From NCBI RefSeq assembly GCF_019649055.1, contig NW_026570221.1, positions 2,108,001 through 2,172,000 of the forward strand: DNA of 64,000 nucleotides. The letters run 5' to 3'. Of this stretch, positions 1-64,000 are shown piece by piece. Under the pieces are notes generated by a model. The model was not told the DNA's origin and made no database searches. It saw nothing but the letters and a program-made list of their open reading frames with translations. This stretch comes from Paramacrobiotus metropolitanus. Its lineage: Eukaryota; Tardigrada; Eutardigrada; Parachela; Macrobiotidae. The position numbers were made by a program, and so were the translations under genes. Within the stretch, counting starts at the first letter, position 1; each line of letters opens with the position of its first letter.

Positions 1-314
1 ACCAGGTGCCAGGAATCGAAGAGGCTCTCCGGATCCTCCCAGGTGGATTCCGCGACGGTGTAGCCTTCCCATTCCACCAGGAAGTACACAATGTACTTGC
101 TGGGATCCTCCAGGGACATGCAGAATCGGTAGTCCAGAATGCCCTTCACATCGTAATGATCCGTGCCGTGAACGTTGCCCTTCTTCGGCAGGGGGAAGGG
201 GCGGTGGGTTTGACGGGGTCGCTTGGCAGGTTCGCTGGCCGTGGCGGACCTGCTGCGTTTCTTTGGCTGTTTCGCGCCATGGGCGACTGCGGCGGGAGAG
301 CTCACGGTGTCCAT
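1..314 (-). CDS. Chromodomain protein, HP1/CBX-like (partial, runs off left edge)
   Basis: The minus strand opens with ATG at 314-312 and stays open to the window edge, giving 104 codons. Residues 1-50 are basic and Pro/Ser-rich, with Lys/Arg clusters such as KKRSRS and KRPR that look like nuclear localisation signals. Residues 52-104 match a chromodomain: a YDVKGIL start, then VEWEGY, then STWEDPESL. The three aromatic cage positions that bind methyl-lysine on histone tails are present as Tyr54, Trp82 and Tyr85. The expected role is binding methylated histone H3 in chromatin. A chromoshadow domain or second domain cannot be seen because the gene continues to the left. The ATG is the first in frame and upstream sequence is AT-rich leader. 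Domain identity is firm; assignment to HP1, CBX or another chromodomain class is open. Confidence 0.85.
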   Translation of the reverse strand, partial: MDTVSSPAAVAHGAKQPKKRSRSATASEPAKRPRQTHRPFPLPKKGNVHGTDHYDVKGILDYRFCMSLEDPSKYIVYFLVEWEGYTVAESTWEDPESLFDSWHL

Positions 315-2036
315 GTTAGCGGGAGTACAAACGAAAAGTTAATGGCAAGAAAAGTAGTAACAGACAAGCAGTAAGAATCGGGTAAGAACAGTAGCAACAA
401 AATGTTTAGTAAAATCGTGAGCTGATTTAAGTAAACAAGTTTTTTTAAGTTAAAAAACGCGCAGCTGGGCCTGCAAGAACGAAAGCCGTTCAGTTCCAAA
501 ACAAGCCGGATGTGCTTCACAATGCCATTGGAACGGCTTGTGTTGGAAATGGATGAAAGAAGGGCTGGCAGCTAATTTATCGTCAGTTTACAATTTACAT
601 TTATTTTCCCGTTTTTACTAGTATCGAAGAATATTTCGTTTTTAAGAAATTCAGTACTGTACTACAATAAAATCCAAAACTACGAAAAACGAAGTACGAA
701 TTTACGAAACCGGAAACAAATTGATGAGCTGTGATACGAATACAAAATACTACAGTATATCCCGATGCAACAAACCCGGATCCCATGCATACGAGTACTG
801 CGCATTAGGACTGCATCAGCACTCGACGTGCCAAGCAGACAACGTGATAGCAAAACGTCATGCACACTTAATTATAGCAATTAAAAATGTGTGCTGAACC
901 GCGCGGTGGACAGTGGCACTGGAGAACAATGGATCCGGATGTGAAACTGTGAAATACTCGGTTCCGTCATAAAATACACTGTACTCGTATTTCACATCAT
1001 GATCAGTTCTTGGTAGTGCAGTTTAATTAAGCTAAAGTGTGATAATCTTAAGCAAAACGGTCTTATGTAAAATTAATACTATTTTGTGCTGCTGTACGAA
1101 TCTTTAATGGCGGTATCCGCAAGTACTTTAGGTAGGTACCTACTTAATGGCAATCGCGCCAAAATTACTTGTCACTTTATTTAAGTACTGCTAGATCGCA
1201 AAACTGCTATATGTACAGTACCCGTAATATACGTCGGCACTCTGCGCTTATACAATTAATTTGACCTTTACTAAATTTGTCAGGAGATGTCTGTGGGGAC
1301 GCTGAACCGTTAAACCTTACCGATGTGAGTTCTTTTGTAACTTGCGATTTTGTTTAGTTTTGTATCGCGATCTTTTAATTATGAATGCAACACTATATAG
1401 AGTAGTAAAGACTAATGGTAAGGAGTCTGCATTGCGGCTGTGATACTTATATTATATAGATCTGTAATATCATTACAGAAGCTTATACGTTCTTCGCTTC
1501 CCTTACGATGTACAATCGTATCATTAGTCCAGCAAGAGAGCTTGTATCTTCTGCCTCCTAATAAGATTTGCAAGATCCTAAATATTGCAGGACGAATGGG
1601 AAGATTTGGAGCACCTGCAAGCCGAATGGCGCGTCTTCTGGCCATGTACGAAGAAATCATGAGGTCAAATGCCGCAAAATTAGCTGCTCGTCAGCTTGCG
1701 CGCACTACCCGCAATCCGAAGAAATTTTTGTGCTGCACGATTATGTAAGATGGATCTGAGTGACCTCACCGATAGAGCAGCGAATTGCTACATTTCTTAA
1801 TTCTTGAGCTTCGTCTCCAACGCCTTGTTTCAAATTTGCTCGGGATATTAATGTTTGCCGTTAATAGATGTACCAAATCTTTAATTATGTAATTTGTCTG
1901 TGCTGTTTCTGTCGCTTTTTCCGCAAAACAGTTTGTTAATGCATTGGATCTGTGTTAATAAAATTATCCCTGAACCGCGTAATAATTTGCATCTTCAGAA
2001 ACTGGAATGCTTGATTGATTGGCGTTTAATACAACC
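315..2036. other. Intergenic region, no supported gene
   Basis: This lies between the start of the chromodomain gene and the 3' end of the protease gene, so it holds the promoter of the former and the terminator region of the latter. It is AT-rich. The only notable open frame is 1440-1748 (+), ending in C-T-I-M before the stop, but it lacks family resemblance or splice support and I do not call it. Confidence 0.5.
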
Positions 2037-5000
2037 TCAAACCATGATAGTCACATCACCTAACGGTGCCGTATTAAAAATCCACGGCAAAAAGCGGGCC
2101 ACCTTTGTATACAGTCCCCCGAGGCCGGTGGCACAACCGGTCCCACTAGACACAATCCCCGCTAGATACTGCGTCCCCGTCGTGGCATTATAGCAAAACA
2201 ACGGGCCCCCACTATCCCCCTGACACGAATCCTCCCCCACCACGCCCCCGGCACACAGGAACTGACTGAGATCCGTCCGCTCCCCGGTGTTCGACTCAAA
2301 GTACGAGCAGTTATCATAACTCGGCGGGAGGATGGTCTGGACGACGTACTTCAGCGGGATGTTGACCCGTGGGTTGGTGACGTTCCCGAATTCGGCGTCC
2401 ACCTCGCTGCCGAAGCCGGAGGTGATGCAGCGCTCCCCCGGCGGCGGCACGTGCCGGTTCAGGCACAGTTTACAGGCGCAAGCCCCGTGCACCCGGAAGT
2501 CGATGGGCTCCTCCAGGATCAGCAGGGCCACGTCGTTGTTGAAGGTGTCCAGGGTGAAGTTGGGATGGGGGATGGCCTGAGCCACGCGGTAACTCTGGTG
2601 GCAGCCGGCCACGACCTCCGGGAAGGGGTTGTCCCCGTCCACGGTGCTGTGCGTGATCACGCCGATGTCGACGAAAACGATGTTGGCCGAGTTGTTGAAG
2701 GCGGCCACGGTGGTGTCGATCAGGCAGTGGCTGGCGATGACGATCGTCCACATGCCCACGATACTGCCGCCGCAGCCGTAGGTGAAGCCGGTCGTCAGGT
2801 CGTAGATGGTTACCGCCACCTGTGGTATACAAAATAAAAGAAAAATCTCTGACATACCGTACAAATTGTTTTTCGAGTCACTTATGTACCGGATAGAATT
2901 CAAAATACAAAAAAAATATATGAATGGAATACGAATGGCTAAAAAATTACATGGCATTCTACCGTTTGGAAAAGAGTATCAGATTTTTCAAAAAATTTGA
3001 TATTTACAAAATACCCAGTTTAATTTTTTCCAGTCTAATTCTGATATTTGAATACTATTATTTATTTTACCATTACTGTGTTATTACAGATACAACATTT
3101 TAATTAGTGCGTGTTCAATGTTATTTCGCTCATTTTCCCCTTCTGTTAAATGATACGCAATATTCCTGTAGGTTTACGGTTTCCGGGTTTAAAATCTTGC
3201 TATCTGTAAACAGAAACCGTAAATTTTCAAGAGGTTGAAACGACTGGTTGTGTCTTTAAATATTAGTTTCGTACCTCATAATCCGAAGAACAGAAACCTT
3301 CTGTTAATGGTTTATGATTACGATTACGAGGTACTTACTTCAGTTACTTGTATACATGAAGTATGGAAAAAACCGGTAGAGTAGGGAAGCAAAACTTTTG
3401 AGGATCACCACATTACACCTGGTTCTGTCAAAGCTTAACTGGGAAACTAATTTCCGAATGTGATTCTATAAACAAATTTTTATCAAGATCGAGAAAGAAT
3501 TGTGCGGAACAGGAAGTAAAAAATTTGCTAAACTAAATAATTGACGTGGTTTAACTAGCTAGCTACGATAAAAGTGCAGTCCCTACGTACGAAATGCATC
3601 ACCGAAATCCATTCGAGAGTTCGCGCACGTTTATATGTACTCGTACCCCGCGCGGCGTTAATGAGGCGCTGATCTCTACGAATGACACATGACCCATGGC
3701 TATTTCCTACCTGTATCATTGCGTACAACTATCCCAAAATATATTTTGTAAATATCTTATGTATTTGTATATATTAATATATTTGCTGTTTGCATATTTA
3801 ATGTATATGTTTATGTATATTTTATCCAAAATTTAGGAGAACGGTATACGTTACTCACTTGCCAACACAAGGATCCGCTCCCGTTTGGCGCATCAAACCC
3901 GCCCACAATAGTCTGGGCAATTTGGACCCGGTTGGCGTTAGCGTGGCCTTTACGATGGCGTACCACACCCCGCTCCGCGCCCGGACGCAGTCGTACCCGG
4001 CGAAATGTCTGGCGTAGCTTCAGTTGTTCGTAGCTGATGTACACATTGGGATCACCGTTGGGAATACCGCACTGCTGCTCGCGCACCGTAGCACGCTGTG
4101 AATTGAGAAATTCCGGCGCGGCAGCCGGTGGAGAAGTGGGTGCGCCCGTTGGGGTGGCCGGTGTATAGGAAGAAACAGGCGACTGCTGTGTGGAATATGC
4201 GGACGGGTAGTTGTAATAAGAAGACGTGGTAGCTGACTGTTTGGCTGCTCCGCGCGCTGCTATAATGTTTGGAGTTACATTGCAAAACATTAAAATATTT
4301 AAGAGTTCACATTTAAAAGTACTGCAGTGTATCATGTAAATACGGTATATGAAGGCTATTAACTTGTTACTGCTACAGCTAGAGATCATCTCTGATAATA
4401 TTTTTTTTAATTTTAGTATGAACATAAAAGTCTCTAAGGCAACCGCCCATGGCAACATTACCGTTATCACACAATTATTCGTGTGGTTGATACACGTATT
4501 TACACAGTATTTACTACCTCATATCTATAGAACATATCTGTATTGTACACGCGGATAATACTAGCACAGATTAATAATTGTGCCGTAATTTCGCACGATT
4601 TCCGAAACGCATTCATAATTTTTACGCCTTTTTCGTCCGATTACATTTGAGAACATTTTAAAATTTATGTAGTGCTGAGCTTACTTACTGGCACCGCTGT
4701 CGCTGGAGCAACAGAAACTCCGTTCTTCCCCATCTGAACCGGCACTCGCTGTACAATCGGCTGATGTGGACACCTGTTGATCTGCACAACGGGTATCCAG
4801 CTGACTGAGCGGCACGCAGATTCCGGTGATATCGCTGTTCGCGGCATCCGCCGATCGGCATGTCCGTTCGATAACACCTTTCTGCGCAGTGAACGCTACA
4901 TTAGTCGGTGCCTGATCCGCGGTGGTGAACAATTCCGGGACGGTTTTAACACCCTGTTTGATGGGCATATGACGATGACGTATTACAAAACCGGAAACCA

Positions 5001-5049
5001 GTGGGGAATATATGTAGGTAATTAGGATAATTATAGATAGTGCAGCCAT
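2037..5049 (-). CDS. Secreted clip-type serine protease (trypsin-like), 3 exons, 514 aa
   Basis: Exons are 5049-4689, 4259-3859 and 2819-2037; splice phases 1 and 0 agree and join to 515 codons with the stop. Residues 1-20 form a signal peptide or anchor (LSIIILITYIYSPLVSGFV). Residues about 30-118 hold a Cys-containing clip-like segment, then a Ser/Thr/Pro/Tyr-rich linker. The activation site is IVGG at 238. The catalytic triad is His285 (in ASHC rather than the usual AAHC), Asp350 (NNDVALL) and Ser457 (GDSGGP). Asp451 sits at the chymotrypsin 189 position, so trypsin-like cleavage after Lys/Arg is expected. The second intron lies exactly at CWQ|VAV, before the first beta-strand. Such enzymes act as zymogens in extracellular cascades such as immunity or cuticle processing; the specific pathway here is not shown. 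The clip call is from Cys spacing and is less certain than the protease call. Confidence 0.9.
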
Positions 5050-5667
5050 AACTACGCAAGATAATCTATTTACAGCATTAGACTATGGTAATATTTTTAC
5101 ACTGTACACGGTATTGTATACGATGCAATACTGCATAATTGTAAATTGTTTATTGCGGCGCTGCTCTATCATACTAATGATCTGGCAGTTTTGAAGAAAG
5201 GTCAACGATCACACTGTGAAATTGCCGTGAAAATTTCGATGGCGTGAGCTGTCTTTCAGCATTTAATAAAACGGAACAAAATGACAAAAACTGAATATAA
5301 GCACGTTATATGCATTTCAACAATTAGGCGTTGTACCGAAAGTCTAATGGATTCCGAACGGACAACCTTGATAAGTGTTTTCAACACGATCGTTTGCAGT
5401 ATAAATGACAACCTTCCCTGTTTTGTTTCCGCAAGAACTTCTACGTACTGATATACCGTAGTATGGTAAAGCTGCCTTTTTGTTTGCCATTCCGAACGCG
5501 GATTAGAAAATCTTTTTCTAGAACATTAGTGTATCTTTTATACCGTATGAACGAAGCACTTGTACATAAACTATGTACGCGCTTAGCATTATTTAAGTAC
5601 TTGCATATAATACCCAATAGGCAATAGTACACCAACAATTATACGAGCACTACATAGTATCATTCAG
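5050..5667. other. Intergenic, promoter side of the protease gene
   Basis: AT-rich DNA between two minus-strand genes. It must hold the protease promoter and the 3' flank of the Cys-rich gene. I see no coding sequence or clear regulatory motif. Confidence 0.5.
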
Positions 5668-5978
5668 TTATTCGACATGCGCATGTTTTGTTGCATTTTT
5701 AGGTAAAACAAATTTCGGATAACACTCGCACCGCGCTCCAAAACCTTCACACCGTCCTTTCTTGTACAATTGTCCATCTGGTGCTGTGCAGTTGGTGCAG
5801 TACTTGTTGCTCAAAGCATCTCCGGCATTCCAGTCTTTCCCCTTTGCACAGACACTATCGGGGTCTCCGCATTTGTCGGCATCCGCCTGGTCATGGAAAA
5901 CAGCCAGAACAAGGCATACAACCACCACGCACAATCCACACACTGCCTTCTCGTGCTGATGGCGAAAAATAGGTTGAT
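5668..5978 (-). CDS. Small Cys-rich secreted protein (5' exon missing)
   Basis: An open frame preceded by a good splice acceptor (TTTTCAG at 5985-5979) runs to a TAA at 5668. It encodes a hydrophobic stretch (VCGLCVVVVCLVLAVF) that looks like a signal peptide, then a mature part of about 65 residues with Cys in the order CGDPDSVC, CTNC, C, C-x-C. The pattern suggests a disulfide-rich extracellular peptide. There is no in-frame ATG after the acceptor, so the start codon must lie in an upstream exon I could not place. A TATATAAG box on the minus strand at 6056-6049 could serve a very short first exon. I do not recognise the family. Confidence 0.6.
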
Positions 5979-7178
5979 CTGAAAATGCAAACTGGTTAAA
6001 AAATATTATGTGAAGCGTCGACGACCTTTCTTTGCGTGATCCGGAACACTTATATAATCTATGTGTAATTGTGTATGTGTAGTATATCTACATTTATATA
6101 AATGGTCAAAGTCTTTGCTGGCGGCCTTGTATAAAATTTTACTCGGCCGATATAACCTGCAGGAGATACTTGAACATACATTTCTGCCATTATTGGCATA
6201 TTTTATTGGCAAAAACAATCGTTTTCCCGTGAATGAAAACTATTTGAAATTTTTTATAGTTTTTGTAGTGACTTGCATTTCTAGCAGTAAGTGTCTACGA
6301 GTATGTGTACGCAAGGCGGTTTGGCCGATGGGCAACATTTTACGAGGTGAAATCTACATTGTTAATTTTGGCCAGTCAGCTTAATGGTCTCAGTCTGATG
6401 ATGCATTTTTGGTGTTATTCACCCTTATTGGCGCGAAGAAATTATTATTTTAAATTAGTGAAACGTGTCGACACGACCAAGGATCTAGAAGGCTTCATAA
6501 AGCGCTTCTGCAAAACTTCCGTTCTGGAAGTTATCATCCAAGTTTCGCGGAAAGCTTTTGATATTGGAGGTATAGATACATCCATAGAGCGGTTTACTAA
6601 ACAATTCCTGCAATATATACCTACACAGCAACACAACAGCTATTTGTACTTGTACAAGGCACCAAGATACTGGTACTAGTAGTAATCATAAACTTGAACG
6701 AAATACTGGTGTCACGATATTTACAGTATATACGTTATTTTTTCAAAGGTAAACTATTTTTTTGTAGGTTATCACTGTTGATGAATTTCCAATCTACACG
6801 GTCGATGGACATTTTTTAACCAACATAAATAAAAACAACTGACAATTAAGGTGATTTTACGACATATGCTAATACCAAATAAACTTTGTATGGTATTAAT
6901 TCTTCAAAGATAGAAATTAAGGCTCATCCTTTAATAAAACTTGTGTGATAGCTTCGGCCAATGTGATCAACATGCCTCTTTAATTCTGCGTCGATCATTC
7001 CGCAGTATATACATAGTTTACACGTCCTTCCGCCTTAATTTTACATGTGTAACCCAACGAAATTTCTTTTAAAACGGGCATACGAATACGTCATACAGTA
7101 TATATGTTGTACACAATACTCGACGTCGACAGCTGTTTCCTGTAATATTTTTTGGAATTATATGCATAGCCGGAAAAT
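5979..7178. other. Intergenic region, no supported gene
   Basis: AT-rich. It holds the promoter of the Cys-rich gene and the 3' flank of the cystatin gene. A 124-codon open frame at 6305-6679 (+) has no recognisable features and is not called. Confidence 0.4.
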
Positions 7179-8256
7179 TTAATCAAAGTAGTTCACTGGA
7201 TCGGATTCTTTGGCGTTCTTGATGGAGGACACGCTCACTTTGCCTTTGAGATCCTTATAGATGCGGACATGGATGACCTTAGCGTTTCGGGATACGCCCA
7301 CACGGATCTGTGTAGGATTAAAAAATCAGAAAAGAACATTGTACGTAACGAAAAGAGATATATGTACGCGCTATCGGAATATAAATTTGGAGTGTTTTCC
7401 CCTAAAAATTTCATTGTACAAACAAATAATACCGGTAACTATTGCGTACTGATTATTGCACTGACCTTAACGAAGTAGTTGGTGCCGGCGACCACTTGGG
7501 TTTTATACGATACGGCGATCAGCTTGCTGTTAGCACTGATACCGGCCTTGGCAGCGATCTGGCTCGATACCTAAAATAAGATTTTATATCACGCATGGCG
7601 TCCTAAATTATTATACAAATTAATAACTTCTGTTAGGCAGTGGTTAAATAGTTTTTACTTACGGAATCAACCAGTTTCTGCACTTGTTCATCAGCATTCT
7701 TCACTTCACCCGTGCCGCCAGGTACGCCAGCCACTACAAGGCCAACCGCCAAAATAGCTAACAGGCTGATACTGAAAACGTGTAAAAAAATTAAGCTTAG
7801 AACTGCATATATTATGAAATAAAAACGTAAATAATTTTCTTATTTTTACTGTTCGTCAACAGTTTCTGCTGAAAGTGCCGAAAGCATGTTCCATAAGTAA
7901 TCAACATTTATTATATAACCTTTTAGGTTTACTATAATATTGCATTATCTTCTATAAAACTGTACGCATTATCTTATATACTCTGTATGCGCAATATGTA
8001 TTAATGGATATGAGAGGGATCGTATGGTTTTGAGAATAATAAGAATGCAATTTTAACAGACTGTTGAGTGTTGACACGAAAAATTAATACGTATATGTTT
8101 AATTACAGTATCACAAACGAATAATCAAAATATTTTGTACAATGAGTGTACACCATTTTACCACATGACCTTCCATTCACTGTATTATATAAAGACGAAT
8201 AATCATGTTCGGTTACATAGTTGAAAATCTCATTGAAGTACTTACATGCGAATCAT
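7179..8256 (-). CDS. Secreted cystatin (stefin-like cysteine protease inhibitor), 4 exons, 117 aa
   Basis: Exons are 8256-8246 (11 nt), 7771-7663, 7570-7466 and 7307-7179; all phases agree. Residues 1-22 are a signal peptide (MIRIISLLAILAVGLVVAG). The mature protein begins GVPGGTGEV, supplying the N-terminal glycine that enters the protease cleft. The first hairpin loop QVVAG is at residues 65-69 and matches the cystatin QxVxG inhibitory motif. The C-terminal part (KVIHVRIYKDL) matches the last beta-strands. No cysteine occurs, so the fold is like intracellular stefins, yet the protein has a signal peptide. It should inhibit papain-like proteases outside the cell or in vesicles. The first exon codes only MIR plus two bases, which is short but has a clean GTAAGT donor. 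Confidence 0.92.
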
Positions 8257-9814
8257 GGTGAACTGAGCCGTGTAGTAGAGTGCGCGTAAAAATATAATCA
8301 ACGCTGGTTAAAGGGCACTGTCGCCAAACTAATTTTTTCCACCCACATATTCTGATTTTTATACAGTCGGCATGCATTCCTGAAACTGCACCACCTGCCC
8401 CAGGTGAGATACTTGTATATTTGTATGTCTGGATGAACGGTTTTGATCACACACCGGCAGCGTGTTTGACAGCTATTAAAGTGGTATCTCCGTATTAAAA
8501 ATTTAAAATCGAAGATTTGTAGTGTGATTTACTGTAAGTCCGTGTTCAGATGAACCGGGTTACTCATTATAACACGAACACCATACAGTCCAGTAATTCC
8601 AGTTATGTATAGAACGTGTCATGAGCAACAACAACAAGTCAACTTCGATTTCTTATGTAATGCGAAATCTAACTTATTGTCAAGTTCGAAGTGACTAATT
8701 ATCTTCTGATAATACCTCTATGATGTTGCATGCAGTTACAAGTGCAGCGATAAATGCTATAAATTATATATCTGCTGCGTCAAAATCGCCGACTTTTCAT
8801 AAATCAGTTTTATTTAATAAAAAAAGTTTCTCCGTTAGTTCCGTGTGCTGGTGTTCCTATGATAGATTGTACTTCCGATTCCGCAGAAAGATTATTCAGG
8901 TGGCAAAAGTTACAGCTATTAAATCAGGAATTTTGAACTGCTACAATACCAATATACAGATAGCTTAAAGTTAATACTACAGACTGTGCATGTTTTTGGT
9001 TGTTTACCGGCCAGCCTGATGTCAGTATCAAATTCTCATTCTGTAAATAAATAACGCAACAGGTTAAAATCAATGTGTCTATAGTCCATTCAGTTTCTGA
9101 GCGAGATAATACCAGCAAATATGTAATTCTGTAATTCACCACCGTAACACTGTTCCAGTAAGAAACTGTACCGCAGCGTTTTTGTACTCGCAAAGTGCTT
9201 CTCCTCCTCACATTGAGGAAGTTATTATAAGAATTTTTTATAATTAATTTCCAATCAGTTAATATTAGCTGATGGAATCAAATAGCCTACATTAGGTTCT
9301 GGCATTGCTTAATGTATGAAAATAAAGACAAACGCTGTGGGCGATATGACTATAAAGTAAAAACATCTGCTGAAGAATGTCGACTAATTAAAATGTCCTT
9401 CTTATCAGACGTGCACCTGCAGAGGAATCAAACAAATGTTCAGCAATATCTTTTCCTTTCTCTTTAATAAAAACGTTCAGATCAAACCATCAAGAAGCTA
9501 CCAGTAAAATTCACACAATCAAAAGCAATCGGCGAAAACTGTTAAATGCATAAAATCCGCTTCATTGGTTCTGTACAAATCCATTCATAACCGGAGATCA
9601 ATTGGAAAACAAGCTCGTCTCAGACACATGCTCCCCCCCCCGTTTAACGCAAATAACGCGATTCAGTAGCGAACAAAAAGAGCACCATCAGGTACAACGC
9701 ATACGCATCCCTCCCGCATAAAGGCATACTTTGGCATAATTTTCAAACAGATTCATGACCAGAATTCATTCCAAGTGGCAAATAGGACTACGGTATTCAT
9801 GTCGATTCGTCGAA
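8257..9814. other. Intergenic region, no supported gene
   Basis: Holds the cystatin promoter and the 3' flank of the SUN gene. Short open frames at 8720-8968 and 8924-9211 show no features of real genes. Confidence 0.4.
8287..8296 (-). promoter_or_regulatory. TATA-like box of the cystatin gene
   Basis: TATATTTTTA reads on the minus strand about 31-40 bases upstream of the cystatin ATG. This implies a very short 5' leader if it directs initiation about 30 bases downstream. Confidence 0.45.
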
Positions 9815-12800
9815 TCAAAAATTCCCACGCTGCATCATCACGCCATGCACCCGGAAGCGGTACAGGCATGTGTAATCCCGATTCCCGTGGTTGGAAGTGA
9901 TGTCCAGTTCAATATAGCCAAACGATTGGGTCGGTTCCAGTTTTGTCTGCAAATCCCAACCAAACTCTTTCCTTTATAAAAACACATCGTGAACAATCCG
10001 GTAGATTTTAACGCCACAAAAATTCGGCACAAAAATTGATTTTCTAATCCACACGATGACTTAAACAACATTTACCTAAATAAAAATTTACATTTACTTC
10101 CTATCGTTAAAACAAAACACAAACAAGCGCGGCATGCAACATCCAGTCGACATTCAAAAAATGATATTCCAGATACAAATCGTAAATACTGTAACTATGG
10201 TAGACGAAGCTTGGAATAGATTACAGCTAAGTCATCCCTTGCTCTACGAAATTTCATCACCAACCTATCACCAACCTGAATCTGAAAATTCTGCAGGGAT
10301 TCATCATTGTCCAGGTACTCGTATTCTCCCAGGAGAACTGGAGGACCTTGTTCCGACAAGAGACCCTAAATTTGCCAGTTTCTTTATTTTAATCGGAACA
10401 AACCGAAGAACAGCAAAGGCTTACCAATACTCGAAAATTCCTCGGTGCACTGTCAATCTTGCCGGTGGGAGACAGATTTCGGGGAAGATGATCAATCGTA
10501 AAACTCGTAGGACGGACGAGACCAGCCAGCTTCAGGACAAGAAAGCCGGTATGATTTTTGAAGGCCCAACACTGACCAGGACGGATATCATCCTGTAAAA
10601 ACACATGATAAAACTTCCATCAATTTCGCTAATCTCATTGACAAGCCAATTAATTCTTCGTAATGGAAAACAATCTCAACGATAAAAAACTAATAACAAA
10701 CGCAAACTAAATAAAAAAATTTCGGCAGCCCCGATCAACCAGTTGCTGACAAGTCATACAGTGATTATGCATAAGATCATCTACACTTGTGTACTGCCGT
10801 AAAGTACTTAATCGCACACCATAGCGGATTGGAAAAAAACTTCAGATTAAGAGAAACGTATCCGTACACAGGAATAAATACAGTCTGGCTGTTACTTGTA
10901 AGGTAAACATTATTTTTCACTAAGCAAACCTGAATAGCCAAGCGGGGCGACGTGGTCCATGTCCACAAAGGGATGCCAAATAAACTGAACTGTGCATGTC
11001 CCCACTTGTAATCCTCCGTGCAGCGTGTACTAATCACTGTGCCGCCTGGAAAGAAAAAATTTAAATCTTAACCAGCAATCGTCAGAACATCACAATAAAT
11101 TAAACCAATAAATTCAGAAATAAATCAAACAGGAATTAAGACGACCCCAACTGCGAGAAACATACCAGCTGATTCCAGAGCGTGATCCGGTTCGCCGATC
11201 TTATCCTCATCATAGCGCTTGATCATCTGCGCAATCAAAATCCGGACATCGTCCAACGTGAACCGTTCTCGTTCCTGAACCACTTTAGGTACGTATTCCT
11301 CTCGAGGCGTCTTCTACATCAGCGAGAAAAATAAAATTGTTTCCGATGTTGAAAAAATAGTTTCCATTTTGACCATGATCATGACAAAATATACCGCGTC
11401 TTCCTCCAGTTTGATCACGAATAATCGCAGCTTTTCTAACGACTGCCGCATCCATTCGAGCGACTGGCGATTTCGTACTTCATCGTTCAAGCGATGTGTT
11501 TCGCGCTCGCTTGAAGTTTTGCTGAGATCCTAAGCAAAAAACGCGGATGCAATAACAGCGCACAAAATCTTTTCCATAAAGAGAATAATTGTCAAAGGGA
11601 GGCAAAGATTATCCATAACGCAGTTTCCAGCACATACATGCATTCTTACATTAATTCTGTCTACCAGCAACTTCGTTTGAGATCGGATGTGTTCGAGATC
11701 ATCACAGCAGTTTTTAGCCACCTACAAAAGAAAAAATAATACTGTACTGGTCTGCACACAAGTGACAATTTAACAGTCCTTGATAAACAACAGTTGTGAA
11801 ATGAAGTTCACTGATCAAAACATTCTCCGGTCTTTTGATTGCGTAAAATTTTCATTTTTTATTAGTTATAGATATTTCATAAAATATCTGCAGAATAATA
11901 TGATAATTCTATTCCAATGGGAAAGAAAGATTTTCCGCACCGCAGCACAAATCATACAACACTCACCGGAAGCTGATTAAATTTCCACTGAATAATTTCT
12001 TCCAGTTCCTGCCTTGTGAGATTCTGTCAAGCATACAATCAACATAGTTCAAGCCAGTAAACAAATAAACCATCCACTGCAGTGTGTATAAATAACTGGC
12101 AGCGATCCATAACCGCATATGATTACCGTGCCGTTGAAGTGATAATGCACCACCGTGGCGTCGCGGCCCATTCCCCATAAAGCCGGCCATAATCCACCAT
12201 AAAACCGATCTATCACAGTCGTGTTGCTGCCAGCACCTGTTTCCGCCGAGCGCCAAAATGCCGGCAATAAACCTGAATAAAAATTGAACACAATCAAATT
12301 TGTAGAAAACTGGAACAACGGAGAATTCCGTAACTCCAATGCAACAGGTTCTGCAGATGCGTAATTTCAGTCTTTACAGATTTGCAGAAGAAAAATAAAA
12401 AATACAGGAAAAACACAGTAGATCTATATTTCAATGGGAAACCGTCTAAAGGCACTTCATCATTCGTTTAAAGAATTATCTATGGAACAAGCGATTTACC
12501 TACCTAATAAGAGTGGCAAAAGGAGCAGTGGCAAACACCAACAGCATAGCGCCCAACGAGATCGACGGGGCCGCTTCTCCGTCAGATTACGATGTTCTCC
12601 AGTAGTATTGTCATCCGTTTGGTTGAAGATATTGGTCACGCTGTAGCGATGCAGCAAACGTGTAAATTATTACAATTATCACACCGAAACTATTATTTTA
12701 CACTTACGTTGTGGTGGTCTTTGTCACGACGTCAATAAACCGCTGACGCACCGTATCAAATACAGACTGGGCTGCAAAACGGAAAAAAAAAGAGTCATCA

Positions 12801-15800
12801 AGACGACCGCATTCTTCAGAAAGCACAAGCACCGCAATAATACTTTGACAAATTTAATTGTAGTTATAAATAATTATTAAAAAAATAATTTTACATAAAA
12901 AAGACAACAGCCATTCCAAAAATAAATGCAATAAAGGACAGCGTTCAAGTGAAAATGCTACTTTAACGACGAGAAAATGCACGGTAGCCGTTTACACAGC
13001 AGCGAAAAATACCCAGCCGACCCGACGAAAAAGCAACTCACGTACCAGTGGAAGCGGTGCGAGTGGATCTTTCCAGGGGATGCGAGAAACTATGATGGCC
13101 GTTGTAATAGACGCCATTGCCAACCGCATCGGGCTTGCGAATGTAACCCTGCTCCCGGCGCATTGAACTGGTAGCTGATAAGGATGTCTGATCACCACGG
13201 GACGCCGAGTACGCCCCCGAACGACCGGAACTGTTCTTCAAATCCGAAACTGCCAAAGAATAATTATCTTATTGAATCGTTAATTTACGACCGGCAATAT
13301 CAGAGATAATAATAATTTAATACGTTGTTTTTGATATAAAAAATATTTATAATTTAACAGGACTTTTAATTAGAAATTACTAAATTACTGAGAGATTACT
13401 AAACGGAAAGAGATGACTAAATTCTACAGTCTACACATCAGAATGGCGGTAGACGGTAGTACGCAATCAAAATGTCAGCTACAGCACAAAAGACCGTACA
13501 TTCTGTTCCAGATCCAGACCGAGATTCGGGAGTGATGCGGCCATTAACAAGTGTTCGGCTGGTGTTGACGTCGCTGTCTTCCTCATCCGTAGCATGGTTC
13601 AAGTGGTTAGTCGTGGTAGTGGTGGACGTCACCACGCGTACGCTCCGCTTAATGAAATTGCTAACGGCATGCAAGCCACTCATAAACATCGGAGAGCTTG
13701 GTTCTGGTAACAAAACAGGAACAAATTAAGTAAGTTCCACACAAATTCCACACAAAATTCAGCATTCATTCTATACCGCATTCGGTTTCAGTCCTTATCA
13801 AGGAACGTTATCGTTCAAGTAAAATATCCGGCCGGCCGCAAAAATCAAGGAAAACAGTATATTCTCAAACTATTTTCGATTATACTCGTAAATGCAGAAG
13901 AAAAACAGTGAAAACATCAACGAAAGTCTTCTGTTTTAATCAAATATTTCCTTTTCGAATGACTACAACTGACAGCTTTAAGGAACAGAAAAACGAGCAA
14001 CGAGAAAGCTCAGTTACATCGGAAAAGCAAAAGAAATTGGTCACAGCATTTTACCTGGTCGCGCGGAAGACTGACGGAAACTTCGTCGCTGTTGAATAAA
14101 ATTCTCCTCCCCGTCATCATGATCGTAGGCATAGGAGCGATCCGCGGCAGACGAAGTGATTTGGCGCCGCTGTGAGACCACCTGTGAGGAAGACGATGCC
14201 GCGGATGTTGATGCAGCGGCAGACGATGATGCTGTTCCTTGTGCGTAATAATCCAAACTGTAACGACACATGTTAGGCATTTCGGGATTGTGGATGCCGT
14301 CGCGTCGGTAACCCAGCCTGCAAAGAGATTCTTTGTAAATTTTTAGAATAGACCACAGCCGAGTGAAGAACATGCCAAGGAACACAGGGGGAAAAAAGCC
14401 ATCTTGACTCGAGAAACAAATTTTTAAATAAATTCTTGAGAAACAAATTTTTAAATAAATTTCGAAAATTACTACTTAACAACAATAACACGGATCAACA
14501 AATTAAAAAAATTCCTGAGATTTCACTATCGAAACAGTTTCCAGGTTTTTGAATAAAATGAATAAAAAATGTGCGAAATAATCAGAAACGTAAAAAAGAA
14601 ATAGGGAAAAACATGCAATACGTTATTGGCGAGTTTACAATAATATTATAAATTTATAATGATTATAAATTATTTTGCCAAAATGCAAAATATAAATAAT
14701 AAAATAGTTAGCATACTGCTGCTTTCAGTTCCTGAAAATTCTAGAAAGCAACAACGCAATGGAGAAACAAAAAATGTGACCCAGTAAAAAATTGAACAGG
14801 AGGAAATCTCCCGAAAGAAAACGGTCCAAGAACCCGGAAACTTCCGAGAAACTCAGCACTTACGGTGACTTACCCCATCGCGTAGGTGTACCCCGTTTTT
14901 GGTCGCTCGTCGCTGCAAGAAAACAAACAAACCATTAAAATTCACGCTAACGCTCTGGCTCCGTATGATAAACTTCACAGCTACGAAAATTCCTAACTGT
15001 TCTTACATAGCCATGGAGAAGACTTCACAACACACGGCGCAGTTCCACAGAATCAACACTCATAAAACTGAACGCGACTGTTCAAGCCAACGAGAAATCA
15101 CCGACTCGCAGCTCTCTACTAAGCACTCGGGAGAAATCAAAATCCTCAACGCTTTGACAGGTGCTTTGATAAGATACGAATAGCAAATCGGCTGCAAATG
15201 ATTGGCGATATTTTTAACTGGTAAATTTCGATTTGTACAGATGCAAATGATGGAGAGTGGCCAACGAACGGTGGAAAGATCCGGGAAACAAACCGTCCGA
15301 TGATGCTTAACGGCGCCTGCTTTGTCTTTCTTCGGGGGAAAATTTGCGACACTGGCGTTATTTTTGTATGGCGCGTGTAATTTTACGCTTGCAGCCGCAC
15401 CACGTGACGCTCGGCTCCGTTAAGACGTGCGAAATTGCACGTGGGTGGGTATAATTTTTTTGGCAAGGATTGCAGCCAATTAAAATGCAGAGTACAGCCT
15501 ACAGCGCTGAGCATGGAATTTAAGAGTAATTATTGATGGAAACAATTCAATCCAATTAAATATTTAAATTAATAAAGACATTGACAGGAAGTTAGGAATA
15601 GTTTCATTACAAGTATGAATAGTAAATACACGTCGGATAATTTACAACTTACAACCATGTTTCAAAAAACAAATACACGTCGGATAATTTACAACTTACA
15701 ACCATGTTTTAAAAAACAGTTCGATCATTTAAATGGTGTAAACTGCACAGTCGTATTTGATATTTGTATTGCGTACACGCTTCAGTTAATTCAGTTAAAA

Positions 15801-18800
15801 ATTACAGTATTTGATGTTTGCGAACGGTTCACAATGAAAAATCTTTACAGGCTACAGCTGTAAGTACTTAAATTGAAAAAGTCCAGTGCCACCATTAAAT
15901 ACTGTATTAAATACAGTGAAATAAGAGTGCTCGTACCTTCAATGTTTTTTTCAAGTGTAATAATTTATTTTAGATTAATATCGTGAGAAATTCCTATACA
16001 TTCTGAATTTTTTTACTTACCTAGTTTCATTTTGTGCCATTTTCTGTGCAATCTGCATTTACTCGAAAAGCCACCAAAGCAAGTCAGCAAAACACTGGAT
16101 ACAAAATGAAATTACGCAAGTAAAAAATACCAGAACCGCCAGAACGTACCGAAACCTCTCACAGTATTTATAAAATCTAAATTAAGATTATTGCTTAACG
16201 AAAACATTACTGTATTATGGCAAACAAAAGAAAACGAAAAAATCATAAGTCATAAGCATATTGCTTAATATCCGCGAGTCACCGAAATAAATTATTCGAT
16301 AACGAAAACAGAAACGCAAACCATTGCAAATGGAGTATTCACAATTTTACCGAATTATAAAAAAGGTCGCAACAAAAATGTCGTTCCCAACCACATGAAT
16401 TTCGATCGAGCAATTTCAGTTTTATTTAAAATCCAGCTCTAATCGCATGATTCGCATCCATCTGCATGCAACTCTCGCAAAACAGTCTGCAAGAGCTGAA
16501 GCGTGGCGCATTTATGAGCGCCATATCGATTTCGAGTCGACAAGAATGTTTCCGCACGACTCTCCAAGCATCCAACAAAGTTATATAAAACCTTGAATTA
16601 CAGATGCACAGCTGCTTTTTTCAAAACACCACTCATAACGCTGCTGCGGAGGGAAACAGATTCCGTCGCAGCACAAACAGCGTTTATTATCCATGTGCTT
16701 AGTGCCGCGCCACTTGAGCGACCAGATCGGAAAAATGCGTGTCACCTGCCAAGCACGTCAACTTTCAAGACAATCCAAGTTGAAACAAATTTCAAAAGAA
16801 ACATGTCTGTTCATTAATTACATGGCACTGACATTCTACCTTATTTTTCAATAAATTTTTGACTACTCGTGCATCAAAACAGCCAGAGAATCGTTTAAAA
16901 ATGCCTTACACAGGAGAAAATTGTTTTAGAAAAAATAACAACTGAGAAGCAGCCCACCGGTTAATAAAAATTATTATTAACTAATCACTAATTCGTAAAC
17001 TCATCCAGAAAATTACAGTAGAAACAACCCTATCAATTAAGGCAGAAAAACACATCCGAGACAAACTATTTAGAAAATTATCGCCATTAAATGAAAATTT
17101 TCCTTCTACGTATAAATAATGCATTATATAGTATAGAGTCTTGTAAAAACCGGCTTTGTATCGCAAAAAAAACGGACGAAAACTCGCATCTTGAGAACCT
17201 CTATTTTTTCTTTTTCTCACAAAGAAACCACTTGAAGGCCGCTCTCTGCCAGCTCGCTTCTGTAGCGCTTACGCCCATTTTTTGCGAAATAAATTCACAT
17301 CAACCTGTGAAAAGGCTGAACAACAAGGAAATATCACCGTCGGTTTCTAGCGGTGTAATTACATAATTATGCGTCTTATGCGATGGAAACCGGTTTTGAA
17401 ACGTTGCGATGCGTCAAACTTTTGTGCTCTTAACAAATATTTGAGACGTCTGAGAACGGGCTGTTCAGTAATTAAAGAAACAGCCGACTTTGCACTCTCG
17501 CGCCAATCCATCATTTTTAAAATTTTAATCAGCGCTCCAGCACACGATCCAAAATATTGACCCATCCGTGACACTGACAGTGATGTATGCAGTTTATCAT
17601 TAAGAAAATTCAGAACCGTATTGTTATGCAAATCGTGTACAATCAAGGTGATGCAAAATAAAACGATTTTTCAAAATGTAACGACAATTCATCCATATAC
17701 AGATCTGTATGCATCGAAGTTGCATGGTCGCAGAAGTAAAGCAATCAACACCGGTAACCACCGCACAAAAATCCGCTGACCATAAAATTACTACTACTCA
17801 CGCAGATTACAGTTGTGCTCTAGAGTGTATAAATTACGTTAATTTCAGGGCTTGAATAAATTTACAGAAAATTAATAATTTTCAGGACATGTAAACAAAC
17901 ACCTTCACAGTGTAGATAAACGCCAAACAGGCGCATCGCCGAAATAAAAATATTTACTGTAACAAAATTTCTCCAGTTATTTCTTAAACCAATATACTGT
18001 AGTTATTTAATTTTTATGAATCTATTTACCGCTTTTTTTACCATCGTTTTGCAGATCGAAATCTCCAAGGTAAGTAACATATCGTAAACTAATCGCCGCC
18101 GGTGATAAAATCAATCACAATAAAACGCAATTTTATTGCTTATTTGCGCTGCTGCTAGTTTACCTTTGGCGTAAAAATTCCAAAATGCGCTGCACGCTAC
18201 TGTTGCTCTCGAATCTTTTGCGCGCCTCTTTGACAGTATCCAGCGCCCCCACATAGCCGATGATCGATCCAGCCCGCGACAACGTCTGGTAATAAATCCC
18301 ATTTTCTGTCTGGCTGGCTGTGTTGCGTAAGCCTTCAATTGTCGCCGCGTCAGACATAACAGATCCTTCGCGCTCGCTCTCCATTGACGATCTAACTACT
18401 TCCGCACTCACGGTCCCATCCAGAGATTCTCCAATGTTGTCCAAGCGGAATCTACAACGACCCGTCTCTAAATTATCACACTACTTAGTTTCCAAATGTC
18501 TGGCTTCTTTAAAGTTCTTTTGTGCAGTCATAGCGGGCTAACTCGTGCAATATTCATCGATTTTTTTTCCGTCAGAAGTCATTTACGCATTACGCTTAAG
18601 TAGAAGTCGACCGGCCAATTATCACTACTACCTGTACAGATACGCTAGATTTAATCAGAAAAACAGAAGTACGCAGGTAGTTACCAATTATTAAAGACTA
18701 ATTGTTTTAAATAAATAAATGAATCATTTTCAATTTCACGAAATAATTATTAACAAATCAAGTTTACAAAATAATTAACAAACCATTCCCAAAATAATTA

Positions 18801-19448
18801 AGACAACCACAAAATTAAGGGAAAGTTAATTCCCCGCGGCTGAAACAAACATAAAACCGGTAAACAAAAGTTGCCATCATATAATTTTGTATACCGTTAT
18901 TATTTCTTATATTTTTTAAATAAAATTAAATTTTGCAATAACTATTGTCAAGTTTTGCCTTTGTGATGCTAAAATCGGTTTGAAAATATAAAGTAAAATT
19001 AATTTTATTCCAAAGCACTTAAAGCTCGTTGAGTCTGTTGTAATTGTTTTTTAATTAAATCAACCATATTGCGTATTATACAAGTAACAACGACAAAAGT
19101 CCGCGACATCATTCACGTTCAGCTAATTTAAAGGCAAAACTTTAAAGGAGTTTGTGTTACTCTAATTGCAAAATACTTCCTCATTTCTGCGAAGTTTATG
19201 GAAGGTAAGTAAAAACACTACTCTAGCGATATAAGCACGATACGCAAATTTTCCAATAACACCTATCTCCACAAATACGATAGACTGATAACAAGTGGCA
19301 AATTTGCATACTTGACTCGTTTGACAGCGGTTGTGGTACGCGTGGTTGTCGCTCCTTCGCTCGATGTTGTCTCATGCGATTCCACATGGTGAGTGACATC
19401 CGAATAGCCCGGACGGGAAACATGCGATCGTAATGTCCGATCGGACAT
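9815..19448 (-). CDS. SUN-domain inner nuclear membrane protein, 17 exons, 799 aa
   Basis: Exons: 19448-19312, 18451-18164, 14912-14874, 14317-14055, 13703-13500, 13249-13046, 12771-12708, 12640-12504, 12272-12127, 12023-11967, 11721-11650, 11529-11395, 11313-11166, 11045-10930, 10592-10425, 10365-10276, 9946-9815. All 16 junction phases agree. Residues 1-430 are Ser/Thr-rich and would face the nucleoplasm. A transmembrane helix lies at about 430-453 (CCWCLPLLLLPLLLG) after a basic RPRRSR stop signal. Residues 500-582 are charged and helical. The SUN domain fills about 610-797, with ALESAGGTVISTRC, LFGIPLW, PGQCWAF and the closing YTCLYRFRVHG. SUN proteins bind KASH peptides across the perinuclear space and link the nuclear lamina to the cytoskeleton. 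The start at 19448 is chosen because it gives a nucleoplasmic N terminus; an in-frame ATG at 19508 would add a hydrophobic segment. Confidence 0.93.
14411..14464. repeat. Tandem duplication, 27-bp unit
   Basis: The unit beginning gagaaacaaatttttaaat occurs twice back to back at 14411 and 14438 in a SUN-gene intron. It looks like a recent slippage duplication. Confidence 0.8.
14913..18163 (-). other. Large intron 2 of the SUN gene
   Basis: This 3.25-kb intron is far longer than its neighbours. Exons on either side join in phase (2 then 1), so no further exon is required. It holds a 47-bp tandem duplication at 15624-15717 and otherwise AT-rich DNA with no supported gene. Confidence 0.6.
15624..15717. 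repeat. Tandem duplication, two 47-bp units
   Basis: The unit starting aaatacacgtcggataattt occurs at 15624-15670 and 15671-15717 with one mismatch (ttcaaaa against tttaaaa). It lies in SUN intron 2. Confidence 0.9.
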
Positions 19449-21853
19449 GATAATGCGAGATTCACGTTGACGAAAGATGAGAAATGAGACAGAACCGAAC
19501 ACGAACACTCAACTTGACTCAAGCTGCAGACAAATTCCCCAAAGAAAATAAATCCACAAATCGGAGCACGACAACAAATATGCAATCTGGTCTGATGTTC
19601 ACCTATCACTTCCACAAATGAAACCGATAAATGATGCAATCTTTTCTGTATGGTAGATGCAAAACTGAAACATCATCGTGATAAAGATGTTTTTTGTAAT
19701 GCGTCATTTTCTTACGAATGAATCTTCTGTCAGAATTTCTTCACGACTGATCGTCAGATGCGTAAGAACCTGATGTGGCCGTAGTACCGTGTGTAATGTA
19801 CGGAACACACTTTCCGGGCCCACACGAAGATCTAACGCCAGGGAATTCCTGAGCCAGTACCATAGTATGTAGCTTAGTCAAGGTAGTTCGCTACGTTGCG
19901 CCACATCTGAACGGAAGTGCATAGTCCAACCCCGCTCGACATCAATCAATAAAACTCAGATTGCTCATTGGCTGTTGCGGAATGAATGGATGACTCGTGT
20001 AGCGCTTCGTCTGACGGCGGTCACGTTTGTGGTTGGCCGTAAGTACAGTAGCGTCTCAAATCTCGCCACTCGCCAGTACTGCATTTTATTTTTACCGATT
20101 TTCAAACCTCATTTCGTAACAAGTAAACTGCATCATTGTATGTATGGGGTTGCATAACTAATTTTAAAAGTTACTAACGTGCCTGAATATTTCTGATCCT
20201 ATTTCATTTTGTTATTGTCTCTTGAGAAGTTGATTCACACCTGTGCGCTTTATCCAGTACGAGTACTATCCGAGTAGTCTACTTATAGTACTAATAATTA
20301 TCGTTAATTAAAATTTACCGGAAACCGATGGTGTGTGATTGTCATTTCGGTTTCCGGCTTCAAAATTTTAACCAAACCATTTTCGGAACTTTACAGCTAA
20401 TTCCAGTGGCGTACTACAAAGTAGCTGTAGGTATCAACATGAAAACTAACCGTAAGCACGGTAGTTTCTTGTACTTACTGTCGTATGATCTTATTGGCTA
20501 TTGCTTATTGCCAATTTTACGGCCCAAATAGAGCCGCTTAACAATGCTTCAGTGGGTTAATGAGCGCTTTTCAATGAGGCAATAAATAAGCGATGTCGAT
20601 GACAATATCGATAAACGATAAATCCATCTAGCGACCATCCTTATCGAAATTTTACGAAAAGCATGATTGCCGCTGACTCTCTTCGTATATAGTATATATC
20701 TATATATAAGGGCGTTCCGCTTTATGTTTTTAGAATTAACAAAGCCACAACACAAGTAATTCTAGTCGTAAGAAATTCTGCTTTTGAAGCACGGCATAAC
20801 ATATTTTTTTCGGGACGTCTGCTGAACTTAAATTGTACATGTACTTCTATGTACAGATAGTTCTTTAAAATATAGATATCAATGCTAAATTACGACTTCG
20901 GCAAAAATTCATTGATAGTTAATACTGACAAGTGAGAGCAATGCCGGGTTAAACTATAGGTTGGAGTACGTGCCAGAAATTAGCTATCAAATAACGTATT
21001 TCACATTTCTTTTCCCTGTTGAAAGGTCATTCGGGCAACAGTCTTGGGAAATATTAAATGGATATTGCCATTAAATGAGTATTGTACAGTGTACAGTACT
21101 GTGTACAATACAGTACTGTGTACAGCACTATGTGCTGTAGTTTAAGTTTATTATGTTTATATAGTAAACTTCTTATGATTAGATTAATTTCTTAAGCTTG
21201 TCAAGCATTCAACAGATGGCGGAACCATTAGAGCAGAACGTAAAATAGCTATAAAAATAACAAACAAACGGGAGTACTGTTGGCATTGGTCGACAGGAAA
21301 TCAAGCATGACATCTGTACAGCAATCATATTGCGCGATATGCCGTAGTTTATAAACACCCTGCATCTGCCTACTTGTGCTGTATTTTCATGGGACTGCAT
21401 TTTATTTTTATCACAGTAGCATTGCAAGTACGAGTACAGATATATCTGTTTGACTGTTTCAATCATATTATTTTAAAAGTTTTACCAACTAATCTATCAA
21501 ATTTGATCTTGATAAATGATGCTATATATGTAATCATGTACTTACTCTTCCGGTTACTATAGAGTAGTTATTACTGCAGTAAGTACAGCTATGAATTGCG
21601 ATTGTATAATGACTGCGATAAATAACGTGACGGCAAATTTGTAAATATGAAATAAGACCACATGCATAGTTCTGCGCATTTCCGTCAGCATTTCATCGTA
21701 CAAAAGGAGAACCAACCGAATAAAAACAGCCAAACCCTTTTTTGATATTGGTTCGTTTATGGAGCACTATTGTTGTACAAACCCGATACGGCAGCCAGAT
21801 AATAGATTTGTCCAATTAAATACAGTCATAAACCGCAAAACACTGAACTCCCA
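19449..21853. other. Intergenic region between SUN and ZC3HC1-like genes
   Basis: About 2.4 kb without a supported gene. It includes the SUN promoter side and the 3' flank of the zinc protein gene. It is rich in GTAC and TACGAGTAC words; the densest patch is listed separately. Confidence 0.45.
21084..21136. repeat. Nested GTAC palindromes
   Basis: A 50-base stretch made of overlapping self-complementary words: GTACAGTGTACAGTAC, CAGTACTGTGTAC, twice, then CAGCACTATGTGCTG. It could fold into alternative hairpins or cruciforms. Function is unknown. Confidence 0.7.
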
Positions 21854-24307
21854 TCACATAGTCAAATATTCCTTTTTGAACGCACAAATAATCAACTGGC
21901 TCCCAGTCAGCTGCGTGTTGAGCGGCAAGGCCAATGCCTCTAGTCGCTCCGTTGGAACAGGAACAATCCGCACCCAGGGACACCATGAGAAATGCTCACC
22001 CTGGCAGTCGAAACGAAACTGGCCTTCGGGACCGGCCGAGAACAGATCGGGATGGAATCCTTCTTCTTCGTTAGCCTCCAATATTGCTAGTCGTTCCAGG
22101 GGACAGAAACCGGCGCAACTGACGCGCTTATCACACTCCCGGCACGCCAGCAACGGGGGTGTCCCGCGCGCTTCCTCGCTACAAATAACGCGACGCGATA
22201 TTAGCTTATCAACTGGAAATTTCGTGCAATGCAGTCCCATAGCTGATACCTGAGAGTGATCTAAATAACGATCATATTCTGTTTTAATTCTGTAGCTGAC
22301 TTCTAAGACCAAATCAATTCTAAAGGCTTCCATTTCTGTAAATAAATATCCACAATATTTCCTTACTCTGCAAGCCATCCAAAAAGAGCCAGGTAAGCAG
22401 CCGCCAGGAGAACAGAAAATTCATACTCCTTGCCGAGAAGTTTCAAGACCGCTTTCTGTAGGATTTCTTCCGGTAACAGTTTCTACAAAAATGATGAACC
22501 GCGTTATACGCTGCAAAGAATGCAAATGTACATCCACAACTGTTATCCATAATACTGAAAACCGATATTCTTATCGTAAGTGTCCGTAAATAATCAGTAA
22601 ATACTTATCCGTTAAAAAGCTATAAAATATGTGCAAAAATGGTTCAAATTTAGTGCAAGGCTGTAAATAGCACTCACAGAGTAAAACCTACAGAAACTGT
22701 AACTGCAAACAAAACTGCAGTGAACGGTGTCTGCATCATCGAAAGCAGTACACTCAACTACCAGCATGTAATCACAACATTTACTTATTTCTTAAACAAT
22801 TTTTCGCTGAAAAACGCCTTAGTTATACACACAACAAAATATTTACTGACACTCACATGATAGTCTTTGGCGATGACTGGCAACTTTCCACCACACTCCA
22901 CGAGCGATCGCAGCCGTTTCTCAAACATTTCCCGGAATGACTTGAAGGAGAAGAGGACAAACTGGTTCACTTCGGACTCTACTCACACACACGAAGGATC
23001 AGTATAAACTATAAAACCTCTGTCCACAGTGAACAGCACAGGAAAAACAAATCCCAACCTCGTGGCAGAACTGGACGCCTGCATAGCATATCATGTCCAG
23101 AATCCACTATCTGTTGCCGGAAGTCATCCGTAATTTTAGTCCCTAATCAACCACAATAAGCAACAAGTGAACAAACACTTAGCGACGCGGTCAACCACAC
23201 AAACTCCCAACTTCTCAGGTTTATTTATCCATAAGAAAGGTAGTGATGAACAGTTAGTATCGCTCATGCATTAAAATTCACCGATCGCCATTTGTAATAA
23301 TTACAGCCTTCAATAAGCAGGTTATTTTGCTTTTAGGTACTTTTTTAAAATAAAAAATAATTAATCTTCTTACGCATCGTCTGGTCGACGGGTGAGACAC
23401 CAGTGAAGATCTCTTTGTAGGAGTACGCATCGAAGAAGCACGTCCGTTGGCAGTGTGTGCAGCGGACAATGCCCGGCTGGTAAAATTCCCATCCCTGCAG
23501 CGCTAATTCAACGGGAGTCAGCGGCCACGGCAATTCACTGTCGTTCCTACTCTGCAACGACGACAGCGCTTGATACAACACATCACAGGGTAAAGTTTGG
23601 GGAAAAATGTCAACCACGCATACTGTCGTAATTCAGTCAACAAAAGCATACACGGATACAAAAATATCTCACAAGAAAATCGACGAATTCATGAGCAAAT
23701 TAAAAATTCGCTACCAGTCCTACCACGTATGAGAAAAGTCGAAACAATTTTATCAGTGTCAGAAACAAATGGTAAGAACCCAAGTCAACGTTCACACAGA
23801 CAGCCCTCGTACGGTCAAGCAACGAATTCTCGTGGACAAATTTAGACTGACTGACTACCTGGTATGAAAATGTATAATATATTTACCGTGTAAGTGCGGA
23901 GAATTCTGCGATATTCATCCACCGCCAAACGTTTTTCGATCTCTTCCATTTTCTCCAGTTTCTGTTGAAGCATTTCCCGGGAAGGAACAGCTAACTCTCC
24001 TCTGCGAAAACGAAGAAAGTAGTATCTATAAATTACGAAGGAAAAAGCCTCGCAAGGGAACAAGTTAGACACCATCGGGACCATCCAGACGACATGTTTT
24101 CCAAAAACATGCAGTCAGTCTACAACTACTTCGGTTCGAAACTTCGTACAATAGGTAACTCACAGGCTGTCAAAAATTTGCATACCGACGCTTTTTCTGA
24201 CGCTCTTCAACATGTTTCTGCCAAATGGTGCGTAGCTGATTCGAGGGCCGCACACGTTTTGCCCTGAAAACACCTGGATTTCTCGGTCGAGTTCTCTGGT
24301 CCGCCAT
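21854..24307 (-). CDS. ZC3HC1/NIPA-like (C3HC/Rsm1-type) zinc protein, about 8 exons, 383 aa
   Basis: Exons: 24307-24186, 24001-23887, 23858-23813 (46 nt, tentative), 23622-23401, 23142-23059, 22978-22857, 22482-22367, 22178-21854. A basic coiled N terminus (EERQKKRR, LEKMEEIEKRL) precedes the C3HC zinc domain: PLTPVELALQGW, then Cys149 and Cys152 (CTHC), then His185 and Cys189 (HDMLC). A second Rsm1-like unit has Cys288 and Cys291 (CRECDK) and His338 and Cys342 (HFSWCPW). This two-unit order matches NIPA/ZC3HC1, which in animals sits at the nuclear basket of the pore complex. The C terminus after WCPW is short compared with vertebrate NIPA. The 46-nt exon is inferred because the phases of its neighbours require a piece of 1 mod 3; its splice sites are only fair. 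The start ATG is the first in the exon. Confidence 0.82.
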
Positions 24308-24897
24308 AACAGATCACAACAACCGAGTGACTGAGCACGCGAACCGACACAAATTGCAGTTCGTACAAATAGGAAATCCTACTCGTAAATCGTACGTACA
24401 GTAATGTGAAAAGCCTCGGGAGAAGAGTAAATGAGAAAAGCCTCGGGATGAGAAAAGTGAAAATAGAAAAACTAAAAAATTTATAAAAGACTAAAGTCAC
24501 TAAACTACTAAAGAGCAAGAAAAGCACAAAGGCAACGAATCCTCTCCAGACGGCAGTCAGATGTACAAAAAGTAAGTTCCATTTCCAACATACGTATGTC
24601 GCTTCAAGTGCAAAAAGACTGCTTCCAGCATCCGCCCAGATTTCTGCAATGGAATTTGAAATTCCACGCAGTTACCAAATCCATCACGATGGAAATGGAT
24701 TTCCCATTCGACACCTTCACGACTGCATGAGATCTGCACTTTTCCGAAAGTTTGGATTTTTATTTTTTGACTTCGCTTTGGAATTTGAAGGATAGTTTTT
24801 TGGATCAGTGGTCGAGGTTGACGTTAACACTTAATAGTATTGATTAAGAATTTAAAGGAAGTCAACCTAGGCAAATAGCCATCGTTAACCGGGAACC
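24308..24897. promoter_or_regulatory. Shared head-to-head promoter region
   Basis: 590 bp separate the divergent start codons of the ZC3HC1-like gene (minus) and the proteasome ATPase gene (plus). No clear TATA box is seen at either end, which is usual for housekeeping genes. Short open frames here have no support. Confidence 0.5.
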
Positions 24898-28660
<3,763 letters not shown>

Positions 28661-29615
28661 TGTTGCTACTCGTTTTTTTCTCGGTTTTTTTACCTTTGTG
28701 TAACTTATCGCATAGCTCTGTTTGTGTCTTGGTAAAGTCATGTTGTGAGGGTTTCGCATTGTCCTTTAATTAAAGTAGAATAAAAAAAACGCTCAGTAAT
28801 CAGTGAGCGATCAGAAAATATGCACCGTTTACGTGGGTTTTAACAACTTTTGGTACTGTTATCGCTTTTGCTAATTTTCGATATCCACAGATTTGCCCTC
28901 CAAATAATGTTGCCGTTTACAAGATCGTTTACAATGCCATTATATTTTTGCTTTTATTGCATGTCACTCACATACTTACGTTTGTGGACGTGATTCTCAA
29001 GGCGGGTGTACGAGTATTTTAGCCAAGAGTATTTTAACCTAAGTAATAGTAGCAAAGGGCAATGGTGCAAAAGGGCGGTTGGAACTCGCGCGCTTAATGG
29101 AAATCTTACTGAATACAAAGGTCGTGTAGCTAAACGTTTTCGAGTGCCGATGTTGAGGTTCAAGGTGCAGTAATCTTTCAGTTAAGCTATTTTGGGGCTT
29201 GCGGTTTTATCTGTAAATTGTCGCTTACTCTGTACTGTTGTTGTACAGGTACAGTGCTATTAAAATATCTATAACTTGAATTAAAACACAGAGTAATTCA
29301 GCATCTACTTGTAGATGGCAGGTCCCACGCTTGCTCTATAAAGATTTTAATCTTCAATTATGTTGTCAACTCAAAATCAACCTGAAACAGGCATCCCTGA
29401 GAAAGCGGTACTTGGATGTGGTGGCTGTACTACAGAACCAACCAGAAAATAGTAAACACTATTAGTTAATTAATAATAATTACCTGTTACTACTCAGTGG
29501 CAGTACTCACGTCTCACACATAGATAGTTAAATGCGTAATACTGGAGTGAAAGCTTCTACATTAATACGCGCATAATTTATTGCTAAAAACAAGGGATTT
29601 CTACAAGGGTGAAAC
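28661..29615. other. Intergenic: PSMC4 3' flank and copy-1 upstream region
   Basis: AT-rich, with no supported gene. It contains the PSMC4 poly(A) signal and the upstream region of the first copy of the tandem secreted family. Confidence 0.45.
28779..28784 (+). terminator. Poly(A) signal AATAAA of PSMC4
   Basis: AATAAA lies 119 bases after the stop codon, followed directly by an A-run. It is the first such hexamer downstream. Confidence 0.55.
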
Positions 29616-32600
29616 ATGATTTTATTTCCGACCACATTTTGCTTCGTCGTGCTGTCCTCGATCATACTCACAGCCACAGGTGAGCAATGGGAGCCGCATG
29701 TTTTGTAATCTTTTATGCCACCTATAAAGTACGAATATAATTAAGTATGTACACCTTGTCGTGCTACTTGATTCTCATAACCGTTGTGCAAATAATAGTG
29801 CAGGAACGATATTTAATTGCCCATAAAGAAAAACCGCTGCTCGGACTACAAACTGAATCTTTTTCCGTTGCTTTGAGAAGCGGTTGTATCCAAATCAAAG
29901 TTACATAACGTCAGATTTAAAATTGAGTCTTGTCAGGGTGGTTTCATAAGTTCAGCAGTAGTCAGCGAAGTAACTCTCCCCACCCGAAAACGTTGAAACT
30001 GCACTAGGAGAAGAATTAACAGGTGAAACAAATCTGAGCAATCTCAAATTTGATAACTCTTAGTACATTTTGAGAAAGTATTTCACGTTATTTTCAAGCC
30101 AAATAATCGATGCAGTTGCTTGAAATATTGTTTTCAAAACTGTTCTTTAAATGACACTTCAAATTTGGGATAACGAAGACTATATAAGGTAGAGATGCAA
30201 ATATTAAGTGAGGTAAGTGAGAACAAGTAAGTGCGGCATACTTTAAAATCAGTATTGTTACGATCATATTCCTTCCAGGTAGCTGAACACAAGTGCGGTC
30301 CGCATCTGAACACATGTAGAACTGGAAGGGTATCTGCTAATTTTTTTGTACAGAAGAGCGGATTAAAAATTGGGATTGAGTCCGCGTAGAGGCAGACGTG
30401 AGCTCATACAGTGCACAAAATGAGTTGTAGTAGTGCTCCGTCAGGAGCACAGCGGATATGTAGTGTAAATGTGTCGCTACTACCTGAAGTTTTAAAGTCA
30501 GCTGCAGCTTAGACATGAGCGTGTTGCTACTCACAACATGGTAATTAAGCGATCTGGAATCCCACGAGAGAAGTCTACATTCAAAGTACAATTTGCCTTT
30601 GCGATTTTTTTATGGGTTGACTAATTATACAATAATAATAAATGAAATAATAACATAAAATAACATCATTAAGTAACAGAAATAATAATATTATTAAGTG
30701 CAATAAATACGGTACTACTTACAGCGATACATAAATACAGTACTGCACTACTTTAGGCCTTAGGGTAGCAGTTTTGGATGTACAAGTAAACGTAAAAGTT
30801 CTGTAAGCGTAACTGTACAAGTTTTACGAAAACATATTCGGCTGTAGTTAAAAAGCCGCAAAAAAATAATTCTCGTAAGATCTAAAGCTGTTTTATCCAT
30901 TTCCGTGATGCAGCGGCGGCAGCGGCACCGTCAACTGCATTACTTTACATCACCGATTTGTGTCGTGGTAATGCTACAAGAGCCAATGCAGCACATATAT
31001 ATGGGACTGGAGGTCACCCGTGGTGCAAGATTTTTCCTTCCATCTGAAGAGGGAAAATTTCCACCCTTTTCTTTCGGGAATTATTTTTGGGAAAAAGTAA
31101 AACGTTCCAGCGGAAAATCTTGGGCCGCCATGAAATCGTTGTTTACAGCACCTCGGTGTCGGTGGAGGCGATCGAGAAGGTGCTAGGAGAGGTCTGGAAG
31201 CGTACTCATTGTAAATACTAATTGCCGCCTAATTATCACTCCCGACACGCTCACGCTTTTGGGACGTAATCACATAAGTACCTCGTATATTCGATGACAT
31301 CATTAACATGCACCAGTAATCATATATGCATATTCGATAAACAAGTGAAACTACAGTATTTCATATTTCAGTAAACCAACGGTTGAACTACCTTGGGGAA
31401 GGGATCTGCATTGTTCGCCTCGATGATTTCGGACTTATATCTCCCGCTGGGTAATAATGAGATTTCAAAATGATCAGTGTGTGTGTATGTATGTGTGACC
31501 TTTGGCAATAATTTTTTAGTGAGCCATTAACCAAGATCTCGTACATCGTCTACTTTGACACGCTCTACCGGTCGAATGATGGTATGGGATATACCATCTT
31601 TCGTGCACACCGTACCACTGCAGTAGCCGCTTTAACACCGCCGTCCATCGAAGCCTTTGCTGAAAAATTGTCCAGCATCGGTGTAGTCCTGTACAGTGGC
31701 GTGATTATTCCCGAGAAGTATATTTTCCTTGAGTCGAAAGATTTGAGCACTAATGGTCTGCAGGCGGCTGTAAGCAGCATAATCACGTCGAAGCGATCCA
31801 CGCAGTGCGCCACCGGTGACCTTAGTCTGCGAATTAGCCGCGCGGAAATGTTTTACGTTCGTTCGGACACCAGTCCGCTACCGTTCCGCCTGTAAATCGT
31901 GTGGCACATACCGTAAACTTTTTGTAGCGGGTATACATTGGTTTTTCGTATTTTCTAGGGAGAACTTCGCTTTAGCCTTTTTTTCCGCCAATATGAGTGG
32001 CGCACATTTTCTGGGGCATGTGCGAGATTCTGCCAGTCTTCCATCATTATTTACTCCATGGCAGTCACATTTGGAATATGCCGCCTTTAATTTCGTTATG
32101 GAACCGTTGCTGCTGGTGGCGCCGTTTTTCTTCAAACCGGTATACAGTGTCGCACCCATTAATGTCCAGTACACCACATACATTCAGGATTATCTTACCA
32201 CGCGTCTTGACAAAACTTTGGGTAAACTGTTTTTAAAAGCCTTTTTATGCCATTAACTAAATGTAGGTTCGTCAAAAACTGTTGAATAGAAAGCCTCAAT
32301 TACTGGTTCGTTTTAGAGTACTAAGAGTCAAATGCCTCATTCCAAATATTTGTGTCCATATAGGTCTAAAATACTCTAAATACGACGAACGCCTTCAAAG
32401 TCACCTTGTGGTTCAATTGTACCATTAACGGTACGCAGCCGCAGGTGGCCATCCAAACACTGCTTCCACACGAGCCAAAAGATTCCCGCAGCGACCACAT
32501 GTTCTACTATCTGGATCCCCGTCTTAGCTATGTCAAGCAAATCTTCGAACGACTTTCGCAAATTCCCATCGACATGACCAAGTGGGAGTTGTACCATCGC

Positions 32601-33445
32601 GGTGATCCTGCCGAGATTCGTTTGACCTTTGACGTACATAGCGCTCCTCCTTCGACTCCGGAAGACTTTGAGAATATTACTCTGTATTTATGCCCCGAGC
32701 AACAGCAAACACTGGTACGTTTACGCGGGTTTAGTACGAGTATAACATCAGTTAGCTAACCGCTGATATCGTCGGACCAAGGAGTAGATCTACAGACTAC
32801 ATGTGTAAAAACACTACCAGTTCTAAAATATAGTTATACTCTTCGAAGTACGCAGATTTCGTAACAGTCGGAGATCCGCTTTGGCGTTTACGCTGTGTTA
32901 GGCGAGATTCGCTGCGGGTCGTTCTTTTTTATTTAACAGATACCCATGCGACCATGCCATGCCCATATAATATTCAGTACTGTGTATTTGAACTGGTATA
33001 AGCACATGTATTAGCAGAAGGTGTCCTTATTAGAATTCGTCGGGGGTACTGAAGGCAGTTAATGCGTCGTTTCAAGCAGCGAATCCGATTGGTGTCCCAG
33101 GTGTCGCACTGAATGTGACACTAATCGATCGCGTGGACGGATTCGTTAATCCCGACGGGTAAGATCAGCATCTCATTTTGAGAATTTAAATCAGCCTACC
33201 GAGTAGTTGTTCTGCGAAGTGTATACCATTTTGAGCTAAAATTGCTACATTGTTTTCGTTAAATAATGGTTCTTTTTAATTTGTTTTACAGAAAAAATGT
33301 GTCCCGCTTCGTTTTCACCACAAGTAGTTCCAGAGCAGCGTTCCAGCAGATCTGGCGAAATCCATCCGACTTACAACTAGCGAAATATCTTGAACAGTTT
33401 GCAAAAGCTTCCTTGTCTTCTTTACCTGTTTTTTTGCTGTCATAA
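29616..33445 (+). pseudogene. Tandem secreted-protein family, copy 1 (damaged)
   Basis: Exon order matches intact copy 2: 29616-29679, 30914-31201, 31372-31450, 31520-31891, 31959-32221, 32364-32714, 33034-33158, 33292-33445. Exon 1 encodes a 21-residue signal peptide. Exon 2 carries a deletion after the N-ATRANAAHIY stretch and a 1-base insertion near 31077; the net length change is 24 bases, but the stretch between is out of frame and the original frame meets TGA at 31045-31047. Exon 6 has a 10-base insertion just after its acceptor (two copies of CTAAA...TAC), which shifts the frame. Exons 3, 4, 5, 7 and 8 are fully open and well conserved. Intron 1 is 1.2 kb. It is either a young pseudogene or is rescued by splice choices I cannot see. 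Confidence 0.7.
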
Positions 33446-34256
33446 TTCATGGCTGGTGCTGCATTATAGTCCAAACACTTTTGTGGGGTACCGTGCACAA
33501 TTTTATAAATACTGTCATAGACGGACAATATTTTTACATTTTACTCGTACAACTACCTTGTAACGCTATAATTATTATAGTGCTAAGATTTGCCTATCTA
33601 TTCGCGCTCGCGTTGCCATTCTGCTGCAGACATGTACGCCGCGCGTGCGAACAGCGCTTCTTTCCAAGCGCCAACATCCAAACTAAAAATACTAGTAGAA
33701 TCTCTTGTCGTTATACGTAACATACGGCTCGAAGAAATTTCGCGCGTATAGTACCGTACTGAGCAGAAGGTCACCTATATGTTACACTAGAGTTGCCGCA
33801 TAAAGCCAAAGATCTACATAGCAGTTTTTTTTTTCCGGCTTTGATAATGGACTAGGGTTATCGTTCAGAACATACTGTTGTATCTGTAACCGAGAACCAT
33901 GAATTTAAAATTAAAGCAGAAGCTCGTACGACTTGAACGACATAGATCTTAATCGCCAGCCACGATAAAATCTACAACCTGACCCGGAACAGGCATCATG
34001 TAAAAGTGGTGCCTGGGCGCAGTTGTACCGCAATTGTGAGCCGCATTCAGAAAACTAGTGAAAACCTAGTGAAAATCTTAATCTACCCTAGTGAAACTGG
34101 AAGTGATCGACTTAGCGATTCATAACAATGCTCGATAGAAAGCTATAATGACATTTGTTTAGCAGGTTCAGTTTTCCTACACGACAATCTCCATGTCCTG
34201 TTCCTGTTTAGTGCGACGATTACGCAGGCTGAATTAATAATTTTAAACATTAAAAA
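33446..34256. other. Spacer between copies 1 and 2
   Basis: 811 bp with no supported gene; holds the promoter of copy 2. A short stretch before copy 2 (ttttaaacattaaaaa) recurs before copy 3, marking the duplicated upstream region. Confidence 0.5.
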
Positions 34257-36890
34257 ATGATTTTAGTTTTGACCAGTCTATGCATTTTTGTCCTGAACTC
34301 GATCACAGGTTAGTAATCGGAAGTACTAAGTAGTGCTAAATATTGCCTTGCGCGCTTTTGATTCTTGCTGTACGAGTGCAATTAGAAACAGCAAATTACT
34401 TGATTTTGTACATTTTATATCGGCATCATCATCTCATAGTAATAAAAGATGATAATATTTTGTGGCATTGAACTGTACATTGCATGACGCAGCGGCAGCA
34501 GCGACACCTTCAGTTACGTTTCGCTACACGACCGATTTATGTGGCGCTGGCGCCACAACGACCAATGCAACAAATATCCTGCTGCCGCCGAATGACCTCC
34601 AGCTGGAGGTCACACCTGGAGCAAGATTTTTCCTTCCGTCTGAAGAGGGAAAGTTTCCACCCTTTTGCCCGGAATTAGTTATGGAGAATAGTGAGACAGT
34701 ACAGCGGAAAATCCTGGGCCGCCATGAAATCGTTGTTCACAGCACAGCAATGTCCCTGGAGACGATCGAGAAGGCGCTTAAAGATGCCTGGGCGGGTCCT
34801 AACGGTGGGTACTAATCGTGGCGTAATTACCATTGTTCTCGTTTTCGCATCGCAATGATATTCGACAACGCAAGCGACCTTCTTTCGTTACTTTAGGAAA
34901 GGCGCGCTACCCTGAGGTGGCAGGCGTTCGAATTGTCCGCTTTGACGATATCGGATTCACCACTACCGCTAGGTAACGTAGGTACGGTTTCACACTCGGT
35001 GTATGACCTTATATTATGATGTTTCAGTGAGCCACTGACCAAGATCTCGTATATCGTCTATTTTGAAATACCCACCTGGCAGCTCGATGTGTATAAAAAC
35101 GTCTTTGATGCGCACCGTACCGCTTCAGCGGTCCCCGTAACAGCACCATCCATCGAGGCCGTCAGGGAGCAATTATCCAGTATCAGAGTGACCTTATATA
35201 GCGGCGTGATTATTCCCGAGATGTTTACCCTACTTCAGGCATCTGACTATTCGAGCACAGGAGAGCTGCAGGCTGATCTGGCCAGAAAGGTCTTGCCACC
35301 AAAAGACTCGAAACCATGTCTTACCGGTGGCTTCAATCTTCGTATCAGTCGTGCGGAAGCGGTTTACGTTCGTGTGAACACCAGTTCGCAAAATTTTCTT
35401 GTGTAAATTCTGTAAAACGTAACGCCAAAGCACTTACTTCTGATGAGTACCTTTGTTTTCCATTTAGGCTTAATTTGACCTTGGCATTTTTTTCCGTCAA
35501 TATTAATGATGCACATTATCTGGGATACCTACCAGATACTAACCGGGTTCCATCAGCGTATACCCTATATTGGCACTCGTACTTAGCCTTTTACCACAGC
35601 ATGGAACCGTCAGCGCTGGTGGTGCCGCTTTTCTCCACGCCGGTGTACGGTCTTAATGCTGTACCTATCAAGGTTCAGTACACGGAGTACATTCAAGATT
35701 ATCTCAACAAGCGCCTTGAAAAAGCTTTGGGTAATTTAAGTGCCTTTGACTGTTTTATGACATCGTGATATTATCAGCTTAATCATAAAATAATATCTGC
35801 CCCAGTTCTCGAAAACGTCGTTAAGTAAAAAAACTCCAGTACTTGATACGCAGCTAAATGTTTGCACAAATAGGTCTAAATACGACGAATGCCTTCAAAA
35901 TCACCTTGTGGTTCAATTTCACCGGTAATGGTACACAGCCGCAAATAGCCATCCGGACAGTACTGCCGCACGACCCAAAAGATGCCCAAAGCGTGCACAG
36001 AATCTACTATCTGGATCCCCGTCTACCCTATGTCAAGCGAGTGTTCGACCGTCTTTCGCAAATTCCCGTCGATATGACCCAGTGGGAACTGTACCATCGT
36101 AGTGATCCTAGCGAGATTCGTTTGACCTTTGACGCACAGACCACTCCCCCGTCACCTGCGTTCGACCATATCGTGTTGTATTTATGTCCCGGAGACAAGC
36201 TGACGCTGGCAGGTTGATTTGTTATGATCTTACAGTAGTTGACACTTCTTCGGCAGTACGAGTACTGCTAGTTGGCATCGTTTTCTAGGCCAAAGCGCAT
36301 GAGCAGTAGAACTATTCATACAAAAAAATGCAAATTTTAAAATACCGTGTAATTTACGAACGGTTTTAATGCTACGGCAAGCAGCCTTCTGCTTTTGCAT
36401 TTAAGCTATGTTAGGTGACCTTTACGATGCTCCGGTCGATTATTTATAAATGTTCGATATCGATAGCGACACAATGTGCGCTTGTTGCAGAATTCGTCGG
36501 GTGTACTGAAGGCAGTTAATGCGTCGTTTCAAGCAGCTAATCCAATTGGTATCCCGGGTGTCATTTTGAATGTCGCACTGGTTGATCGCGAAGACGGATT
36601 TCTCAGTACTGACGGGTAAGTACAGTCTCCCGCTTTAAACTTTAAAAAGCTTTGAAGTGCTGCACATCATGTATCACTCTTCACAATAACAGAGTACCGC
36701 TGCACTTCCTCTTTTACTATGTTGTCCGGGTTTTAGTAAAAATGTGTCCCGCTTCGTTTTCACCATAAGAAATCCCGGCGCAGCATTCCAGCATATCTGG
36801 CGGTATCCATCCGACTTACAACTGGCAAATTATCTTGGAATGTTTGCGAACGCTGCCGTATCTTCTTTGCCTGTTTTCTTGCCATCTTAA
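34257..36890 (+). CDS. Tandem secreted-protein family, copy 2 (intact), 8 exons, 563 aa, function unknown
   Basis: Exons: 34257-34308, 34493-34804, 34897-34972, 35028-35402, 35468-35730, 35874-36208, 36491-36615, 36737-36890; all phases agree and join to 564 codons. Residues 1-18 are a signal peptide (MILVLTSLCIFVLNSITG). There is no second membrane segment and cysteines are few. The rest is beta-rich in appearance with repeated motifs that are also kept in copies 1 and 3: ARFFLPSEEGKFPPF, EPLTKISYIVYF, LYSGVIIPE, RISRAE, PINVQYT-like, YYLDPRLPYVK, WELYH and VSRFVFT. Potential N-glycosylation sites include NATN, NFTG, NASF and NVSR. Intron 6 begins with GC instead of GT (CTG|GCAGGT at 36209), where both other copies have GT. 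I do not recognise the family; it looks lineage-restricted and extracellular. Confidence 0.85.
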
Positions 36891-36928
36891 CTGTTTGTGT
36901 TTACTGTTTCATGGCAGAAACGTGTAAT

Positions 36929-36934
36929 AATAAA
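36929..36934 (+). terminator. Poly(A) signal AATAAA of copy 2
   Basis: AATAAA 38 bases after the stop codon of the intact copy. Confidence 0.5.
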
Positions 36935-37664
36935 ATAGCTGCAAAGTAATTTGATAATAAGTATTTGAATGTGATTGAGCATGTCCTAACAGACCAAGGC
37001 AGTGGTCTTTATTTACAATGCGGAAATGTTACTTATCATGAGAAAACTCCATTGCCATCGTTATTAAAACTGTTTCACTTGACAGTCAATAAAAGTATTA
37101 GTATAAAAGTATAATAAAAGTACTGTAGTCAATAAAAGCAGATAGTCAATAAAAGTATCAAGAAAGGTATTATAAAACAAATCCGTAATGTAACCTTTGT
37201 CCATGTTTGTGATGGTTTGGACGTAAGTGACGGTATAGTACAATACTTATGTACGTAGATTTGTACGGTGCGATAGACAATCGCACGTACTGTACCAGTT
37301 TTTCGCTGCAAACAGGAATTTGAGAAAAACGGCACTCACACCTTCAGAACTTTACAGATGTTAATCACCAACCGTCTGCGTAGGACTACAGTCTACAGTA
37401 GTCGCAAGCCAGATGATACTGCTTACAACATCTTGATGCCATTAAATGTGCTTTGACTATGAAAGGGCATACTATGGAAGGACTGTTTACGGTAACACTG
37501 GCAATCAAGTACACATCGAGCTGTAATGACAATTTGCGGTTATACGGTACGTCGTTGGTATTCAACTACTTAACATAAACAGCAATACATAGCAGGGCGT
37601 CATTATTCTGGTACCTGCTGTCTGCTTCGAATAACAACTTGGTGGTCTAATTCGCGTAATGTAT

Positions 37665-37790
37665 TACGCAGAATTCAGTACTTACTGTATGGTTGCAGAA
37701 TTAAGTATGGTTGTGTAGAATGAATTATGTAGAATTAGTAAGTATTATGCAGAATTACTTAAGTATTACTATGCAGAATTAAGTATGGTC
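37665..37790. repeat. Imperfect repeats of GCAGAATTAAGTAT
   Basis: Variants of (A)TGCAGAATTAAGTATGG appear about six times in 125 bp (for example 37694, 37748, 37773), interleaved with TGTAGAAT forms. Probably a simple satellite grown by slippage. Confidence 0.65.
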
Positions 37791-37856
37791 CTGACTTTTT
37801 CAGATTAGCAACACATGGGTACATGAACCATTTGAATTATTCGCTAGGTAATAAGA

Positions 37857-38159
37857 ATGCAGAGGGTAAATCAGTATTACGTACGTATGCACAGCACTCT
37901 TTATTTTGACTCGGAATTAACAGTCAACACCGAAGAAGGTAAAACCGTATACTGCCCTGGACCATCGCAGGCTTATTATTCGCAGCAAATCGAAAGCAGC
38001 CCGGGACATGTATGGGGATATATTGCACCGACTCAAAATTATTCGGCTTCTTATCCACCTGAAGATAGTTTTTCCAAGATTCAGTTTTGGCCCAAGGAGG
38101 ACGCTAATCGTCTGCATTTCTATGCGAAAACACCGTCTAATCCGGCTGGAGCCACATAA
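37857..38159 (+). CDS. Unrecognised 100-codon open frame, possible exon
   Basis: The frame starts MQRVNQYYVRM and encodes motifs such as GKTVYCPGP, GHVWGYIAP and FWPKEDANRLHFYAKTP, whose mixed composition looks more protein-like than the surrounding AT-rich shadows. Its last 23 bases overlap, antisense, the 3' end of the nine-exon gene. There is no signal peptide and no clear splice pattern. It could be an exon of a partial gene or chance. Low confidence. Confidence 0.25.
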   Translation: MQRVNQYYVRMHSTLYFDSELTVNTEEGKTVYCPGPSQAYYSQQIESSPGHVWGYIAPTQNYSASYPPEDSFSKIQFWPKEDANRLHFYAKTPSNPAGAT

Positions 38160-40451
38160 TCGGCGTTTGAGCGAGATACTCCGCAACGTGCACCGGGATA
38201 TGGTGGATGCATACAGTATGCGGCACGAACTCCTGCGGATGATCGGCGTAATTGATTAAGTACTGCACATCGTTGAGTGAACGGATTCGCAGTTGTGCTG
38301 GTTTAAAGGCGATGATGTTCACTACCAATTTTCCTAGCTCAACGCCCGACTGTCCGTTGGTGGCTACTACGATGGGATGCGGAACCGATGCCGGAAGCGG
38401 AGCTCTAATCTGACTGGTGGTCGAGACCTACGCAATACCAGATTAGAAATCAGAATGTACAAGAAGCTGACAGCCAACCTGAGGATGGGATCCGAAGTCC
38501 TTGACCGAGCGTCCGTTGCGATGTCCCCTCGAAGGTCGCCCAAAAGAAGGCTTCCCCAATGGTACTGGCTGTAATGCGGTCGGTAGCGCATTACGAGCGC
38601 AGGCTTCTTCACCTTGCGGCTCCACTTTTCTTTTTCTGTCAGAGAGAGCATAATAAACAAACCAAAACAGAATAAAAAGAAAAGACAGAAATTTATCGCA
38701 GGACACTCATATGGTTCTGGACACACAACTCCCTCTCAATTCTAACTGGAAACATATCTATTAAAAGGATTACAAATAACAAATCAAAATTACTTGAAAT
38801 CTGGTTGTTTCAGCTTATCCTGCGACGACACGGGATCAACTGTGGTTGTGCCGTCCTTATAAGCATTTCTTTTATTTGCTTTCAGAGACGCAATTTGATT
38901 AGGATCAATGAAAGGCGCACAATAATGACGCCGTTTTGGTGGTCGGAACGGTATCACTGCAGTCGTTATCACTAATCTTTCTGTGGTATTTTCTGTCCCT
39001 TTACTTTCTTCGGGTAGAGAAACCGCTGGTTCGGTTGAGGAAGTTCCACGCTATTTAACAAAATTATCAGATCCTGCCATTTAAGCCTTTCACGAAACAA
39101 GAATATCAGCATTTGGAGTAAAAACAGGTTCCATACCAAATGCATAAAGACTGAAGGAGCAGGAGGCATATGTTCCGCAGCGCGAACTCGTCGCACCTGA
39201 ATTGGAGAGATCTGTGCCTTCAGTGGGATGCGATCGTTTGTATCTGGATACTGCAGGACTTCTGGCATTTCAATCTTATAACTGAGATACATGTCCTTGA
39301 AATATCCAAAATATTCCGCCACAATATCTTTATATTTATGGTGAAAGCCTTCCCTGATTAATGGAAGAAAACACGAGGTATTTGCATGTAAGGTGCAAAT
39401 GAAGTCATCTCACTTATGATAATCATTCAGCACTTCAGCCAACCCAGCCAATCTCTCCTCTATTTGTTCTCTGGTAGCAGAACAATTGTTGAAAAAACTC
39501 CGGCAGCTACAACAGATCCATATAAAGCCATAGAATAAACAAATCGAAACAACTGGTGTCTGAAATTTATTTACGATTTTCCATTTTCTAAATCTTTTTC
39601 GCTGCATAACCTGTTAAAATAAGTTTGTTTCCCTTCTTCGCTTTCCATCTGGTCCCACTCTGTACACTTGGACTCCAATACCAGCTGCAAGCATCTGGCA
39701 TCCGATGCATTCTCATGTTCGCTCTTCAGTTTAACAGCATCAGTTCGTTTTCTGTAAGAAAAATCCAGTCAAAAAGTGAAATAATGCTGGCACTGAACAA
39801 AGAAGAGAACGTAGTCTGTGATGATACGTATTACCATAGGCGGCTGGAACCCCTCGGCCAGGGGGCCATGGCCCCCTCCAAAAAATTTTTTTTAACATAG
39901 TGGTCTATGGGCCTGGCCCACCCCAAAGCCAATACTGTTGGCCCACCCCAAACCGGGAAGCTCCAGCCGCCCCTGCGTATTACTACGCTCCCACCCCAAG
40001 TTATCTGCTTACTTGTTAAGATTCTCCAGCCGCTTATACATTTCCTCGATTATCTAAAAAACACGAATATAATGTACGACGAAAGAGTACCAACGACGGC
40101 AACTAAGCTGAAACAACAACACTGTGACACGTATGATGTCATAACCGCACCGCGCCGCTCGAACGGGAAATAGAAGTCCAAGGGACTTTTTCATCCAGGC
40201 AAACCTTGATTTCAAAGTGTAGGAAATAGTGCTCCTGTAAATTTCAAAACTGCGTCCACTCCATGGTTCTGAACTAACGGAATAATTTTACCTACATTTT
40301 CACAAATTAAGTCACTTAAGTCGCAAGCCTGTATCTGTTTTAATAATACCACAAAGAAATTGCTGATATCGGCCAATAACGGAACAAACTCTATGCTTTC
40401 AGCAACCAACGAATCTGCTGTTTCGTTGTTTTCAACGAATTCCGCGACCAT
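38137..40451 (-). CDS. Unrecognised coiled-coil protein, 9 exons, 440 aa
   Basis: Exons: 40451-40296, 40234-40151, 40053-40013, 39751-39611, 39470-39414, 39353-39197, 39050-38794, 38635-38479, 38409-38137. Eight junctions all agree in phase and the total is 441 codons including TAG, which is strong support that the gene is real although no family is recognised. Residues 1-50 are acidic and hydrophobic (VPLLADISNFFVVLLKQI). Residues 80-150 look like a coiled coil (EEMYKRLENLNKKRTDAVKL, EQIEERLAGLAEVLNDYHK). After an aromatic stretch (EYFGYFKDMYLSYK) comes a basic, Pro-rich half (RPPKRRHYCAPF, KKRKVEP) with possible nuclear signals, and a hydrophobic C terminus (ELGKLVVNIIAF). It lies on the opposite strand between tandem-family copies 2 and 3. 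Intron 3 hosts a hAT-type MITE. Confidence 0.72.
39835..39975. mobile_element. hAT-type MITE, 141 bp, with 8-bp target duplication
   Basis: The right end reads inward as CAGGGGCGGCTGGAGC, the typical start of hAT terminal repeats. The left end is a decayed match, CATAGGCGGCTGGAAC. The element is flanked on both sides by CGTATTAC (39827-39834 and 39976-39983), an 8-bp duplication as hAT transposases make. The interior is non-coding and includes a palindromic GGGGGCCATGGCCCCC at about 39858. It is GC-rich against its AT-rich host intron. It must have been moved by a transposase encoded elsewhere. Confidence 0.9.
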
Positions 40452-41159
40452 CCGTCCCAGGCATCGGAAAAGGTCCAGCCAACTTCTTTAACAGATTACT
40501 TTCTCAGTGAGCCTCAGAGTCAGAGCGTTCCGTAGGGTTCTCCCTGCAGGGTCCACACAAAGGGGCAGGAATTTCCAACAAAATCCTGAACTTGTTGCGT
40601 ACGAAGATTAATTTCCAAGTTTTAAGTAAATCTTCATAGTGATTCTGTATTTCACAGCTTATGAGATTTATTCAACACTTTAGAAAGGGAATACAGAGCT
40701 GCATCCAGAACACTTTTGAACACCGAAATCAATTGAAACAACGGAAGACAAAAAGACGGAGACTGGTACCAGCGGCGTAGCCACTCTAGGGGGAAGATGG
40801 GGAGAAGAGCCCTTAAATGCCATTCGTTAGGGGCGACGTTCTCACGGCGCCATACCGCTCTACGCCTCTGAGTCAGTCACCCAGTGGCATTCAGAAATTT
40901 AAAAATTCACGTAACTGCCATATGGGTCGATTACCACTGAGAATGCCATTTCGATCGTGGTTGATGAGACTCGTTCCTGCCGAACTACGACAGACATATC
41001 AAGCTATTAAAGTACAGTGACTGATATGGCGGTTGGGATACAAAGCCTGGTTAAAATCGAGTTTTCGATACCAATAAGCATTACTTTTATTTTTTTTAAT
41101 CTGCATCAGCCAGGACAAGTAGTCACATACCAATAAGCCCGCGCAAATTTATACTAATC
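40452..41159. other. Spacer, no supported gene
   Basis: Upstream flank of the nine-exon gene and upstream region of copy 3. No coding sequence supported. Confidence 0.45.
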
Positions 41160-43454
41160 AAGATGCTGAAATTTTAAACATTAAAAAACGACAAAAATCG
41201 TTACTGTCCTTCGCAATCTTCGGACATGCGATCAGCGTACCTAAAACAGCCGCTGCATTCCCTCTGATTACCGCCAACCTTAAACGTTGTCTCAAAAAGG
41301 CCGTTGATCGAGGCTCTCCCAAGTAACTTCACGGATCTTCAGGCCGACGAAACGGATCAACTCAGCAAAATCCGTTCCAAATGTCCCGAACGTTTCTACT
41401 GCCAGCGGATGGAAAAAATAGCCACCAGATTCCGAGCGGAAACTCTTGGGTCGGCATGGAATCGTCATACGCAGCACATCCGTATCTGTGGAGTATATCG
41501 AAAGGAAATTTGGGAGTGGTTGGACTTCTACCAGCGGTTGGTACTTAACCTGGTTAGGATTGCAATCATTTCATTAACTACCATAATCGAAAGTATGTTA
41601 CATCGTTTCAGGACGCCCGTGTGAAGCTCGGATTGTTCGTTTCGATGATGTGGGCTTGATCACTCCGCTTGGGTAAGGCCGTCCGTACTTTCTGCAATCC
41701 CTATCAATGACCTTTACGCTCTTCTAGTGTGCCCTTTACGAAGATCTCGTATATCGTTTACATTGAAATACGATCAGAAATGACTTAATCCAACTTCTTC
41801 TACGCACATCGTTACGCTCACGTCACCTCGCTGGCACGACCATCGACCACTAAAGCATTCGCGGAACAATTAGCATACATCGATGTATTTCTGTATCAAG
41901 GTGTTATTTTTCCCCAAATGTTTCTCCCGGTACAGTCGGCCATGGCCAGTCAGCTCAGCGCCAGATCTAGAGAACTGCAATACGCTGTGAATAGCACTTT
42001 GACTCCGGCTTTGTTACCATACCAGTCGTGCTGCGCGGACCAACTCAACCTTCATTGATAATGCGCAACCATTTTACACTGGTCTGGACAAAAACGGGTC
42101 GCAGTTACGCAGGTAACAAGTAGTGTCAGCACCTTGTTTCGTGTAATATTATATGCCGGTTTTATTATCTTTAGGACGGTCATTACTATGGCATATTTTT
42201 CCGTGAAAATGAATAGTGCCGTTATGCTGGGGAATATCCAAGACCCTAGCTCCCAGATATCCCATGTATATTCCATGGAGATCCTATCTCGAAGGGGCCC
42301 TCTTTCATCCCGTTGCCAGTTCCATGTTTAAGCAAACGCAGACTGTATTAATACCAACGTTGTACTCCAAGCCGGTGTATAGTAGTGTCCCCATCAATGT
42401 ACAATACACACGGTGTATTGAGGAATATCTCAGCACTCGCCTGGCGATATATTTGTATTTAAGTAAGATTTGTAATAAAATTTTAGTTGTCATCAGTTAA
42501 ATGAATTCTACCAGTAGAATCAATCACAACATGTGTACGTCCATGCTACGAATTCGGTGGCCATACTAGCAGGCACGCGAATACGCCATAAATAAATATG
42601 GATTTCAGGTTCAGATGCCGAGTACGCCTTCAAGATCCACTTATGGTTCAAGTTCACTATAAAAAGTACACAGCCGCAGCTGGTCATCCGCACAACGTTG
42701 CCATACAACCAACAAGGTCACTTTGCCGATGATATGTCCTATTTCCTGGATCCCCGTCTTACCTACGTAAAATGGGTATTTGAACGACTCTCATCAATTT
42801 CCATTGATATATGACAAAGTGGGAGCTGTTCCACGGCGGGGATCCAAAGGCAATGAGTCGGGTGTTCGACGAACAGAGTATCCGTCCGTCAGACACCGAC
42901 GACAACATCTTCGAGAATATTACACTGTACTTATGCCCGCTTGAAAGTCAGGCACTGGTATGCCCCGATTTGTTACTATTATTCGATATCAGTAATTCGG
43001 TACGAGGTCGTTTTGGCGCAGTATTTGTGCCTGTTGTAGGATTCGCTGGACGTACTGCAAGCTGTTAATACAGCTTTCCACGCAGCAAATCCAGTTAGTA
43101 TCGAGGGTGTCGCTCTGAATGTGACGCTAGTCGATCGCGTGGACGGATTCGTTAATCTCGACAGGTAAGAACTGCTTCCCGCTTAAAATTTTAATCAGCA
43201 AAAACTGTACTGTACAACGTGTATCGCGCAAGCGGCATTTACTACAATTTTTATCGTTACGTTATATTTTTATCATTGTATTTTTACTTGGACCTTATTT
43301 ACAGCAAAATGTGTCCCGGTTCGTTTTCCTCATTGCAAACCCCGGCGCAGCGTTTCAGCATATCTGGCGTTATCCATCCGAGCTGCAGTTCGAGAACGAC
43401 TTGGACAGTTTTGCACAAGCTAAGGTGTCTTCTGTGCCGGTTTTTCTACCATAA
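41160..43454 (+). pseudogene. Tandem secreted-protein family, copy 3 (pseudogene)
   Basis: The upstream word ttttaaacattaaaaa matches copy 2, but the start ATG is ACG here (41188-41190). The remnant of exon 2 keeps only its second half, and the bases after it no longer follow the copy 2 frame. Exon 4 has an in-frame TAA at 41786-41788. Exon 6 has a frame break near 42808-42813 (GATATATGACAAAG in place of GACATGACCAAG-like sequence). Exons 7 and 8 are still readable to a TAA at 43452-43454. Several splice sites remain intact. The combination of a lost start, stop and frameshift makes this a clear pseudogene, older than copy 1. Confidence 0.85.
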
Positions 43455-43887
43455 AGGACGCAACATGGCTCGATCATAGACGTTTAAGCGCTTGGCTAAT
43501 ATTTTATCGTAATTGCGAAACTTTTCCGGTTTGCTTTCCTGTTTAGCGTTGTGTCTGGCTAAATGCTATCAGTTAAGCGTAAAGCCGATTTTAAATGCAG
43601 ACTTTATTCTTATTACAGACAAATTAGAGCATGATCGTATCGATAAAACACAGTATATATTGGTTTAAAATATGGGTTAGAAAGGCAGCAGTAAGCGTCA
43701 GTACGAAGTTACAAACACCACTATCCAGGCAAAATAGTAAGATAATCGTACAAAGTTTATCATGCTTCGGTTTTCTTTGCATATGCATTACACGTTAACT
43801 CAACGCGGACCGAACTTATACGTGAAATAACATCAAAACTTTGACAAGAAGTAACATAATTATATCGGTGACTACGGTAACCCGGTT
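43455..43887. other. Spacer, no supported gene
   Basis: AT-rich 3' flanks of two converging genes. Nothing else seen. Confidence 0.5.
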
Positions 43888-44349
43888 TCAACCAACACGC
43901 GGATTCCTGTTGCGAAATGTATCATGAGGATGCAGCAGCTGCTGAGCGCGGTAATGCCCGTAACTGTGACGATTTCCCCGGCTATCTTCGGCGTACAGCG
44001 GCTCCGGATCCCATATGTTCGGATCCAGCGTCCCGATCAAACTACGTCCCAAAGCCGACAATCCTGATTGCTTTTTGTTGGATGACCTCGTAGTAGCGGC
44101 CGGCTTACTAGGCGGTTTGCTGGTCGTGGTCAGCTCAGTTGCATATTGTACTATACGTTGCGGTGATTTTAGCGGTGCGCCGAATGACAACGTATTATCC
44201 GGTACCGTGTTTGGCATCTTGGAGATAAGGTCATGATTAAACGGACTGAAGTAGCGGTGGGCGAATACCGATGCGTCGACACGAAGAATCTGAGCAATGA
44301 GGAAATTCAGAGTTAAAGACAAAACAGCGCTTCCGTTTGTCATTGCCAA
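43888..44349 (-). CDS. Small secreted protein, single exon, 153 aa, unknown
   Basis: One uninterrupted frame. The N terminus MAMTNGSAVLSLTLNFLIAQ is a good signal peptide with likely cleavage after VDA. The mature part has no cysteine. It is rich in Ser/Thr/Pro/Lys in the middle (TTTSKPPSKPAATTRSS) and ends in a His/Arg/Tyr-rich tail (NRHSYGHYRAQQLLHPHD). That suggests a secreted, disordered peptide or precursor. Two in-frame ATGs lie two codons apart; either could start. No family recognised and no neighbour suggests a role. Confidence 0.55.
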   Translation of the reverse strand: MAMTNGSAVLSLTLNFLIAQILRVDASVFAHRYFSPFNHDLISKMPNTVPDNTLSFGAPLKSPQRIVQYATELTTTSKPPSKPAATTRSSNKKQSGLSALGRSLIGTLDPNIWDPEPLYAEDSRGNRHSYGHYRAQQLLHPHDTFRNRNPRVG

Positions 44350-45719
44350 GCGGTTATAGAAGATTCCTTAAAAATGCGGATTGGAAAACAGAAACTGACC
44401 GCATTAGTGAACTGCATCTGAAAAGCGCATTTATTAATTCAGCTCGCACAGCAGACACAAAGTGCCATGTATTTGTACTATAATCATCCGAAAGGCGCTG
44501 TTTAGCCCTTATTTGCGTTACGGACCGTTTGGCAGTTGCTGACGCAGCAGGGTTATTAGCTAAATTGTCATAAATAAACTGTTTGTCCACGGGGAAACAT
44601 CGTTTAAGAAGGACGTTCATTTCCGGCACCCCACACCCACATGCCGCATCAACAAAAATATTGATGGTACTAATATGTCGTAATAGACGCCTGCTATTCG
44701 CTTTTCTCGGTGTTCAAATATGCAAAATAATTACATGTTAGTGCACCCCCATGCAGCTACTGACACCATTAAAGTAAATGCTTATATCCGAAAGGCGTCA
44801 ATAACAGCCATTGATACCCGTATTAGTGTATAATGGTAGTTTTCCACATACCGGTAATGGTTATATTCGGTTCGGCGAAGAACCCGGGCGCGCGTAGTTT
44901 AATTCCGGAAGCGAAATTATAACTCGTTGCTTGTACTGCACGGATAATAAGCAATTATGCGAATACATATCAAATACATTTAACCGGAACAGTGGATCTT
45001 TTTTAGGTGCATGCCCGGAGTCTCGGGACTAGTACTCGTAGTCATGGGGGTGTTTAGTAATCTGAAGGTGTATGTTACATAGGAAAAAGTGCTATTTTGG
45101 GCTAATCGTAAAAATTATACCTCTTAAAGTACCCAATATAAAAGCGAAAATGTATCCGCCTTTTTAAGTTTAGAAGATTCCTTCCTACGCACTTAATTCA
45201 TACATTACTTGGGAATTGTGAGATGTACCTTCTTGTACGTCGGTATTTTGATACTTACCACTCTAGCATCTACAGGTACATGGCCAATGTCGCATACCGC
45301 GGTATATGTTATACTTCCAAACAAACGTAAAACGTTTGAACTTGCAACTTATTTCTTCACTGACAACGACTCTGTATCAGCCGGCATAGAAATACGTACT
45401 GTAACCGCCATAAAGTGTTGCGGATTTGTGAAATAATAAAATCTGAGTGCCATACACATTTTTAGGTGCTCGTATAATAATTCTTGGACAACAATATAAT
45501 ACTCGAGTGCGGTCAACTCGAGACAACAATACAATACTATCTCTAGACAACCGTAAGATCTGATATTTCTATAGCACTGTACATAATACTGATTAATGTC
45601 GATACTGTTAAAGAAGAACGCAGATAACTTAATTTCAGCGAACGCCCGCCATACATTTCCCTTCTGTTTGTACGAATGTATTATTTGGTCTGTCAGCAGT
45701 CTAATAGGTCATGGCCAGG
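44350..45719. other. Spacer, no supported gene
   Basis: 1.4 kb of AT-rich DNA. A 91-codon minus frame at 44354-44629 and short plus frames lack support. Confidence 0.4.
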
Positions 45720-46704
45720 CTAAACATGCGTATCCAGTAGTCGCTGCTCTGGATGCACTGTGTCCATGGCACTCTGGTACGTCGGCAGCTGCGTGACTGG
45801 ATCGACCACTTCCCAATAGTCCGGTGGCAGAGAAACGGCGTCTTCTTGTTCACTTTGCACACCCGCCATCGGCGTGCTGATGTCTCCTTGTGCCGGATAT
45901 GAAATATTCGCCTCACGCTCTCTTTTATGCTTCTTTGTACAATCCCGCATAGAAAAGATCACCGCACATGTCATTAGGAAAAATATCACGAGGCATGTTG
46001 TTCCCAGAAGAAGACACGCCATCTCCGTGAAACATTGCCACTGCCGGTACACCGCTACCACGGTGGAATGGACAATTAAGGCAATGGACGCACAAATCTA
46101 TAAGAAATCAACACAGATGTCACATCAGTATTTAAAGAAAGTATCGCAAAAAAGAAATTATTTTGTGACAAAATGTGCTTACCTCCAGAGCGAAACACGC
46201 TAGACAGATGCGATACCAGGTGAGAACGATCATTTTTCGACAGTGTCGTGGATCGATAGCGCACTCCACGAGGTGACAGCCAGCGCCGATACAGCAGGCT
46301 GCGCACATGCTGATGATCCCCGATAGCACACATAATAAACACGTTGTTGTTATCGTGGGCAAGATCTCCGTATCTGTAAGATACAAAGCAATAAATTGGA
46401 CCGAAATCAACGTATAAAAAAGAGTACTTCAGGTACAGAAAAGAGAACGAACAGAAAACAAGCATTAGTTCTGTAATAGACTTTTGTATAACTTGCTACA
46501 GTTTCTGCAATTAACGTTATCAAACGTACCAGGAAACTGTACATGGAAAGCGGCCAGTGTACATATTCCGAACACCGCTAGCGCACATCCGAAATACAAC
46601 AGAAAAGGCTGCGGATGTTTTTGGCGTTGATATGTATAAGGAAAACTAGAAAACTTTGAACTACGGGCACGAACAGTCTGGTCGACAGCATTCAGCCGCT
46701 GCAT
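45720..46704 (-). CDS. Four-transmembrane protein with C-terminal PPxY motif, 3 exons, 247 aa
   Basis: Exons: 46704-46530, 46373-46183, 46097-45720; phases 1 and 0 agree. Four hydrophobic helices can be seen: LLYFGCALAVFGICTLAAF, TCLLCVLSGIISMCAACCIG, LACFALEICASIALIVHSTVV and ACLLLGTTCLVIFFLMTCAVIF. The loop and helix 2 are Cys-rich. Both ends would face the cytosol. The cytosolic tail contains LPPDYWEV, a PPxY motif that binds WW domains such as those of Nedd4-type ubiquitin ligases, and a second aromatic site, PTYQSAM. The overall plan resembles MARVEL, claudin or LAPTM-like tetraspan proteins, but I cannot assign a family. The ATG at 46704 has a good context (GAACCATGC); an in-frame ATG at 46749 would add 15 residues. 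Confidence 0.78.
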
Positions 46705-48096
46705 GGTTCCAACTTCCAAGAATCCAAATAAAAGAAAATTTTTTCTCAACCAGTTCCAGACTATTCGCGATTTATATACGTAAACAAGGATACGTTTTCG
46801 ACTGCCAAGTAGAAAAATATTTTAAAAACACTGAATCAGTAGTAAATGATTTGTAGACTTATTAAACTAAATAAGGGCGAAAAGTAAAAGACTAGTGTAT
46901 CGTGTATGATTTAACATGTAAAGTAAAAAGCTGTGCATTCTCTCCTTGCCCAGATGATAAACGTCTTGGCGTTTCCTTCGTGTCTTCCCGCACAGGCATG
47001 TCGAGGCGGCATGCTTCTGTGTGTGGGAATGGCTGCATGAGCCAGCCTATTCACGAAAAATGCTTGACATGCGAAGATCGGTATCGATCAATGCACCGCC
47101 CAGCCAACCAACGTCTCTCTCCGAGACTCTGTTGTATGTGTATGAACTATGTACAGATACAATATGTACACTATACGAGTATATTCGTAAAATAATGTAC
47201 AGCAGTAATACGGTAATGGAAATTCTCTTCCTTTCTTTAATTAAACTTGAGAGAGCAACAACACATTAAGTAATAATAATAATAACTTCATAAAGTTTGT
47301 TAAATTTTAACTTAAAAGATTTCAGCTGGAACGGTTTTGACTCAATGCTTCGCTGGAGTAACCATGCATTGTGGCCAACATTTCCATAAATAAAAATTAT
47401 ACTAATTCGTAAAGCACAAGTGCCGTATGTGTATACGGTATCGGCAGCTATCAAAGCATATGTTTGTCGAGTGGGCAGCTTTGTAAAAATAAAATTTAAT
47501 ATGTTAAGCAATAATAAATCCTTAACACTCGCCCTCGTCCATGTGCCTGAGAGGCACATTTAATCATTCAGAAATTCATGGAACGTTACACTGGCAGTCG
47601 ACTTCTTTCTACCTAACCTGAATTCCTCAGAAAATTTGTTTTATTTTCACTTACTGAAACATTTAGTAAAAATAAATGCACTGAAAACTTTAAAACTACG
47701 AATTCCAGTCGCTTCCGGTTGGCGAACAAATGGCAGCCTCCCAGTGTGGCAGCGTGATTTGGCTCTGCTGCGAATTTTTCTGCAAAGTCCTCACTTCTTT
47801 TCAGATTTAGTTTACCGATTCAAAAGCAACTCTTTCTAATTGCGTGCTTACTGAAAAGAAAAAAACAACGTTTAGAAAACATTTTGCATGAATATCAGAC
47901 CGTTCTACGCCAGATTGGGACGAAACCATGAGCTACGCCTGCGCGGCACACAAGAAAACTCCGTGAAATTAAACCACAGACGAGTGCGAGTGTTAAGCAA
48001 AATTTAATACAGTACATGAGGTATTATATCTGTACATTTGTGCATGGCAATGTTAATATTTGCTAATATATATGCTTGAAAAATTTCATCAGTATT
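46705..48096. other. Spacer, no supported gene
   Basis: 1.4 kb. A Cys-containing plus frame at 46902-47195 has no signal peptide or splice support and is not called. Confidence 0.4.
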
Positions 48097-49334
48097 CTAC
48101 AATAGACAGCTGAAGATTGTTTTCACGGAAGGATCTGCAGTTGCCCTGGCTTCCGCGGCGGACGCTGACGTTGATAGTCCGGTTTCGAAACATATACAGA
48201 ATTTCAGCGTTCCAGTATGGTTGACATAGGCACCGTCGTTTGACATCAGAGGGGCAAGCAGTTTAAAAAAGTTCTCACGAAAATTTCTGGTGGTGATAAG
48301 ATAGGTGAAAAATGTAAATGAATAACCGGCGTACATGGCAATATCGACAAAAGGTCCGGCAACAAGTTCAACCGTGTAGTCATTAGGTGAAATGCCTAAG
48401 TAAAACAGGCATAACTCAACGACCATGGGGAATCTGGTGACAAGGTACAATGCCGAACTACTAAGCAGGATAACGGTAATGCCCGTATCGGAGTGGCCAG
48501 GGCGGGAGTTGTTTCGCTTTAATCTGTCCTGGGACGACTGTGTCTGTTGCAGGTGCATTTGGCTGATGGTTGAGCGGTGCTGACGACTGAGAAACACGAT
48601 CAGACAAACGCTGGGAATGAAGATAAGCATAAAGGTCACTAGTTGTACGATGACCTATCAAAAAAATATAGTATAAATTAAAGACCACTTTCTTGCAAAG
48701 AAATGCAGTTCTGTAGTTGGAAAACTACGTACGGCGAAGCGACGGTCACTTAAAGATAAAAGAAGCTCAAAATCAAATTTCAGTCGTATTTTTCCACAGT
48801 TGGGGCACGCACAATGCGGTACAAACGTTCTTACCGTAGCCGCACTGTCCATCTTTGACCATCGATTAAACCAATCTGGCGCGCTTGTAGGGTGCCTGAG
48901 ATCGTCTATAAGATCGGCATAGTACAAGTAGGAAGCGACAAATGAGAATACCCCATTCGGTAACGCTACGAGAAATAGCATCGCTATTATGATCCAGGCC
49001 GTGGAAACCCGTTGCAGCAGTCTGAATCAGAATGGGCTAATAATTACCAATAGTCTTTCCCAGCTAAACGCCACTAGCATCCTACAGTAGATAACATAAT
49101 AATTATCATAACTTTAGAAAACAGGATTGTCAAAGGTTACTGAATCAGCTCTGGTTAATTTTGTTTGATCAATGCTATGTGACTTACCAGTCAGACCAGC
49201 GCATACAGATTTGCTGAAACCATATTGTACACCCTTCCAGAAAACCCAAACTTGTGCTCATATCCGATTTCTGTACAAACTCTAGGCGGTACGATGCTCC
49301 TATATTGTCCACGCACAATGGCAATCCTAACCAT
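48097..49334 (-). pseudogene. Class A GPCR relic with an in-frame TGA
   Basis: Exons 49334-49188, 49081-48733 and 48654-48097 join in phase. The product covers part of TM2 to the C-terminal tail. Visible are the ECL1/TM3 cysteine (GFLEGCTIWFQQIC), a WERLLVIISPF stretch in place of the TM3 DRY region, TM4 (STAWIIIAMLFLVALP), a Cys-containing second outer loop, TM5 (VTFMLIFIPSVCLIVFL), TM6 (TGITVILLSSSALYLV) and TM7 (YAGYSFTFFTYLI). The Pro of TM7 NPxxY is absent. A TGA at 49029-49027 interrupts the second inner loop right after ISPF, where many receptors have Arg. No TM1 exon was found upstream. This is most likely a decayed peptide or chemosensory receptor gene, unless a tiny intron hides the stop. 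Confidence 0.7.
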
Positions 49335-50276
49335 CTGCAAATAATTTAAGTCGATAGACTGGTTTTGCTTCATTCCTAGAGAAGTTACTGTAACTACATT
49401 TGGTTCCATTTGGTGCTTGGATGAGGTTTTTTAGGGCACACGCAACATAAAAAGTTTTGTAGCATTTGTGCTTTTGGCGCTGCTGTTGAAAATTTATCTG
49501 TTAAAAAAATACGATTTTTGAGCTTTCTAATGAACCTGTACACTTCAAAAACGGACCGAACCAAGGCGCAGAAAAAATTTCGAAGCTGCCATAAAGATTG
49601 GCATGTCACAAACCAGTCTATCACCTTAAGAATAGGATGCATTTGCATTTAAAAAAATTAGTTACATGGAAGCCATTAATTTTACGATAGTGGAAGATAT
49701 TCACAATTTATCGATAGTGGAAGACAAAACTAATGATTATGATTTCCGCAGACAAGAAGATAATGATGCGTTACGTTTTACGATTTACCGTAGTGTGAGC
49801 GCAGGCGTACATGCGTACACCCTCGCTTGGCAGTCTGTTGTGTTTTGCTGCACGCCCGCCTTACGCGTGGCGGAAGACATGTTGTTCTGCACGCACCCGC
49901 ACTGTGTGGCGGCTACGTGCGCATTTCTCACGCTTGCTGCAGTCAGCAATGCGAAGTTGTCCATGAGGAAATTCTATCGAATTTAGTCTGTTTTATAAAT
50001 TCCTAGCAATCACGCCGTTTCTCGCTTTCCGTAGCGTAGGCGCATTTATAGCATTGCTAGGCTTTTTGGTAGGCAGAATTCCGTCAATTCTGTTCCTACG
50101 CGTGAACCTTCATTGGGTCCACGCTTTCATGGTAGCAAGAGTCGTGTTTCTCCAGGATAATCTGAGAGTTTTCCCGTCCAATTGACGAGGTGTGGAAGAA
50201 GTTTCCGCGAGAAAGGGCTCGCGTACGGATCGGTGGCGAAGGAGCGTTTGGATCTCGACAGCAGATCAGCACCAGT

Positions 50277-50298
50277 GTGTCTCTACTGAGTAGAGCAC
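50277..50298. repeat. Leader palindrome A
   Basis: Core CTCTACTGAGTAGAG (50281-50295) flanked by GTG on the left and CAC on the right, so the stem continues past one unpaired T. Pairs with palindrome B as a variant with a changed outer stem. Confidence 0.85.
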
Positions 50299-50317
50299 GC
50301 TGTACTGACCTGACGCG

Positions 50318-50343
50318 ATCAAGGCTACTGAAGTAGCTTTGAT
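50318..50343. repeat. Long leader hairpin
   Basis: ATCAAGGCTAC faces GTAGCTTTGAT with one G-T pair and a TGAA loop: 11 paired positions, with a C-G pair at 50316/50345 beyond a G-T. It lies 20 bases after palindrome A. Confidence 0.8.
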
Positions 50344-50448
50344 TGGAGGGGCACAAGCGCCGAGAAAAGATCGCCGCAAGAGGCAGAAGCCCGAAGGGGG
50401 GCACGAGTGGGCAAGCCACTTTTGGCTGTCGGGTGTGGAAGTTTTCAG

Positions 50449-50474
50449 GTGCGTCTCTACTGAGTAGAGCGCAC
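50449..50474. repeat. Leader palindrome B
   Basis: The same core CTCTACTGAGTAGAG (50455-50469) as palindrome A, but the outer stem is GTGCG/CGCAC instead of GTG/CAC. Both sides differ together, so pairing is kept. Confidence 0.85.
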
Positions 50475-51056
50475 ACATTATACGCGCTCTCCCAAAAGGA
50501 GGTCGAGCGCCCCTGTCGTTGCTAACGTCAAGGCGCGACAGAAGACCCGCAGCCAGCAAGTCATTTGGTCGACGCACCGCTGCGTCCTGCTGATACGAAG
50601 CAGAAGGGGTTATCGGCTGGCCCAGGAGAAGTCAGCTAAATCGCTGGAGGATTGGAGGATTCGCGGAAGGCCGAGCGGGATCGATTTCTGGATCACGGAA
50701 ACGATCAGGTTAGATTTTCGTTTATTAATTTTACCATTGGTAGATAGGTAGAATCCTCAATTTTCATTCGTCGGTTCTGAGCTGAGCAGAAAAGTAGGCG
50801 GTACTTTTGCGCACGGCGCGCTAGCAAAAATTTTCGATTTTGGTCGTGACGTCACTCTGCCTTATAAATTGAAAAACAACGTTTCTGATTGGTCGACTAT
50901 TCGCACTGTGATTGGCGCAGTAGCGTAGCTAAAGTTAGCTAGGAAATCAGCCAATTAGAAGCTGAGATTTCGTAAGGAGGCGGAGTTTTTGCGCACGGCA
51001 CTCAAGATCGTGACGTAGCTAGCTAAGAAAATTTTCTGAACTGACTGACGAGAAGT

Positions 51057-51373
51057 TGACCTTTACCAGAAATTTTGACGAGAATGATGACCTTTAATAA
51101 AAGTTGAAAGCTGAATAAATAACGTTTATTCTGAGGAAATCTAAGTTGATTTCTCAATAAAATCGAAAAATATTCCAAGGTTAGACGTTCTAGACCGAAG
51201 TTGATAGTGACCTTTAAACAGAAAAAGTTCTGAAGGAAAAGTGACCTTTAACGTGACGGAGTAAGCTATTAGGCTGAAACAGTGGAAGTGACCTTTAGAA
51301 AAGACTTAGCTCTTTTGGAGGCAGAGTGACCTTTAATAAAGTTGAGCTGATACAGAAGAGAAGGTGACCTTTA
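51057..51373 (+). repeat. Seven TGACCTTTA words in the untranslated leader
   Basis: Exact copies start at 51057, 51088, 51208, 51242, 51289, 51327 and 51365, spaced 31-120 bases. The sequence between copies is not repeated. The reverse complement TAAAGGTCA contains the AGGTCA half-site of nuclear receptors. Confidence 0.95.
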
Positions 51374-51489
51374 GGACAGCAACTGTTTCTGTTTACGTGT
51401 AAAGGGGCTTACGTAGCTAAACTAACACACGTGTCAGAAACATTATTAGCATCGTCCAAGTTATCCGATCATCAACGGTAGCCAAAGAT

Positions 51490-53649
51490 ATGGACCAAGA
51501 CACAGACGGTAATGAACCGGTCTCATCGAGCAGTCAGAGAGAACGGTCTCAGGGGTTAGAAAACCCTTACGAACGGAAACTAAAGCCGTTCACACGGCCA
51601 GTGGAACATGAAAGAGCAACTCGAGCTCAGAAGACCTTTGGGAGGAAGGACACCAGAGGCTCAGAAGCCACATATCAAACGGCTCTGAGGGAAACCCAGA
51701 AGGAAAGCTCGAGTGACGGAAATGGAAAAGCTCCTGAGCGACATGTCGGAGATAACACGGTAGACCAGTCAAAGGTCACCGACGAGAGAATGGTTTCAGA
51801 TGGACAGAACAAAGATGACCTGAAGGCCGAGACCGGAGGAATGGCACGGTCGGCCGAAAAGGTCAAGGAGGAAAACGCGGATCAAGTTGAGAAGGGAAGT
51901 GACGAAGTCAGTCAAAAGGTCACCGAAGGTGGTGGCGCCGTCAGCAGCAACGAGCTGATTGACGAAGGAAAGGTCAAACAGGACGACCTTTCGGATAACT
52001 CATTGTTCTTACAAGAAGAGATGAAAGAGAATGGTACCAGCCCCATGTCAAGTGACAAGTTTTACACTGACGATGAGGACGAAACGACGGTTCAGATGTC
52101 CTTCCACACTGCAATGAAGCAAGCTGATTTGGCAGAGATGACCTTAAATGAAAAGCTAGAAGAGACCTTTGAGGGGACGGCGCCAGGAAGGACTGACGAA
52201 CGGGATCAAAGGTCACCATCACCAAAAACATCCGTAATGAATGGATTAAAGCAGCGTGTCAAGGAGCTGGAACAGCTACTTGACGAGAAGGAAGCGCAAG
52301 CTTTTGCCGCGATACGAGACCAACGCAATAAAACTATGAAGTCGAAGCCAGACTGTACGTGATGGAACAAGAAAAGGTCACGTTCGAAGACGAAGCACAA
52401 CAATGGAGAGTCAGATTCGAAGGTCAGAAAAAAGCTGCGGAAGATCTAAGGAAAATGGTCGAAGATCGAGACGCGGAAGGTATGCTCACCGCAGAAGACT
52501 ACGGGTTGTCCGAGGAAGCAGCTGAAAGGTCACGAGAAATAGCGGAACTGAAAAAGGAGCGTGACCTTTTACAGTCAAAGGTCAAGGAGGCCGAGAAGAA
52601 ACGCGATGAATCGCTGTCAAATGCGACAAAGTTCACCGGAAAGGTCACCAGCCTGACGGCTGATATCTCGAAACTGAAGGATGACCTTAAACTACGTGAA
52701 GAACTTGTCAACACGTTACAAACAGAATTAAAGAGAGAAAAACAAACAAACCGAAGCAGAGAGCCAGAGAGATCAAGCAGCAAAAAGGCTCCTTGAACTG
52801 GCGGAAAAGACGAAAACGGAATTCAAGCGACTCAATGATGAAGTCGAGAACCAAAAGAAAGAAGCAAAGAAGTGGTTGACCGTAGCACAACAGCGTGACG
52901 AACGGGTCACCGTGCTAGAGGTCGCAAATAGAGAAGGGCAGCAAGAGAATGAAAGACAAAAAGAAGAGATCGCCAAATTGAGCGATGAACTTGTCGAATT
53001 GGCCACTACAATAATGGAAAAGGATGATAAATTCAAGACAGTTGAAGAGGAATGCGAAGCGAGAGGAAGGACCCTCGCAGACAGAGCGGATCGTATCACA
53101 CGGTTGGAAGCAGAAGCTGAGATCCTAAAAGCAGCAAAAATGGATCTCGATAAGACTCTCGATAACCGAGCAAGTACAATCCTCGAGCAAATGAGAAAGG
53201 TCACCGAAGCAAACAACGATTATGAGAAGCTCAGGAAAGACGCAAACGAAACCGTAAAGCAGCTGCAGCAGGCAGTCAAACAAAGAGAGGAAGAAATTAA
53301 AGCTTTAAAACGGTCGGCAAAACAAAAGGAAGGAGAGCCAAAACAGCCGGAAAGGATCGAATCTCCACCCCCCGGATATGGCGAAGTCCACACCGTCGAA
53401 GGTAGCTTCCATTTCCAAGCTCCCTTAAAGACGGGGACTGGCCGAAGCGACGGCCGTGATGAAGATAAGGTCAAAGCTGAAAAGGTCACCGACGATACTG
53501 AGTTGGCGAAGGGGCACTCAGGACCGATCGGTGGGGTCAATCCTCGGCAACAAGAAACAGGACCGAGGAAACAATCGTCTACAAATCTGACCATCAGCCA
53601 GACAATCATGAAGATCCACGAGTTCGCCAAAACGAGCAGGAAAGGGTAG
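51490..53649 (+). CDS. Retrotransposon gag N-terminal coiled-coil region (frame-broken)
   Basis: Three open segments carry it: 51490-52362, 52359-52796 and 52876-53649, in two registers. At each border the Lys/Glu heptad pattern continues in the next register, so they are one original region cut by single-base indels near 52340, 52745 (an A-rich run) and 53630. The first third is hydrophilic and Ser/Glu/Lys-rich with the start MDQDTDGNEPVSS; the rest is long coiled coil (KELEQLLDEKEAQAF, EEIAKLSDELVELATTI). Such an extension before a Ty3 capsid is unusual and could drive multimerisation. Many codons read AAG-GTC-ACC (Lys-Val-Thr), part of the element-wide motif. Confidence 0.75.
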
Positions 53650-55553
53650 CTCGTGAAGAGGAGAGGCGAGAAAGAGAATACCGCGCGGAATACCACGCTG
53701 AAGCACAGCGACTCCGTCGCGAAGAACGGGAATTCAGAGGTTACATGAGAGCCATGGCCCGGAAATCCGCGTTGATCGACTACAACGGCAACCGAGAAGC
53801 TTTACTTGGTTGGATCCGTCAGGTCAAGGAGACTCAGAAGACGTATGACCTTTCGGATGCAGCAATGATGCTGGAAGTCGCCAACGCAGTCAAAGGGGAC
53901 GCGAAGGCATGGTTTGACGCGGAAAGAGAAATCGATGACGAAGAAGAGGCGGAAGAGTTAACCGTCGATGAATGGATGACAAAGTTCAAAGAACATTTTG
54001 GCGATCGTGACGAAGGGGTCAACGCCTTAAGGGAAGCTATGACAAGAAAGTTTGAGGCCGGCAAAGAAACGCTTGATCAATTCTATCAGGCGATCATGCG
54101 CTTCAAATCGAAACGGATCATTACAGAGAAGCAGGCCATCGGGTTCCTAATTCAAGGATGTAAGAACGACAGTGACCTTTATAAGGCACTCCGAGCACAG
54201 AAATTCCATAACCCAATGGATATCAAGGAATTCTTCCGCACCTGGTCGACTGGCGAAGAAAAGTATAAGGTCACGAGAGGCAACCGAGTCCAAGATGATT
54301 GCGTGATCATCCGATCGGGCCAGATCGAAGAAGTCGCGAATGGGCGACAGAACCAGTCGTGCTCGGCGCAGGCGCCAGGATACAATACAGAATTCCCGCC
54401 GTTAGGCACTCAAGAGATGACCTTTGGCAACGGTCGAAATGAAGGTCAGGTATCGTACGCGACGATCGCGGCGATCCAAACGGCCGTCCAAGAAGTAACC
54501 AAGCCTGCGATCGCGGCGATCCAAGCATCAGCTCAGCAAGCAGCAAGGCCGAAACAGAACCCACAAGGAAACGTGCAAAGAAATGCCCTGAATGGAGGGC
54601 TCGGTGGTCAAGGAATGGCTCAGGCGAACCCGGGCTTTGCTGGCCAGGGATTCAACGGTGGCGGAGGAAATCAAGGAAACTTCCGACCGAACCGTGGACA
54701 AGGAAATCAAGGACCACGATACGGGTCGCGAGTAGAGCGCCTGTTCACCATGATCGACGGATGGGTGGCCAATAACGCGCTGACATGCCAGAACTGCATG
54801 TACGGCAACCACTACACACAAGCGTGTTCGTTCGCGGGAACACCGTGGAATCAGAACCCCAACCGGGTCGTGTATGAAGAATGGTTGATGCTGCGTAACA
54901 ATCATGGCGGATGGCGCAACGCAATGGCAAACGGATATGTGCCACAATCACGCCAAGGCGGACGGTATGCTGGTCAAGGTGGCCAAGGGAACTTCGCCGG
55001 TCAAGGTGGCCAGGCCAACTACAACAATCAAGGAGGCCAGGGCAATTTTGGCGGCCAAGGGAATTTCGCTGGTCAAGGTGGCCAGTGGAACAACGGAGGT
55101 CAAGGCGGCCAGGATAACTTCGGAGGCCAAGGCAACTTCGCCGGTCAAGGTGGCCAAGGTGGAGGAAATGGCGGATATGGCCCGGTTAGAGGCGGCTTCC
55201 GAGGTAGAGGCAGAGGCCGCGGCGGCAATCGCGGAAATTACGGCGGTGGCCAATGGAATGGTGGTGGTCAAGGTGGCCAATGGAACGGTGCTGGTCAAGG
55301 AGGCCAGTGGAATAATGGTGGTCAAGGTGGCCAGAATTTTGCCGGTCAAGGTGGCCAGGGCAATTTCGCCGGTCAAGGTGGCCAGGGCGACTTCGGCGGG
55401 CAGCAAGGCGGCTTCGTCGGTGGGAACCAGAACGGTTTCGGTCAGCAAGGCGGAGGTTTTAACTTCGCCCCGGCGAATGGTGCCGGTCAGGCGCAAGGTG
55501 CGCCGGTTCAGGAATGGCCCAGGGAAACGTCCAAGGTCAGTAGGCGCCGGTGA
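53632..55553 (+). CDS. gag: Retrotransposon Gag: capsid, Gly/Gln-rich repeats and zinc knuckle
   Basis: The main open frame spans 53745-55553 and its register is already open from about 53632. Residues 1-160 from 53745 form a Ty3-type capsid helix bundle (LGWIRQVKETQKTY, AKAWFDAE, WMTKFKEHFGD, FYQAIMRFKSKRII, FLIQGCKND, EFFRTWSTGEEKY). A nucleocapsid part follows with one CX2CX4HX4C knuckle, CQNCMYGNHYTQAC, at 54786-54827. After it comes a long Gly/Gln/Asn region with repeats of GGQGNFAGQ and an RGG-like patch (RGRGRGRGGNRG), likely RNA-binding. The stop TGA (55551-55553) lies in the loop of a 9-bp hairpin. The last 650 bases overlap the protease frame in another register. Confidence 0.85.
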
Positions 55554-57945
55554 GCCTACTGATCGTCCGGAACCGAAACCACCGGATATAGAGGAGCAAG
55601 GTGCTCCGCTGCAGGCAAGGACCGCAGCGAGAAAGGGATGCTGCGAAAGTAACGCAAAGACCCGGAAAAGAAATCCGAGGATTCGAGAAAGTAACTCGAA
55701 ATCGAGCGAAGGGGCTCGTAAAGGTCAAGAGAAGGGTTTAAAAAGATTGCCGCAAGGACGGAAGAATTTGACCGAAAGGTCACCGCAGAAAGTAACTGCG
55801 GGAAGTCAAGAAAGTAACTTGACTCAACCGGGGCCGACCGAAAGGTCACCGCAGAAAGTAACTGCGGGGAACAGGGTTGACGGAAGGGCCTCAACTCTGC
55901 ATCCGGGACAGCAGAAAGTAACTGCAAATCAAGAAAGTCACGAAAGTAACGTGACGCTGCAAGGACAGCAGACCCAAAGGTCACCGCAGAAAGTAACTGC
56001 GAGCAAAGGTCACGAAAGTAACGTGACGCTGCAAGGACAGCAGACCCAAAGGTCACCGCGGAAAGCAACCGCGAGGAAGAGTGAAGCTACTCTGCGAAAG
56101 ACGCAAGCGGAAATCTCAAGCGAAGAGGATGATGAAACACATCACGCGAGATTCCGAAAGTTCGTCGAAAATACGTTTGAATTTGACGGAATGACCGTAA
56201 CCGTGCAACGAACGCACGAAGGCGGTCCAGATAGACCGAAATTCCTTGAGCAGATGGCAAAAGTATTTCAAGCAAGAGCTGCCGAGGAAGATCACAGAAG
56301 GGCCGTGACTGCGCAAGGAGCGCAAGAGACCGAAAGGTCACCTCAAGCGAGAGTTGAAGAAGTGAAAGGTCACGAGAGATTGCCAGTGCAGCAGACTCAA
56401 GAGTCACTGAAAGAGAAAGGTCACGGTGAAGTCGCCGATGAACCGAAAGGTCAAGAAAGTAACTTGACTCTGCGAATGGCGCAGCAAACAGTGAAACAGA
56501 GCGAAGGGGCACAGCAAGTCTCAGATGACTCTCTCGATGAGGCAAACACTCTACAACAGAAGATGGAGTGGCAAAAAGTCGCTTACAGGCCGAATGGACG
56601 GCACGGTATGTGGAAACCAGTTCCTCCGCCACAAAGGTCACCGCAAGATGTGAGAATCTCCAGAGAAGCTTACTGGGAAGAAAGAGAGAAACAAGACTGG
56701 CGGATGAGAAAGCATCTCGAGGAAACGGTTAAAGCTTCACAACCGAAAGTACAAGAGTACTGGGAAGAGAAAGTCCAATGCGACGAAAATAACCGTCAGT
56801 TTCGAGAGCGGATTGAGAAGGGTGAACTACCGCCTCAGTATGGCGAGAAAGTACCTTTACAAAGGTCACTAAATGGTGGATTTTTCATGTCAAGACCGGA
56901 AAGGTCACCGGACTTAGCGCAAACTCCGCAAAAGGAGAAGTCATATGACATGACAGAAGCAATCCGGAATGACAACGAAAGGTCACCGCCAAGAACTGAC
57001 GGATTGTCATCTCAAATCGATCCAACTCGCACGAATAACGAAATTGCGAAGAAAATTACCGATTGGATGAAAGAAAACGACCATAAGATGGTTGTGTACG
57101 AAAGGTCACCAGAGAAAAAGAATGAAGATGACGAGATGACCTTTGCGGATGAAATTACGCAAGAGATAATGGCAAAGTTGCAAGAAAAACCGTCCAAAGA
57201 TGTGCGCAATGAAAGGTCACAATACGAAGTTATTGCGCAAGTGATAAAAGGTCACGAGAACGCACAAGAGAAGGGTTTAATGTGCGAAGTGGCAAAGGTC
57301 ACGGGTAAAGAAAACGCTGCGAAGGAGCAAGCGAATATCTTACCGAAGTCAAAAAGGATCGAAAAGTTCTCAGATGTGCGACCCGACGTACCGAAACGGA
57401 TAGATCGTTGGAGCTCAAAAGGTCTGATAGAGAGCAAGCATGCTGCACCAATCCCAGTCAAGTGTCGAATAAGAGTCTTGAAACTCGAAGATGGAAACTT
57501 ACCGAAACGGATCGAAGCTTATACACATGAAGTCAAAATTGGAAATAAAAAGGTCATGGCAATGCTTGACACTGGCGCAGAGACGTCTTTGATTTGTCAA
57601 CAGTTCTGCGAGAGGAACGGCCTCCAGACTGTCAGACTACCACCGAAAAAGAAGGTGATGATCAAAGGGATCAGTGGAACGTCAGGCTTTGAAGTAACGC
57701 ACTACTGCGTAGCACCAGTGACCTTAAGAAGGAAAACCAGTCAACACTCATTCTACGTCAGACCAGCGTCAGACGACGTCCAAGTCCTACTGGGATTCGA
57801 CTTCCTCGCAAAGAAATTCGTCCTGATAGACGGACACGACGAGGAAGAAAGAGAAACTGAAGCTGAAGACGACGAGCCAAAATCATCCGCAAAAGTTAAT
57901 GCAGGAAAGGTCACCGAACTTCAACCAAGAAATAATTCGGGGTAA
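54904..57945 (+). CDS. Retrotransposon protease frame with long low-complexity leader
   Basis: Open for 1013 codons in a different register from gag. The part before 55553 is an antiparallel reading of the gag repeats (KVAK-type) and probably not the real N terminus. The middle (55640-57400) is Glu/Arg/Ser/Gln-rich with repeats ERSPQKVT, KGHESN and ERSP, and carries the hairpin array. The C-terminal 150 residues are a retropepsin: KVMAMLDTGAETSLIC with catalytic Asp-Thr-Gly at 57568-57576, then KKKVMIKGISGTSG and VQVLLGFDFLAK. The enzyme would cut the polyprotein. The amount of disordered sequence between capsid and protease (about 600 residues) is exceptional. Confidence 0.75.
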   Translation: MADGATQWQTDMCHNHAKADGMLVKVAKGTSPVKVARPTTTIKEARAILAAKGISLVKVASGTTEVKAARITSEAKATSPVKVAKVEEMADMARLEAASEVEAEAAAAIAEITAVANGMVVVKVANGTVLVKEASGIMVVKVARILPVKVARAISPVKVARATSAGSKAASSVGTRTVSVSKAEVLTSPRRMVPVRRKVRRFRNGPGKRPRSVGAGEPTDRPEPKPPDIEEQGAPLQARTAARKGCCESNAKTRKRNPRIRESNSKSSEGARKGQEKGLKRLPQGRKNLTERSPQKVTAGSQESNLTQPGPTERSPQKVTAGNRVDGRASTLHPGQQKVTANQESHESNVTLQGQQTQRSPQKVTASKGHESNVTLQGQQTQRSPRKATARKSEATLRKTQAEISSEEDDETHHARFRKFVENTFEFDGMTVTVQRTHEGGPDRPKFLEQMAKVFQARAAEEDHRRAVTAQGAQETERSPQARVEEVKGHERLPVQQTQESLKEKGHGEVADEPKGQESNLTLRMAQQTVKQSEGAQQVSDDSLDEANTLQQKMEWQKVAYRPNGRHGMWKPVPPPQRSPQDVRISREAYWEEREKQDWRMRKHLEETVKASQPKVQEYWEEKVQCDENNRQFRERIEKGELPPQYGEKVPLQRSLNGGFFMSRPERSPDLAQTPQKEKSYDMTEAIRNDNERSPPRTDGLSSQIDPTRTNNEIAKKITDWMKENDHKMVVYERSPEKKNEDDEMTFADEITQEIMAKLQEKPSKDVRNERSQYEVIAQVIKGHENAQEKGLMCEVAKVTGKENAAKEQANILPKSKRIEKFSDVRPDVPKRIDRWSSKGLIESKHAAPIPVKCRIRVLKLEDGNLPKRIEAYTHEVKIGNKKVMAMLDTGAETSLICQQFCERNGLQTVRLPPKKKVMIKGISGTSGFEVTHYCVAPVTLRRKTSQHSFYVRPASDDVQVLLGFDFLAKKFVLIDGHDEEERETEAEDDEPKSSAKVNAGKVTELQPRNNSG
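54955..55430 (+). repeat. Gly-rich tandem coding repeats
   Basis: About a dozen units of 27-36 bp built on GGTCAAGGTGGCCA and GGCAACTTCGCC, encoding GGQGNFAGQ-type peptides. The GGCC and GGTCAAGG words also read through in the overlapping protease register as KVA/KVAK repeats. Confidence 0.9.
55537..55562 (+). promoter_or_regulatory. Hairpin enclosing the gag stop codon
   Basis: TCAGTAGGC (55537-55545) pairs perfectly with GCCTACTGA (55554-55562), with an extra G-T pair outside. The 8-base loop GCCGGTGA contains the TGA stop of gag. It may affect termination or a switch to the protease frame; that role is inference. Confidence 0.7.
55642..56468 (+). repeat. Array of eleven hairpins with constant AAAGTAA loop and changing stems
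   Basis: Loop AAAGTAA (once AAAGCAA) is flanked by perfect complements at 55642-55656 (TGCG), 55682-55700 (TTCGAG), 55783-55801 (CCGCAG), 55804-55824 (AGTCAAG), 55849-55867 (CCGCAG), 55911-55925 (GCAG), 55937-55955 (GTCACG), 55985-56001 (CGCAG), 56009-56027 (GTCACG), 56057-56073 (CGCGG, loop AAAGCAA) and 56450-56468 (GTCAAG). The letters give the left arm. Every such heptamer in the region is in a hairpin. The loop is read as Glu-Ser-Asn in some copies and Lys-Val-Thr in others, so the protein does not explain it. Other small hairpins lie between them, for example GGAGC-AAGGT-GCTCC at 55593 and TGCGC-AAGGA-GCGCA at 56310. Confidence 0.95.
57203..57286 (+). repeat. Two larger hairpins in the protease leader
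   Basis: TGCGCAAT (57203-57210) pairs with ATTGCGCA (57232-57239); the 21-base loop carries GAAAGGTCAC. Just after, CGCACA (57261-57266) pairs with TGTGCG (57281-57286) around AGAGAAGGGTTTAA, a loop that recurs unpaired near 55729. Confidence 0.8.
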
Positions 57946-60311
57946 CGGCTATCCCAGTACCAGAGGCACAGGGATCGAAGGAAAATAAGCAAAATGAGAA
58001 TGTGAGAAATCTAATCCCAGTACCAGAGGCACAGGGATTAGAAAATGCTGGAAAAAGCAAAAGGTCACCGAAGTCTAAAGGAAATCAAAGGTCACCAACG
58101 ATGAAACAAATCAAGATAATGCAAGCAGAAGCACTGATTGCAAAGAAACAGTCGCTAGTGCCAGGAATGGAGTGGTCAGGCTACTCCCAGTACCAGAGGC
58201 ACTGGGCACGAGAATGGTTGGGCCCAGGACAGAGCCAGGACTGATGAACAGCGACGAAAGAGCACTATTCTCGGAAATACGAGATCAAGCCATAAAGCAA
58301 CTGGATGCAAGGAAAACGGAGCATGGTGCTCAACACACTTTCGAACCACGTGACAAAGCAAGAGGGCGGATGAAAGGTCGAGACACGCGCCTGCGCAAAG
58401 AGGTAGCAGAGAGTAGCCGTCGTCTTACTTCCGAACCACGCTCTGCAGATGAAGAAATCGAAGTCATCGAAATATCATCAGATAACAGCGTAATCGAAAT
58501 CGAAAAAGATGACGAATGGACAGATACCGATTCCGGAGAAGCGGATAAGCGAGTTATCGTCCGTCCTGAACCGAGACAACGGATGCCGGAAGGGAACAAT
58601 CGCGTCATTTCCCGCAAACCAAGAGAATGGACTGCGGAAGAGAGAGCAACCTCTTGCCATCACGATTGGCACGACAGCGATGACCTTTCGATAGCGCGAC
58701 CTCAAGAAAGATGTGCAAAATGCATGCAAGAAATGACACAAGATGACCTTTCGGAATGGCCGAAATGCAATGCAGCAATTGCGCGTCATAAAAGACAAGA
58801 AGAAATAGAGGTCAAGTCGATTATGAGAACACTTCCCATGCCGGAACTGTCAAAAGCAACTTACCTTTGGCAATGTTATCGAGAATGGTTATCGGTAGTT
58901 AAGAACTACATCATCTCCAGAGGGAAGTGGCTCCATCATTGGCAGCAAGAAGCGGACAACTTCATTCCCGAAAAGGCGGATAAAAGCGACCCGTGGTATA
59001 CAAACCCGATTACAAAGCTCGACAGAGAAAGGCGACGAGCAATGGAAGAGAACGAAATATGGGAGCAAGCGAGAGTTGACTTATTTTGGGAATTCAGAGT
59101 TAATTATCTATGGAAAGGTCAAGGACGAGCAATCATTTTCCCAATTGGACTCGGCACAGTAGTGTACGAATTATTTGACCTTTACCAGGCCTGCCTCAAA
59201 AAGGGAAGCTTACGAGAATGGAATAAACAATGGGGCAAAATCCTCGAAGAAGTACCGATATTCACAGGAGAAATTCCAGAATTAAAGGTCACGCGAAAAA
59301 GACGCGAACTTGGATTATTTGGCTATCCGAGAAAAAAGAAGGTGACCTTTGCACCAGATCCAGATGGAGTGGAGTATCCCGAAAGAGGCGGAGATACTTG
59401 GTGCATGTATGAGACGGTACCGAACAATGACTGGACTACAGAAGAACTGATGGCAAATTGCGTCTTTATCGGCGATAAGAGACCGAAAGGTCATGGCACA
59501 AGCGCTGAAAAAGAAAACGGCACAAGCGCCGAAGAAGAAAAGAACAAAGATAACGGCACAAGCGCCGAAGAAACCAAAGAAAAAGAACAAGAGGTCAGCA
59601 CAAGTGCTGCTCAAGAAAACGGCACAGGCGCCGAAGAAGAGGAACCAACGCACACGGCGTATGAGTTGGCTCAGATGATCAAGGAACTGAACCAGGCGTT
59701 TCGGGATAAGGAAAACGGAATCCCGGTAACAGAGGCAAAAAAGGCTCAAATGTCGCCGCAAGAGAAGAAAAGCAGCGTCGTTAGTGGCTTCACTACAAAG
59801 GTCACTCGGTAACGGTGAGGAAGGGCCACCAACCGAGAAGAACGAAAGGTCACTAAACGCGATGCTGGAAGAGGAGCCAGAAAGGTCAGTTCCGAAAGTT
59901 GACGAAAGGTCACCTGAAACTGGCGAGGAAGGACCGCCAGTTGGAAAAGCAAAAAGGTCACAGAATACCGCTCAAGCAGATGATAGCTCGGAAGACGATG
60001 AAAGGGATAGGTCACGAGCAAGGATTCGTGCAACACGAACAAATCCGAGGATAGCAGCACGAAACGGACGAAAGTCCAAGGAAACGGACAAACCTCTGCC
60101 CGAAAAACGAAAAGTGACAAAAACTTAGCGCTTCCAAGGATGAAAGCGATGACCTTTCAACAGAAAGTGAAGACGAAGGCGTCGATGAGCGACCAATCGA
60201 GAAAAGAAGCAAAGGTCAAGAGCTTGAAGCTAACCACAGCAGCGAATCCGACTCGGAATTCTCGAGCACGAGCGATAACTCGACCACTTCTGAAGATTCT
60301 GGAGTGAGTGA
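57946..60311 (+). CDS. Charged spacer between protease and RT, frame-broken, unknown function
   Basis: Open segments lie in different registers: 57946-58244, 58172-59812, 59784-60128 and about 60127-60462, each overlapping the next, so one region interrupted by indels or programmed shifts is likely. The 546-codon part contains a globular-looking core with Trp-rich helices (YLWQCYREWLSVVKNYI, KWLHHWQQEADNF, DLFWEFRVNYLW, LYQACLKKGSLREWNKQWG) and two CxxC/H pairs (CHHDW, RCAKCMQEM) that could bind zinc. It is followed by acidic repeats of GTSAEE. No family recognised. Nothing like it is standard between PR and RT in Ty3/gypsy elements. Confidence 0.6.
57951..58227 (+). repeat. Three copies of AGTACCAGAGGCAC in hairpins with different stems
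   Basis: Copy 1 has stem ATCCC/GGGAT (57951-57975). Copy 2 has CTAATCCC/GGGATTAG, 8 bp (58011-58041). Copy 3 folds as CCCAGT/ACTGGG (58186-58206), next to CTGGGC/GCCCAG (58202-58227). Loop AGTACCAGAGGCACA is identical in the first two. In one register the copies read I-P-V-P-E-A-Q-G, in another L-P-V-P-E-A-L-G. Confidence 0.85.
59494..59633 (+). repeat. Five ACAAGC-loop hairpins (GTSAEE repeats)
   Basis: Loop ACAAGC or a one-base variant sits between TGGC/GCTG (59494), CGGC/GCCG (59518), CGGC/GCCG (59554), CAGC/GCTG (59596) and CGGC/GCCG (59620). The CAGC/GCTG copy changes both arms together. Here the register is constant, so a repeated peptide (GTSAEE) is a partial alternative explanation. 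Confidence 0.75.
59814..59942 (+). repeat. Two hairpins with AGGAAGGRC loops
   Basis: GGTG-AGGAAGGGC-CACC at 59814-59830, with an outer CTCGGT/ACCGAG pairing beyond a small internal loop, and AACTGGCG-AGGAAGGAC-CGCCAGTT at 59918-59942 (8 bp perfect). Loops differ by one base while stems are unrelated. Confidence 0.85.
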
Positions 60312-63300
60312 CCTTTCAGATCAAGAAGATCTGCTGACCTCGACGAAGACGATGAAAAGAACGAACAACAAGAGAAAGAGATCATTGTTCGAAGAATTAA
60401 AGTGCAGAAAGCAAGAATCCCAGAAGGAGCGATCAAGGTTTACAGCGACCAACGAGTTAAGCTGAGACCAAACCTTGGCACACGCGTAAAGGTCAAGATG
60501 GGCGTTCATGTGCCACGGAATCAGAAGCTGATGTATACAGCAACTCCTCAAAAGGATAATGAAGTCCAACCGAGAACGGGAGTCACGGACCATAACGGCA
60601 CTCGATTCGAAATCATTATCGAAAACCGAAGCAAAAGCCGAAAGACCGTAAGGAAGGGCCAATTTCTCGGTTACGTAGAACATTACGAACACCTTGAGAA
60701 CGTAAAGGTCAATTCGGCTACCGTCGTGAAAAACATACTTGAAGATCCTGAAGTGGACGCAAAGACGAAAGAAGAACTGAATGATATCATTGAAAGATTA
60801 AAGTTAGGACCAGACCTAACTGAAGAACAGAAGAATGACGTGCGAAACGCATTTTGGGAGTTTTGGAAAGTTCTCCCCACGTCAAAGAAACCGTACGGCG
60901 ATGTCAAAGGGGTAACGCACACTATTGACACAGCCGATGCCAAACCGGTTAAATGCAATCCAGCAAGAACAAGTTGGAAAGGTCGTGAATTCATCACAAA
61001 GCACATCGAAGAGATGCTACAGCAAGATGTCATTGAACCATCCGATGCGGAATGGAGTTTTCCGGTCGTACTCGCCGCAAAGAAGAATGGCGACGGAACT
61101 ATGGGAACAAGATTCTGCGTCAATTACATTTTGCTGAACAAGCTGACGAAAAAGAACAACTATCCACTGCCGAACCCAGATGAACTGCTTGACGCGTGCG
61201 CGGGAAACAAGTACTACGGCAAGATGGACTTACAAAGTGGCTTCTGGCAGATCCCAATGGATCCAGCGTCGAAAGATAAGACAACTTTCGTCACGCAGGA
61301 CGGAATGTTCCGTTTCAAAAGAATGCCTTTTGGAGTCTGCAATGGACCTGCGACCTTTCAACTTTGTATGGATAAAGTCTTGTCGAACGCAAAGAGAATG
61401 GGATGCGTTTTCGGTTACATTGATGACGTGATCTTCGCAGGGAAGACCTGGGAGATCTTCATGCAGAACTTAAGGAATGTCCTTCAAAGTTTGGTCGACG
61501 CAGGCTTTACAATCAAGCCGACGAAATGCGAATTTGGCATGCGCGAAATGGGATTCTTGGGGCATATCCTAAGCGAGAATGGTATCAAAATGGATCCCGA
61601 AAAGGTCATGGCAGTTAATGGCCAAAAGAAACCGACAACTGAACGGCAGTTGAGGTCATTCCTCGGATTAGCGAACTATTACCGAAAGTTCATCCTTGGA
61701 TACGCGCAAAAGACGGCGCATCTCTACGAATTGCTAAGACACGACAAAAACATCAAAAGAGATTGGTCAGCAGTCCATGACCAAGAATTCAATGACCTTA
61801 AAGAAGCGCTGTGTAAGGATCCAGTACTGAAGAAGTTTGATCCGACAAAACCGACAGTGATCGAGTGTGACGCATCAAAGGAAGGGCTAGGTGCGATCTT
61901 GTCCCAAGATGGACATCCCATTGCATACGCAAGCCGCGTTTTGCACGGAGCGGAAAAGAATTACGGAGTAACAGAATGGGAATGCCTGGCGGTAGTTTTC
62001 GCCGTCAGAAAGTTCAAGTCGTACATCGACTACTCCGAATTCACAGTGAGAACGGATCACAAAGCTTTGACGAACCTCTTAAGATCGGAGTCGAACAAAT
62101 CATGTATGAATCCAAGATTGACAAGATGGGCATTGGCACTTCAAGGTCACCGATTCAAGATCGAATACAAGCCGGGCAAATACTGCGACAACGCAGATGC
62201 CCTTTCAAGAGCGCCAATTGAAGGTCCCACTTGCAACGAAGAAGAGTATGATGAAATCCCAAACTTCGAAGATTACAAGAACGAACTCAACAGAGAAGAA
62301 CCTCCGATTGAAGTTTGGCAACTTTTCGTACAATTAGCCGAAGAAAGGGAAGAACGGCTGAAAGCCGACATGAGAAGGGTTGTGTCGGAAGAAAAAGAAA
62401 GCGGAGACATGCGCTCGAGCATAAATGAAGCAGAGCGTAGTCGTCGTCTTACTTTCGAACCCCGCTCTGCTACCAAGATAAAGGTCAACAGAGTGAGAAA
62501 AGAAGCTTCCGAACGAAAAGATGGAAAGGTCACGAAATACGGTCAGAAAATGGTAGACCAGAATGACCTTCGCGAAGCAGAAATTCTCTCCGAATACATT
62601 CCGGAAGAGTGTCCCATCAGATTGCTGAGATTCTCAAAGAAAATCGAGAAAGGTCACAAGCCTCTTCCGAGATGCAAGGTCATCAAAGATTGGAATGAAC
62701 TCAGCACTGCAGTAGTCCGCATCGTCAACCTACAAGGAGACGAAGAAGAAGAAGATGATACGAATTTGCAGTTGCGGAATAAGCAGCTAAAAGATCCGCA
62801 CTTGGCAATGATCATCGATGAATTGGAGCACCTGCAAGACGCAGACAAAAGGTCAAAGTTTGAGACGCATTACCAGTTATGGAACGGCATACTGTATCGC
62901 GTCAAAGACCAGAAAGGAAGACTCGAAAGGACATATGTGGTACCGTTGCAAATGAGAAGGGCTATCATCCATGCATTGCATGATGAAAAAGCAGCAGGTC
63001 ATTTTGGCTTCGAAAAGACGTTGGCCGCGAACCGGCTCAGATATTACTGGGACCGTATGAGTACGGATGTCAAGAATTACATCCTCGCGTGCCAAGGATG
63101 CCAATTCATAAAGACGCCAAGAAAGTGTCCACCTGGAAAGCTCCAAGAGATCAAAGTCGGTCATCCATTCTTCAGAGTCTACGCGGATCTGAAAGGACCC
63201 CTACTTCCAACGAAGAAAAGAGGATACAAATACATTGCGGTCTTCATCGACCAGCTGACGAAGTATGTCATAGCGGAGCCAATGAAAACAGCTACTGCAA

Positions 63301-64000
63301 AGGAATTCGCAAAGATCTTTGTGAAGCATGTAATTCTGGTGCACGGAGCGCCACATATTCTCCATACGGATCGCGGAAGGCATTTCACCGCAGAAGTACT
63401 GAAAAAGGTCACCAACGTGTTCAAAATCAAACACACGTTTGGAACAGCATACCATCCTGAAGGTCAAGGACAGGTGGAAAGGCAGATGCAGACCATCAGT
63501 GATGGATTGTCGCAGTACCTGAAAGCGGGAAATGAAAGGAAGTTCAACAAGTATCTTCCTTACGTCATATCGGCAATGAACCGTGCAGTACATGCAACGA
63601 CGGGGTACTCAGCGTACTACATGCTTCACGGGAGAGAAATGACCATGCCAGAAGACGTAGTGACGAAGACGAACGTTCCTGACGACTACGGTGCACCAGA
63701 CGAATGGGTCGAAACCATGAAAAGGAACTTGACCTTTTCAGAAGAAGTGGCGAAGTGCAACATCAAAGATGCTTACGAAAAGCACGCGGAAATCTACAAC
63801 AAGAAGAAGTCAGAGCCGCAATTCAAAGTCGGAGATCGAGTCTTAATTAGACTCCCGAAAGATACAAAGCAAGGAAAGAAGGAAAACCAATCCGACTTCA
63901 AGAATAAATATGACAAAGTGTGGAAGATTCTCAGTTTTCCGAGACCGAACGAAGTCGAGGTCATCGAGCAAGATGCGGTGAAAGAACCGGACCTACGAGT
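60312..64000 (+). CDS. pol: Retrotransposon Pol: RT, RNase H and integrase (open to right edge)
   Basis: One frame is open from 60312 to the window end; the first ATG in it is 60498. RT spans about 60930-61500 with the catalytic YIDD at 61416-61427. RNase H lies at about 61850-62070 (ECDASKEGLGAIL, the Glu of TEWECLAV, RTDHKAL). After a charged linker, integrase has the H-H-C-C zinc fold at about 62970-63105 (HDEK, GHFG, CQGC). The catalytic triad is Asp at 63186-63188, Asp at 63369-63371 and Glu at 63477-63479, with exactly 35 residues between the last two. A GPY/F-like C-terminal module (FKVGDRVLIRLP) follows. All catalytic residues are intact, so the copy is young or recently active, despite the upstream frame breaks. 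RNase H comes before integrase, as in Ty3/gypsy. Confidence 0.93.

Follow-up and report, generated by a model that had tools for sequence, protein, structure and literature searches.

An array of short hairpins sharing one loop between gag and protease of a tardigrade Ty3/gypsy-type retrotransposon: a candidate RNA recognition array

The stems of dispersed packaging signals vary in sequence, and the psi signal of retroviruses is found mainly in the 5' leader. Hairpins can also be placed inside coding sequence by inserted mobile units, as is the case for the Rickettsia palindromic elements and the mitochondrial byp elements. According to the available parts of PMC7612645 and PMC7793301, packaging signals in RNA viruses and in HBV (for HBV see PMC7612645) consist of several short stem-loops that are dispersed and carry a loop motif, and the available part of PMC8096270 reports that single-stranded purines are needed for selective packaging by the Gag of MMTV. 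The hairpin array described here resembles both systems. As in dispersed packaging signals, a loop motif is shared by stems of varied sequence. The array differs from them because it belongs to an LTR retrotransposon of an animal, because it is local instead of being spread over genome-wide sites, and because the whole 7-nt loop is fixed while its identity differs between sister families; in addition, its contact with Gag or another protein is putative. With psi and the purine loop of MMTV it has purine-rich unpaired loops on stems in common (72-86% purines in the hand-picked recurrent loops, compared to 65% for the region), the Gag partner being putative here, but eleven hairpins with one loop are found between gag and protease. 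The homologous hairpins recur across families and the loops differ in place, in contrast to the Rickettsia palindromic and byp elements. A search of one literature collection with broad terms, covering titles and the openings of abstracts, revealed no published description of such an array, and the word "hairpin" does not appear in the available main text of PMC11071193, which deals with tardigrade transposons.

The array is carried by a Ty3/gypsy-type LTR retrotransposon of 24.8 kb in Paramacrobiotus metropolitanus, part of which lies in the window, the stretch of 64,000 nucleotides of contig NW_026570221.1 that was analysed (Table 1). An LTR pair with TG...CA ends, a zinc knuckle in Gag, and the domain order protease, reverse transcriptase, RNase H, and integrase are shared with Ty3/gypsy LTR retrotransposons, from which it differs by its length, by further open frames upstream of gag and downstream of integrase, and by the hairpin array. 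In the 15-base flanks of the LTR pair no target-site duplication is visible. The TGG directly 3' of the 5' LTR is presumably a primer-site-like start. The gag ORF, which has no Pfam match, encodes a GGQ/RGG-rich tail C-terminal of the zinc knuckle, and its stop codon is located in the loop of a hairpin. Among the 20 sister loci L050-L069, 13 have a perfect 10-11 bp form of this hairpin, as do L045 and L049. Relative to gag, pol is read in the +1 frame, and the array lies in the pol frame just 3' of the gag stop, in an ORF in which the protease is the sole Pfam domain found. Among 7565 database candidates the array protein has a single match at E <= 0.001, which is also from P. metropolitanus and is identical across all 537 residues to a genomic copy on G000:C181. 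The genome contains at least 150 gag matches, and three related families.

Table 1. Positions of the retrotransposon features and of the hairpins, numbered on the scale of the window
Feature	Position	Strand	Remark
5' LTR, TG...CA, 336 bp	49794..50129	+	96.8% identical direct repeat
3' LTR, outside window	G000:C1:2182289-2182626 (window scale 74289-74626)		partner of 5' LTR
gag ORF	53745..55553	+	motif read from sequence
Zinc knuckle C-X2-C-X4-H-X4-C in gag ORF	54786-54827	+	read from sequence
11-pair hairpin (one G.U)	55535..55564	+	gag stop TGA (55551-55553) in loop
Hairpin 1: TGCG-AAAGTAA-CGCA	55642..55656	+	
Hairpin 2: TTCGAG-AAAGTAA-CTCGAA	55682..55700	+	
Hairpin 3: CCGCAG-AAAGTAA-CTGCGG	55783..55801	+	
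Hairpin 4: AGTCAAG-AAAGTAA-CTTGACT	55804..55824	+	
Hairpin 5: CCGCAG-AAAGTAA-CTGCGG	55849..55867	+	
Hairpin 6: GCAG-AAAGTAA-CTGC	55911..55925	+	
Hairpin 7: GTCACG-AAAGTAA-CGTGAC	55937..55955	+	
Hairpin 8: CGCAG-AAAGTAA-CTGCG	55985..56001	+	sister-family homologue CGCAG-AATGGTA-CTGCG
Hairpin 9: GTCACG-AAAGTAA-CGTGAC	56009..56027	+	sister-family homologue TGTCG-TGACGGTAGCG-CGACA
Hairpin 10: CGCGG-AAAGCAA-CCGCG	56057..56073	+	
Hairpin 11 (H2): GTCAAG-AAAGTAA-CTTGAC	56450..56468	+	sister-family homologue GTCAAG-AAACAGA-CTTGAC
Hairpin H3: CTGCG-AATGG-CGCAG	56470..56484	+	
Retroviral-type aspartic protease domain	57529..57810	+	same ORF as array; PF13975, E 5.2e-10
Reverse transcriptase, RNase H, integrase	61089..63458	+	PF00078, PF17917, PF17919, PF17921, PF00665

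Ten AAAGTAA words and one AAAGCAA word are present at 55646-56456 on the forward strand. As had been claimed from the sequence alone, all eleven are flanked by perfect inverted repeats (4, 6, 6, 7, 6, 4, 6, 5, 6, 5, and 6 bp), compared to stems of 0 or 1 bp at the other 37 occurrences of AAAG[TC]AA in the window, 23 of them on the forward strand and 14 on the reverse strand. The hairpins belong to six stem types. The sequence-only reading had assigned a chance to each copy, and while its unrelated stem types were recovered, the eleven hairpins do not represent independent cases because the array contains a 72-bp tandem duplication. The folding energy of the array is -154.9 kcal/mol, compared to -111.7 kcal/mol (sd 5.5) in 100 dinucleotide shuffles (z = -7.8), and Rfam gave 0 matches at the gathering score in the window. 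Genome-wide, the pattern TTCGAG-N7-CTCGAA is found at 36 places (3 for the reversed-pattern control). At 29 of them the loop is AAAGTAA or differs from it by one base, and the other 7 have different loops. GTCACG-N7-CGTGAC is found at 60 places (21 for the control), and among the 50 listed AAAGTAA or a one-base variant is present in 43 and other loops in 7. Thus, these inverted repeats do not abound in the genome without the loop, which would have spoken against a loop-bearing array. The unrelated stem CGGCAG-N7-CTGCCG occurs at 15 places, none of which has AAAGTAA.

In the pol frame, the loop is translated in two registers, in agreement with the initial observation, namely as AAA GTA or AAA GCA (K-V, K-A) in five of the eleven hairpins and as GAA AGT AAC (E-S-N) in six. 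The third register, which would place TAA in frame, is absent in the array. The number of hairpins is higher than in every one of 100 synonymous shuffles at all 35 tested loci (33 elements); the window array, for example, has 13 hairpins compared to a mean of 3.5. Hairpins are therefore present beyond what the encoded peptide requires. Their number is also raised in the reverse transcriptase/RNase H stretch (18 versus 8.6), whereas there is no excess in the protease-side stretch (8 versus 6.8) and in the integrase stretch (9 versus 8.7).

The sister families have a common architecture with the window family. The H1-H3 block was located by profile search in 70 of 72 entries, the 72 including a piece of the window that duplicates L009, and 71 loci were used in the copy comparison. 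In the sister families, H1 is paired in 62 of 66 cells with 11 distinct stems, and none of 2000 shuffles is as good; its pairing in 143 of 150 cells compares to 25-82 with slid partners. Compensatory changes at homologous positions are present for H1 in these families, and parsimony, in one reconstruction along a midpoint-rooted tree with 23 copies, places five changes that affect both sides of the stem. Class C, the hairpins with 9-nt loops, has 4.00 of 6 Watson-Crick pairs compared to 2.78 for re-dealt arms (the maximum of 2000 shuffles being 3.38), in a control that treats the copies without regard to kinship, and all four pair types are present at pair 4. The signal is weaker for H2 (35 of 2000 shuffles reach the observed pairing), and for H3, which appears in sister loci as CTGCG-AACAG-CGCAG, CTGCG-AAAAG-TGCAG, and CTGCA-AAAAG-TGCAG, the observed pairing is reached in 968 of 2000 shuffles. 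The class D hairpin (ACCAGAGGC) does not show covariation (4.42 versus 4.31) and is therefore excluded from the evidence. Within the window family, H1 is unpaired (18 of 36 cells), compensatory changes were not seen among the copies, and A.C is not rarer than G.U among the stem breaks (8 versus 4). Accordingly, the covariation that the sequence-only reading had proposed to look for in aligned copies was found between families, for H1 and class C, but not within the window family. Copies that keep AAAGTAA on unpaired stems, which had been named as evidence against the proposal, exist in part, since the stems of divergent window-family copies are broken on one side only. In general, the structure has good support between the families but not inside the window family. 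Because both strands of the array fold equally strongly (z = -7.7 for the opposite strand), and because a comparison of G.U with A.C over the whole region does not clearly separate the strands, RNA is favoured over single-stranded DNA only by the orientation and by the presence of G.U in H1 and in class C. The constancy of the loop, another part of the initial claim, holds inside the window family, in which the loop is almost uniform, but not beyond it: where three homologous sites were compared, AAAGTAA predominates in the window family, and AATGGTA, AAACAGA, and TGACGGTAGCG predominate in a sister family.

We tentatively propose, with a probability of roughly 0.4, that the short hairpins in the genomic RNA form a multivalent recognition array for packaging, with Gag as the likeliest reader. 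A recognition array is the best fit because pairing is compensatory, because one loop is found on unrelated stems and in two frames, and because synonymous shuffles fail to reproduce the hairpins; from the original suggestion of a fixed loop presented by a stem it departs in that the loop is fixed in one family only. The stems would be kept paired via compensatory change between families, as is the case for a homologous hairpin and for a class of hairpins that occurs repeatedly. Each array would retain a single exposed loop on unrelated stems, as seen for AAAGUAA. Selection acting on the RNA would maintain both stems and loop. The stem would present the loop, the loop would be the contact, and a protein would read it at many sites simultaneously. 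The likeliest candidate is the element's own Gag with its zinc knuckle and RGG/GGQ-rich tail, which would collect and package the full-length RNA of the element. Because the array is located downstream of the gag stop, it is carried only by RNA extending into pol. Different loops on homologous hairpins in one genome would be expected if each family's reader recognised its own loop. It could also be, although this is rather doubtful, that the loop is a kind of family password and that each family's Gag (or another protein of the element) reads its own loop alone. In that case, the RNAs of related elements in one nucleus would be kept separate, and the code of the loops would shift in concert across the array while the stems drift by compensation.

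It is less probable that a host RNA-binding protein reads the array instead of Gag, so that the RNA is exported, stabilised, localised, or protected from silencing. All structural evidence would fit such a reader equally well, and the ORF of the array has no Pfam domain besides the protease, but a host factor would be common to the sister families in one nucleus, which is at odds with the different loops that these families have at homologous sites. A mutational origin, by template switching or fold-back in reverse transcription or replication that copies one arm onto the other, is unlikely. By such copying, perfect stems and seemingly compensatory changes would arise in one step without selection. 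Retroelements pass through single-stranded cDNA, which would give an opportunity for this process, the window-family copies are without sign of selection on the stems, and some excess of hairpins is found in the reverse transcriptase/RNase H stretch too. The mechanism has been proposed for RNA genes, where the hairpins likewise have perfect stems and multi-base compensation (available part of PMC8794818). It leaves unexplained, however, the G.U states in H1, the concentration of the hairpins in one linker while the protease-side and integrase stretches lack an excess, and the sharing of a single 7-nt loop by six stem types; a template-switch model would not predict that unrelated stems carry a constant loop.

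Still less likely is a role in translation, in which the hairpins would slow ribosomes past the gag stop and, together with the stop-codon hairpin, tune the ratio of Gag to Gag-Pol. The location of the gag stop in a hairpin loop, with a hairpin that recurs between loci, the +1 frame of pol, and the array following this hairpin at once would be in agreement with such a role. The array, however, spans about 90 to about 915 nt past the gag stop, which by known precedents is far for a frameshift stimulator, and a constant loop would not be necessary to slow ribosomes. An origin of the hairpins as a mere consequence of peptide repeats, for instance SPQKVTA, is highly improbable, and for the window family this origin is ruled out, because the same loop is read in two frames and because shuffles that preserve the peptide lose most of the hairpins, as the sequence-only reading had argued from the registers; QNGTA, TAIWMP, and similar repeats are indeed found several times in a single frame of sister copies, and the hairpins retained on average in shuffled window arrays point in the same direction. 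Finally, a micro-hairpin copying itself into palindromic sites, the other suggestion of the sequence-only reading, which would fit the several copies with different stems, is not supported and is similarly improbable because the three homologous sites compared in the sister family are hairpins with other loops and not empty palindromes, and because GAAAGTAAC is not over-represented genome-wide (881+793 versus 841+844 for the reversed word).

To our knowledge, little has been learned about the way in which LTR retrotransposons select their own RNA, except in yeast and in vertebrate retroviruses. The genome of P. metropolitanus provides a natural comparison, because it combines three related families, homologous hairpins, and different loops. 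The array suggests that RNA structure can be the main influence on a linker that codes for protein, and if Gag reads the loop, this system could show how packaging specificity evolves.

The sequence-only reading had placed all eleven AAAGTAA/AAAGCAA words of 55642-56468 (+) inside perfect inverted repeats, and this was borne out with stems of 4-7 bp, the remaining 37 such words of the window showing flanking pairing of 0 or 1 bp. Because a 72-bp tandem duplication spans part of the array and the stems comprise only six types, the eleven hairpins do not count as independent. Folding of 55640-56080 is predicted to give mainly separate hairpins in a row (z = -7.8 on the + strand, z = -7.7 on the opposite strand). 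The array lies in the pol frame of a Ty3/gypsy-type LTR retrotransposon, whose LTRs share 96.8% identity and which, given the position of the 3' LTR, is 24.8 kb long and extends 10.6 kb beyond the window. The 5' LTR is followed by Lys/Glu-rich reading frames, gag, the array, protease, another ORF, RT, RNase H, and integrase. The array protein has a single database relative, LOC129600515, which is 100% identical to the copy at locus L051 (contig G000:C181) over 537 residues.

Features of the element and its surroundings (bare coordinates: window; G000:C1: contig holding the window; L080: G000:C1:2172001-2176500, directly beyond the window end; L052, L053, L063: other fetched loci)
Feature	Position	Strand
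Host trypsin-like serine protease exon (DSCQGDSGGPL), from reading its translation	2037-2978	-
5' LTR	49794-50129	+
Word similar to those at 59495-59640, in the leader	50350	
gag zinc knuckle C-X2-C-X4-H-X4-C	54786-54827	+
gag-stop hairpin, 11 pairs, 8-nt loop holding the TGA stop	55535-55564	+
TCCCAGT-ACCAGAGGC-ACTGGGA hairpin	57950-58215; also L052, L053, L063	
Imperfect hairpin outside the array, GCAGAGC...GCTCTGC-like arms, common inner stretch TACTTYCGAACC (read by eye)	58406-58446, 62430-62470, L080:104-144, L080:362-408, L080:467-507	
GGCACAAGCGCC units in tandem, AGCACAAGTGCT in one copy	59495-59640	
949-aa open frame beyond integrase, MPNQM-type repeats (read by eye)	L080:871-3720	
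Matching 3' LTR, outside the window	G000:C1:2182289-2182626	

Other words are also repeated. In 50130-64000 and L080, AAAGGTCA is found 50 times where 0.8 would be expected, and TGACCTTT, its reverse complement, 19 times where 0.1 would be; the leader (50130-51489) contains none of the former and seven of the latter, and in the pol ORF AAAGGTCA uses every codon phase (6, 11, 3). This excess could be explained by leader-to-body RNA pairing or by a DNA-binding site like that of the gypsy insulator.

The array hairpins are independent of the encoded peptide. As had been claimed, the loop is translated in two registers, the pol frame giving K-V or K-A in five loops and E-S-N in six, and these two frames together with synonymous-codon shuffles, which leave the peptide unchanged, uphold the claim that peptide repetition does not explain the array. 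Counting stems of at least 5 bp, 55600-56110 contains 13 hairpins against a shuffle mean of 3.5 (maximum 9 in 300), and 56111-56500 contains 6 against 2.3 (maximum 7). Hairpins are also raised in the RT/RNase H stretch (18 vs 8.6, maximum 19) and slightly in gag (15 vs 9.4); there is no excess over the shuffles in the protease-side (8 vs 6.8) and integrase (9 vs 8.7) stretches.

A gag search of the genome returned 476 candidates, of which 150 were scored; all 150 matched and fell into three identity tiers, T1 (the window family, at least 76%), T2 (about 55-65%), and T3 (about 51-58%). We used 36 T1, 22 T2, and 12 T3 loci plus the unplaced L065. At least three pairs (L032/L037, L068/L075, L069/L076) are overlapping fetches of a single element, so that occurrence counts are slightly too high and distinct-sequence counts unaffected. 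Among loci with the gag-stop anchor and an open frame of at least 810 nt, 35/35 from the three families exceeded all 100 synonymous shuffles at 5-bp stems and 21/35 at 6-bp stems. These copies share kinship and are not independent, and they represent 33 elements because L032/L037 and L069/L076 are one element each.

The loop is nearly uniform and family-specific. T2 and T3 have arrays of the same kind with different loops (T2: AATGGTA, AAACAGA, AACAG, TATAAGGAT/TATATGGAT; T3: AATGGTA, TAATAAGAT/TCAAAAGAT, GAAAAGGAA), and 55974-56058 is homologous to a T2 stretch (74%, local alignment). Restricted to occurrences with intact flanking stem words, the site CACCGCAG...CTGCG has AAAGTAA in 79/86 T1 occurrences and AATGGTA in 43/50 of T2 and 2/2 of T3. 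The neighbouring hairpin has AAAGTAA in T1 (26/30, stem GTCACG/CGTGAC) and TGACGGTAGCG in T2 (18/20, stem TGTCG/CGACA), and H2 (hairpin 11 of the array, 56450-56468; stem GTCAAG or GTCGAG) has AAAGTAA in 29/30 T1 and AAACAGA in 17/21 T2 occurrences. Thus, the three sites, distinct from one another in T2, have a nearly uniform loop in T1. The agreement between T2 and T3 does not polarise the ancestral state, because T2 gag is nearer to T3 (about 60-71%) than T1 gag is.

Between families, pairing is maintained through both-sided change. Covariation at homologous positions was seen for hairpin H1 in T2 and T3 and not in T1, where H1 is unpaired (18/36 cells) and H2 does not covary (2000/2000 shuffles reach the observed pairing). 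In T2 and T3, 62/66 H1 cells are paired over 11 distinct stems, including CACGGT/GCCGTG, CATGGC/GCCATG, CACGAC/GTCGTG, AACGAC/GTCGTT, AACGAT/ATCGTT, and GATGAT/ATCGTC, and 0/2000 shuffles are as high. True partners pair in 143/150 cells, slid partners in 25-82/150. Parsimony applied to 23 copies on a midpoint-rooted tree gives, in one reconstruction, five both-sided changes, and at pair 5 the change is non-synonymous in both arms (Gly/Asp and Ala/Ile). H2 is weaker in these families (35/2000), and H3 (56470-56484 in the window) is uninformative (968/2000), though CTGCG/CGCAG and CTGCA/TGCAG occur. Stem breaks in divergent T1 copies are one-sided, with A.C (8) at least as frequent as G.U (4), as expected for dead copies; pairing conservation is therefore seen between families and not inside T1. 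Over all regions G.U:A.C has no consistent sign (T1 73:101, T2 40:23, T3 24:36).

Covariation was also compared by class, for the first three classes in 59 anchor-bearing loci (12 skipped), choosing occurrences by the loop word only, comparing flanks afterwards, and re-dealing the 3' arms 2000 times. The 9-nt loops have 4.00 of 6 Watson-Crick pairs vs 2.78 re-dealt (maximum 3.38; 32 distinct flank pairs; pair 4: CG 19, GC 5, TA 5, AT 1, other 2), AAAG[TC]AA 3.14 vs 1.96 (maximum 2.50), and the AATGGTA-like class 2.18 vs 1.48 (maximum 1.94). The ACCAGAGGC hairpin does not covary (4.42 vs 4.31 re-dealt); some sister loci have three near-identical perfect copies of it between protease and RT.

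Template switching, which according to PMC8794818 can make and repair stems without selection, may supply the stem variation. One loop on unrelated stems is not, however, what it predicts. A translational role is possible, since the pol frame is +1 relative to gag and the gag-stop hairpin, recurring with 10-11 perfect pairs in 13/20 sister loci (L050-L069), is a possible recoding signal, but the array is long and far from that hairpin.

Dispersed stem-loop packaging signals are described for RNA viruses and HBV (PMC7612645, PMC7793301), and a retroviral packaging signal with purine loops is described in PMC8096270. No description of a retrotransposon array of such hairpins was found in the open-access papers searched, most subscription papers being outside this coverage. 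Selection would be the cause of the kept pairing and the uniform loop. The structure would act as RNA, the loop would be the contact point for a protein, and this protein would be Gag.
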